From positions 1 to 39,649 of the forward strand of contig CASFZJ010000013.1 in assembly GCA_949299165.1 (NCBI GenBank): DNA of 39,649 bases, written 5' to 3'. The translations under genes were made by a program, and so were the position numbers. Positions 1-39,649 of this stretch are shown here, in pieces. Source of the DNA: an uncultured bacterium (GTDB lineage Bacteria > Bacillota_I > Bacilli_A > RFN20 > CAG-826). A model generated the notes under the pieces. The model was not told the DNA's origin and did no database searches. It worked only from the letters and a program-made list of their open reading frames with translations. The first letter of the stretch is position 1. The number at the start of each line of letters is the position of its first letter.

Positions 1-26
1 TCATAATCAGATTTGTATTTACTCAT
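1..26 (-). CDS. Start of an unidentified gene, cut by the window edge
   Basis: Only the first eight or so codons are inside the window (MSKYKSDY). The start is supported by a Shine-Dalgarno sequence (GGAGGA on the minus strand, about 34-39) placed 7 or so bases before the ATG at 26. The fragment is too short to assign a family. It lies downstream of, and on the same strand as, the tRNA-Leu at 182-266, but a terminator separates them. Confidence 0.55.
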
Positions 27-141
27 ATTAATTTCCTCCACATGGTAATTATGAATAATCCAGTAGAGAAGAGAATGGTGTTATTTATTTACCAATACTG
101 TATTCGAAGGTTCAACCGTTCAAATAGCGTTTATGAAAAAT

Positions 142-166
142 AAAAAAAACGATGAACAAGTCATCG
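142..166 (-). terminator. Intrinsic terminator downstream of tRNA-Leu
   Basis: On the minus strand a six-base-pair stem (CGATGA/TCATCG) with loop CTTGT is followed by eight T. It lies 15 bases beyond the CCA end of the tRNA-Leu and so probably ends that transcript. Confidence 0.75.
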
Positions 167-181
167 GATAATCGAGAGATT

Positions 182-266
182 TGGTGCGCGAAATGAGACT
201 TGAACTCACACAGGAAATCCTATACGCCCCTCAAACGTACGCGTCTACCAGTTCCGCCATTCGCGC
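182..266 (-). tRNA. tRNA-Leu (anticodon GAG)
   Basis: The minus strand folds into a class II tRNA: acceptor GCGCGAA/TTCGCGC, D-arm, anticodon stem TACGT/GCGTA with loop TTGAGGG (anticodon GAG, reads CUC/CUU), a long variable arm (AGGA/TCCT), T-arm with TTCAAGT and an encoded CCA. The long variable arm agrees with Leu. It is a single tRNA, separate from the five-gene cluster at 7165-7604. Confidence 0.95.
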
Positions 267-275
267 GTGTTTATA

Positions 276-304
276 ATAATATCAAAAGTCAAGCCGGTTG
301 TAAA
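276..304 (-). promoter_or_regulatory. Promoter of tRNA-Leu(GAG)
   Basis: Minus-strand -35 TTTACA (299-304) and -10 TATTAT (276-281) are separated by 17 bases, and the tRNA begins 9 bases after the -10 box. The spacing and position suit a sigma-A type promoter. Confidence 0.65.
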
Positions 305-414
305 TCATTAAAATTTCAATATTCATGAAAAAATCAAAGAAGAAATTTTGCATTATATACTCATTTTTACAATTAAAAATGTTAAAATATTTTGCGACTG
401 AGGAGGATTCAACA

Positions 415-996
415 ATGGATAAAATTTTAGTCGAAACTAGTGCAAGACACGTTCACGTGACAAGAGAAGCATTAGATTATTTATTTAGCCCTGATTTTCA
501 ATTAACACCTAAAAAGATGCTCTCACAACCAGGACAATATGCTTCCACCACAAAATTAGAAATTATTGGCCCAAAAGGAAGTATGATGGCTTCAATCTTA
601 GGGCCAGAAAGAAAAGCTAATCAAGTTGAAATTAGCGCTACTGAAGCAAGAACATTAGGCATTAAAGCTCCAGTCAGAGAAAGCGGCGATTTAGAAGGAA
701 GCGCTCCTATCATCATCAAAAATCCTGAAAATGGAAAACAAATTGAGATGAAAGAAGGATGTATCATCGCAAAAAGACACATTCATATGACTCCTGAAGA
801 CGCAGAAAATTTCAATGTTCAAAACGGAGACATTGTTTGGGTAAAAGTTTCAACAAATAACGGACGTAACATTGTATTTGGCGATACCGTTATTAGAGTC
901 TCAAAGAGTTACAAGCTCGCAATGCACATTGATACAGATGAATGCAACGCTGGAAATTGCTTTGGCGAAGTTAACGGAGAAATAGTTAAGTTATAA
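415..996 (+). CDS. pduL: PduL-type phosphate propanoyl/acetyltransferase
   Basis: Transfers an acyl group between acyl-CoA and phosphate, giving acyl phosphate for ATP formation by an acyl kinase. The 193-residue protein has the two PduL histidine motifs: SARHVHVT near the N-terminus and KRHIHMT in the second half, whose histidines bind the zinc ions in this family. The start at 415 is chosen because AGGAGG lies at 401-406 with normal spacing; an upstream in-frame start at 325 lacks such a site and would add residues that the family does not have. No microcompartment genes and no signal peptide are seen, so it is more likely the housekeeping acetate-forming type than a shell-encapsulated enzyme. 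Its stop codon overlaps the start of the next gene (TAATG). Confidence 0.92.
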   Translation: MDKILVETSARHVHVTREALDYLFSPDFQLTPKKMLSQPGQYASTTKLEIIGPKGSMMASILGPERKANQVEISATEARTLGIKAPVRESGDLEGSAPIIIKNPENGKQIEMKEGCIIAKRHIHMTPEDAENFNVQNGDIVWVKVSTNNGRNIVFGDTVIRVSKSYKLAMHIDTDECNAGNCFGEVNGEIVKL

Positions 997-1259
997 TGCT
1001 TAAATCTTATAAACACGCTAATAAAGGCACTTGCTCAACAAGCGTTACTATCACATACGATACCGACACACATATTATTGAAAACGTTACTTTTGAATAT
1101 GGTTGTTCTGGAAACACTAAAGGTGTAGCTAAACTTTGTGAAGGTAGAAAACTTGAAGAAATTTATTCTCTTTTAAAGGGGACAACATGTGGTAGAAAAC
1201 AAACAAGTTGCCCTGATCAACTCGCACTCGCAATTGAAGATATTTTAAAAAATTGTTAA
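996..1259 (+). CDS. TSCPD domain protein (TIGR03905-type)
   Basis: Small 87-residue cysteine-rich protein with the TSCPD signature near residues 70-75 and further cysteines in YGCSGN, KLCEG and TTCGRK, plus a C-terminal Cys. The TSCPD domain is also found at the end of some vitamin B12-dependent ribonucleotide reductases, where it may bind metal; the free-standing proteins have no settled function. The start overlaps the pduL stop codon by one base, so the two genes are translationally coupled. A terminator follows at once, making this a two-gene unit. Confidence 0.85.
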   Translation: MLKSYKHANKGTCSTSVTITYDTDTHIIENVTFEYGCSGNTKGVAKLCEGRKLEEIYSLLKGTTCGRKQTSCPDQLALAIEDILKNC

Positions 1260-1274
1260 TTACTACTAAAATTG

Positions 1275-1302
1275 AGCCAACTTCCAATAAGTTGGCTTTT
1301 TT
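1275..1302 (+). terminator. Intrinsic terminator of the pduL-TSCPD operon
   Basis: Nine-base-pair stem AGCCAACTT/AAGTTGGCT with loop CCAAT followed by a run of T. It begins 16 bases after the stop codon. Confidence 0.9.
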
Positions 1303-1518
1303 AATTTTGAAATTTTTCTTTTTTGCTTTATAAATTTTCTGGCTTTTTTTAAAAAAATTCCGGAAATTTTCATTTTTCCCGGAACTTTTTTAAAAAACAC
1401 TATGTTTTTGATTATTTTTCCTAGGTTTTTTATCAAAAAGTGCATTTTCACAAAAAACCTTTGCAATTATAAAAAGCTATTATTTTTAAATTGCTATTTT
1501 AAATAACAATTTATATTT
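1303..1518. other. AT-rich intergenic DNA with two T-tract/A-tract blocks
   Basis: Between the terminator and the 3' end of the oligopeptidase gene. No credible ORF or tRNA. It holds two T(6-7)A(6-7) blocks whose T/A junctions are at 1350/1351 and 1391/1392, 41 bases apart, plus CCGGAA/TTCCCGG and CCTAGG words. Similar DNA recurs at 24481-24612 and 33600-33720. Confidence 0.6.
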
Positions 1519-3213
1519 TTATTCAAATTCTTTTTCGAATTGATTAAGAACTTTAATTTGAGGTTTTATAACTTTCTTAACATTTCCATCAATAAATGGG
1601 TTTCTTAATTTATCTTTTTCAACAAGAGTTAAGAATGGATATTTGCCACCCATCTTAAGAAGTTTGATGTATTTTTTCCAAGCTCTTTCTCTATTTTTAT
1701 CCATTTCACATTTAAATTGGAGAGCTAAAACTTGTGCCAAAGTATAATCAATGTAATAGAAAGGTGTGCCGTAAATGTGGTGTTGTCTTATCCACATTTT
1801 TCCATTATTTAAATATTCAAAATCACCAAAATTCAACCATGGGCGATATATTTTTTCAAGTTCAGCCCATTTTTGACATCTTTCTTCGTGCGTTGCTTCA
1901 GGGTTTTCATAAACAAAATGTTGGAATTCATCAACTTCTGCCCCATAAGGTAAAAAAGAAATTGCGCCATCTAAATGTGCGAAACGATATTTATCGGCAG
2001 AATCTTTAAAGAAAAGTTCCATCCAAGGCCAAGCAAAAAACTCCATTGACATCGAATCAATTTCGCAAGCTTCTAAAGTTGGCATTTGATAGTTTGGAAC
2101 TTTAACATTTCTACAAAGATATCCTTGAAAAGCGTGTCCAACTTCATGAGTTAAAGTGTCGACGTCACTACTTGTGCCGTTAGAGTTGGCAAAAATAAAT
2201 GGGGATTTATAACGAGGAATGAAAGTCATATAACCTCCACCTTGTTTCCCTGCTTTAGCATCAAGATCCATTAAGTGATTTTCAACCATAAAATCGAAGA
2301 ACTCACCACTTTCTTTGCCCATTTCATGGTACATTTTACTTGCACATTCAACTAAATATTCTGTATTGCCACAAGGTTTTGCATTTCCTTCTTTAAAGAA
2401 TAGATTGTAATCAAGGAAAAGTGGTTTTTTGTAACCTAATCTCTTAGCTTGATTCTTTCTTAATTTATATACAACCGGAACGACATCTTTTTTAATTTGT
2501 TCACGATAGTTTTTAACCATATCAGCGTTATAATCAACTCTACCAAGTCTTAAATAACCAAGTTCAATATAGTTTTTAAAACCTAATTTATGAGCAATTG
2601 TAGTTCTGATTTTTACTAATTTATCATAAATTTCCCCAAGTTTTGCATCGTTTTCGCTTAAAAAGCCATAATATAATTTTGCAGACTCAATACGAGTATC
2701 TCTATCTTTATCGCTCATATATTTACCAATTTGCGATAAATTTAATACCTCGCCTTTATATTCAATTTTTGCGCTAGCAAGTAAAGCCTCATATTCACTA
2801 ACCAAGCGATTTTCTTCTTGAAGTTCAGGAATAATTTTTTCATCAAAACATTTAAATCCGTTTTCGATTTGAGTGAAAAGTAAACTTCCAAATTTATTTT
2901 CAAGTTCTTTCTTAAATTTAGAATTTACCATTTCCTTTTCAAATTTTTGGAAATAATCGCTGATAATTGGTTGAATTTCGTTAATTTTATCGTTAGCTTT
3001 AATGTAATCTTTATTAGTTGTGTCTAAACTAAAACGAATATTAATGATTGTAATATCGCTATTTACATCGTTTGAAATTTTAAAATACTTATTAACTGCG
3101 TTAATTGCATCTTTAGCTTCGCCTGCATTTTTTAAGTCCTCTGTAATTTTTGAAAGCTTGCTTTCTAAAACTTTCAAATTAGGTACTCTCAATTTCATTT
3201 CCTCAAATTTCAT
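1519..3213 (-). CDS. M3 family oligoendopeptidase (PepF-type)
   Basis: Zinc metallopeptidase expected to cut short peptides in the cytoplasm. The 564-residue protein has the gluzincin motif HEVGH at residues 356-360, with the third ligand expected in the glutamates about 25 residues on (CEIDSMSMEF). The length fits the shorter M3B oligopeptidases. No signal peptide. The start is supported by an AAAGGA sequence 9 or so bases upstream, and that site overlaps the end of the LemA-like gene, so the two are cotranscribed. Exact peptide specificity cannot be read from the sequence. Confidence 0.93.
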   Translation of the reverse strand: MKFEEMKLRVPNLKVLESKLSKITEDLKNAGEAKDAINAVNKYFKISNDVNSDITIINIRFSLDTTNKDYIKANDKINEIQPIISDYFQKFEKEMVNSKFKKELENKFGSLLFTQIENGFKCFDEKIIPELQEENRLVSEYEALLASAKIEYKGEVLNLSQIGKYMSDKDRDTRIESAKLYYGFLSENDAKLGEIYDKLVKIRTTIAHKLGFKNYIELGYLRLGRVDYNADMVKNYREQIKKDVVPVVYKLRKNQAKRLGYKKPLFLDYNLFFKEGNAKPCGNTEYLVECASKMYHEMGKESGEFFDFMVENHLMDLDAKAGKQGGGYMTFIPRYKSPFIFANSNGTSSDVDTLTHEVGHAFQGYLCRNVKVPNYQMPTLEACEIDSMSMEFFAWPWMELFFKDSADKYRFAHLDGAISFLPYGAEVDEFQHFVYENPEATHEERCQKWAELEKIYRPWLNFGDFEYLNNGKMWIRQHHIYGTPFYYIDYTLAQVLALQFKCEMDKNRERAWKKYIKLLKMGGKYPFLTLVEKDKLRNPFIDGNVKKVIKPQIKVLNQFEKEFE

Positions 3214-3229
3214 AATAAAATCCTTTCCT

Positions 3230-3787
3230 TTATTTAATCGTATCTATCTTTTTAATAAAAAATAGTTTTTTAACCCATTTTGTTGAGAAAAAGTTATACC
3301 AATAGTTATAAGCAACTACTGAAGTGTTATAAAGTTGTACCGCTTGAAAATATTTTTCGTTCAACTCACCAATTGCTAAAAATATTTCTTCAACTTTCTT
3401 TTTCTTTTCTTTTAAATCGTAATTTATATAGATTTTTTGAGCATTCTGTAGCATTTTTTCGGAATAGTTATAAAATTCTTCAAATTCTTCTGCATTTAAT
3501 TTTTGATAAGCTTTAAGTTCATCATTTTGGCCGAGAATTTTTAAAGGGTCTTTTTCATCAAGATACTCAGAAAGTAAATCACTTAATTTAATTAATAAAT
3601 CGATTTTTTGATAAAGTGTAACATTTAAGAAATCTTTTTTTCTTAATATATCAGTTTTAAAATTATGCATGAAAATAAAACTCGTTATAAGCAAAACTAA
3701 ATAAGACAAAATAACAACGCTAATCACAATAGCGATAATTGCAATAGTTACTGTTGTATTAAAAGAAAGCAAGATATGCATAAACAT
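3230..3787 (-). CDS. LemA-like single-pass membrane protein
   Basis: 185 residues with one strongly hydrophobic segment at about residues 10-40 followed by a lysine- and glutamate-rich, predicted all-helical region. The layout, and the pattern YNTSVVAYNYW near the C-terminus, resemble LemA family proteins, whose function is unsettled. The match is by eye, so a generic helical membrane protein remains possible. The start at 3787 has a GGTGG sequence about 12 bases upstream. It is first in a two-gene unit with the M3 peptidase and diverges from the HAD gene at 3855. Confidence 0.55.
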   Translation of the reverse strand: MFMHILLSFNTTVTIAIIAIVISVVILSYLVLLITSFIFMHNFKTDILRKKDFLNVTLYQKIDLLIKLSDLLSEYLDEKDPLKILGQNDELKAYQKLNAEEFEEFYNYSEKMLQNAQKIYINYDLKEKKKKVEEIFLAIGELNEKYFQAVQLYNTSVVAYNYWYNFFSTKWVKKLFFIKKIDTIK

Positions 3788-3808
3788 ATCGATAAAATAC
3801 CACCTTTT

Positions 3809-3837
3809 TTGACTAAAATCTACTCATTTGTTAGAAT
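3809..3837 (+). promoter_or_regulatory. Promoter of the HAD-ispD-S1-pgi operon
   Basis: -35 TTGACT (3809-3814) and -10 TAGAAT (3832-3837) with 17-base spacing, 17 bases before the chosen ATG at 3855. A clear sigma-A type promoter. Confidence 0.75.
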
Positions 3838-3854
3838 ACAAGCGAGGTAGAAAT

Positions 3855-4688
3855 ATGGCAAAACCAATTATAGCACTAATGTATGACTTTGATCGAACTC
3901 TAGCTTTAGAGGATATGCAAAACTTCTCTTTTATTCCAAAACTTGGTTATACTCCTGAAGAATTTTGGGCAAAAACTGAAGAATTTTGTAAAAAGTATGA
4001 TATGGATAAGATACTTGGTTATCTTTACATGATGATTCACTGTTGCAAAGAAAAAGGCATCAAACTTGATCGCATTTTTTTACATGAATGTGGCAAAAAT
4101 ATTAAATTTTTTGACGGAGTTACAACTTGGTTTAATAGAATTAATGAATATGCATCTCAAAAAGGCCTTATTTGTGAACATTATTTAATCACAAGCGGAA
4201 ACAAAGAAATTGTTGAAGGATGCCCAATTTTTAAAGATTTCAAACAAGTTTTCGGCTGTGAATATCTATATAACGAAAACGAAGATGCTTTTTGGCCAAG
4301 AACAATCGTTAACTACACTTTAAAAACTCAATATATTTTCAGAATTTCCAAAGGTGTAATTAATACAAATGACGACAAAGAAGTTAATGAAAAAACTCCA
4401 AATAGACGAATTATTTATCAAAATATGATTTATCTTGGTGATGGTCTTACTGATGTGCCTTGTATGATTTTAGTAAAAGAAAATGGCGGCACTTCAATCG
4501 CAGTTTATCCAAAAGGAAGTCAAGATAAAGTCGCTCATCTTTTTGAAGATGGCCGTGTTAACTACATTTGTAAAGCAGATTACTCATCAAATAGCGAACT
4601 CGAAAAAGTTGTTAAATTAATCATTGATGGAATTTCAATTAGAGAAACTCTCGAATTAAAAAGAGAAAAAACCGAAAAACAATTATGA
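3855..4688 (+). CDS. HAD superfamily hydrolase
   Basis: 277-residue predicted phosphatase. HAD motif I is MYDFDRT (nucleophile and acid/base aspartates) and the late acidic motif is LGDGLTD. The start at 3855 is taken because GAGG lies a few bases before it; an in-frame codon at 3828 would place the start inside the promoter and add nine unlike residues. The substrate is unknown. It leads an operon with ispD (overlap of four bases, ATGA), an S1 protein and pgi, which suggests a phosphorylated metabolite, but nothing more specific can be said. Confidence 0.88.
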   Translation: MAKPIIALMYDFDRTLALEDMQNFSFIPKLGYTPEEFWAKTEEFCKKYDMDKILGYLYMMIHCCKEKGIKLDRIFLHECGKNIKFFDGVTTWFNRINEYASQKGLICEHYLITSGNKEIVEGCPIFKDFKQVFGCEYLYNENEDAFWPRTIVNYTLKTQYIFRISKGVINTNDDKEVNEKTPNRRIIYQNMIYLGDGLTDVPCMILVKENGGTSIAVYPKGSQDKVAHLFEDGRVNYICKADYSSNSELEKVVKLIIDGISIRETLELKREKTEKQL

Positions 4689-5383
4689 CATGTGCCTTTT
4701 TGCTTCTTGCTGGAAGTTCACAAAGATTTGGTGGAAATACTCCCAAGCAATTTATAAAAGTTCAAAATAAATATCTTTTTGAATTTTGTTTAGATACTTT
4801 CGATTCCTTAAAAGAAATCGAAAAAATATATTTAGTGTGCGACAAAACGCACCTAGATTTTTTAAATAATTTCGTTAAATCAAAAAATTATAAGCATGAA
4901 ATTTTGGTTATTTTAGGTGGGCAAACAAGGCAAGAAAGCGTATATAATTCACTAAAAACCCTGCAAAACTCAACTATTTTTTGCGATTGTGTTTTATTTC
5001 ATGATGCATGTCGTCCGCTTGTAAGACGTCATGAAATCTTAAATTTATTAAACGAACTAAAAATTTATGATGGGGCAAGTCTTGCTGTGCCAGTATATGA
5101 TTCAGTTTGTAAAGAAGACAATAAAATTATTCTTTCTTCATTAGACAGGAAAAATTTAGCAAAACTTCAAACACCACAAGGCTTTAAATTTGATATAATT
5201 TATAGCGCCCATGAAAGGGCAATTAAAAATGGTGAGTTAAATTTTACTGATGACACTTCTTTATTAACAAAATTAGGGTCAAAAGTAAAACTTGTTGAAG
5301 GAAGTGTATTTAATTTCAAGATTACTACTTCTGAAGACTTACTCCTTTTTAAAAAAATCGTGGAGGGATTTAATTTTGATTGA
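4685..5383 (+). CDS. ispD: 2-C-methyl-D-erythritol 4-phosphate cytidylyltransferase
   Basis: Joins MEP to CTP to give CDP-methylerythritol in the MEP isoprenoid pathway. The 232-residue protein opens with the nucleotidyltransferase loop LLAGSSQRFGGNTPKQF and carries HDACRPLV and TPQGF typical of IspD. The related TarI (ribitol-phosphate cytidylyltransferase) shares these motifs, but an ispF gene in this window at 12691-13167 supports IspD. Translation is coupled to the upstream HAD gene by an ATGA overlap. The two pathway genes sit in separate operons about 7 kb apart. Confidence 0.88.
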   Translation: MTCAFLLLAGSSQRFGGNTPKQFIKVQNKYLFEFCLDTFDSLKEIEKIYLVCDKTHLDFLNNFVKSKNYKHEILVILGGQTRQESVYNSLKTLQNSTIFCDCVLFHDACRPLVRRHEILNLLNELKIYDGASLAVPVYDSVCKEDNKIILSSLDRKNLAKLQTPQGFKFDIIYSAHERAIKNGELNFTDDTSLLTKLGSKVKLVEGSVFNFKITTSEDLLLFKKIVEGFNFD

Positions 5384-5762
5384 TAATCCATATAAAGAGG
5401 GCGACATTATTGAAGGGATTATTACTAGCATCAAAAAATATGGTGCATTTTTATCTTTTGATAACGGCTATATAGGATTATTACACATCAGTGAAATTTC
5501 TAGCAATTTTGTAAATAACATTCATAGTTTCTTTACAATCGGAGACACCATCACTGTTACTGTTAAAAGAATAGATACATCTACAAAATTTTTAAATGTA
5601 TCTATAAAGGATTTACCAGATGAATTGAATCCTTATAAAGAAATTCTTCCATCAAAAAAAATTACTAGTTATTTGAAAGAAATTGATTTTTCAAAACTAG
5701 ATAAAGCTTTACCAAAGATGATTGCTGAAGAATTAGAAAGGGAAATTAAAAATGAGTATTAA
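5376..5762 (+). CDS. S1 domain RNA-binding protein (GSP13/CvfD-like)
   Basis: 128-residue protein made of one S1 domain (about residues 7-75: EGDIIEGIITSIKKYGAF, GLLHISEIS, GDTITVTVKRID) and a charged helical tail. Such small S1 proteins (YugI/GSP13, CvfD) bind ribosomes or RNA and act in post-transcriptional control. The start is TTG at 5376: GGAGGG lies at 5362-5367 with eight-base spacing, and no suitable ATG is in frame between that site and the domain. It overlaps the ispD end by 8 bases and runs 11 bases into pgi, so all are translationally coupled. Confidence 0.85.
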   Translation: MIDNPYKEGDIIEGIITSIKKYGAFLSFDNGYIGLLHISEISSNFVNNIHSFFTIGDTITVTVKRIDTSTKFLNVSIKDLPDELNPYKEILPSKKITSYLKEIDFSKLDKALPKMIAEELEREIKNEY

Positions 5763-7041
5763 AGTTGGATTTGAACATTGTAAACCAGACGATCTCTACA
5801 TGCCAACCATTTGGAAGGATCGTATTAGAGAAATTAATAAAATTATCGTTGATAAAACTGGAGCTGGCGGTGACTACTTAGGTTGGTTAGACTATCCTAT
5901 AAGACTTGAAGAAAAAGAAATTGATAGAATTATTAAAAAAGCTAATTTCTTTAGAGAACACTATGAAGTTTTGGTTGTTTGTGGAATTGGCGGATCATAC
6001 TTAGGACCAAGAGCTGTTATCGAAGCAATTAATGGTTTATATTCTCAAGATAAAATGAAAGTCGTATATCTTGGAAACACACTTGATCCAAATTATACTG
6101 CTGAAGTTATCAATTTTATTAAAGATAAAAAATTCTGCGTTTGTGTTATTTCAAAATCAGGCACTACTACCGAAACAAGCATAAGCTTTAGAATTTTAAA
6201 AGAACTTGCAGAACAAAAATATGGAAAAGATAAGGCAAAAGATGCAATTGTTGCTGTAACTGATAAATCACAAGGCGCTTTAAGAAAACTAAGCGATACA
6301 GAAGGTTATGAAACATTCGAACTACCAGGAGATATTGGCGGAAGATTCTCTGTTATGACTCCTGTTGGTTTATTCCCAATCGCTTGTGCAGGTATCGACA
6401 TTAAAGAATTTATTGAAGGCTTAAAAGATGGCATTAAAAACTATTCAAGCGATAATCTTGAGGAAAACGAAGCATATAAATACGCTCTTGAAAGACACGC
6501 TTTATATTTAAGAGGTTGTAAAGTTGAAATGGTCGTTACTTACGAACCTAGACTTGAATGTTTAAATGGTTGGTTAAAGCAATTATTTGATGAATCTGAA
6601 GGTAAGGAAGGCAAATCACTACTTGTTACAAGCTGTACATTCACTACAGATTTACACTCACTTGGTCAATTCATTCAAGAAGGAAGTAAAATTCTTTTCG
6701 AAACTGTTACATATTTTGAAGAACCTAATACTGATTTCGAAATTCCATTTGATAAAGATAACTTAGACAATTTAAATTACATTGCGGGTAAAAATTTATC
6801 TTATGTAAACAAAAAAGCTTATGAAGGAACTTTACAAGCTCACGCAGATGTCGGAAATGTTCCAAATATTACAATTTCGCTCAAGAAATTAACTCCAAGA
6901 AGCATTGGTGAACTCTTATACTTCCACATGAAGGCATGTGCAATGAGTGCTTACTTGAACGGATTAAACCCATTCAATCAACCTGGTGTCGAAGTTTACA
7001 AGAAAAACATGTTCCACTTACTTGGAAAACCTGGATATTAA
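5752..7041 (+). CDS. pgi: Glucose-6-phosphate isomerase
   Basis: Interconverts glucose 6-phosphate and fructose 6-phosphate. 429 residues, normal for the short Firmicutes form. Visible signatures include GIGGSYLGPRAVIEA (sugar-phosphate binding), ISKSGTTTET, the catalytic glutamate region LFDESEGKEGK, TTDLHSLGQFIQEG and the C-terminal PFNQPGVEVYKKNM with the catalytic lysine. The start has GAAAGGGA upstream within the end of the S1 gene. Last gene of the operon; no clear intrinsic terminator is seen after it. Confidence 0.97.
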   Translation: MSIKVGFEHCKPDDLYMPTIWKDRIREINKIIVDKTGAGGDYLGWLDYPIRLEEKEIDRIIKKANFFREHYEVLVVCGIGGSYLGPRAVIEAINGLYSQDKMKVVYLGNTLDPNYTAEVINFIKDKKFCVCVISKSGTTTETSISFRILKELAEQKYGKDKAKDAIVAVTDKSQGALRKLSDTEGYETFELPGDIGGRFSVMTPVGLFPIACAGIDIKEFIEGLKDGIKNYSSDNLEENEAYKYALERHALYLRGCKVEMVVTYEPRLECLNGWLKQLFDESEGKEGKSLLVTSCTFTTDLHSLGQFIQEGSKILFETVTYFEEPNTDFEIPFDKDNLDNLNYIAGKNLSYVNKKAYEGTLQAHADVGNVPNITISLKKLTPRSIGELLYFHMKACAMSAYLNGLNPFNQPGVEVYKKNMFHLLGKPGY

Positions 7042-7111
7042 TCCTTTAATTAATAAAAACTGATTCAAACTAGCATCCGTTTGCAAATATGTCATTTTTG
7101 TTAAAAAATTA

Positions 7112-7141
7112 TTGACATAAAATATGTTGCTTTGATATATT
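7112..7141 (+). promoter_or_regulatory. Strong promoter of the tRNA cluster
   Basis: Perfect -35 TTGACA (7112-7117) and -10 TATATT (7136-7141) with 18-base spacing. The expected start point is near 7148, right at a small inverted repeat CGCGTTAAACGCG (7149-7161) that ends four bases before tRNA-Val. Confidence 0.85.
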
Positions 7142-7164
7142 ATTTAAGCGCGTTAAACGCGAAC

Positions 7165-7240
7165 GGATGTTTAGCTCAGTTGGGAGAGCATCGCTTTTAC
7201 ACAGCGGAGGTCATAGGTTCAAGCCCTGTAACATCCACCA
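7165..7240 (+). tRNA. tRNA-Val (anticodon TAC)
   Basis: Acceptor GGATGTT/AACATCC, anticodon stem TCGCT/AGCGG with loop TTTACAC (anticodon TAC), T-arm with TTCAAGC, encoded CCA. First of five tRNAs. Confidence 0.95.
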
Positions 7241-7252
7241 TTTAGAAGACTT

Positions 7253-7336
7253 GGGAGGGTAGCGAAGAGGCTAAACGCGGTTGACTGTAAATCAATTCCT
7301 TCGGGTTCGGCAGTTCGAATCTGCCCCCTCCCACCA
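7253..7336 (+). tRNA. tRNA-Tyr (anticodon GTA)
   Basis: Acceptor GGGAGGG/CCCTCCC, anticodon GTA in CTGTAAA, a long variable arm as expected for bacterial tRNA-Tyr, T-arm GGCAG/CTGCC with TTCGAAT, encoded CCA. Confidence 0.95.
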
Positions 7337-7345
7337 CTAAAACCT

Positions 7346-7421
7346 TGGGGTGTAGCCAAGAGGTAAGGCAACAGACTTTGACTCTGTCATTCCGCTGGTT
7401 CGAGTCCAGCCACCCCAGCCA
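7346..7421 (+). tRNA. tRNA-Gln (anticodon TTG)
   Basis: Acceptor TGGGGTG/CACCCCA, anticodon stem CAGA/TCTG with TTG in the loop, T-arm CTGG/CCAG with TTCGAGT, discriminator G and encoded CCA. Confidence 0.95.
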
Positions 7422-7431
7422 ACCAAAATAT

Positions 7432-7507
7432 GATCCACTAGCTCAGTCGGTAGAGCACTTGACTTTTAATCAAGGGGTCTGGAGTTCGAATCTCCAGTGG
7501 ATCACCA
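7432..7507 (+). tRNA. tRNA-Lys (anticodon TTT)
   Basis: Acceptor GATCCAC/GTGGATC, anticodon stem CTTGA/TCAAG with loop CTTTTAA (anticodon TTT), T-arm TGGAG/CTCCA with TTCGAAT, encoded CCA. Confidence 0.95.
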
Positions 7508-7517
7508 CTTAATTGAT

Positions 7518-7604
7518 GCCCAGGTGGCGGAATAGGTAGACGCGCAGGACTTAAAATCCTGTGGTAGCAATACCGTACCGGTTCGATTCCGGTCCCGGGC
7601 ACCA
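7518..7604 (+). tRNA. tRNA-Leu (anticodon TAA)
   Basis: Class II tRNA with anticodon stem CAGGA/TCCTG and loop CTTAAAA (anticodon TAA), variable arm GGTA/TACC, T-arm ACCGG/CCGGT, encoded CCA. The acceptor stem GCCCAGG/CCCGGGC has an A-C mismatch at the fifth pair, which is unusual. Last of the cluster. Confidence 0.94.
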
Positions 7605-7650
7605 AGATGGAACTATCCGAACTTGTAATAACAAGAACGTTTAAATAGTA

Positions 7651-7682
7651 AAAAAGAGATGGCCAAGCACATCTCCTTTTTA
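7651..7682 (+). terminator. Terminator of the tRNA cluster
   Basis: GAGATG (7656-7661) pairs with CATCTC (7670-7675) around an eight-base loop; flanking A-run and T-run extend the stem, so it may work in both directions. It lies between the tRNAs and the convergent HAD gene. Confidence 0.75.
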
Positions 7683-7792
7683 ATTTGTATGAATCGCGAT
7701 TTTAAATTTTGATTTTTAAAATATTAAATTTTGCATTTTTAAAATCTATATTTTTTTAAAAAGCCTGCAAAACGCCATTATTTTTAAAAATT

Positions 7793-8581
7793 TTAAATAA
7801 TTTCAAATTTTTTAAGTGCATTATAAATGCCGTTTTCTTCAATTCGATCGGTAATATAAAAAGCTTCTTTTTTAGCTTCATCTTTCCCATTGCCCATACA
7901 AATTCCATACTTTACAATTTTAAACATCGAAATATCATTTAAGTCATCGCCGAATGCCATTCCTTCTTCTTTTTTTATGTTTAAATAATTAAAAATAGTT
8001 TCAATGCCTTTGCTTTTAAGAAATTCAATTGGACTAATTTCGACATTATTTTCAGCAAATCTATCATAATGAAGATTTAAGCTCTGAATTAATTCTTTTA
8101 ATTCTGCCTCATTTTCTTCCGTGATAAACACTTGGAAAGCAAGAATATCTTCGCCTTTATATTCTTTAATATCTAATGGAAATGGCTCATAAAATACACT
8201 ATAAAAATCTTTAACAATTTTTTCATCTGTAACTTTTATAAAAGTATTAAATTGGCAAATTAAGTTGTAACTTAAGTTATGCTCATTTAAAAATTTAAGC
8301 ACTTTATCACTTACTTCTTTTTTATAAAAGTCTGCATAAAGAGTTTTTCCATCGAGTATACATGAACCGCCATTACTTGTAACAAATCCATCAAATTTTA
8401 TTTTTTCAAAAGTATGTAACCCTTTTAAAGAGTAATATGATCTCGCAGAATTAATTATTAATTTAATTCCCTTTTCATGAACTTTATTTATAGCTTCAAC
8501 ACCTAATTTATTAAAATCCTTAATTTGATGATCAAACAAAGTCCAATCAAAATCAAAAAATATTGCCTTAATTTTCTCCAT
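7793..8581 (-). CDS. Cof-type HAD hydrolase
   Basis: 262-residue predicted sugar-phosphate phosphatase of the Cof/class IIB HAD type. Motif I is FFDFDWTLFD at the N-terminus, and the C-terminal motif is AFGDDLNDISM, followed by the MGN motif typical of Cof proteins. The ATG at 8581 is preferred to a TTG at 8596; neither has a Shine-Dalgarno sequence. A promoter with its -10 box six bases before the ATG suggests a leaderless message. It stands alone between the tRNA cluster and the divergent NifU gene. Substrate unknown. Confidence 0.88.
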   Translation of the reverse strand: MEKIKAIFFDFDWTLFDHQIKDFNKLGVEAINKVHEKGIKLIINSARSYYSLKGLHTFEKIKFDGFVTSNGGSCILDGKTLYADFYKKEVSDKVLKFLNEHNLSYNLICQFNTFIKVTDEKIVKDFYSVFYEPFPLDIKEYKGEDILAFQVFITEENEAELKELIQSLNLHYDRFAENNVEISPIEFLKSKGIETIFNYLNIKKEEGMAFGDDLNDISMFKIVKYGICMGNGKDEAKKEAFYITDRIEENGIYNALKKFEII

Positions 8582-8587
8582 ACGTGG

Positions 8588-8616
8588 AATATACAAGATT
8601 TCTTTATTTAAAACAA
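8588..8616 (-). promoter_or_regulatory. Promoter of the Cof-type HAD gene, abutting the ATG
   Basis: Minus-strand -35 TTGTTT (8611-8616), 17-base spacer and -10 TATATT (8588-8593). Only six bases separate the -10 box from the ATG at 8581, so transcription would start at or next to the start codon. Confidence 0.55.
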
Positions 8617-8725
8617 TATTAAATCCATGTTATTTTAGTTGCCCTATCAAAACTTCTTAAAAAATTTTGAGTATTTTGCTTTATTTTTAAAATAATAACT
8701 TATATTATAAAACACGGTGAAATTT

Positions 8726-9004
8726 ATGGAAAACGAAGAAACGATTAAATTAATTAAAAAGACTTTAGATAAAGTTAGACCATTCCTTCAAAGAGATGGC
8801 GGAGACGTAACATTTGATTCATACGAAAACGGGATTGTTTATGTAAATATCCATGGAGCGTGTGAAGGTTGCGCTCTTATAAATAATGATATCGAAGAAG
8901 GAATTGAAGTTATCCTTATGGAAGAGGTGCCAGGCGTTATTGCTGTGCGTCTTGCAAGCGATAAAGAGGCCATTCAAGAAGCAATGAAAAAAGCTGGTCA
9001 ATAG
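8726..9004 (+). CDS. NifU-like Fe-S cluster scaffold (Nfu)
   Basis: 92-residue single NifU C-terminal domain: KVRPFLQRDGGDVTF at residues 12-26 and the cluster-binding CxxC in GACEGCA. It carries Fe-S clusters to target proteins. The ATG at 8726 follows GGTGA at 8716-8720; the GTG inside that sequence (8717) would be in frame but is more likely part of the ribosome binding site. Its last codons and stop codon are built into the terminator stem shared with the convergent gene. Confidence 0.93.
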   Translation: MENEETIKLIKKTLDKVRPFLQRDGGDVTFDSYENGIVYVNIHGACEGCALINNDIEEGIEVILMEEVPGVIAVRLASDKEAIQEAMKKAGQ

Positions 9005-9019
9005 TTGACCAGCTTTTTT
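8987..9019. terminator. Shared bidirectional terminator over two stop codons
   Basis: A perfect 15-base-pair stem (8987-9001 with 9005-9019) has the three-base loop TAG, which is the stop codon of the NifU gene. The T-run on the plus strand continues into the stop codon (TTA at 9018-9020) of the convergent phosphatase gene. A-run and T-run flank both sides, so it can end transcription from either direction. Confidence 0.92.
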
Positions 9020-9797
9020 AAAGTAACATATTTTCTAACTTATTAACAATTATATAAGGCTCTAAATTTCTAACTTCTTCTCGATTATATTTCATTTGTG
9101 TTTTATCTAATTTCACTACAAAACCACCACTTTCTCTAACAATAATGTCAAAAGCAGCTGTGTCCCGTTCTTTTGTGCCTTGTGTTAATCGATAAGAAAT
9201 TTCTGCCTTTCCTTCAGCAATTAAACATGCTTTTAAACTACTTCCCTTTTTAACAACATTTGTAATTTTGTCTTTATGTTTTTCAATTGTTATTTTTTCT
9301 ATGTCTGCAAAATGATGTACACTTCTTAAACAAGTTAAATCATTAGTTTTTTCAGAAACATGAATTCTTACAGGTAAGTTTTCACGTGAAAACTTAAACG
9401 CTCCTTCGTTTTTAACTGCATAATAAATTTCACCAGGTGCCGGCACCGCAATTACGCCCGCCACAATTTCATGTTTATAACAAAGTGCGATATTTACTGT
9501 AAATTCGTCATCTTTGTGGACAAAATCTTCGGTTCCATCAAGTGGATCTACAATAAAAACATAATCATTTAATAATCGAGATTTATCATCTTTGCTTTCT
9601 TCTGTTAAAAAAGCATATGTAGGGAAATATTTTGAAAGATAGTCTCTAATTAAAACATCACTTGTTTTATCTGCTTCGGTAACAGGTGAATTATCTTCTT
9701 TTAAAACCGTATGGAAACCAGAACGATAATATTTCATAATATTTTCGCTCGCTAGTTTTGAAGCTTCAATCATTCTTTTTAATTCTTCTTGATACAT
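9018..9797 (-). CDS. Inositol monophosphatase family phosphatase (CysQ-like)
   Basis: 259-residue magnesium-dependent phosphatase of the IMPase/FIG superfamily. The metal-binding motifs are the glutamates in LTEESK and DPLDGTEDF; a later DTAAFDIIVRESGG corresponds to the third motif. The family covers inositol monophosphatase and 3'(2'),5'-bisphosphate nucleotidase; the DGTEDF variant and overall pattern lean to CysQ, but substrate choice is uncertain. Start at 9797 has GGAGGA just upstream. It is last in the ychF-to-fba gene string, separated from fba by a terminator. Confidence 0.85.
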   Translation of the reverse strand: MYQEELKRMIEASKLASENIMKYYRSGFHTVLKEDNSPVTEADKTSDVLIRDYLSKYFPTYAFLTEESKDDKSRLLNDYVFIVDPLDGTEDFVHKDDEFTVNIALCYKHEIVAGVIAVPAPGEIYYAVKNEGAFKFSRENLPVRIHVSEKTNDLTCLRSVHHFADIEKITIEKHKDKITNVVKKGSSLKACLIAEGKAEISYRLTQGTKERDTAAFDIIVRESGGFVVKLDKTQMKYNREEVRNLEPYIIVNKLENMLL

Positions 9798-9809
9798 ATT
9801 TCCTCCGCT

Positions 9810-9833
9810 AAAAAAGCCCTGCAATAGCAGGAC
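9810..9833 (-). terminator. Terminator between fba and the CysQ-like gene
   Basis: On the minus strand GTCCTGC, loop TATT and GCAGGGC (with one G-T pair) are followed by six T. The ribosome binding site of the CysQ-like gene begins four bases after the T-run, so this gene depends on read-through or on a promoter not seen here. Confidence 0.8.
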
Positions 9834-9847
9834 TTAATTTTTATTTT

Positions 9848-10726
9848 TTATTCAGCTGCTTTTCCGTAAGAGCCAAAGTTTTTAACGATTTCAATTACTT
9901 TTGCTTTGATTGCTTCACATCCAGGTTTTAATAATTTTCTTGGATCAAAACCTTTTTTATCTTTATCTAAGTCTTTACCAGCTTCAATATATTTTCTTGT
10001 AGCGTCAGCAAATACTAATTGGAGTTCTGTATTAACGTTAACTTTACTAACGCCAAGAGTAATTGCTTGTCTTACCATGTCATAAGGAATACCAGTTCCA
10101 CCATGTAAAACTAATGGTTTTCCGTTTGTTGTTTCTTGAATTTTCTTTAAAACATCAAAATCAAGACCTTTCCAATCTGCTGGATAAATTCCATGAATAT
10201 TTCCAATACCAGCAGCTAAGAAATCAACACCAAGTTCTGCAATAATTCTACATTCTTCTGGATCTGCTTTTTCTCCGGCTGAAGTGACACCATCTTCACT
10301 TCCACCAATTCCACCAACTTCACATTCAATGGATAAGCCTTTTGAATGAGCGAGAGCGATTAATTCTTTACTTTTTGCTAAATTTTCTTCAAATGGATAG
10401 TGTGAACCATCAAACATAACGCTTGTAAATCCCGCTTCAATACAAGCTTTTGCGCCTTCATATGAACCATGGTCAAGGTGTAAAGCAACTGGAACAGTAA
10501 TGTGTAAAGCTTCATAAATGTTTTTAACCATTGTTGCAACAGTTTTATAACCACACATATATTTTGCAGCGCCTTCAGAAACTTCCAAGATAACTGGTGT
10601 TTTCGTTTCTTCGACTGCCTCTAAAATTGCTTTTGTCCATTCAAGATTGTTGATGTTAAAAGCCGCGATTGCATAATGACCAGCATGAGCTTTGTTGATC
10701 ATTTCGGTAGCACTTACCAATGCCAT
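9848..10726 (-). CDS. fba: Class II fructose-bisphosphate aldolase
   Basis: Cleaves fructose 1,6-bisphosphate to the two triose phosphates in glycolysis. 292 residues; zinc ligands are visible in ALHLDHGS, in the glutamate of ECEVGG, and in histidines of GNIHGIY and VLHGGTG. These motifs mark the metal-dependent class II enzyme. Start has AGGAGG with normal spacing. It follows rpoE by 35 bases, as in Bacillus, where pyrG lies between them; pyrG is absent here. Confidence 0.97.
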   Translation of the reverse strand: MALVSATEMINKAHAGHYAIAAFNINNLEWTKAILEAVEETKTPVILEVSEGAAKYMCGYKTVATMVKNIYEALHITVPVALHLDHGSYEGAKACIEAGFTSVMFDGSHYPFEENLAKSKELIALAHSKGLSIECEVGGIGGSEDGVTSAGEKADPEECRIIAELGVDFLAAGIGNIHGIYPADWKGLDFDVLKKIQETTNGKPLVLHGGTGIPYDMVRQAITLGVSKVNVNTELQLVFADATRKYIEAGKDLDKDKKGFDPRKLLKPGCEAIKAKVIEIVKNFGSYGKAAE

Positions 10727-10761
10727 TTTTTAATCCTCCTAAAAATTTATTTACACCTAAA

Positions 10762-11181
10762 TTAATCTAATTTAGATGAGCTGTCATAATCATTGGAACG
10801 ATCGTCGTCATCATCTTCGTCAGAATCATCGTCCTTTAAACCTTCAGCTTCAATTTCTTCCTTATCATATTCTTCAAGGTCAGTATTAGCTTTGGTTTCT
10901 TCTTCAATGTCACTATAAACATCGTTCATATCAATGTGAACTTTGTCATATGTTTGATTGATTCTTAAATCCCATTCATTATCACCTAATGTAACAAATC
11001 TTCCATCAAGTGATAAGTTTGTATAAAAAGTTGAAATTAACTCTTCTTTTTGTTCTTCAGTCAAACCGATTCTTTCACTGACTGCGTTGAATAATTCAGC
11101 AAATTTTGTGATTTTATTTACTTCTTTTAAATATGAATATGCAACGTCAACCATTGATTCATTTCTATAATTTTCTGCCAT
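10762..11181 (-). CDS. rpoE: RNA polymerase delta subunit
   Basis: 139 residues: an N-terminal HARE-type winged helix (about residues 10-85, with the WDLR motif at its end) and an acidic tail of mostly Asp and Glu from about residue 95. Delta speeds recycling of RNA polymerase and alters promoter choice in Bacilli; its presence is a taxonomic marker. Ribosome binding site GAGAGGA precedes the ATG. The gene has a 67-base gap from gltX, in which an AT-rich promoter is possible. The last part of the tail is highly repetitive in Asp. Confidence 0.93.
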   Translation of the reverse strand: MAENYRNESMVDVAYSYLKEVNKITKFAELFNAVSERIGLTEEQKEELISTFYTNLSLDGRFVTLGDNEWDLRINQTYDKVHIDMNDVYSDIEEETKANTDLEEYDKEEIEAEGLKDDDSDEDDDDDRSNDYDSSSKLD

Positions 11182-11248
11182 GTTAATTTTCCTCTCGCGT
11201 TATAAATTATAAATAATTAAGTTGTAAAATACTACTCAATATTACAGT

Positions 11249-12688
11249 CTATTCAAGTCTTAAAAGCGACTCTTCTTTGCCTAAAATGTCGATAATATTA
11301 AACATTTCAATACCATGCATCGCCCCAGTTAATTTAATACGAATTGGCATGTACAAATCTTTTCCTTTAATTCCAGTTTCGCTTTGAACATGTTTAAAAA
11401 GGTTTTTAACATTAATTTCATTAATTTCATCGAGGTTTTGCAAGGATTTTTTGAAAATTTCAATAACTTTTCCTGAAGTTGGTTTTTCTAAAATTGCTTT
11501 TTCTTCTTCATCGAGATTTTCTTTTTTAACAACAATTTCGTTGAGTAAATCAACAATTTCTTGTCCGTTTCGAATTTCTTGTTTAAATATTAAAGAAATC
11601 TTTTTAAGATCTTCATCACTCTTATTAGCAAGGAATTCGACTTTTTTCATAAATGGAAGAATAAAGTTAAAATATTCTTCATCGCTTAAATGTTTTATGT
11701 GATAACTATTGGTCCATAAAAGTCTCTTGTTATCAAACATCGATGGCGAAGAGCTCAGTCTTGCTGGGTCAAACGCTTTAATTGCCTCTTCTTTTGTAAA
11801 AATTTCTTGGTTATTTTCGCTTGTCCAACCAAGTAAAAAGAGGAAATTAAAGATAGCTTCTGGGAGATATCCAAGTTCCTTATATTGAGACATAAATTGA
11901 AGAATGTTGTGATCTCTTTTGGAAAGTTTCTTTCCATTTGGATTAACAATAATTGTCATGTGTCCAAATTGAGGTGGTTCCCATCCAAAATATTCATAAA
12001 TTTGTAATTGTTTTGGAGTGTTAGAAAGGTGTTCTTCGCCTCTTAAAACATGAGTAATTTCCATTAAATGGTCATCAATAACAACAGCAAAATTATAAGT
12101 AGGAATTCCATTTGATTTCATAATTACAAAATCGCCAATATCGTTGCTATTAAAAGAAACATCACCACGGACTAAATCATGAAATTTAAATTCATGATTT
12201 TCCATCATTTTTAATCTTATAGTTGGTTTTCTACCTTCTTTTTTATATTTCTCTTTTTCTTCTACAGTTAAATTTAAACAATGTCTATTGTATTTAAATG
12301 ATTTAACACCACGAGAAAGTTGTTCTTCTTTCATTTCAGCAAGTTCATCTTCACTACAATAACATTCATAAGCTACACCCATATCAACAAGTTTTTGAGC
12401 ATACATTTTATAAATATCGAGTTTTTCCATTTGCCTATATGGTGCATATTTAGAATTTGGTTTTTCTGGAGACTCATCAGGAACAATTCCAAGCCAGATT
12501 AAATCATGAAGTTGGCTTTCTTCTGCACCTGGAATATTTCTTTCAATGTCCGTATCTTCAATTCTAAAAACAAAATCTCCATTATATTTTTTTGCATATA
12601 AGTAATTAAATAAAGCACTACGAGCTCCACCGATATGTAAATATCCGGTTGGAGAAGGTGCATATCTCACTCTAACTTTCTTTTCCAT
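11249..12688 (-). CDS. gltX: Glutamyl-tRNA synthetase
   Basis: Charges tRNA-Glu (and perhaps tRNA-Gln). 479 residues with the class I signatures: HIGG in SPTGYLHIGGARSALFNYL at the N-terminus and KLSKRD in the middle. Cysteines in YECYCSEDEL and NRHC may form the zinc site seen in some members. Ribosome binding site GAGGTG lies inside the end of the upstream gene; only two bases separate it from ispF. Whether it is the non-discriminating form cannot be told from the sequence. Confidence 0.97.
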   Translation of the reverse strand: MEKKVRVRYAPSPTGYLHIGGARSALFNYLYAKKYNGDFVFRIEDTDIERNIPGAEESQLHDLIWLGIVPDESPEKPNSKYAPYRQMEKLDIYKMYAQKLVDMGVAYECYCSEDELAEMKEEQLSRGVKSFKYNRHCLNLTVEEKEKYKKEGRKPTIRLKMMENHEFKFHDLVRGDVSFNSNDIGDFVIMKSNGIPTYNFAVVIDDHLMEITHVLRGEEHLSNTPKQLQIYEYFGWEPPQFGHMTIIVNPNGKKLSKRDHNILQFMSQYKELGYLPEAIFNFLFLLGWTSENNQEIFTKEEAIKAFDPARLSSSPSMFDNKRLLWTNSYHIKHLSDEEYFNFILPFMKKVEFLANKSDEDLKKISLIFKQEIRNGQEIVDLLNEIVVKKENLDEEEKAILEKPTSGKVIEIFKKSLQNLDEINEINVKNLFKHVQSETGIKGKDLYMPIRIKLTGAMHGIEMFNIIDILGKEESLLRLE

Positions 12689-12690
12689 AA

Positions 12691-13167
12691 CTACATCACC
12701 TCATCTATTAACACAATCGAATAAGCTTCAATCGCTTCCGTGCGACCTACAGGTCCAACACCCTCATTGGTGCCTGCTTTAATCGAAATTTGTTCGATTT
12801 CAATTCCTAAATTCTCAGAAATTTTTTCCTTCATTTTTTCCAAAAACACCTTCAATTTAGGCTTTTCACAAGAAATAAAAGCATCAATATTCACAATTTT
12901 AAACTTTTTTTCTTTAAGTAAATCTTTCGTATATTTTAAAAAATATAATGAACTAATATTCTTATATTTATCATCACTTGGCGGAAAATGTTTCCCTAAA
13001 TCACCGACATTTAAAGCACCAAATATTGATTCTACAATCGCGTGAATTAAACAATCTCCATCGCTGTGACTTTCTAATCCGTATTCGCTTGGAATATTGA
13101 CTCCACCAAGAATTAAAGGAACACCTTTTTTTAAAACATGTATATCTTTACTAAAACCAACTTTCAT
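12691..13167 (-). CDS. ispF: 2-C-methyl-D-erythritol 2,4-cyclodiphosphate synthase
   Basis: MEP-pathway enzyme that cyclises CDP-methylerythritol 2-phosphate. 158 residues; zinc ligands in SKDIHVL (Asp and His) and in the DCLIHAI histidine, plus the GTNEGVGPVGRTEAI end motif. Complements ispD at 4685-5383. Located in a tight run with ychF upstream (two-base gap, no Shine-Dalgarno) and gltX downstream (two-base gap). Confidence 0.96.
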   Translation of the reverse strand: MKVGFSKDIHVLKKGVPLILGGVNIPSEYGLESHSDGDCLIHAIVESIFGALNVGDLGKHFPPSDDKYKNISSLYFLKYTKDLLKEKKFKIVNIDAFISCEKPKLKVFLEKMKEKISENLGIEIEQISIKAGTNEGVGPVGRTEAIEAYSIVLIDEVM

Positions 13168-13169
13168 AA

Positions 13170-14273
13170 TTAAACATTGAATCTAAAGAAGAAAATATCT
13201 CCATCTTTAGCTGCATAATCTTTTCCTTCAACTCTTAATTTTCCTGCTTCTTTTAAAGCGGCTTCACTTTTATATTCCATGATATCTTGATAAGTATAAA
13301 CTTCTGCTTTGATAAAACCTTTTTTGAAATCTGTGTGAATGATTCCAGCACAATCTGGGGCAGTCATGCCATTTTTAAAGGTCCACGCTCTAACTTCATC
13401 CGCACCAACTGTGAAAAATGTTGATAAATTTAGTAATTTATAAGCGCTTTTAGCAAGTTGATCAAGCCCGCTCATCTCAACACCAAGCGTTTTTAAAAAT
13501 TCTGTTTTTTCTTCTTTTGAATATTTAGAAAGTTCAGCTTCAATCTCACAACTTACTGCAATCGCCTGAGCATTTTCTTTTGCGGCATATTCTTTAACTT
13601 CGTTATAAAATTTACAATTTTCAAGATTTGATAAATCAGAATCTGCAACATTAGCAACATAAATAATAGGCTTTAAAGTTAAAAAGTTAAAATTTTTCAT
13701 AATTTTAGCTTCTTCTTCATTAAGGGCCATACCTCTTAAAGCCTTACCTTCTTGTAAAAGAAGTTTTGCTCTATTTAAAACATTTACTTCATAAAGAGCT
13801 TCTTTGTCTTTAGAAATACGTGCCTTATTTTCGATTTTGGAAAGACGATTTTGGCAACTTTCTAAATCAGCCATTACAAGTTCAAGATTAATAATCTCAA
13901 TATCTCTAATCGGATCAACTGTATTTTCAACATGAATTATCTCAGGGTTTTCGAAACATCTAACTACTTCAATAATTGCATCAGTCTCTCTAATATGTGA
14001 CAAAAATTGGTTTCCTAAACCTTCACCCTTACTTGCGCCTTTAACAAGACCTGCAATATCACAAAATTCAAAAGTTGAATAGATAGTTTTCTTAGGATTA
14101 AAAATTTTAACTAAATTTTCTACCCTTTCATCAGGAACAATAACAGTTCCAACATTTGGATTAATAGTTGCGAATGGATAATTTGCTGCTTCGACATTAC
14201 TATTTGTGATTGCGTTAAATAAAGTTGACTTCCCAACATTTGGTAAACCAACAATTCCAGCTTTTAAACCCAT
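13170..14273 (-). CDS. ychF: Redox-regulated ribosome-associated ATPase YchF/OLA1
   Basis: 367-residue translational P-loop NTPase with G1 motif GLPNVGKST at residues 8-16, a DIAGLVKGASKGEGLG switch motif, and a C-terminal TGS domain (about residues 280-367). YchF proteins prefer ATP because the usual NKxD motif is altered; here it reads NVAD. First gene of the ychF-ispF-gltX unit. AGGAG lies upstream of the ATG, and a TATAAT at 14302-14307 region could be its -10 box, though no good -35 is seen. Confidence 0.95.
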   Translation of the reverse strand: MGLKAGIVGLPNVGKSTLFNAITNSNVEAANYPFATINPNVGTVIVPDERVENLVKIFNPKKTIYSTFEFCDIAGLVKGASKGEGLGNQFLSHIRETDAIIEVVRCFENPEIIHVENTVDPIRDIEIINLELVMADLESCQNRLSKIENKARISKDKEALYEVNVLNRAKLLLQEGKALRGMALNEEEAKIMKNFNFLTLKPIIYVANVADSDLSNLENCKFYNEVKEYAAKENAQAIAVSCEIEAELSKYSKEEKTEFLKTLGVEMSGLDQLAKSAYKLLNLSTFFTVGADEVRAWTFKNGMTAPDCAGIIHTDFKKGFIKAEVYTYQDIMEYKSEAALKEAGKLRVEGKDYAAKDGDIFFFRFNV

Positions 14274-14317
14274 AGAATAAATACTCCTAAATCGTTGATA
14301 TTATATAGTAATATTTC

Positions 14318-14348
14318 AAAAAAATCATTAAAACTAGTGTTTTAATGA
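14318..14348 (-). terminator. Terminator of the fused ABC transporter operon
   Basis: A perfect ten-base-pair stem (TCATTAAAAC/GTTTTAATGA) with a four-base loop is followed on the minus strand by seven T. It lies about 40 bases beyond the last gene of the ABC pair. The stem is AT-rich, so its strength is uncertain. Confidence 0.7.
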
Positions 14349-14386
14349 AACAAAAAATCTATAAATTTTGGGAAGATTTTGCTCTA

Positions 14387-17146
14387 CTAGTTAGCTTTTT
14401 TCAAAACTTTATTTACTGAAGTTGTTGAAATTATGATGATAAAACCCGCAACAAGAAAAATTGAAATTATTGCAAGAGGCGAAAAAACGTTAACATTGCC
14501 CAGGCCAATCATATTTCCAATAGCTTTACTAACAAAAAAATTAATAAAAATTAAACTTACTAAAGAAGTCAAAATACAAACCCCAGATTGTAAAAAATTA
14601 TCACAAAAGAACATTTTAAGAATTTGAAAATTGTTGAAACCTAAAGTTTTTAGCAATTTTATTTCGTTAACTTCTTCAAGTGCGTTTATATATGAAATTA
14701 TCAAACTTAAAATTATTGAACTTATAATACTCACTAATGAAAAGCCATAAAGAATATAGGTTAAAAATTTAGTTGATTCTTCAATACTGTTTTCTATTTC
14801 TAGCATCGGATTTTTAAATTCATAATCTGCAAACAAACTATTTAGTTTTTCCAAACTTTTTTCATCTACTTTCTCTTCTGTTTCAAAAATAATTGAGTTC
14901 GGTATTAATCTAAAAGATGATATTCTAAATAAATCTCGAAAAAGAGATATCGTGTAATCTTTATTTTGATAAATCGAAACGCTTTTATCCTCCTCAACAA
15001 TATCTTTTATAGTTAGTTTTATAGTCCTAAAAGTCGTATCTAATATGCCACCATTTAACTCACTATTCACCAACATTGTTGCAAATATTTCAGTATTTTT
15101 AATATTGTTTTTGTTTAAAATCTCTGCAAATCCGTCACTAATTACAATTTCTTTAATAGATAAGGGTTCTTGTATTGCCTTAAATTTAAGGTTGTTTGAA
15201 GCCGGATTTAATGCAAATCCATTCACGACATTTTTTGGAGTTTCAATGTTATAAATCTCTTCTACATTAACTCTTGAATAGGCGTCGATAATTTGATTCA
15301 GATCTTCTTCATATAAAGAGAAAAATGTTGGATTGTTAAATCCTGTAAAAATCGATGTTCCGTTATTATAATATCCTGCATTTGTTGAATAATAATAATT
15401 TTTAAAGCGCAATCCGTTTTGTTTCGCAATTTCGACCAATCCAACATCAACAGCATCCTTAAAAGCATTAAAAACATAAATATAATTTTTATTATTTTTT
15501 TGCTCATAAGTTAAAGGTCTATATTCTTCTGAATCAATTTCAAAAATATAATCTTTGTATCTTTCATCATAAAAAAGTTTATTAAGTAGAATATTTTGAA
15601 ACTCTCTTGTTTCAACATAATAAACTTTCTTAAACATCCACGGATATTCTTCTATTTTATTTGGTCGGTTTGATGTTGGAAATCTCATTTGTTCTTCGAA
15701 TAAAACTTCATTAAATAAGGTGTTAGTATGATAAACTCTATTTTTGTTGTCAAAAATTACTCCCTTAACTTTAAAAAGTTGTTCATCAGTATATTCCCAA
15801 GAATAATTAGCAAGTTCTAAAGAAACAAAGTAGTCATTTTCTTTTAAATAATTTCCAAGAGATTCGAAGTCTCTTAATATTTGCAATTCTAAACACATGC
15901 TTTTCATCTGATCAAAAGTTATGGAAATTATAATTTCATCATCTTTTAAAGGACTTTCTAATTTTGGATAAATTTCGTAAGAGTTATCTTCGTCTAAATA
16001 TATAAATTCATTAAAATGCCTGGCTGTAAAACCACTAATTTCATTTTTTAATGTTTTATTAACTGAATATAAAGTGTTTTCATCAATAAAATAATTCTCA
16101 AAATCTACAAGATAATTCACGCCGTATCTGTTAATATCCATGGAATAATGAGCCATCAAATTTTGTACTGCACTATTAGGTGCAGAATAATAATCATAAA
16201 GTTCATTATTTGAATTCTTTTTTGTTAAAACTACTTCATTCGCACTTACTATTGAGCTAAACGAAGATGAAATTGAATCATTTAAACTGTTAGTTAAAGT
16301 TATCGCTAAACCACATGAAATTAAAGAAAGCGAAAATAATAAATTTTTTATAAGATTTCTAATTTTTCTGTTTTTTCCTAAATTTTTAAAATGTGCAAAA
16401 ATGAACTTTTTACTTAAAATTCCTTCTCTTTTTTTCTTACTTAATTGCATTATTTGCATTTTTTCAACAACTTTTTCTTTCTCGTGAAAAATGTGGCGAA
16501 TGTTTTCACGACTAAATTCAAGTATATCGTCTGAATACTTTTCAGCGTTTTCTCTATCGTGAGTTACCAAAATAACAGTTGTATATGATGAAATAGCTTT
16601 TAATAATTCAAAAACATTTTTAGTATTAGTTTCATCCAAACTTCCAGTTGGTTCATCACAAAAGATAATTTCAGGCGATGAAACCATAGCTCTTGCTATT
16701 GCAACTCTTTGCTTTTCTCCTCCACTTAAATCTTTGACAAAAGAATCTTTTAAGTTAGATATTTCTAATAATCGAAGTATTTCCTCAAGCCTTTTTAACT
16801 TCACTTCTTCTTTTTCGTTAACAATTCCATCTAGCACAATACGGATATTATTTGAAACAGTATCTTCTTCAAATAAACTAAAATTTTGGAACACAAAACC
16901 AAAATTTTTAAGTCTGAAATCATTTTGTTCTCTTTTACTCATCTTTTTATAAGAAGAAGAATCACACTTAATATCTCCATCAAAGTCTAGATCTTGTAAC
17001 GAGAGTATTTTAAGCAAAGTTGACTTACCACAGCCACTCTCTCCAATTATTGAATAGAACTTTTTCTCTTGAAATGAGTAGCTGAAATTGTCAAAAATTA
17101 GTCTTTTATTATATTTTTTTGATACATTTAAAATTTCTAGCCTCAT
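14387..17146 (-). CDS. ABC transporter, ATPase fused to FtsX-type permease (919 aa)
   Basis: MacB-type layout in one chain: ATPase at residues 1 to about 215 (Walker A GESGCGKST at 35-43, signature LSGGEKQR at 140-147, Walker B IIFCDEPTG at 160-168), first membrane helix at about 266-286, a large extracytoplasmic domain of some 480 residues, then three helices at the C-terminus. In this class the membrane part usually transmits force rather than forming a channel. The substrate is unknown; peptides, antibiotics or lipids are possible. It overlaps the paralogous gene upstream by four bases (ATGA), so the two chains probably form a heterodimer. Confidence 0.88.
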   Translation of the reverse strand: MRLEILNVSKKYNKRLIFDNFSYSFQEKKFYSIIGESGCGKSTLLKILSLQDLDFDGDIKCDSSSYKKMSKREQNDFRLKNFGFVFQNFSLFEEDTVSNNIRIVLDGIVNEKEEVKLKRLEEILRLLEISNLKDSFVKDLSGGEKQRVAIARAMVSSPEIIFCDEPTGSLDETNTKNVFELLKAISSYTTVILVTHDRENAEKYSDDILEFSRENIRHIFHEKEKVVEKMQIMQLSKKKREGILSKKFIFAHFKNLGKNRKIRNLIKNLLFSLSLISCGLAITLTNSLNDSISSSFSSIVSANEVVLTKKNSNNELYDYYSAPNSAVQNLMAHYSMDINRYGVNYLVDFENYFIDENTLYSVNKTLKNEISGFTARHFNEFIYLDEDNSYEIYPKLESPLKDDEIIISITFDQMKSMCLELQILRDFESLGNYLKENDYFVSLELANYSWEYTDEQLFKVKGVIFDNKNRVYHTNTLFNEVLFEEQMRFPTSNRPNKIEEYPWMFKKVYYVETREFQNILLNKLFYDERYKDYIFEIDSEEYRPLTYEQKNNKNYIYVFNAFKDAVDVGLVEIAKQNGLRFKNYYYSTNAGYYNNGTSIFTGFNNPTFFSLYEEDLNQIIDAYSRVNVEEIYNIETPKNVVNGFALNPASNNLKFKAIQEPLSIKEIVISDGFAEILNKNNIKNTEIFATMLVNSELNGGILDTTFRTIKLTIKDIVEEDKSVSIYQNKDYTISLFRDLFRISSFRLIPNSIIFETEEKVDEKSLEKLNSLFADYEFKNPMLEIENSIEESTKFLTYILYGFSLVSIISSIILSLIISYINALEEVNEIKLLKTLGFNNFQILKMFFCDNFLQSGVCILTSLVSLIFINFFVSKAIGNMIGLGNVNVFSPLAIISIFLVAGFIIIISTTSVNKVLKKAN

Positions 17147-19158
17147 TCTTCCTTTAACTCCTCACATACATTTTTTCTTTTCTGAAATTTTAAAGTTAAT
17201 AGATTTAAAGAAAAATTCAAAATTATCAATAAAATGAAAATAAATAAAATGGTCAACATATTTAAATTAATCACAGAGGGGACTACGAAAAAACTTTGCA
17301 AAAAATTATTCAATAAAGGTGTAAAAGCAAATGCGCCTAATATGCCAAGAAGTAGGCCTACAACAGTAAAAATCATTTCTTCTTTTAAATAAATTTTTAA
17401 AATATCTTTATCTTTTGCGCCTAAAATAGTCAAAATAGCCGATTCTTTTCTACATCTAATACTTGAAGAATAACTTAAAAACGCTGATATAAATAGGGAT
17501 GTTACAATGGCTAAAAAGATAAAAATATTAATTCCTAAAAACACAGAGTTACTTAAGTTCATAAAGGAATTAACTATTGTTTGTGAATTATTGGAAATGT
17601 TAAATCCTTGAAAATTTTTATCTTTGGAAAGTTTAATCAAATTTTCATTACTTTCATCATTTAAAGTTATGACGTTATATGCATAATTTGTAATAGCTTC
17701 ATCATTTTCCGCTTTTTCTAGTAAATCGTAAAAGGAGGTTTTTTCTTTATTTATTGCAGTTGTTTTAATCGCTTCAGTTTCTTTTAAAATGTTTTCTATC
17801 AAAATAGGAGAATAATATAAAGTTGGGGTTGTTAGATATCCAAACTCGTCCTTGATTTCCTTTAATGAAATGTCCACTGAAACATTAAAGTTCTCAACAA
17901 CGTTTTCATTATTATTTTCATTGAAATAAACGTGTTGTTTAGATAACTGGAGCTCAAATTGTGTTCCGATTTTTGGTGAAAAATTGAATTGCTTCTTAAA
18001 TAATTCAATAAAACTATCGTTAACACAAATGTCGTTTACTGCATGATTTTTGTTGAAGTAAGGTTTTAAAGTAAATTCTGTTAAAGTTTCATTCTCAACT
18101 AATAATTTTTTAGTGCCACTTAAGAAATAAGTAAAATCATCGAAAATCAAACAATCCCCGATATCATTAGTTAAAGTCTGAATCTCATTATAATTAGGCT
18201 TAGTATTTTTAACTAAGGAAATTAGTGAATCTTTTATCTCTTCCTCTGTCACTTTCGATACAACATAAGTATTACTATCAGCATAAGTTTTTAGTAAAAA
18301 ATCTTTTGTATGATTGATTCCACTATTGAAAAACAATGATAAAATCATTGAAAAAACAGAAAATCCGGCACAAATACTATTGATAACGTTAGTTCTGATA
18401 TTTTTAACGATATTTTTCCTTGTGAGGGGAGTCAGTCTGTTGCCTGTCCTTTTATTTGTTTTTTCATAGATTAATTTGTTAGTTGGATTTGTTTCTTTTA
18501 TAAATGATTTTTGGCAACCTTCCTTTAGTAATATGTATCCATCGTTAAATTGTTCGAACAATCTTTTGTTATGGGTAACGCAAACAACTAATATTTGTCT
18601 ACTAACTTTCCTTAAATCCTCCATTAATTTTAATCCATTTTCATTATCAAGAGCTCCAGTTGGTTCATCGCAAAAAAGAATTTTAGGTGATGAAATTAAA
18701 GCTCTGATAAGCGCCAATCTTTGTTTTTCGCCTCCGCTTAATGTTGAAACTTTTTGGTCCAGTTTGTCATATAAATCATACCTTAAAAGTAAAGTATCCA
18801 GATTGCTACGATCAACAATTCCCTTAATTGAAATAGCAATTTCTAAATTATCTTTTACACTTAAATCTTCAAAAAGATTGTAATGCTGAAAAATTATACC
18901 TATTTCATCTCTTAAATAGACATTTTCTCTGTCCTTAGTAAAATTGGTTACATTTTCTCCATCAACATAAACTTCACCTGAGTCAGGTTTCATTAAGCCC
19001 ATCAATATATTTAATAAAGTGGACTTTCCACACCCGCTTTTTCCAACAATAAAATAAAACCCATTATCAGGCAAAGTAAAAGATATGTTATTTAAAACTG
19101 GTTCAAATCTGTTTTCTCCAATTGGAAAAGATTTACAAACTTCTCTTACTTCTAACAT
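17143..19158 (-). CDS. ABC transporter, ATPase fused to FtsX-type permease (671 aa)
   Basis: Paralogue of the next gene with a shorter outer domain. ATPase has Walker A GKSGCGKST at 39-47, signature LSGGEKQR at 140-147 and Walker B LFCDEPTG at 161-168. One helix near residues 255-277 and three near the C-terminus frame an extracytoplasmic region of about 270 residues. First gene of the two-gene operon. Its ribosome binding site AAGGAGGT is seven bases before the ATG and is exactly complementary to a sequence 12 bases further upstream, so it could be masked in an RNA hairpin. No regulator or bacteriocin precursor is recognised nearby. Confidence 0.88.
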   Translation of the reverse strand: MLEVREVCKSFPIGENRFEPVLNNISFTLPDNGFYFIVGKSGCGKSTLLNILMGLMKPDSGEVYVDGENVTNFTKDRENVYLRDEIGIIFQHYNLFEDLSVKDNLEIAISIKGIVDRSNLDTLLLRYDLYDKLDQKVSTLSGGEKQRLALIRALISSPKILFCDEPTGALDNENGLKLMEDLRKVSRQILVVCVTHNKRLFEQFNDGYILLKEGCQKSFIKETNPTNKLIYEKTNKRTGNRLTPLTRKNIVKNIRTNVINSICAGFSVFSMILSLFFNSGINHTKDFLLKTYADSNTYVVSKVTEEEIKDSLISLVKNTKPNYNEIQTLTNDIGDCLIFDDFTYFLSGTKKLLVENETLTEFTLKPYFNKNHAVNDICVNDSFIELFKKQFNFSPKIGTQFELQLSKQHVYFNENNNENVVENFNVSVDISLKEIKDEFGYLTTPTLYYSPILIENILKETEAIKTTAINKEKTSFYDLLEKAENDEAITNYAYNVITLNDESNENLIKLSKDKNFQGFNISNNSQTIVNSFMNLSNSVFLGINIFIFLAIVTSLFISAFLSYSSSIRCRKESAILTILGAKDKDILKIYLKEEMIFTVVGLLLGILGAFAFTPLLNNFLQSFFVVPSVINLNMLTILFIFILLIILNFSLNLLTLKFQKRKNVCEELKEE

Positions 19159-19165
19159 TTGAAAA

Positions 19166-19193
19166 ACCTCCTTTCACTTAATACGAAGGAGGT
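19166..19193 (-). promoter_or_regulatory. Inverted repeat that can mask the ribosome binding site
   Basis: ACCTCCTT at 19166-19173 and AAGGAGGT at 19186-19193 form an eight-base-pair stem with a 12-base loop. On the minus strand the second arm is the ribosome binding site of the ABC gene at 19158. On the plus strand the other arm would be an equally good site for a small ORF at 19205. Confidence 0.6.
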
Positions 19194-19204
19194 CAATTCG
19201 AAAA

Positions 19205-19267
19205 ATGTTAAAAAATTTTTTACTTTTTTTAAAATATTTTTTAGAAAAATTAAATTTATTCGATTAA
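19205..19267 (+). CDS. Possible 20-residue peptide
   Basis: ATG at 19205 with AAGGAGGT ending 11 bases upstream; the peptide reads MLKNFLLFLKYFLEKLNLFD and would be a hydrophobic helix with regularly placed lysines. It diverges from the ABC operon. The DNA is extremely AT-rich, so such a composition can arise by chance, and the spacing to the ribosome binding site is slightly long. Reported as a candidate only. Confidence 0.2.
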   Translation: MLKNFLLFLKYFLEKLNLFD

Positions 19268-19316
19268 TATCGTATTTTTTACGAAAAAAATTTTTTCAAA
19301 TTTTTTTAAAGTTTTT

Positions 19317-19958
19317 TTAAATTCTTTTAATTAAATCGTAAAGTTCATTATATGAAGAAACAAAAAAGTCTGGCATTTTGTCTTTTTCATAAGTTCTTGG
19401 ACACAATTTTAATAAGACAGACTTAACACCTGCATTTCTTGCAGCAAGAGCATCAAAACTTGTATCACCAATCATTAAAGTTTCTTCTTTTTTAATATTA
19501 AATTTTTTCATTAATAATAAAAGAGAATCTGGATTAGGTTTATGCGCCACATCTTCACTTGAAGTCACCATATCAGAGAATAAATCAAAAACTCCAAAAA
19601 TCTGTAAACTTTTTTCGGTCATAGGACGATTTTTACTCGTTGCAATCGTTAAAATATAACCATCTTTATAAAGTTTATTCAAAACATCTTTTTCATTATC
19701 AAAAAATTTTAAATCGGTATCGTAATATTTTGCAGTTCTTTTACGATATTCACTTAAAATAAAATCAGGATCTTTTTCAGGAAAAGCACGAGCAATTGAA
19801 CATTCAATCGGAGGTCCACTAAAAGAGCGAATAAATTCGCGATCGATCGTATAGTCTTTAGGTTTATATAATTCAAATAATTCTTTCCATGTTTTATAAA
19901 GCACTTCATCGGTATCAATTAAAGTGCCATCCATATCAAAAATTAAGAGTTTTACCAT
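19317..19958 (-). CDS. HAD phosphatase, PpaX/phosphoglycolate phosphatase type
   Basis: 213 residues with the full subclass I HAD set: DMDGTLIDTD at the N-terminus, the serine/threonine motif in IATSKNRP, a lysine in AHKPNPDS and GDTSFDALAA. In Bacillus the pyrophosphatase PpaX is encoded next to lgt, and this gene overlaps lgt by seven bases, so PpaX is a good guess; a phosphoglycolate phosphatase is the alternative. Last gene of the uvrA-lgt unit. Confidence 0.88.
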   Translation of the reverse strand: MVKLLIFDMDGTLIDTDEVLYKTWKELFELYKPKDYTIDREFIRSFSGPPIECSIARAFPEKDPDFILSEYRKRTAKYYDTDLKFFDNEKDVLNKLYKDGYILTIATSKNRPMTEKSLQIFGVFDLFSDMVTSSEDVAHKPNPDSLLLLMKKFNIKKEETLMIGDTSFDALAARNAGVKSVLLKLCPRTYEKDKMPDFFVSSYNELYDLIKRI

Positions 19959-21490
19959 ATATTAAAGAAAACTGTGATTAAAATAATAAGAATTAATAAA
20001 ACACTACCAAGAATTGAAGCGTTTCTAATAAGCTCTTTATTAGTTTTTTCTTCGTTTACAAGGATTTCATCTTTAAATGTCGAATTTTTAAAGATCCATA
20101 ATTTCTTTTCTTGTAAGATTTTAAAAGCGATGAAGAATGCAACAATTGCTAAGCCCCCACCAATCATAACGTAAGAAGTTTGGACGCTAGCTTCGTATTC
20201 AAATTCACCATATCTTAATGGTTCAAGGAAAGCTCTTGTTGCGCCATACCAGACAAGATACCATCCAACAGCACTTCCAGCTGCATGATATTTTCCAAGT
20301 CCTTTAACAATTCCAAAATAAATTATGCAATAACCGAGTAAATTAGTAATTGTTTCAATTGTTGATAAAGGAAGATATGCCATATTAGGGTCACTAATAG
20401 CGGTTGCGTAATTAAATTGATAATTAAGTCTCATAAAAGTAGGCATCCAAGAAAGAGAAGATAAAGGAATTGCATTTCCATGAACTTCTGCATTGAAGAA
20501 ATTACCAAATCTTCCGATAGCTTGTGCAATTAAAATTGCTGGCACAATAAAATCAGCAAGTCTAAGATAACTCATCTTGGTATAATCTGGATTTTTCTTT
20601 AAATATTTAAAATAGAGCATTACTCCAACCCCAGATATAATTCCAAGAATCGCTCCACCCATAATTCCGAGTCCGCCTTCATTAAAATAGAGAATCGAAA
20701 TTGGATTTTGAATAAAGTGTGATGAATTGCCAAGTTTAGAAATATCTAAAACAACATACCATAAACGCGCACCAATAAGTCCCATTGGGAAAGCGATTAA
20801 AAAGCAAGTTGTGGCAAGACCATGTTTTCCATAATATTTATAAATTAAATGGTCACATAGAGCAAAAACAATAAGGGCACCACTAAGGATAAAAATCGCA
20901 TAAAATGCGATAGAAATTCCCCCATCTAAAGAATAAGATCCATTATTAAAAACATAATATGGTTCAGGATGAGTATAACTATTTATAAATTTGATTCCAT
21001 GAACTCCAATATAAACAGAGTTACAAAGTGGATAAGTTAAATAAGGCGCATTCCCTTCACTCATTATAAGGAAAAAGGCAATCGCAAGAGGGAAAGCCGA
21101 ATACATTATAATTTTGAAAATTTTTCTATATTTTTCATCAAAATTATTAAGGAAAAAATAGTAGAAAAAGGCCGTGAGAAAACTCATTGCGCAAACACCA
21201 AACAAAATTAAAAAGAAATAAGAAAGAAATTGATGTCCAGCATCAAGCACAAGATTATTTTCATTAATATAATTAATTGTGGTTGAATCTTGATAAAAAG
21301 CCACTGTAAATAATATCAAAGAAAGCACAATTCCTACCGAAAAACCCTGCAAAACTAAAGTATTTTTCTTTAAAAGTACTTTAATGTCGAGTCTTAATTT
21401 GTCTTTAATTGTCATGGATAAATAGACTCCATAACCAATGGCACTCAAGACAAATAGAGCCATGGCGATATAAAAAATAACATCACTCAT
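19952..21490 (-). CDS. lgt: Prolipoprotein diacylglyceryl transferase with N-terminal extension
   Basis: Transfers diacylglycerol from phosphatidylglycerol to the lipobox cysteine of prolipoproteins in the membrane. 512 residues, far longer than the usual 260-300. The Lgt core spans about residues 185-460, with the GGLGIMGG motif at 272-279 and the signature GRFGNFFNAEVHG at 326-338, where the catalytic Arg and Asn lie. About 150 residues with four membrane helices precede the core. The position normally His in the GG-motif is Met here, a position that varies in Gram-positive Lgt. Overlaps uvrA by eight bases and the HAD gene by seven. Confidence 0.92.
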   Translation of the reverse strand: MSDVIFYIAMALFVLSAIGYGVYLSMTIKDKLRLDIKVLLKKNTLVLQGFSVGIVLSLILFTVAFYQDSTTINYINENNLVLDAGHQFLSYFFLILFGVCAMSFLTAFFYYFFLNNFDEKYRKIFKIIMYSAFPLAIAFFLIMSEGNAPYLTYPLCNSVYIGVHGIKFINSYTHPEPYYVFNNGSYSLDGGISIAFYAIFILSGALIVFALCDHLIYKYYGKHGLATTCFLIAFPMGLIGARLWYVVLDISKLGNSSHFIQNPISILYFNEGGLGIMGGAILGIISGVGVMLYFKYLKKNPDYTKMSYLRLADFIVPAILIAQAIGRFGNFFNAEVHGNAIPLSSLSWMPTFMRLNYQFNYATAISDPNMAYLPLSTIETITNLLGYCIIYFGIVKGLGKYHAAGSAVGWYLVWYGATRAFLEPLRYGEFEYEASVQTSYVMIGGGLAIVAFFIAFKILQEKKLWIFKNSTFKDEILVNEEKTNKELIRNASILGSVLLILIILITVFFNIW

Positions 21491-24344
21491 TTTTTAATCT
21501 CTCCTTTCTTTTTAGGTCTTCTTCTAGTACATTTTTTAAATATTGGGCAGTATAACTTTCATTAACTTTCGAAACTTCTTCTGGAGTGCCTTTTGCAATA
21601 ATATTTCCGCCCTTATTTCCGCCTCCAGGTCCTAAATCTATAATGTAATCAGCAACTTTAATGACATCTAAATTGTGTTCAATAACAATTACTGTATCTC
21701 CATTATTCACGATTCTGTCTAAAACTTCTAATAATTTTTTTACATCATTAACATGGAGTCCGGTTGTTGGCTCATCTAAAATATATAAAGTCTTCCCGGT
21801 TGCTCTTCTTTGAAGATAATAAGCAAGTTTTACTCTTTGTGCCTCGCCGCCTGATAAAGTCGTGGCAGGTTGACCAACTTTTATATAACCAAGTCCAACA
21901 TCAATCAACGTTTTTAATTTACGAGCAAGCGAAATATGAGGCTTAAAGAATTCATAGGCATCTTCAATCGTCATTTCTAAAACGTCATAAATATTTTTAC
22001 CTTTATAGGTTACTTGTAAAGTTTCTTCGTTATATCTTTTGCCATCACATTCATCACATTTAACATAAACATCAGGCAAAAAATTCATTGGAATTCGAGT
22101 AACGCCGGCACCTTGACAATGTTCACAACGTCCTCCAGGAACATTAAAAGAAAATCTTCCTTTATCAAATCCATGTGCTTTAGCCTCTAGTGTTTGAGCA
22201 AAAATATCACGAATATCATCGAAAGCTTTAACATAAGTTGCAGGGTTAGAACGAGGTGTCCTGCCGATTGGTTCTTGCGAAATATTGATGACTTTATCGA
22301 TGTTTTCTAGTCCTTTAAGTTCTTTATATGGCCCATGATCGACATCTTTATGCTCCATAATTCCATAAATTGAATTATACAAGGTTTCGTTAACCAAAGA
22401 AGATTTCCCGCTTCCACTAACCCCGGTTACACAAATAAATGTGCCTAAAGGGAATTTTGCGCTAACATTTTTTAAATTGTTGATAGTGCAACCGCTTATT
22501 TCTAAGAATTTTCCGTTTCCTTTACGGCGTGATAAAGGCACAGGGATATATTTTCGCCCTGCTAAATAATCTCCAGTAAGTGAATTTGTCGCGTTTTCAA
22601 TGTCTTTTAAAGTTCCGCTTGCCACAACTTCACCACCATGCACGCCTGCTCCCGGACCAATATCTACAATAAAATCCGCAGCTTTTATCATTTCATCATC
22701 ATGTTCAACAACAATTAATGTATTACCTAAATCGCGCATTTCCTTAAGTGTTGCAATAAGTCTTTCACTATCTTTTTGATGCAAACCAATTGATGGTTCA
22801 TCTAAAACATATAAAACACCTGAAAGTTTGCTTCCAATTTGAGTTGCAAGTCTAATTCTTTGAGATTCACCACCACTTAAAGTCATTGACATTCTTGCTA
22901 AAGTTAAATAATCCAGCCCAACATCGATTAAAAATTTAGTTCTATTTTCGATTTCACTGATAACCATCCCAGAAACAGCAAGATCATAAGGTGTTAATTT
23001 ATTTCTTAAACCATGAATAAAATCGTAGAATTTATCGAGTGGTAAACAAGTTGCTTCATAAATATTTAACCCATCGATTCTAACACTTAAAACTGCATCA
23101 TTAAGTCTAGCACCATGACATTTTGTGCATTCTTTATCTTTTAAGAAGGAACTATACCACTCGCGGTTAAATTCGCTTGTTGTATCTTTATAAAGTCGTT
23201 CAATTCTTGTTTTAACGCCTTCAATATATCCATCTCTATTTTGTTTATTTCCACTTGAAGAAGTTAAAACAAAATGTAATGGTTCTCTACTTCCGTTTAA
23301 AATAATATCGATTTCATTACTAGTTAATTCTTTAAATGGTTTATTGCAATCAATGTGATAATAATCGAGTAAATACTTGAATTGTTGCCGATCTAAATTT
23401 TGTGTTCCAACAATATTTTTATAATAAGTTATAGCCCCTTGATTGATAGATTTAGTTTTATCAGGAACGAGCAAATTAATATCGACTTCTTGAGAAATTC
23501 CTAATCCACCACAACTAGGACAACATCCTAAAGGTGAATTAAAAGAAAATAGTCTAGGCTCTAATTTTGGCACAGTGAAGCCACAAATTGGGCACGCATT
23601 GTGTTCGCTATAAAGGTGTTCGTCATCATTTGTGAGTACTAAAACAAAGCCATTAGCCCAATCACTAGCAAGTTCTACCGCTTCAAAAACTCTACTTTTA
23701 TTTTCTGGTTTGAGAACGATTCTATCGATAACAATATCAATACTATGTCTTTTATTTTTATCAAGATCTTCAGCTTCTTCGATAAGAATCATTTCCCCAT
23801 CAATTCTAATTCTAGTAAAGCCATTTGCTTTAATTTTGGCGATTGTATCTTTAAAAGTTCCTTTTTCATTACGCACAATAGGTGCCAAAATTTGAATTCG
23901 GCTATTTAAAGGACTTTTCATGATAATATCGGTTATTTTTTGATTTGAAAAAGCAACAATTGGTGTTTTGTGAGTTGGACAAAAAGGAATGCCAATTCTT
24001 GAATATAAAAGTCTTAAATAATCATAAATTTCAGTAACAGTTCCGACCGTTGAACGTGGGTTATGTGAAACACTTTTTTGATCAATTGCGATAGCTGGAG
24101 ATAATCCCTCAATTGATTCAACATCTGGCTTTTCAAAACTGCCTAAAAATTGTCTAGCATACGAAGAAAGTGACTCAACATATCTTCTTTGTCCTTCAGC
24201 AAAAATAGTGTCAAAAGCTAAAGTAGATTTCCCACTTCCACTAACACCAGTAAATACAACCAATTTATCTTTAGGAATAGTTAAGTTAATGTCTTTTAAA
24301 TTATTAACCTTCGCCCCTTTAATTTTAATTTCGTTCATTGCCAT
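21483..24344 (-). CDS. uvrA: Excinuclease ABC subunit A
   Basis: Damage-recognition ATPase of nucleotide excision repair, 953 residues, normal length. Two ABC ATPase modules, with Walker A GVSGSGKST near residue 33 and again in TGVSGSGKSS, two LSGGE signatures, and zinc modules CPIC...CPSC and CEHC...CDEC. The start is ATG at 24344 or 24338; neither has a Shine-Dalgarno sequence, and a TATAAT box seven bases before 24344 suggests a leaderless message. uvrB and uvrC are not in the window. First gene of the uvrA-lgt-HAD unit. Confidence 0.97.
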   Translation of the reverse strand: MAMNEIKIKGAKVNNLKDINLTIPKDKLVVFTGVSGSGKSTLAFDTIFAEGQRRYVESLSSYARQFLGSFEKPDVESIEGLSPAIAIDQKSVSHNPRSTVGTVTEIYDYLRLLYSRIGIPFCPTHKTPIVAFSNQKITDIIMKSPLNSRIQILAPIVRNEKGTFKDTIAKIKANGFTRIRIDGEMILIEEAEDLDKNKRHSIDIVIDRIVLKPENKSRVFEAVELASDWANGFVLVLTNDDEHLYSEHNACPICGFTVPKLEPRLFSFNSPLGCCPSCGGLGISQEVDINLLVPDKTKSINQGAITYYKNIVGTQNLDRQQFKYLLDYYHIDCNKPFKELTSNEIDIILNGSREPLHFVLTSSSGNKQNRDGYIEGVKTRIERLYKDTTSEFNREWYSSFLKDKECTKCHGARLNDAVLSVRIDGLNIYEATCLPLDKFYDFIHGLRNKLTPYDLAVSGMVISEIENRTKFLIDVGLDYLTLARMSMTLSGGESQRIRLATQIGSKLSGVLYVLDEPSIGLHQKDSERLIATLKEMRDLGNTLIVVEHDDEMIKAADFIVDIGPGAGVHGGEVVASGTLKDIENATNSLTGDYLAGRKYIPVPLSRRKGNGKFLEISGCTINNLKNVSAKFPLGTFICVTGVSGSGKSSLVNETLYNSIYGIMEHKDVDHGPYKELKGLENIDKVINISQEPIGRTPRSNPATYVKAFDDIRDIFAQTLEAKAHGFDKGRFSFNVPGGRCEHCQGAGVTRIPMNFLPDVYVKCDECDGKRYNEETLQVTYKGKNIYDVLEMTIEDAYEFFKPHISLARKLKTLIDVGLGYIKVGQPATTLSGGEAQRVKLAYYLQRRATGKTLYILDEPTTGLHVNDVKKLLEVLDRIVNNGDTVIVIEHNLDVIKVADYIIDLGPGGGNKGGNIIAKGTPEEVSKVNESYTAQYLKNVLEEDLKRKERLKNE

Positions 24345-24724
24345 GCTTAAAATTATAACTATCTACACCATAATTTAAAAGTATAAAACATAGTTTTATA
24401 AGACTTTAAAATTCGTTGCATCAATTATGTAAGCGATTTCATAAAAACTAAAAAATCGTATTTTTTTAATAAAGTAGTACTTTTTTAAAAATTTCCTGGA
24501 AATTTATCAAAAAACCTATACTTTTTTAAAAATACTTGGGTTTTGCAGCGTTTTTTCTAGGAAAAACATATAAAAAAATAGTATTTTTTTAAAATTTCCT
24601 AGGATTTTTTTAAAATTTACCTAGTTTTTTATCATAAATTAAGCTTTAAGTGTTTAAATATAAAATATTTAAACATTCAATCGATTATGATATTTTATTA
24701 AATGCTTTAAGGAGGTCAATTATT
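24345..24724. other. AT-rich divergent intergenic region between uvrA and typA
   Basis: 380 bases without a gene. It contains the uvrA -10 box TATAAT (minus strand, 24352-24357), four T(6-7)A(4-5) blocks with T/A junctions at 24486, 24527, 24590 and 24611 (steps of 41, 63 and 21 bases), GGGTTTTGCAGCGTTTT at 24538-24554 and CCTAGGA words. No ORF or structured GC-rich hairpin is seen. The ribosome binding site of typA is at 24711-24716. Confidence 0.6.
24481..24612. repeat. Helically spaced T-tract/A-tract blocks
   Basis: Four blocks of T6-7 followed by A4-5. Junction steps of 41, 63 and 21 bases are near multiples of the 10.5-base helical repeat, which would add up the local bends. Comparable blocks occur at 1350-1392 (41 bases) and 33607-33651 (22 and 21 bases). 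Confidence 0.5.
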
Positions 24725-26539
24725 ATGAAGATGAGAAATGTTGCAATTATCGCACACGTTGACCATGGTAAAACTACATTAGTTAACCAATTATTGAAAT
24801 GTTCAGGTACATTCAGAGAGAACGAAAAATTAGAAGATAGAGCAATGGATTCTAATGCAATTGAAAGAGAAAGAGGTATTACTATTCTTGCTAAGACTAC
24901 TTCTATTAAATATAAAGATTATAAGATTAATATTCTTGATACACCTGGGCACGCTGATTTTGGTGGAGAAGTCGAAAGAATTATGCACATGGTTGATGGC
25001 TGTCTTCTTTTAGTTGACGCTTTTGAAGGAACAATGCCACAAACAAGATTTGTTCTTAAAAAAGCTATTGAAGCTCATGTAAAACCAGTTGTCGTTATTA
25101 ACAAAATTGATAGACCAAATGCCAATCCACAAAAAGCAGTCGATGAAGTTTTAAACCTTTTTATTGAATTAGGCGCTCCGGATGAATTTTTAGATTTTAA
25201 AGTTGCTTATACGAGTGCTCTAAACGGCACAAGTTCATTAGATCCTTCACCAAGCAGTCAAAAACCAGGAATGGACCCTATTTTTGATTTAATTGTTGAT
25301 GAAATTCCAGAACCACAAGTTCAAGGAGAAGGCCCATTACAACTTCAATGTGCACTTCTTGACTACAACGATTATGTAGGAAGAATGGGAATTGGAAGAA
25401 TTCAAAGAGGAACAATTAAAGTTGGCCAAAGTGTATCTTGTGCCAGACTTGATGGAACCACTAAAACATTCAAAATTTTGAAACTTATTGGCTACTATGG
25501 TCTTAAAAAAGTAGAAATTGAAGAAGCTTCTGCAGGAGAAATTGTTGCAATAGCCGGTTTACCAGATATTAATGTTGGAGAAACTATCTGCGACACAAGT
25601 ACAATCGAAGCTTTACCACCACTTCATATCGATGAACCAACCTTACAAATGACTTTTGGTACAAATTCGTCTCCATTTAGTGGAAAAGATGGAAAACTCT
25701 TAACTGCTCGTCAAATTGAAGATAGACTTTTTAAAGAAGCTCAAAGAGACGTCTCATTAAAAGTTTCAAGAGTTCAAAATTCTGAAACATGGGTTGTTTC
25801 TGGAAGAGGTGAACTTCACCTTGGCATCCTAATTGAAAATATGAGAAGAGAAGGTTTCGAACTCGAAGTTTCACGTCCACAAGTTATTATTAAAGAAATT
25901 GATGGTGCAAAATGCGAACCTTACGAAGATTTAAGCGTTGAAGTCCCAAATGATTATGTTGGTGATGTAATGACAAGTCTAGGCTCAAGAGATGCCGAAC
26001 TAATCGATATGGACGCTGGAGATGTAAATACAAAAATCAATTATGTAATTCCTTCAAGAGGTTTAATTGGTTTTGTTACAAATTTCTTAACACTTACTAA
26101 AGGTTATGGAATTATCGCTCACACCTTTAAAGAATATAGACCAATTGCTAATGGCAAAATTGGCGAAAGACAAATTGGTGTTTTAGTTGCAACCGAAACT
26201 GGCCAATCCACCCCTTATGCTCTTCAACACGTTGAAGAACGTGGAGTTATGTTCATCTACCCTGGAGAACAAATTTATGAAGGTATGATTGTTGGCGAAA
26301 ATAAATATGATACAGATTTAAGTGTAAATGTTTGCCAAACTAAAAATTTAACCAATCAACGTAGTGCAAACAAAGATCAAACTGTCGTATTAAAATCGCC
26401 TAGAAAAATGACTCTTGAAGCTTGTCTTGACTATATTAATAGTGATGAACTTGTCGAAGTCACGCCTAATTTCTTTAGAATGAGGAAAAGAATTCTAAAC
26501 GATGCACAAAGAAAGAAATGGGAAGCAAGAAATAAATAA
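24725..26539 (+). CDS. typA: Ribosome-associated GTPase TypA/BipA
   Basis: Translational GTPase that binds ribosomes and helps 50S assembly and stress growth. 604 residues from the ATG at 24725, which has GGAGGT ten or so bases upstream; a longer reading from 24650 lacks such a site. G motifs: AHVDHGKTT near residue 9, [17 protein letters not shown] and NKIDRP, followed by the TypA-specific C-terminal domain ([12 protein letters not shown]). Monocistronic, with a clear terminator. Confidence 0.97.
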
Positions 26540-26564
26540 AAAATTCCGATAAATTACGAAAAAT

Positions 26565-26590
26565 AGGGAAAGATTCGTCTTTCTCTTTTT
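26565..26590 (+). terminator. Terminator of typA with TTCG tetraloop
   Basis: AGGGAAAGA pairs with TCTTTCTCT (one G-T pair) around a TTCG tetraloop, followed by T-run to 26590. It ends three bases before the -35 box of the next gene. Confidence 0.88.
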
Positions 26591-26592
26591 AT

Positions 26593-26620
26593 TTGACAAA
26601 AACAAAACAAGCCTTAAACT
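26593..26620 (+). promoter_or_regulatory. Housekeeping-type promoter of the ECF sigma operon
   Basis: -35 TTGACA (26593-26598) and -10 TAAACT (26615-26620), 16-base spacing. The -10 match is moderate. Transcripts would carry a leader of about 40 bases containing the inverted repeat at 26630-26661. Confidence 0.5.
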
Positions 26621-26635
26621 ATTTTCATATTGTAT

Positions 26636-26666
26636 CAAACATTTTTGTTATACAATTGTATTAATA
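26636..26666 (+). promoter_or_regulatory. Candidate ECF-type autoregulatory promoter
   Basis: CAAAC (26636-26640), 16 bases, then TGTATTAATA (26657-26666), directly before the ATG at 26668. The form AAC-N16-TGTA resembles ECF promoters such as AAAC-N16-CGTA of sigma-W. The same pattern occurs before the candidate RNA at 28142-28172. Start-point prediction falls on or beside the ATG. Confidence 0.45.
26650..26661. promoter_or_regulatory. Perfect 12-bp palindrome in the sigma gene promoter
   Basis: ATACAATTGTAT at 26650-26661, with a further TTGTAT at 26630-26635 that pairs with the ATACAA arm (AACA/TGTT extend that pairing). It could be an operator or an RNA hairpin just before the start codon. 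Confidence 0.35.
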
Positions 26667-26667
26667 T

Positions 26668-27186
26668 ATGAAGGATATAGAACTGTACAAACTTTGCAAG
26701 AAATTTATTGATGGGGATACGCGTGCTTTTGACGCAATTTATAACGATACCAAAAATAAAATTTTTGCTAATATCTATTCCTATGTAAAAAACAAAGAGA
26801 TTGCTGAAGATTTATTAAGCGATACTTACATAAGATTTTTAAATGGGATTAAAGATATTACTTCAGACAGATCTATCCTTGGCTATCTTTACACCGTTTC
26901 TCGCAATCTTTCTTTAAATTATCTTGAGAAAAACAAACGTTACACTTCTGATGGTGAAACTTTAATTGAAAATAATGGTGTTCACGAAAAATATCAAGAA
27001 AGTAACGATATTCTCGAAGTTATGAAAAGAGTTTTAAACGAGGATATGTTTAATGTAATCGTTCTCCATTTAATAAACGGATTGGATTACAAAGAAATTG
27101 CTGAAAGGTTAAATAAAAATGAGAATACGATTAGATGGCAATATAATGAAGGGTTAAAAAAAGTTAGAGAGGCTCTAAAAGAATGA
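26668..27186 (+). CDS. ECF-type sigma-70 family RNA polymerase sigma factor
   Basis: 172-residue alternative sigma factor. Region 2 (about residues 20-90) includes DLLSDTYIRFLNG and YTVSRNLSLNYLEK; region 4 (about 120-170) has a helix-turn-helix with LDYKEIAERLNKNENTIRWQ. There is no region 1 or 3, as expected for the ECF type. No Shine-Dalgarno sequence precedes the ATG; a -10-like element abuts it. The stop codon overlaps the next start (ATGA), the usual sigma/anti-sigma arrangement. The stimulus is unknown. Confidence 0.92.
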   Translation: MKDIELYKLCKKFIDGDTRAFDAIYNDTKNKIFANIYSYVKNKEIAEDLLSDTYIRFLNGIKDITSDRSILGYLYTVSRNLSLNYLEKNKRYTSDGETLIENNGVHEKYQESNDILEVMKRVLNEDMFNVIVLHLINGLDYKEIAERLNKNENTIRWQYNEGLKKVREALKE

Positions 27187-28115
27187 CAAACCTAGAAGAA
27201 GAAATCAAAAGGGCTTTTGAGCAAGAAAACATTGACCTTACATCAAAAGAAATCCTTGAGAAAAGTAATATCTCATTCATTGGTAAGAGACAAAAATTCA
27301 CTTTTGCGCAAGGAGTTCTTATTAGTTCTGCGAGTTTAGCGCTTGCAATTGGCGTTTTTTGTGTTGCTCTAATTCCACAATTTAACTATATTGAATCAAT
27401 TGAAGATAGTATTAGCAATCGTACTTTTGCTTCGCATGTTTTAAGTTGTCTTGGCGCAAACGAATTACTTTTAAATTCGCCAGATGGAGAAAATATTACT
27501 CTTCCTCCAGAAGATGTTCAAAAAGACACACTTCCACCAATTGCCTTTTTAAATTATGCATATACCAACAAAAAACACTTAGATTATTCTTTCATCAACG
27601 AAAAATCCAATATCGAAAACGAAACATTTAATGTTAGAGAAAATATTCGCGATGAATTTCTTTCAAAAAACTACGATCTTTTCCTTAAAAAAGAAGATGA
27701 TTATAAAATTAAAGCTCTTGTCGTCAATAACAAGGCACAAAGCAAAAACCCTGTTTATCAACTCGACATTCTCGGAGATGAAGAAAATAAAGATTGTTAC
27801 TTAAAACTTAATTTCAGACCATTAAGTGAAAAATATAAAGATTATTTGTTTTCACTCAAAGAAAATGTAGATAAATCCATTCAATATTCTTTACATGTCG
27901 CAGAAAAACCAATATTCACTTGTCGATTTGAATTCCATGACAATTACAATAAATTTATTTTAGATTTACACAAATTTAATCAAAAATTTATATTTAAAAT
28001 TTCCAATTTTGGAAATTTAAATTATAATTGTGAATACTCAGAAGAGGACGATCAAGAAAGCACAACTTCTTATGATTATACCTTCACTGATGATGGCACA
28101 ATCGAAGAAAATTAA
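27183..28115 (+). CDS. Single-pass membrane protein, probable anti-sigma factor
   Basis: 310 residues: a short cytoplasmic part (1-40) with a charged helix, one membrane segment at about 41-65 (GVLISSASLALAIGVFCVAL) and a large outer domain of about 245 residues with no motif I recognise. Translational coupling to the ECF sigma gene (four-base overlap) and this topology point to an anti-sigma factor. The cytoplasmic part is short, and no zinc-binding HxxxCxxC is present, so if it is an anti-sigma factor it is not of the ZAS class. The function is inferred from context only. Confidence 0.6.
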   Translation: MTNLEEEIKRAFEQENIDLTSKEILEKSNISFIGKRQKFTFAQGVLISSASLALAIGVFCVALIPQFNYIESIEDSISNRTFASHVLSCLGANELLLNSPDGENITLPPEDVQKDTLPPIAFLNYAYTNKKHLDYSFINEKSNIENETFNVRENIRDEFLSKNYDLFLKKEDDYKIKALVVNNKAQSKNPVYQLDILGDEENKDCYLKLNFRPLSEKYKDYLFSLKENVDKSIQYSLHVAEKPIFTCRFEFHDNYNKFILDLHKFNQKFIFKISNFGNLNYNCEYSEEDDQESTTSYDYTFTDDGTIEEN

Positions 28116-28141
28116 CAAATTTAAAAATTTTAAAAAAATTT

Positions 28142-28172
28142 CCAACAAATAATTAACTAAACTGTATTAATA
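28142..28172 (+). promoter_or_regulatory. Candidate ECF-type promoter of the structured RNA
   Basis: CCAAC (28142-28146), 16 bases, then TGTATTAATA (28163-28172). Element sequence and spacing match the motif before the sigma gene at 26636-26666. It lies 27 bases after the end of the membrane protein gene. A TATAAA nearby (28174-28179) has no good -35 partner. Confidence 0.42.
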
Positions 28173-28370
28173 GTATAAAAGAAATCCTTAAGAATATATT
28201 GAAAGATATATATTCACCGTAATTGCCTTGACTCGCTTATAAACAAGATAAAAACATAACTTGTTTATATAGTTGAGGGTATACTCCCCCCTTTAATACC
28301 CTCAAAGAAACAGTTCCTCGTAAGAGGATATAACCCCTTCAAAGGTGCGGCAAAAGCCGCACTTTTATTT
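28173..28370 (+). ncRNA. Candidate multi-hairpin small RNA
   Basis: About 200 bases without any ATG and with five hairpins in order: 28192-28215 (8 bp), 28238-28269 (10 bp, A-rich loop), 28273-28305 (10 bp TTGAGGGTAT/ATACCCTCAA, 13-base loop with six C), 28315-28328 (5 bp, GTAA tetraloop) and the terminator at 28345-28366. Single-stranded C-rich segments (the loop, and ACCCCTTC near 28333) resemble the UCCC motifs by which sRNAs of Gram-positive bacteria bind ribosome binding sites. It does not look like tmRNA, RNase P, SRP or 6S RNA. It could also be the 3' UTR of the sigma operon. The 5' end is a guess from the promoter motif. Confidence 0.55.
28345..28370 (+). terminator. Strong terminator of the sigma operon / small RNA
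   Basis: GTGCGGC, loop AAAA and GCCGCAC, then TTTTATTTT. The only T-run is on the plus strand, so the transcript runs rightwards. Confidence 0.92.
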
Positions 28371-28445
28371 TGTTTAGACAAAAAAATATTGGGGTTTTGC
28401 AGTGTTTTCGAAAAAATTTAATATTTTAAATGCAAAAATTAATAA
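28371..28445. other. AT-rich spacer with GGGTTTTGCAG word
   Basis: No gene. Contains GGGTTTTGCAGTGTTTT at 28392-28408, which differs in one base from 24538-24554. Confidence 0.5.
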
Positions 28446-31214
28446 TTATTCATCTACACTCTTCAAAGATTCGCTCATTGAAATTCCGTTTACTTTCACG
28501 TACATAAATAAATTAACAACTAGTGCTGTTAATAAAGAGATAAAGAAAGAAATCACGTAGCTCTCAGGGAAAACAAGATATAACCAGCTGACTAGGTTAG
28601 TTTCATTAACACTCAAAACCATATATTCAAATGGAAGTCCAATCAATAAACCAAGTCCAGCACCAACAATAGTTAAAATTAACATTTCAATAAGAAGTGA
28701 CATAACAATTCTTGTTCTTGAAAAACCTAAAACTTTTAATGTTGCAAGCTCTCTTAATCTTTCGTTGTAATTTAAAATTGATAAGTTAATCAAAACAACA
28801 ACCGCTAATAAAACAGCAAATACTTTAACAGTATTTGTCATTGTGCCGATTGATGACATATAACCATTAATTCTTGTTTCGGCATCTTCTTTAGTTAAAC
28901 AAGAATAAACATAATTTGAATTATTAATAATATATTCTTTTATTGATTTAGGATCGGTGCCATCACTTAGATTAATCCACGCCCCATTAGATGAGGTAAA
29001 AAGTTCTGGCTCACTTTCAACATACATATAAATTCCATTTACAAAAAAAGCATAGAAAATGTATCCAACTTCTTTTTTATAAATCTTTCCATTAACATCA
29101 AAAGTTACAACATCTCCAATAGTTACTCCTAAATCTTCAGCTTTAGCTTGGGTGATAGCAACTGTATTTTCTTCCCGCTTTCCATCCGGAAGTTCATCAT
29201 CAAAACCAAAAAATTTAGAATCTTTTTCAACTCCATAAAGCGAAGTTGAAACGGAACCATTATCACTATTTACAGTCACTTGAGTTGTTGAATATTCTTC
29301 AACTTGCGAAACACCATCTATAGTTAAAAGTTCTTCTTTAGCCACTCCTCTTTCTGGTGAGCCATTTAAAGTTACAGTTACATCAGAATTGAAAAAATTG
29401 TCTAAATCATGGTCTTTCCCATAATTTATAGTATCATCGATGCCCATTCCACAAATGAGTAAACCAGTGCAGCCCATAACACCAATTACAACCATTAAAG
29501 ATTTAGCAAAGTGAACTTTAATGTTTCTAATTGCCATCATAAATGAAGTATTTTTGATTAAATGTTTATGAGCTTTGAAGCGAGAAATTTTAGGAGATTT
29601 AGTTCTCATAGTTTCACTTGGTAAAAGTCTTAATTCGCTATATAAAAGCGCAATTGTTAATCCACTCACAAGAATAACTAAGATTAGAGTTGTGATCAGC
29701 GCAGTAATCCAAGGGAATAAATAAGTTAAAGATGGAATTGAGTATAAAATGTCATATTTTATATTCATTATATATGGAAGCAAAATTGGACCAATTATTA
29801 GACCAATTATAATTCCTAAAATTGTTACAATATTCATTTCCGCTAAATAATATAAAGCAATATGAACCTTTTTAATTCCAAGTGCCTTAAATGTACCGAT
29901 TTGGACACGGTCTTTTAAAATTAAAGAAGAAATTGTCGTTAAAACAATAAGTAAAGCAACTACGAAGAAAATAATAGGGAAAACTAATGTTAATTGTTTT
30001 GCTTGATTGATGTCATTTTCAACCGACAGCATACTTGGGTAATTTGAACGAGGAAGCGAAGCAAGTAAATTATTTTCATCTTTACTTTCGTAATATCGAT
30101 TTATGTTATTTTCAAAATCACCAATTTTTACATTTGAAGGGAGTTTTACAAGGATTTGATTGAAAAAAGAGGACATAAATTCTTCAAATTGGACATTACT
30201 TCTGTCATCAATTTCGGTTGTTAATGAATTAATCGAAAGAAGAACGAGCGCATCAAGTTGCATTGCGTTATCCCCTTCTTTTAAATAATCATTAACACTT
30301 GTAAGCAAAGTATTTAAAAGTTGATTTTCGCTTGTTTCAAGATAAGAATCAATTGCACTTATAATTGATTTTGAACTAAATTGATCGCCAACATAATCAA
30401 TGATATTTGTGAAAACAAGTCGAGTTGAAATTAGATAATTTGAACTAGAAAATTCTCCACTATCGAGATTTTCTGGATGGTTCATAATTCCATTAATACT
30501 TGCTTCAAATTCAATTACATCATCTTTAAAAATAGTTTCTACGACTTGAATTATGATGTTTCCAATTTCTGTAGAATAATTTCTAACTAAATTATCAATT
30601 AAAGTTTTAATATTCTCGTTAATTTCTCTCCCTTCAAGCATTAAATTAACAAGTTCAACAAGAGAATCTGGATCACTTGCTAAATTTCTAACCATCTGCT
30701 TGATGTAATTTGCATCAAAATTGATAGGTAAAGTATCACCTAATTTTAATTTTTTGGCATTATTATCTTCATATCTTTGAACAAGGGCACGATCAACAAA
30801 AAAGAAATTATTATCATTATAATAACCAACTTCTAGATTATAAGGTTTGTTAATTGTTGGGAGTTTATCCATTAATAAGGCACTGACGCTAGTTGAGCCA
30901 ATACTAGAAGGGATATAAAATCTTGTTTCTACCGCTCCTCCTTCATCAACATGTGCCTCTTTTTTTATAAACTCTAAATCTTTTTTACCATCTTCAAGAT
31001 TTGTAAAATTTGGATTTATCGTAATCCATTCATCAGCTACATTACCAACTTTATAAACTTCATTAACTCTATTTTCAAAACTTTGAGCATTTGCATCTAG
31101 ACCAACGTATAAAGTTACTGAAATTCCAATAATAAAAATAATCGATAAAAATTGTCGAAAATTTTTAAAAATATCTCTAAATAGTTTTTTAGCTAATGTT
31201 TTAAAAAGACGCAT
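28446..31214 (-). CDS. ABC transporter permease with two FtsX domains
   Basis: 922-residue permease. One helix at about 20-40, an outer domain of roughly 360 residues, a block of three helices at about 405-540, a helix near 580, a second outer domain of about 160 residues and three C-terminal helices. The two halves repeat each other: TFKALGIKKVHIALYYL and TLKVLGFSRTRIVMSLL stand at equivalent places. This is the long FtsX type found with a separate MacB/LolD-like ATPase, encoded one base upstream. Substrate unknown; position behind cls may hint at envelope lipids. Confidence 0.88.
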   Translation of the reverse strand: MRLFKTLAKKLFRDIFKNFRQFLSIIFIIGISVTLYVGLDANAQSFENRVNEVYKVGNVADEWITINPNFTNLEDGKKDLEFIKKEAHVDEGGAVETRFYIPSSIGSTSVSALLMDKLPTINKPYNLEVGYYNDNNFFFVDRALVQRYEDNNAKKLKLGDTLPINFDANYIKQMVRNLASDPDSLVELVNLMLEGREINENIKTLIDNLVRNYSTEIGNIIIQVVETIFKDDVIEFEASINGIMNHPENLDSGEFSSSNYLISTRLVFTNIIDYVGDQFSSKSIISAIDSYLETSENQLLNTLLTSVNDYLKEGDNAMQLDALVLLSINSLTTEIDDRSNVQFEEFMSSFFNQILVKLPSNVKIGDFENNINRYYESKDENNLLASLPRSNYPSMLSVENDINQAKQLTLVFPIIFFVVALLIVLTTISSLILKDRVQIGTFKALGIKKVHIALYYLAEMNIVTILGIIIGLIIGPILLPYIMNIKYDILYSIPSLTYLFPWITALITTLILVILVSGLTIALLYSELRLLPSETMRTKSPKISRFKAHKHLIKNTSFMMAIRNIKVHFAKSLMVVIGVMGCTGLLICGMGIDDTINYGKDHDLDNFFNSDVTVTLNGSPERGVAKEELLTIDGVSQVEEYSTTQVTVNSDNGSVSTSLYGVEKDSKFFGFDDELPDGKREENTVAITQAKAEDLGVTIGDVVTFDVNGKIYKKEVGYIFYAFFVNGIYMYVESEPELFTSSNGAWINLSDGTDPKSIKEYIINNSNYVYSCLTKEDAETRINGYMSSIGTMTNTVKVFAVLLAVVVLINLSILNYNERLRELATLKVLGFSRTRIVMSLLIEMLILTIVGAGLGLLIGLPFEYMVLSVNETNLVSWLYLVFPESYVISFFISLLTALVVNLFMYVKVNGISMSESLKSVDE

Positions 31215-31215
31215 A

Positions 31216-31935
31216 TTACCACTCTATATCGCTAACTTTTCCAGGATTTTCAATAATTTTGTTCGCAACTAGCTTGCCATCTTGTATTTCAATGATTCTA
31301 TCGGCGATAACTGTTAAAGCTCTATTATGAGTAACAACAATTACAGTCTTGTTTTGACTTTTGCAAACTCTATGGAGAAGTTCCATAATTTCAACACCAG
31401 TTTTTGAATCTAGCGCACCAGTTGGTTCATCACAAAGTAATAATGTTGGATTTTTAACTAAGGCACGAGCAATAGAAATTCTTTGTTGTTCGCCACCCGA
31501 TAATTGACCAGGAAAATTATTTGCACGATTTTTTAAGCCAACTAACTCTAAAATTTGCATTGGATCAAAATGTTCTTGCACAAGAGAAGAAGCTAAATAA
31601 ATATTTTCATAAGCCGTGAGAGATGAAATTAAATTATAAAATTGGAAAACAAAGCCAATATCGTGTTGTCTAAATTTAGCTAAATCTTTTTCATTCAAAC
31701 TTGTTATATCTTTATCATTTAAAAAATATTTTCCTGTGGTTGCTTTATCCATTCCGCCAAGAATATTTAATAGAGTAGATTTTCCAGCACCACTTGGTCC
31801 TAAAATAAAGACAAATTCTCCCTTATTTATCGTAAAATTTACATCTTCGAGTGCTATAACTTCTTGTTCGCCTTTTTTCTTGTTTCCATAAACTTTACCA
31901 ATATTAGAAATTACTAATTCGCTTTTTTCTTCCAT
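31216..31935 (-). CDS. ABC transporter ATPase (MacB/LolD-like)
   Basis: 239 residues: Walker [10 protein letters not shown] at 46-54, signature LSGGEQQR at 145-152, Walker [13 protein letters not shown] at about 165-176, and the H-loop in VVTHN. Together with the permease that follows one base later it forms a two-component FtsX-type ABC system. GGAGA lies upstream of the ATG. It begins 14 bases after cls, so the three genes are probably one transcript. Confidence 0.93.
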
Positions 31936-31949
31936 AAGTTAAATCTCCA

Positions 31950-33545
31950 TTAAACAAGAGGTGCTAAAATTCGTAATAAAGCCCATATAATTTTTTTATG
32001 TAAAGGAATATTTAAATATTCTTCAACCTTCACGATTTTTCCATCGTTCATCATTCCTAAAAGATCATTTCTAATATCTTTTATTTTTGGTGACAAACAA
32101 ATAAGAACGCTATCTTCAAAATGTAGATAAAAACTTCTAAAATCGAGGTTTCCTGTTCCTGTTATAGAAACAGTATCATCACTAACTATAATCTTTGCGT
32201 GGTTAAATCCAGGGGTATATTCATAAATTTTCACACCACTTAACAGTAAATTTGCATAATAACTTCTAGTAATCGAATAGACAATTTTTTTGTCTGGAAT
32301 TCCTGGAGTAACAATTCTAACATCAACTCCACTTTTTGCCGCTGTCTCTAAGGCAGTTAAAATTTCACTATCTGGAATTAAGTATGGAGTCGAAATATAA
32401 CAATATTTTCTACTTGAAGTAATAATTTGTAAAAATGCGTCTCTTAAGACGTTTTCTCCATCAAAAGGAACCTCTTGGAAAGGTTGAAAATAACCATCAA
32501 AACTAGGCACGACATCGTTTCTAACATCTTTCATTTTATCGAAAAAATAATCTTTAGGATTTTCATTACTACCGTGTTTTTTATTGATAAACCAAGTTGA
32601 TAAAAACATGGTAGTTAAGCCATTTACTGCTTCTCCTTTAAGCATAAAAATGTTGTCTTTCCACACTCCAAATCGAACAACTTTATTAATATATTCATCA
32701 GCAATATTGCATCCGCCGCTAAATCCAACAACACCATCAATAACTAAAATTTTCTTATGATCTCTACTATTTTGACGAATGTCAACCATTGGTCTTAAAC
32801 GATTAAATGGGAAACACTTTATTCCATTTTTCTCAGCATCTTTATAAAAATATGAATTAATTTTAGCAACACTACCAAAATCATCATAAATCATTCTAAC
32901 ATCAATGCCCTCTTTAGCTTTTTGAATTAAAATTGAATAAATTTCATCAAAAAATTTGCCACTTTCGATAATAAAATACTCAAAAAATATGAATTTCTTC
33001 GCTTTTTTGAGCTCTTCTATCATTACAGGAAATCCCTGCTCACCCATTGGGTAATATTCAAAACTGGTGTTTTTATAAAGCGAAAAATAGCTTTGTTTGT
33101 ATATTTTATTAGCTATAACATAGGCATCATTATTTTTTACCTTTAGTTCGTTCAGGATTTCAGTTGAATCAGTTCTTCCTTCTTTAATTTTTTTATTAAT
33201 AACATTTCTTCTTAACGCTCTTTTACCTTTAGTAGTTATTTTTTGAGCATATAAAATATATAAAATAGCTCCAATCAAAGGTAAACATAACAAAATCGCT
33301 AGCCAAGAAACTTTAAAATCCACTTGTGATTGCGAGTTAGCAATAAATAAGCCACAAATTATGTCAATTAAGATAATGGTTAAAATAGGAATATAAAAAT
33401 ATCGGCCAATCGACTCAATTAAAATAAGAACAAAAAATAGCCCCACTAAAACTATCGTTCCAATCAAGAAAACGAGTGCGGCTACTATAAATCTAAAATG
33501 AGAAGGCTTTCTCTTTTTTCGAATCTTTTTTAATTTATCTTCCAT
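31950..33545 (-). CDS. cls: Cardiolipin synthase (phospholipase D type)
   Basis: Condenses two phosphatidylglycerols to cardiolipin. 531 residues with hydrophobic helices in the first 100 residues (about 18-45, 52-70, 80-100) and two HKD motifs: HKKILVID at 263-270 and HAKIIVSD at 449-456. Each is followed by the expected GSxNxDxRS-like segment (GTGNLDFRS in the second). No Shine-Dalgarno sequence precedes the ATG; the -10 box is seven bases upstream. It leads the operon with an ABC transporter. Confidence 0.95.
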   Translation of the reverse strand: MEDKLKKIRKKRKPSHFRFIVAALVFLIGTIVLVGLFFVLILIESIGRYFYIPILTIILIDIICGLFIANSQSQVDFKVSWLAILLCLPLIGAILYILYAQKITTKGKRALRRNVINKKIKEGRTDSTEILNELKVKNNDAYVIANKIYKQSYFSLYKNTSFEYYPMGEQGFPVMIEELKKAKKFIFFEYFIIESGKFFDEIYSILIQKAKEGIDVRMIYDDFGSVAKINSYFYKDAEKNGIKCFPFNRLRPMVDIRQNSRDHKKILVIDGVVGFSGGCNIADEYINKVVRFGVWKDNIFMLKGEAVNGLTTMFLSTWFINKKHGSNENPKDYFFDKMKDVRNDVVPSFDGYFQPFQEVPFDGENVLRDAFLQIITSSRKYCYISTPYLIPDSEILTALETAAKSGVDVRIVTPGIPDKKIVYSITRSYYANLLLSGVKIYEYTPGFNHAKIIVSDDTVSITGTGNLDFRSFYLHFEDSVLICLSPKIKDIRNDLLGMMNDGKIVKVEEYLNIPLHKKIIWALLRILAPLV

Positions 33546-33552
33546 TAAAAAA

Positions 33553-33582
33553 ATTATACTATCTTATTTATAAAATAGTATA
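33553..33582 (-). promoter_or_regulatory. Promoter and inverted repeat upstream of cls
   Basis: TATACTAT (33555-33562) and ATAGTATA (33575-33582) are inverted around 12 bases; on the minus strand the inner arm contains most of a TATAAT -10 box (33553-33558). A protein bound here would cover the promoter. The -35 position lies in the other arm and does not match the consensus. Confidence 0.4.
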
Positions 33583-33719
33583 AATTTTCAAAAAATATGC
33601 AGTTTTTAAAAAAATTCTTATGGTTTTTTAAAAAAACCTAATCTTTTTTTAAAATTTTCTATATTTTTACGCATTTTTCTAGTATTTTTTATAAAAAATA
33701 TAGGCTTTTTGCAGGTTTT
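33583..33719. other. AT-rich spacer with phased T-tract/A-tract blocks
   Basis: No gene. T/A junctions at 33607, 33629 and 33650 (22 and 21 bases apart), the near-palindrome GGTTTTTTAAAAAAACC at 33622-33638, and a GGCTTTTTGCAGGTTTTT word at 33703-33720. No GC-rich terminator is seen for the operon that ends at 33720. Confidence 0.5.
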
Positions 33720-34364
33720 TTAGTAGTTTTTTGCAATATCTAATATTTTAGAAAAATTATCAATAATAGGAACGTTTAATGGTGATAAAACCTTTCTTGA
33801 ATTATGCCCAAAACTAACTAAAATTGCCTTGAGTTTTAATGCGGTAGCCACTTCATAATCATGATATGTATCGCCAAGCATAATAGTTTTTGAAGTATCT
33901 ATTTTATGTTCGTTGATATAGTCTTGACCATATTCAAGTTTTCCTTTTGCCGCAATATTATTGCTCGCAATCAAATCAGTAAAAAATTCAATAATTCCAA
34001 GGTTAGTTAATTGTTTTTTAAGAATATTATATTCGCTTGCTGAATAACAATATAAATTAAAGCCTTCGTCTTTTAATTTTTTCAAAGTTTCTTTAACTTC
34101 TGGATAAAGTTTAGTTTCAGCGCCTTCTCTTTCAAGATAACGAGTCATAAATTTATCGGAAATTACTTTATAAGAAAGTTTTGAAAAGTCGAAACCAGCT
34201 TTTTCATAGTAATTTTTTACAGGAAAACAAAAATTATCTAGATAAAAATCCATTGTAAGTTCTGGAAGACCATATTCTTTTATAATTTCATCTTCAACAT
34301 CAAAACAAAGCTGAACATCATCTAAAATAGTTCCATTAAAATCGAAAAATATATTTTTAATCAT
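33720..34364 (-). CDS. HAD hydrolase with DFNGT motif
   Basis: 214 residues, subclass I HAD fold: motif I FFDFNGTILDD, SASEYNILKKQL, a lysine in AAKGKLEYG and LGDTYHDYEVA. The second aspartate of motif I, the usual acid/base, is Asn. A DxNGT group is known among HAD proteins of Firmicutes, so it is probably a real enzyme with altered chemistry or specificity rather than a dead one. Last of the yigZ-mrp-pepP unit; three-base gap to pepP. Confidence 0.85.
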   Translation of the reverse strand: MIKNIFFDFNGTILDDVQLCFDVEDEIIKEYGLPELTMDFYLDNFCFPVKNYYEKAGFDFSKLSYKVISDKFMTRYLEREGAETKLYPEVKETLKKLKDEGFNLYCYSASEYNILKKQLTNLGIIEFFTDLIASNNIAAKGKLEYGQDYINEHKIDTSKTIMLGDTYHDYEVATALKLKAILVSFGHNSRKVLSPLNVPIIDNFSKILDIAKNY

Positions 34365-34367
34365 AAA

Positions 34368-35630
34368 TCATCTAAACTTAAGTGCCTTTTCTATATCATT
34401 AATTTCTTTGATTATTCCGTTAGACAAGTTATAACTTCCATCTTCAGTTACAAGAATGTCATCTTCAATTCTAATTCCAATTCCTAACTCTTTAATATAA
34501 AGACCTGGCTCATCTGTAATGACGTTGCCTGGTACTAAAGGTAATGTATTGTCGCTTGGGTCATGAGTATCAAGACCTAAATGATGGCCAATTGAGTGAA
34601 AATAATATTTTTTAATTTCTGTCTCGTTTTCGATAATTCCTAAATTTAATAGGCCTTCTGCAAGGATTTTTGCAGCAAGAGCGTTTAATTCCTTTAAAGT
34701 AACACCCGGTTTGATTGCTTTGATAATTTCTTTATTGCAGTTTAAAACGATACTATATATTTCTTTTTGCTTATCAGTAAATTTTCCGCTTGCAGGATAA
34801 GTTCTAGAAATATCTCCACAATATTTATTATTTTGACTACCTAAATCAAAAAGAACTAATTCATCATCTTTGATCACATCATTTGCAAATGGGTAATGTA
34901 AAGTTGTGGCATTTACTCCACTTGCACAAATTGTTGGAAAAGATAATTCGCTATGATCATAATCTTGAATGGTGTAATAAAAAAGTGAAGATAATTGATA
35001 TTCATATAAACCTGGTCTAATTTTTTTAAGAATACTTTTTAATCCCATATTAGTCTTATTAATTGCTTCTTGAATTTCAGCAACTTCAGCTGGAGATTTT
35101 ACCATTCTTTTCAAAATGATTGTTCGATATATATCTTTTAAAGTTAACCAAGGATAATTTAAAACAAGAGCTTCGCCAACATCTTTTGTTGTCTTAAAAT
35201 CATCTAATAAATTTTGTGGCTCTAAATCTAAATAAAGTGTTTTTAAATCTTCAAGCCCTGTTTTTTTCTTCGTTAAAATAAGGTCGAGTTCACTATGAAA
35301 TGAATTCAAAGATAAAACATTATTGATTCCACTAATTTCTCTAGCTTCCTCGACTGTAGTTCTTCTACCAACCCATTTTTCAATATTTTCATCGTTTTCT
35401 AAAATAAATAAGAATTCATTAACGATTCCATCTTGTTTATAAGCTAGAAAAATTGAATTTTCTTGAGAAATACCAGTTAGATAGTAAAAGTTGCGATTAA
35501 CTATAAATTCGTAGTTTTCGTCTGCACTCTTTTTTGGCGCACAACCAGCATAAAGAATAACGACGCTATTATCTTCGATAGTGTTATATATCTTTTCTCT
35601 TCTTTGAGAATATTCTTTTTTTTCAATCAT
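34368..35630 (-). CDS. pepP: Aminopeptidase P family metallopeptidase (Xaa-Pro)
   Basis: Removes the first residue of peptides with proline in second place. 420 residues: an N-terminal creatinase-like domain (1-165) and a pita-bread catalytic domain with the five dimetal ligands visible in VLFDLGSQ, CGDISRT, HSIGHHLGLD, DEPGLY and IRIEDDI. Ribosome binding site GGAGA precedes the ATG. It follows mrp by two bases. The symbol is given by family; a specific prolidase role is possible. Confidence 0.9.
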   Translation of the reverse strand: MIEKKEYSQRREKIYNTIEDNSVVILYAGCAPKKSADENYEFIVNRNFYYLTGISQENSIFLAYKQDGIVNEFLFILENDENIEKWVGRRTTVEEAREISGINNVLSLNSFHSELDLILTKKKTGLEDLKTLYLDLEPQNLLDDFKTTKDVGEALVLNYPWLTLKDIYRTIILKRMVKSPAEVAEIQEAINKTNMGLKSILKKIRPGLYEYQLSSLFYYTIQDYDHSELSFPTICASGVNATTLHYPFANDVIKDDELVLFDLGSQNNKYCGDISRTYPASGKFTDKQKEIYSIVLNCNKEIIKAIKPGVTLKELNALAAKILAEGLLNLGIIENETEIKKYYFHSIGHHLGLDTHDPSDNTLPLVPGNVITDEPGLYIKELGIGIRIEDDILVTEDGSYNLSNGIIKEINDIEKALKFR

Positions 35631-35632
35631 TT

Positions 35633-36493
35633 TTATTTCTCCAAAGCGTTAATTTTGTCGATGACTGGTTTGATTTCATCAAGTGAAACTTCTTCTACTC
35701 TTCCACTATCAATTAAAGCACTTGTTCCTTCTTTAATTGGAAGTCTTGTTAAAGCTTCAACTCCGGTTTCTTTTGAAAAACTACCAAGTTTACTTGGACC
35801 ATAAATTTCGATCTTATTTTCACATTTTGGACATAAAACATAAGACATATTTTCTACAGCTCCAAGAATTGGAATATTCATCATTTTAGCCATATTAATC
35901 GCTTTTTTAACAATTAAAGAAACAAGATCTTGTGGGGAAGTAACGATGACAATTCCATCAAGAGGCAATGATTGAAATGCAGTAAGTGTTACATCGCTAG
36001 TTCCTGGTGGCATATCAATAAGTAAAACATCTAATTCGCCCCAAGCGACGTCAGTATAAAATTGCTTTAAAAGTGAAGAAATCAGGCTTCCTCTCCAAAT
36101 AATAGGGTCATCTTCATGTTCAAGCATCATATTTGTAGAAATTAATTTAATTCCGCTTTCAGTTTTTGCAGGAACAATTAACTTATCGGCATTACCATAA
36201 GCAGCTGAATGTATATTAAATGCTTTTGGAATTGATGGACCAACGATATCACCATCTAAAATTCCAACTTTTTTGCCTTCCTTGTTTAAATAACTAGCAA
36301 TTAAAGATGTGACAAAACTTTTTCCAACGCCCCCTTTACCACTGACGACACCAATTACTTTTTTAATTTTAGTACTTGCATTTGGTTTACATTTTTCAAT
36401 TCCGCCACCGCTCGCACCACAAGTTCCATCAGGATTTGCTGAAGCACAACCTGCACAATTTCCATCGCAATCAACATCATATAACTTTCTCAT
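35633..36493 (-). CDS. Mrp/NBP35-type Fe-S cluster carrier ATPase
   Basis: 286 residues: a cysteine-rich N-terminus (CDGNCAGCASANPDGTC), a deviant Walker A GVVSGKGGVGKS, a switch MPPGTSDV and a CPKC pair in the C-terminal half, where the bridging cluster is held. The start is set to 36493: the GGAGG at 36501-36505 is seven bases away, but only one base from an alternative ATG at 36499 that overlaps the yigZ stop codon (ATGA). Carries Fe-S clusters in the cytoplasm. Complements the NifU-type scaffold at 8726-9004. Confidence 0.92.
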   Translation of the reverse strand: MRKLYDVDCDGNCAGCASANPDGTCGASGGGIEKCKPNASTKIKKVIGVVSGKGGVGKSFVTSLIASYLNKEGKKVGILDGDIVGPSIPKAFNIHSAAYGNADKLIVPAKTESGIKLISTNMMLEHEDDPIIWRGSLISSLLKQFYTDVAWGELDVLLIDMPPGTSDVTLTAFQSLPLDGIVIVTSPQDLVSLIVKKAINMAKMMNIPILGAVENMSYVLCPKCENKIEIYGPSKLGSFSKETGVEALTRLPIKEGTSALIDSGRVEEVSLDEIKPVIDKINALEK

Positions 36494-36495
36494 CT

Positions 36496-37101
36496 TCATT
36501 CCTCCGCATATTCATAAGGGATTTCTCCCACAACAATCACTTTATTTAAAAAGAAATCTAAGCTAGATTTTTCAAAATCAACATTAGCTAAAAAATCCAT
36601 AGTTATTTTATCATTAAACACTGTTTTTATGACTACATAATGCATTTTATTTAAATAGTTTAAAAACTTATCATAAACATCTATATCGAGAAACACTCTA
36701 ACTTTAGTTTTTTGCACTGCTTTATATAAATGTGCAATTTTGAAAACTTCATTCGCAGCTAAAGAGTATGTTCTAGTTAAACGTCCAGCCCCTAGTAAAG
36801 TTCCACCAAAATATCTAACTACTACAAGTCCAGTTTTATTGAGATTATGATTTTCAAGAATACTTAAAATTGGCTTACCAGCTGTCCCACTTGGTTCGCC
36901 GTTGTCACTAGCTTTTTTGTCATTATCAATTATATATGCGTAACAATAGTGAGTTGCTTTAGGATAATCTTTTTTTATTTTCTCTAAAACGTTATCAAAC
37001 TGAGCTTTAGTTTCAATAGGGAAAATAATTCCGAAAAATTTTGATTTTTCGACTTCAATTTCATTCACATACGTTTCTTTTAAAATATATTTATTTACCA
37101 T
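36496..37101 (-). CDS. yigZ: YigZ/IMPACT family protein
   Basis: 201 residues with the UPF0029 signatures DNGEPSGTAGKPIL and VVRYFGGTLLGAGRL in the N-terminal domain, and a smaller C-terminal domain of the EF-G-like fold (about 130-201). The eukaryotic homologue IMPACT binds the translation regulator GCN1; the bacterial role is unsettled. First gene of the four-gene minus-strand unit; its promoter overlaps that of the divergent CPBP gene. No Shine-Dalgarno sequence is visible. Confidence 0.93.
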   Translation of the reverse strand: MVNKYILKETYVNEIEVEKSKFFGIIFPIETKAQFDNVLEKIKKDYPKATHYCYAYIIDNDKKASDNGEPSGTAGKPILSILENHNLNKTGLVVVRYFGGTLLGAGRLTRTYSLAANEVFKIAHLYKAVQKTKVRVFLDIDVYDKFLNYLNKMHYVVIKTVFNDKITMDFLANVDFEKSSLDFFLNKVIVVGEIPYEYAEE

Positions 37102-37110
37102 AAAACTTTT

Positions 37111-37130
37111 TAGTTATTATATAATAACTA
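37111..37130. promoter_or_regulatory. Perfect 20-bp palindrome with two overlapping -10 boxes
   Basis: TAGTTATTATATAATAACTA reads the same on both strands. It contains TATAAT on the plus strand (37120-37125) and on the minus strand (37116-37121), nine bases before the CPBP ATG and fourteen before the yigZ ATG. Neither direction has a good -35 box. Confidence 0.6.
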
Positions 37131-37134
37131 GCAT

Positions 37135-38076
37135 ATGAAAGAAAAAGTTAAATGCAAAAAATGCGGTTTATTTATCGATGAAGATTGCGATACTTGTCCT
37201 TATTGTGGATACCCACAAAATAACGATATCAAAACGAAAGTAAACGAAACTTCAGTAAAAAATACTGATGAAAAAAATATTGGAAATTTTGAAAAAACTC
37301 CGGAAATTTTATTTGAAAACGAAAGTAATTTGAAAGTTGAAGATACAAAAAAAGTAAAATTTTTCGATTTTGAAAGTCGAGTAATGAAGATAAATCCTAT
37401 TAAGTCTTTAACTTTTTTTATTGTTGGTTTTTTGTTTATAAAAGTTATTGCATTAATTTTTCAACTTATCGGCCAAAATGGTGGATGGTATTTTATTGCT
37501 AGTGGCACATATAGTGGAGCCGTTAATTTTGCAGCTTACTTTGTTACGCTTGGGATTATATTTTTGATTCTTTCAAATAATTCAAATCAATTTTTTAAAG
37601 AATTCGCAGATAAACGGACATGGATTTTTGGATTAGGTTTTGGGTTTTTATTGATGATAGCGTCAAGTGCCGTGACCTCATTTATGAATCTTTTTCAACA
37701 AGTTGGTTCAAACGCAAATGAATCAGCAATTGATTCCATTACTACATCATTCCCAGTTTTATCAATTATTGTTTTTGGAATTTTAGGTCCAATTTGCGAG
37801 GAATTTACTTATAGAGTTGGCTTATTTTCATTTTTGAAAAAATATAATAGCATCGCCGCTTATCTCGGAACAGCTGTAGTTTTTGGTTTTTTACACTTCA
37901 CATTTAACCCTGAAACAATAATTACAGAATTAATCAATTTGCCAAGTTACATTGTGGCTGGTTTATTACTTTGCTATTTTTACGATTATAAAGGTATTGG
38001 AGCAAGCACTGTTGCTCATATAACAAACAATTTGTTCGCGATTATTTCACAATTGGTATTAAGTTATTTAATGTAA
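37135..38076 (+). CDS. CPBP-family intramembrane protease with zinc ribbon
   Basis: 313 residues. The N-terminus (1-30) has paired cysteines, CKKCG and CPYCG, typical of a zinc ribbon, followed by an acidic linker to about residue 85. The rest has about seven membrane helices with the CPBP/Abi motifs CEEFTYRVGLF (EExxxR), FGFLHF and AHITNN. Family members cut membrane proteins or act in bacteriocin immunity. TSS prediction is within a few bases of the ATG, so the message may be leaderless. It leads a unit with a TraX-like protein and thioredoxin. Confidence 0.9.
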   Translation: MKEKVKCKKCGLFIDEDCDTCPYCGYPQNNDIKTKVNETSVKNTDEKNIGNFEKTPEILFENESNLKVEDTKKVKFFDFESRVMKINPIKSLTFFIVGFLFIKVIALIFQLIGQNGGWYFIASGTYSGAVNFAAYFVTLGIIFLILSNNSNQFFKEFADKRTWIFGLGFGFLLMIASSAVTSFMNLFQQVGSNANESAIDSITTSFPVLSIIVFGILGPICEEFTYRVGLFSFLKKYNSIAAYLGTAVVFGFLHFTFNPETIITELINLPSYIVAGLLLCYFYDYKGIGASTVAHITNNLFAIISQLVLSYLM

Positions 38077-38077
38077 C

Positions 38078-38968
38078 ATGAAAAAAATATTTTCTTCAAA
38101 CGCACTTAAATTAATAGCTTGTTTATCGATGGTTTTCGACCATATCGGAAAAGCAATATATTTATTTTTTCCTAATGATACAACCTATTATGTGAATTTC
38201 GCCTTCTCAATTGTAGGTCGTTTAGCTTTACCTATTTTTATATTTTTAATTATTGAAGGTTTTATACATACTAGAGACATAAAGAAATATTTCTTAAGGC
38301 TTGGAATAATGGCCATTATTGTTGGAGTTTTTGAAATTATATTTGCTTCTATACCTTCGCTTGCATTAACCGATTTTATTTATCAAGCAGGCAACATTTT
38401 TATCGATTTAATTTTAATTCTTTTAGTTTTATATCTTTTTAATAATAAAAATTTAAAAATTAAGCTTTTATCAATTTTGCCAATTCTTTATTTTATAATC
38501 GCGCTTTTGTTTCAAAACGACACAATTTATATTGGAAACGATGTCGGAAAAGCAATTTTAAGTGCATTTTTACCTCAATATGCGTTTGTTTCACCTATAA
38601 TTGTTGTTTTATATATTGTTATTAAAATGATTTACGACTATATCATTCATAAAAAATTCGATGACAAAGTTTTGCAAACTATTGATGTTGATGCTTTTAA
38701 CAGAGATATAAGAGCAAAATCATATATCATCGCAATTTGCGTATTATCGCTTTTAATGTATTTATTAACATATTTTGTAACAGACACAACAATTCTAAAC
38801 ACAGATTGTGTTGTAAATACTTATTTCTTAATTTCAATAATCTTTATTTGTTTTTATAACGGAAAACTTGGTAAAACAAATATTTATATTAAGAGTGCAT
38901 ATTATTTGTTCTATCCAGTACATTTAGGTATTATCTTTTTAATAACTTATTTGATAAGTTTATTGTAA
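38078..38968 (+). CDS. TraX family membrane protein
   Basis: 296 residues with about eight membrane helices and the TraX N-terminus (NALKLIACLSMVFDHIGKA, then RLALPIFIFLIIEGF). TraX of the F plasmid acetylates pilin; chromosomal relatives are thought to be acyltransferases, with unknown substrate here. One base separates it from the CPBP gene; there is no ribosome binding site, so translation is probably coupled. No conjugation genes are near. Confidence 0.85.
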   Translation: MKKIFSSNALKLIACLSMVFDHIGKAIYLFFPNDTTYYVNFAFSIVGRLALPIFIFLIIEGFIHTRDIKKYFLRLGIMAIIVGVFEIIFASIPSLALTDFIYQAGNIFIDLILILLVLYLFNNKNLKIKLLSILPILYFIIALLFQNDTIYIGNDVGKAILSAFLPQYAFVSPIIVVLYIVIKMIYDYIIHKKFDDKVLQTIDVDAFNRDIRAKSYIIAICVLSLLMYLLTYFVTDTTILNTDCVVNTYFLISIIFICFYNGKLGKTNIYIKSAYYLFYPVHLGIIFLITYLISLL

Positions 38969-38986
38969 TTTAAAGGAGGACACAAA

Positions 38987-39298
38987 ATGTTAATTCACTT
39001 AGAAAAAGGACAAGATTTTAAAAGCTTAACACAAAATGGTGTTACACTCGTTGATTTCTTTGCTACGTGGTGCGGGCCATGCAGAATGTTATCACCAGAA
39101 CTCGAAAAATTAGCAGAAAAAAGAACAGATATCAATGTCATCAAAGTCGATGTTGATGAATTTGGAGAACTCGCAGGTTTATATAATGTAAGAGTTGTTC
39201 CAACACTTGTACTATTAAAAGATGGTGCTAATATTTCAGTATCTTCTGGATTTAAACCATTAGCAAGTTTAGAAAAATTCGTTGACACAGCTTTCTAA
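38987..39298 (+). CDS. trxA: Thioredoxin
   Basis: 103-residue thioredoxin with the active site WCGPC at residues 28-32, the cis-proline in VVPTL and the buried aspartate in VDFFATW. Ribosome binding site AAAGGAGG is eight bases before the ATG. Cytoplasmic disulfide reductase; no signal peptide. It ends the CPBP-TraX unit and has its own terminator; an additional promoter within the preceding gene cannot be excluded. The thioredoxin reductase gene is not in the window. Confidence 0.95.
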   Translation: MLIHLEKGQDFKSLTQNGVTLVDFFATWCGPCRMLSPELEKLAEKRTDINVIKVDVDEFGELAGLYNVRVVPTLVLLKDGANISVSSGFKPLASLEKFVDTAF

Positions 39299-39321
39299 TT
39301 AACATTGAATTTAATAACAAT

Positions 39322-39345
39322 CCACCAGCCTAGCTGGTGGTTTTT
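39322..39345 (+). terminator. Terminator of trxA
   Basis: CCACCAGC, loop CTA and GCTGGTGG, then five T. Strong eight-base-pair stem. Confidence 0.93.
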
Positions 39346-39352
39346 CTTTTTC

Positions 39353-39649
39353 GGGCAACTAAGCCCTCGAATACCAGCCGCCGCATGTTGCGGCGAAAGC
39401 AACGCGTCAACGCCGCTATTTTCTTTTGCTTCCGCTACAACAATCTACCCGTTCAACGGGTCATCTGGAAATTCCAGAGCCAGTTACATTACTTGTTCAT
39501 CCTCTTTCAATTGATTTTGGATGTACGCTTTTATTTTCTCGGTGTTTTTTCCGACTGTGTCGACATAAAACCCTCGACACCAAAATTGTCTGTTTCTGTA
39601 TTTATATTTCATGTTTCCCCGCTTTTGATATATCATCAAACTTGATTTG
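39353..39649 (-). mobile_element. Right end of an IS200/IS605-type element (partial)
   Basis: The transposase fragment and the GC-richer flank downstream of it mark the end of an element that continues beyond the window. Between the trxA terminator and the transposase stop lie four hairpins: 39353-39366 (GGGC/GCCC), 39379-39395 (CGCCGCA/TGCGGCG, loop TGT), 39448-39460 (CCCGTT/AACGGG) and 39465-39477 (CTGGAA/TTCCAG). Elements of this type have no terminal inverted repeats but use hairpins near their ends as transposase sites. The exact end cannot be fixed without an empty site. Confidence 0.75.
39484..39649 (-). CDS. tnpA: IS200/IS605 transposase TnpA, C-terminal part
   Basis: 54 residues are visible, ending at TAA (39484-39486), and the gene runs on past the window edge. 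The fragment SSLMIYQKRGN, KYKYRNRQFWCRGFYVDTVG and KIKAYIQNQ matches the C-terminal third of Y1 (HUH) transposases. The catalytic tyrosine with its YxxxQ motif is intact (Tyr codon at 39523-39525). The HUH histidines would lie outside the window. The intact end gives no sign of decay. Confidence 0.88.
   Translation of the reverse strand, partial: KSSLMIYQKRGNMKYKYRNRQFWCRGFYVDTVGKNTEKIKAYIQNQLKEDEQVM

What the first reader, a model, noticed from the sequence alone, without database searches (positions are those of the whole stretch)
26636..28172. Same promoter-like motif before an ECF sigma gene and before a candidate RNA
CAAAC-N16-TGTATTAATA (26636-26666) and CCAAC-N16-TGTATTAATA (28142-28172) share the element and the exact spacing. 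One abuts the sigma gene; the other starts the structured region right after the sigma/membrane-protein operon. AAC plus TGTA at 16 bases resembles known ECF promoters (for example AAAC-N16-CGTA). The reading is a self-activating ECF sigma factor that also drives its own small RNA, like the envelope-stress sRNAs of enteric bacteria but in a Bacillota. The 10-mer alone could occur twice by chance in AT-rich DNA; its placement and spacing are what count.
Basis: partly seen in the sequence, partly recalled or inferred. Interest (0 to 1): 0.82.

Follow-up and report, generated by a model that had tools for sequence, protein, structure and literature searches.

The report
Self-activating sigma factor with own RNA
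In a group of uncultured Bacilli, a stress-type transcription factor has the same start signal placed before its own gene and before a new, strongly folded small RNA just behind its operon, so the RNA very probably belongs to the factor's own response, a wiring known from enteric bacteria and Fusobacterium and here predicted from sequence comparison.

Summary
The motif is real and conserved. AAC-N16-TGTATTAATA occurs twice in the window, never in 100 shuffles. In all five species that carry this sigma factor it stands in both places; AAC and TGTATTAAT are invariant in all ten sites, while the spacer drifts (16 or 17). The same motif stands before pth-mfd, an ABC/FtsX transporter and a Bax-inhibitor-1-like membrane protein in these five (some sites carry one-base variants), and was not found before readable orthologs in relatives without the sigma. 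Paralogous sigma operons across the family repeat the layout with their own matched promoter pairs (26 of 49 exact; shuffles 0.01), which identifies the motif as the promoter of the adjacent ECF sigma.

The RNA (about 28174-28370) is a new family: no Rfam match, folding z = -7, 17 doubly covarying base pairs, invariant C-rich loop and linker, own terminator. It occurs only in the five sigma-bearing genomes. In the paralogous operons the same slot usually holds a lipoprotein gene related to the anti-sigma ectodomain.

Best reading: an autoregulated ECF sigma/anti-sigma pair with a non-coding arm, functionally like FoxI/FoxJ or RybB/MicA. Expression, RNA targets and the inducing signal are not shown.

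The parts
26593..26620 (+). Probable housekeeping (sigma-A type) promoter giving basal sigma transcription: TTGACA-N16-TAAACT
   Evidence: 10 of 12 consensus matches; a similar TT(G/T)ACA ... TAAACT-like arrangement is visible in the aligned relatives. Inferred.
26636..26666 (+). ECF autoregulatory promoter of the sigma gene, CAAAC-N16-TGTATTAATA, ending one base before the ATG
   Evidence: AAC and TGTATTAAT invariant in 5 species; among four diverged copies one of 16 spacer columns is invariant
26668..27186 (+). ECF sigma factor, 172 aa
   Evidence: Pfam Sigma70_r2 1.6e-10 and Sigma70_r4_2 1.1e-8; sigma70-ECF superfamily TIGR02937 72.1 bits, cut-off 42.9
27183..28115 (+). Probable membrane anti-sigma factor, 310 aa: short N-terminal part, hydrophobic (probable membrane-spanning) segment near residues 43-66, beta-rich C-terminal domain
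   Evidence: Overlaps the sigma gene by 4 nt; no Pfam match; profile-related to the anti-sigma proteins of paralogous operons, HH probability 97.0; model pLDDT 73, mostly-beta C-terminal part
28142..28172 (+). Second copy of the ECF promoter, CCAAC-N16-TGTATTAATA, with an A/T-rich tract upstream
   Evidence: conserved in 5 of 5 species, spacer 16 or 17
28174..28370 (+). Small non-coding RNA, about 195 nt; 5' end inferred from the promoter
   Evidence: fold z = -6.98; covariance model finds it in exactly 5 of 26 genus genomes and 5 of 220 family genomes; no Rfam match
28192..28215 (+). RNA helix P1
   Evidence: 4 pairs with a change on both sides; fully paired in 4 species, replaced in G011
28238..28269 (+). 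RNA helix P2, UAUAAACAAG/CUUGUUUAUA
   Evidence: invariant stem in 5 species, loop varies
28273..28305 (+). RNA helix P3 carrying the C-rich loop CUCCCCCCUUUA at 28284-28295
   Evidence: 7 of 9 pairs change on both sides, 100% of cells paired, while the CCCCCCUUUA core of the loop is invariant
28315..28328 (+). RNA helix P4
   Evidence: 96% of cells paired
28329..28340 (+). C-rich single-stranded linker; AACCCCUUCA invariant, second candidate seed
   Evidence: invariant in 5 species
28341..28366 (+). Intrinsic terminator hairpin P5 followed by U-rich tail
   Evidence: 11 pairs, 6 G-C; stem sequence differs between species but pairs

Best explanation
The locus is an autoregulated ECF sigma/anti-sigma module with a non-coding arm. 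A basal promoter supplies some sigma, held inactive at the membrane by the downstream membrane protein. On an extracytoplasmic signal the sigma is released and RNA polymerase carrying it recognises CCAAC- or CAAAC-N16/17-TGTATTAAT. It then transcribes its own operon from a start at or next to the ATG, the small RNA behind the operon, and a small regulon: pth-mfd, an ABC/FtsX transporter, and a Bax-inhibitor-1-like membrane protein. The RNA folds into five hairpins ending in a terminator and displays an invariant C-rich loop and linker, which most likely pair with G-rich ribosome-binding sites to repress mRNAs without Hfq. Shown by comparison: the motif, its conservation, its assignment to this sigma, the RNA and its structure. 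Inferred: transcription, the sequestration mechanism, the signal, the targets.
For: Two-part motif 2 against 0 in shuffles. Conserved before sigma and before RNA in 5 of 5 species with a free spacer. Genome-wide, 30 of 45 motif hits in sigma-bearing genomes are intergenic and continue as TGTATTAAT, against 4 of 21 in six sigma-less genus members (Fisher p = 0.0005; p = 0.006 without the ten seed sites). Motif, exact or with a small change, before pth, the ABC ATPase and the BI-1-like gene in all five sigma-bearing species and before none of the sigma-less orthologs that could be read. Paralogous ECF operons carry their own matched pair, for example CCAAT-N17-CGTATTTA or CGTTTTTA; 26 of 49 loci exact, shuffles mean 0.01, maximum 1. 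RNA: z = -6.98, 17 pairs with two-sided changes, 0 of 500 shuffles reach this, slid versions give 0-2. RNA only where the sigma is. No Hfq in the five genomes, control positive.
Against: No transcript data exist here. The five sigma-bearing species form one clade in the sigma tree, so co-occurrence of the adjacent sigma and RNA is close to one evolutionary event. TGTATTAAT contains TATTAAT, which could serve as a housekeeping -10. Several species-specific motif hits have no clear target gene. Sequestration by the membrane protein is inferred from position and from kinship with equally uncharacterised proteins.
Confidence: 0.85

Rival explanations
1. The shared element is a housekeeping promoter (-10 TATTAAT, weak -35 ending in ACA) and has nothing to do with the ECF sigma.
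For: TATTAAT resembles TATAAT, and AACA falls where a sigma-A -35 would end.
Against: The invariant bases are AAC and TGTATTAAT including its G, without a TTGACA box. A separate sigma-A-like promoter lies upstream. Motif not found before orthologous pth, ABC and BI-1 genes in species without the sigma. Paralogous sigmas in the same genomes carry different but internally matched pairs.
Confidence: 0.06
2. The structured region is only the 3' untranslated end of the sigma/anti-sigma mRNA, with the inner motif fortuitous or minor.
For: No terminator separates the anti-sigma stop at 28115 from the motif at 28142, so read-through into the RNA is likely.
Against: The inner promoter is conserved in 5 of 5 species with a drifting spacer. 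In paralogous operons the same inner promoter mostly precedes a separate protein gene. The RNA has conserved hairpins well before the terminator.
Confidence: 0.07
3. The RNA is a cis-acting leader or antisense element for the neighbouring convergent permease gene.
For: The permease gene (28446-31214, minus strand) ends 80 bases downstream and appears to follow the RNA in G013, G001 and G011 too.
Against: The RNA ends at its own terminator before the permease gene and no gene follows it on its strand. In G017 the RNA is kept although the downstream sequence differs.
Confidence: 0.03
4. The RNA encodes a short peptide, a vestige of the lipoprotein that occupies this slot in paralogous operons.
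For: In most paralogous operons the slot holds a lipoprotein gene.
Against: No forward ORF of 80 aa or more in any of the five; changes between species preserve base pairs. Very short ORFs were not tested systematically.
Confidence: 0.03

Closest known systems
FoxI and FoxJ, sigma-E-dependent sRNAs of Fusobacterium nucleatum (PMC11005410)
   Same: rpoE, foxI and foxJ share -35/-10 motifs; low-G+C organism without Hfq; poly-C seed, in FoxJ in a hairpin loop
   Different: foxJ lies upstream of ylmH next to der, whereas this RNA directly follows the sigma/anti-sigma operon; targets are known for the Fox RNAs and unknown here. Sequence kinship was not tested.
RybB, MicA and MicL, sigma-E-dependent sRNAs of enteric bacteria (PMC8103513)
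   Same: non-coding arm of an ECF envelope-stress response
   Different: Hfq-dependent (own knowledge) and aimed at outer-membrane proteins and Lpp; this organism has no Hfq match, and an outer membrane is not expected in Bacilli
LhrC sRNAs of Listeria monocytogenes (PMC4132741)
   Same: Gram-positive, induced by cell-envelope stress, C-rich UCCC motifs in loops and linker thought to bind ribosome-binding sites
   Different: controlled by the two-component system LisRK, not by an ECF sigma; multicopy
Bacillus subtilis-type ECF sigma/anti-sigma pairs
   Same: AAC at -35, CGT/TGT-type -10, co-transcribed anti-sigma, positive autoregulation (hallmarks in PMC8103513)
   Different: none of the curated NCBIfam ECF equivalogs shown reaches its cut-off; the anti-sigma has no Pfam domain; I know of no sRNA in the adjacent slot there

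Membership tests
ECF (group IV) sigma factor | only sigma2 and sigma4 domains | tested here: met
   Sigma70_r2 at 25-91 and Sigma70_r4_2 at 121-165 of 172 aa; TIGR02937 above cut-off
ECF (group IV) sigma factor | autoregulatory promoter with AAC -35 and CGT/TGT-type -10 | tested here: met
   by conservation in five species and matched pairs in paralogs; transcription not tested
ECF (group IV) sigma factor | co-transcribed anti-sigma factor that binds it | tested here: inconclusive
   overlapping downstream gene with a hydrophobic segment, kin to proteins in the same position elsewhere; binding not testable
sigma-dependent trans-acting sRNA | independent promoter recognised by the sigma | tested here: met
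   comparative only
sigma-dependent trans-acting sRNA | conserved non-coding RNA with intrinsic terminator | tested here: met
sigma-dependent trans-acting sRNA | base-pairs with and regulates mRNAs | tested here: inconclusive
   invariant C-rich loop and linker; two conserved G-rich ribosome-binding sites as weak leads
Known RNA family (Rfam 15) | match to a covariance model | tested here: not met
   nothing at gathering threshold in the RNA; no match up to E = 10 overlaps it
Hfq-dependent sRNA | Hfq present in the genome | tested here: not met
   0 of 5 genomes, control genomes positive

The most novel reading that the evidence does not exclude
A family-wide ECF module has a second self-activated slot behind the anti-sigma gene. 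It usually encodes a lipoprotein homologous to the anti-sigma's outer domain (probably a feedback or co-sensor protein), and in one clade this protein has been exchanged for a regulatory RNA, so that protein-based feedback on an envelope sensor was replaced by RNA-based feedback.
Probability: 0.3. Interest if true: 0.78.

Novelty: new variant of a known kind. Interest (0 to 1): 0.66.

Why it matters
Envelope-stress sRNAs driven by an ECF sigma are established in Gram-negative bacteria and Fusobacterium; reports for Gram-positive envelope stress are described as rare (PMC4132741), and I saw none driven by an ECF sigma in the lists returned by my searches of open papers, which do not cover subscription journals. 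This locus supplies a concrete RNA family, its promoter and a small conserved regulon in uncultured Bacilli in which no Hfq was found. The matched promoter pairs across the family also give a ready-made table linking ECF sequences to promoter sequences.

Tried and rejected
Rfam at permissive threshold gave only chance matches. Fold search of the anti-sigma model against the PDB gave no hit with E <= 0.001 and low TM-scores, so no fold is claimed. The first up/down pair test had an inflated control because related paralogs share promoters; it was replaced by a stricter test with shuffled sequences. Short DNA hits of the RNA region in other genomes that I looked at were A/T-rich pieces or promoter tracts. 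Motif hits without a downstream gene in G001, G011 and G017 were looked at for further RNAs; no second convincing RNA was seen. Target search by G-rich ribosome-binding sites before ATG gave two genes conserved in three species each, but no clear excess over the reversed pattern, so no target is claimed. One Pfam call failed through my wrong coordinates.

Full report
Observation. The window carries CAAAC-N16-TGTATTAATA at 26636-26666 and CCAAC-N16-TGTATTAATA at 28142-28172. The two-part pattern occurs twice in the window and not once in 100 dinucleotide-preserving shuffles; the 10-mer alone occurs at least twice in 6 of 100 shuffles. The whole genome (1.43 Mb) has one more exact match, inside a long ORF.

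Genes. The first site ends one base before the ATG of a 172-aa protein with sigma-70 regions 2 and 4 and nothing else, an ECF sigma. Its stop overlaps the start of a 310-aa protein with a short N-terminal part, one hydrophobic segment and a beta-rich C-terminal part. The latter has no Pfam domain but is related by profile comparison to the proteins that follow paralogous sigmas (HH probability 97.0); I take it as the anti-sigma factor, which is inference. The typical distance from an ECF -10 to the start of transcription (own knowledge) would put the start at the ATG, so the self-activated mRNA may be leaderless.

Conservation. Four further species in the same genus have an orthologous sigma (69-95% identity). 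Both sites are present in all five: AAC and TGTATTAAT are identical in ten of ten sites, the spacer is 16, or 17 before the RNA in two species. In the sigma promoter only one of 16 spacer columns is invariant among the four diverged sequences.

Regulon. AAC-N16/17-TGTATTAA was sought in the five sigma-bearing genomes and six sigma-less members of the genus. In the former, 30 of 45 hits are intergenic and continue as TGTATTAAT; in the latter, 4 of 21 (p = 0.0005; p = 0.006 after removing the ten starting sites). Upstream regions of orthologs were then read directly. The motif precedes pth (followed by an mfd-like gene), an ABC ATPase (followed by an FtsX-type permease) and a Bax-inhibitor-1-like protein in 5 of 5 sigma-bearing species, some sites carrying TGTATTTAT or GGTATTAAT variants; ATPase, Bax-inhibitor and Pth assignments are from Pfam. 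It was not found before any sigma-less ortholog whose upstream region my script could extract; a number of them could not be extracted, and one of the two G001 Bax-inhibitor genes lacks it. The permease and mfd assignments rest on reading the sequences.

Paralogous operons. Most genomes of the genus, and many of the family, carry further ECF sigmas of the same broad type. In 43 fetched operons plus the five of the window's type and L033, I looked for a -35/-10 pair before the sigma that recurs after the anti-sigma stop: 26 of 49 have an identical 8-base -10 with matching spacing, 32 allow one mismatch, against a mean of 0.01 and 0.15 in shuffled sequences. The flavours differ (CGTATTTA, CGTTTTTA, TGTATATA, TGTTAATA and others) but agree within an operon. 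This is what autoregulated sigmas with differing specificity would leave, and it is the strongest reason for assigning the window's motif to the adjacent sigma. Behind the second promoter the paralogs mostly encode a lipoprotein, and these lipoproteins are homologous to the outer part of the anti-sigma proteins (HH probability 99.5). The window's clade is a well-supported separate branch (100/100) in which the slot holds the RNA.

The RNA. Positions 28175-28385 fold with z = -6.98. Five hairpins are kept (P1 is replaced in G011); 45 pairs, 94.7% of cells paired, 17 pairs with changes on both sides, 0 of 500 shuffles equal this and slid versions give 0-2. Helix P3 changes in 7 of 9 pairs while the CCCCCCUUUA core of its loop is invariant; the linker AACCCCUUCA is invariant too. 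The last hairpin is an intrinsic terminator. There is no Rfam match. A covariance model finds the RNA in exactly the five sigma-bearing genomes out of 26 in the genus, and in no other of 220 in the family.

Mechanism. C-rich loops and linkers in low-G+C bacteria are typical seeds that block ribosome-binding sites (PMC4132741; PMC11005410). With no Hfq found in these genomes, the RNA most likely acts by direct pairing from exposed C-rich segments. Two genes with AAGGGGG before ATG are conserved in three of the five species, a LacI-family regulator and a membrane protein; this is a lead only.

Comparison and verdict. ECF-driven sRNAs are a known kind. New here are the RNA family, its place in the sigma operon's own second slot, the host group, and the matched-pair promoters. 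Main caveats: no transcript data, one clade of five species, targets and signal unknown.

Noticed in passing
L233 (G000:C20:10838-11344) and 42 other fetched paralogous operons: Paralogous ECF operons across the family carry their own matched promoter pair before the sigma and after the anti-sigma, in about a dozen -10 flavours; a natural table of sigma-promoter specificity.
   Followed up: yes
L233, L234, L235 and others, gene after the anti-sigma: The lipoprotein behind the second promoter is homologous to the anti-sigma's C-terminal domain (HH probability 99.5), suggesting a decoy, co-sensor or feedback protein.
   Followed up: partly
L086 2046-2092 and orthologs: The ECF site before the ABC transporter overlaps a palindrome GTCAACATATGTTGAC; similar TCAACA...TGTC-like sequence persists in sigma-less relatives, suggesting an additional repressor site.
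   Followed up: no
window 26660-26670: In the sigma promoters of both the window clade and some paralogs the -10 lies a few bases from the ATG, so the self-activated mRNA may be leaderless.
   Followed up: partly
G031 (L270) and G155 (L271): In these relatives the second promoter (TGTATATA type) is followed by a membrane-protein gene 139 nt after the anti-sigma stop rather than a lipoprotein.
   Followed up: no
G013, G001, G011 (L288, L307, L302); G000, G013, G011 (L280, L303, L277): Conserved G-rich ribosome-binding sites AAGGGGG complementary to the RNA's C-rich loop before a membrane protein and a LacI-family regulator.
   Followed up: partly
window 7165-7601: Cluster of five tRNA genes on the plus strand.
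   Followed up: no

Follow-up and report, generated by a model that had tools for sequence, protein, structure and literature searches.

Organisation of the locus

The window (the whole stretch of 39,649 nucleotides from an uncultured bacterium that was analysed here) carries on its plus strand a gene for an ECF sigma factor, a gene for a putative anti-sigma or sensor protein, and a small RNA gene with an approximate length of 195 nt as given by its inferred ends, followed by a convergent gene for an FtsX-type ABC permease (Table 1). The same order is kept in all five genomes in which the RNA was found. The sigma protein (172 aa) contains regions 2 and 4 only, which is the layout of ECF sigma factors; its own ATG is preceded by AAC-N16-TGTATT, and an anti-sigma partner appears, by position, to be co-encoded.

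Table 1. Features of the sigma factor operon and the adjacent small RNA gene (positions in the window)
Feature	Position	Strand	Description
ECF-type promoter, sigma operon	26636..26662	+	CAAAC-N16-TGTATT; in 5/5 sigma-carrying genomes
ECF sigma factor	26668..27186	+	Pfam PF04542 (1.6e-10), PF08281 (1.1e-8)
Putative anti-sigma / sensor protein	27183..28115	+	overlaps the sigma stop codon
ECF-type promoter, RNA	28142..28168	+	CCAAC-N16-TGTATT
Small RNA gene	28174..28370	+	5' end inferred from promoter, 3' end from terminator
Hairpin H1	28192-28215	+	8 bp; 5/8 pairs covary
Hairpin H2	28238-28269	+	10 bp, perfect; arms TATAAACAAG/CTTGTTTATA; invariant in five sequences
Hairpin H3	28273-28305	+	10 bp, perfect; displays the C6 loop; 8/10 pairs covary, loop conserved
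Six-C run, putative seed 1	28286..28291	+	UCCCCCCUUUA kept in 5/5
Hairpin H4	28315-28328	+	5 bp
ACCCCTTCA, putative seed 2	28333..28341	+	single-stranded, conserved in 5/5
Intrinsic terminator	28341-28370	+	hairpin 28341-28366, 11 bp, then T-rich

The anti-sigma role of the second protein is suggested by its position and by the overlap of the two reading frames. It combines short N-terminal helices, a hydrophobic segment (recognised by eye) and a C-terminal domain rich in beta strands; Pfam gave no match. Its AlphaFold2 model reached a mean pLDDT of 70.7, with residues 16-71 unreliable, and a fold comparison returned no PDB match at E<=0.001. The protein evolves fast (37-84% identity to the copy in the window).

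Fold and conservation of the small RNA

The region 28173-28370 had been put forward in a preliminary description as a structured non-coding RNA with an exposed C-rich loop. On the plus strand it folds far better than its shuffles, reaching -53.2 kcal/mol, whereas 200 dinucleotide shuffles averaged -28.2 +/- 3.2 (z -7.8) and none of them did as well; the minus strand is structured too (z -5.1). The five successive hairpins described there, two of them with perfect 10-bp stems, were all found on the plus strand, and the region is unique within its own genome. The loop of H3 comprises 13 nt (ACTCCCCCCTTTA) and includes the six-C run, for which no conserved G-rich partner within the RNA was found by eye, so that pairing of this loop inside the RNA was rejected. 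A second exposed CCCCTT was likewise located where it had been described, unpaired at 28334-28339 between H4 and the terminator. The terminator is strong, as claimed, with two terminator-like sites in 27900-28600 vs. 0.2 in shuffles, and a terminator hairpin followed by a T-run is seen by eye in all five genomes, its sequence partly rewritten. The region contains no ATG, again as described, and a peptide-coding reading was rejected because no ORF is conserved across the five RNAs.

The fold had not been recognised there as a known RNA class, and membership in one was rejected: the Rfam search suggested at that time was run and proved negative. Among the 4227 families of Rfam 15, only five tRNAs reached gathering scores in the whole window, and nothing came near any gathering score in 28050-28450 (best 17.7 bits vs. 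a threshold of 80). A plasmid-borne element was rejected, since the only plasmid match (E 0.2) covered 18% of the query.

Searched at the nucleotide level, 96 genomes (among them that of the window) yielded three clear homologs besides the window (93, 82, and 74% identity), its other rows being short, low-scoring matches in that search. A covariance model built from these four sequences added a fifth homolog, in G011 (E 1.3e-9 in a search of the 26 genus genomes), which brings the RNA carriers to five of 26 genus genomes (G000, G001, G011, G013, and G017); a second model, built from all five sequences, returned the same five only among 224 family genomes under stricter filters. Weak model matches (nine rows in seven genomes, E 0.0017 to 0.88) were dropped, the best of them, in G018, being devoid of the C6 loop. 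Sigma orthologs of at least 69% identity occur in exactly the five RNA-carrying genomes out of 26, and the protein next in rank among 59 genomes shares 42% identity. When the sigma protein was used as a query against named genome contigs, four of the same loci were recovered, all from genomes assembled from metagenomes and labelled as uncultured Bacilli or bacterium.

Compensatory changes in the stems among relatives, the lack of which had been named as refuting a structured RNA, were found. In the alignment of the five sequences, 97.5% of cells are paired and 14 of 33 pairs are altered on both sides, a level reached in none of 500 shuffles, with slid controls giving 0 to 3; this alignment leans towards the model because it was fitted to it, and an unfitted MAFFT alignment of four sequences gives 6/33 pairs changed on both sides. 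The changes are distributed unevenly (H1 5/8, H2 0/10, H3 8/10, H4 1/5), with the H4 arm of G017 misaligned by the covariance model, where CCTCGG/CCGAGG pairs by eye. The loop UCCCCCCUUUA and the tail ACCCCUUCA are fixed in all five sequences while the stem of H3 is rewritten; in G011, this stem is quite different and the loop UCCCCCCUUUA is identical. As judged by sequence comparison, the scaffolds turn over and the putative seeds stay. Covariation, synteny, terminators and conserved C-rich segments thus jointly uphold the proposed structured RNA with its exposed C-rich loop, and the additional suggestion that it blocks ribosome binding sites, in the manner of Staphylococcus and Listeria small RNAs, is neither supported nor refuted. 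On this comparative evidence, we regard the RNA as a real, conserved and uncatalogued family of small RNAs.

The exception is H2: none of its ten pairs varies in any of the sequences, which base pairing by itself would not demand. Frozen beside rewritten stems, H2 (28238-28269) may be a protein-binding or operator site. One could accordingly suppose that the invariant arms TATAAACAAG/CTTGTTTATA are the functional element proper, as an operator in the DNA or as a hairpin of the RNA to which a protein binds, with the RNA acting as a sponge or the site regulating the locus. The complete conservation of H2 next to the rewritten H1 and H3 would fit this view, as would the near confinement of the exact repeat to the RNA locus (at the RNA in 5/26 genomes, plus one other place, in G018); yet such an element leaves both conserved C-rich segments and the covarying scaffold of H3 without explanation, and there is no plus-strand gene downstream for it to regulate, the next gene being convergent. 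As an explanation of the whole locus, we consider it quite unlikely.

Promoters of the sigma operon and of the RNA

The main regulatory clue, missed in the preliminary description, is an ECF-type promoter common to the RNA and the adjacent sigma operon. The hallmarks of ECF sigma factors in a published account (PMC8103513) are sigma domains 2 and 4 as the only ones, a -35 AAC, a -10 CGT, autoregulation and a co-encoded anti-sigma factor; here the -10 element is TGTATT and not CGT. In all five genomes C[AC]AAC-N16/17-TGTATT precedes both the sigma gene and the RNA, as would be expected of a small RNA that depends on an ECF sigma factor. Before the sigma gene the spacer is 16 in 5/5, its letters differing between all genomes except G000 and G013; before the RNA, CCAAC-N16/17-TGTATTAAT is found in 5/5, with a spacer of 16 in G000, G013, and G017 and of 17 in G001 and G011. 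Both boxes are thus kept across the five genomes while the spacer letters vary. The -10 element of the sigma gene ends 5 nt ahead of the ATG in all five (window 26657-26670), for which reason the sigma mRNA is probably leaderless. We examined 30 sigma loci with their flanks (five orthologs and 25 others), and the promoter pair occurred in none of the 25 others. Overall, the comparative evidence that the RNA would be under ECF control is good.

Two observations concern the more distant sigma genes. Those of G012 and G015 (loci L077 and L084) have CCAAT-N17-CGTATT, with a classical CGT -10, just before the start codon (by eye), and this is compatible with a shared ECF ancestry of the motif. A TCCCCCCTT run behind the sigma gene of G012 (41% identical) had hinted at a diverged RNA copy there; this was rejected, as the six-C run lies inside coding sequence.

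The arrangement of the promoters also bears on the possibility that the structured region belongs to the sigma/anti-sigma mRNA as its 3' UTR, where it would stabilise or end the operon transcript, and that any short RNA is a by-product. No terminator-like site lies between the stop codon of the putative anti-sigma gene (28115) and the RNA, so the operon transcript probably runs through the RNA and shares its terminator, as such a 3' UTR would. Against it stands the ECF-type promoter that all five genomes keep immediately ahead of the RNA, as well as the stronger conservation of the C-rich loop than of the stems, which plain stabilisation does not need. We therefore judge a mere 3' UTR unlikely; both views would be reconciled by a small RNA derived from the 3' UTR and produced from the operon mRNA as well.

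Beyond the locus, the promoter pattern gave 31 matches in the five genomes vs. 12 for a reversed control. In the window's own genome this pattern gave 5 vs. 3, and a looser one was no commoner than its control (23 vs. 32). Since the numbers obtained there lie close to those of the controls, motif counting was rejected as proof of a regulon, and the case therefore rests on orthologous positions. The 31 matches comprise five before sigma genes, five before the RNA, three at pth, three at Bax1-I, four in dnaG-like coding sequence and eleven without a shared gene. While pth occurs in 25/26 genus genomes, the motif lies within 200 nt upstream of it in 5/5 sigma-carrying vs. 0/20 sigma-lacking genus genomes (in G000, on contig C4 at about 19,600; loci L126 and L280). 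A housekeeping promoter may coexist there, since the -10 element at pth overlaps a conserved TATAAT. The motif also precedes the gene for a Bax1-I membrane protein (PF01027) in G000, G013, and G017, and the exact pattern used found no match at this site in G001 and G011. By eye, this Bax-inhibitor-1-like gene (G000:C3 39405; L116 1500-2380) lies downstream of a tpiA-like gene. A perfect promoter motif without an ORF of at least 70 aa nearby was seen at G001:C18 14236 (L117 about 1500), possibly marking a second regulated RNA or a relic.

Candidate targets, proposed mode of action and known parallels

Conserved and unpaired C-rich motifs, which characterise C-rich trans-acting small RNAs, are present in all five sequences as the C6 loop and the CCCC tail. 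Scans for G-rich Shine-Dalgarno sequences revealed no conserved target specific to the RNA-carrying genomes. The pattern AAAGGGGG-N2-11-ATG had fewer, not more, matches in the five RNA-carrying genomes than in five without the RNA (8 vs. 18; one of the 8 is the RNA's own complement, and a single repeat found at G002 contig ends makes up four of the 18), and by eye no two RNA-carrying genomes share any of these leaders. Perfect Shine-Dalgarno targets of the C6 loop are not supported by these counts. The sequence AAAGGGGGTTTTTATG occurs four times at or near G002 contig ends (L144, L154, L165, and L167) and is probably a repeat that breaks the assembly.

For AAGGGG-N3-10-ATG, 80 of 136 places were inspected (G000 20/24, G017 20/21, G011 20/27, G001 20/41, and G013 0/23). 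Among the inspected leaders six protein groups, named by eye as rimP-, infA-, ccpA-, SbcC-, acyltransferase-, and BatA-like, recur in two or three genomes. Seven folded leaders from these groups form duplexes with the C6 loop at -11 to -16 kcal/mol, compared to a best value of -8.6 among 30 window genes; these energies provide no independent support, because the leaders were selected for AAGGGG. The rimP-like leader is G-rich also in genomes without the RNA. Hfq (PF17209) was detected in 0/5 RNA-carrying genomes, the control having matched 5/14 known genomes.

A target closer at hand would be the convergent ABC transporter, on which the RNA could act as antisense to the 3' end or by pairing with a ribosome binding site. 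The convergent neighbourhood is conserved, and the leader of the ABC ATPase in G017 has a run of five G (AAGGGGGATTTATG, L225), whereas the ATPase leader in the window (ATGGAGATTTAACTTATG) has no G run, so that this pairing is not conserved; the leader was rejected as a conserved target for the window, and we regard an action on the transporter as very unlikely.

Considering all of the above, we favour the view, with a probability of roughly two in three, that the RNA is an ECF-sigma-activated, trans-acting, C-rich small RNA that works without Hfq and pairs with G-rich mRNA via two seeds. It draws on the fold, covariation, conserved seeds, synteny, the shared promoter motif, co-occurrence with the sigma factor and undetectable Hfq. 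In the proposed mechanism, a membrane-bound anti-sigma protein would release the sigma factor, probably upon an envelope-stress signal, and the freed sigma factor would switch on its own operon, pth, the gene for the Bax-inhibitor-like membrane protein and the RNA, which has a separate ECF-type promoter. Transcribed in this way by the sigma factor of the adjacent upstream operon, the RNA would represent the RNA output of that factor's (probably envelope-stress) regulon. Two single-stranded C-rich seeds, the loop UCCCCCCUUUA and the tail ACCCCUUCA, would be presented on variable hairpin scaffolds and would base-pair, independently of Hfq, with stretches rich in G that lie in the leaders or the ribosome binding sites of mRNAs, thereby altering the translation or stability of target mRNAs, by either repression or activation. 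By analogy with described small RNAs, a trans-acting role is likely.

Sequence comparison alone thus connects an RNA family absent from the catalogues with an ECF sigma factor, in uncultured Bacilli that seemingly have no Hfq. Should this be true, ECF sigma factors and C-run small RNAs would seem to have been paired more than once, and the locus would provide a compact, testable system for Hfq-free small RNA action, with H2, frozen among freely changing neighbours, as a concrete lead to an RNA- or DNA-binding partner. In the open-licence part of PubMed Central, no ECF-dependent C-run small RNA from Bacilli was found, which is weak evidence of absence.

The Rfam library gave no match to the RNA, and none of the small RNAs compared here is a detected homolog. 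ECF regulons with a small-RNA arm are known best in Proteobacteria; among these arms, MicA, RybB, and MicL are Hfq-dependent, not based on C-runs and encoded at dispersed loci. RsaE/RoxS differs from the RNA described here in regulator and architecture. It resembles it, in the published outline, as a C-rich trans-acting small RNA of Firmicutes (PMC4409812). MicA, RybB, and MicL of the E. coli RpoE regulon are portrayed as small RNAs made from promoters of an envelope-stress ECF sigma factor and forming a post-transcriptional arm, with small RNAs given as the means by which RpoE represses (PMC8103513). Within Bacilli, RsaA and LhrC come closest in function, by analogy. RsaA of Staphylococcus aureus is described as an alternative-sigma-dependent small RNA in which a conserved C-rich motif is left unpaired and another site also pairs, but the sigma factor in question is sigma B, not one of the ECF type, and the RNA masks the Shine-Dalgarno sequence of mgrA (PMC3961350). 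LhrC of Listeria, in the account cited, is an envelope-stress-induced small RNA with redundant CU-rich sites and target binding that does not need Hfq, whereas its control is by the LisRK two-component system and it exists in five copies (PMC4132741).

The best reading, again by analogy, is that the RNA is most like Caulobacter GsrN in its working, and also like RsaA. GsrN is an ECF-sigma-controlled small RNA whose gene usually lies close to that of the sigma factor. An exposed loop carries six tandem cytosines, a further exposed region lies towards the 3' end, and the C-rich loop is the most conserved part of GsrN; the likeness is striking but one of layout only, as judged from the published description (PMC5869019). 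According to the same description, GsrN differs in belonging to the alphaproteobacterial general stress sigma factor EcfG with PhyR/NepR, in activating katG, and in carrying its C loop in a 5' hairpin, whereas the C6 loop here is in the third hairpin (PMC5869019). In addition, the partner protein here looks membrane-anchored. We tentatively entertain, at somewhat less than even odds, a second and independent origin of the GsrN layout, an ECF sigma operon beside a small RNA with a C6 loop and another C-rich seed, in a group of small-genome Bacilli without detectable Hfq. There the RNA would serve an ECF envelope-stress regulon as its post-transcriptional arm, and H2 would take the place of Hfq binding by offering a platform to some other protein.
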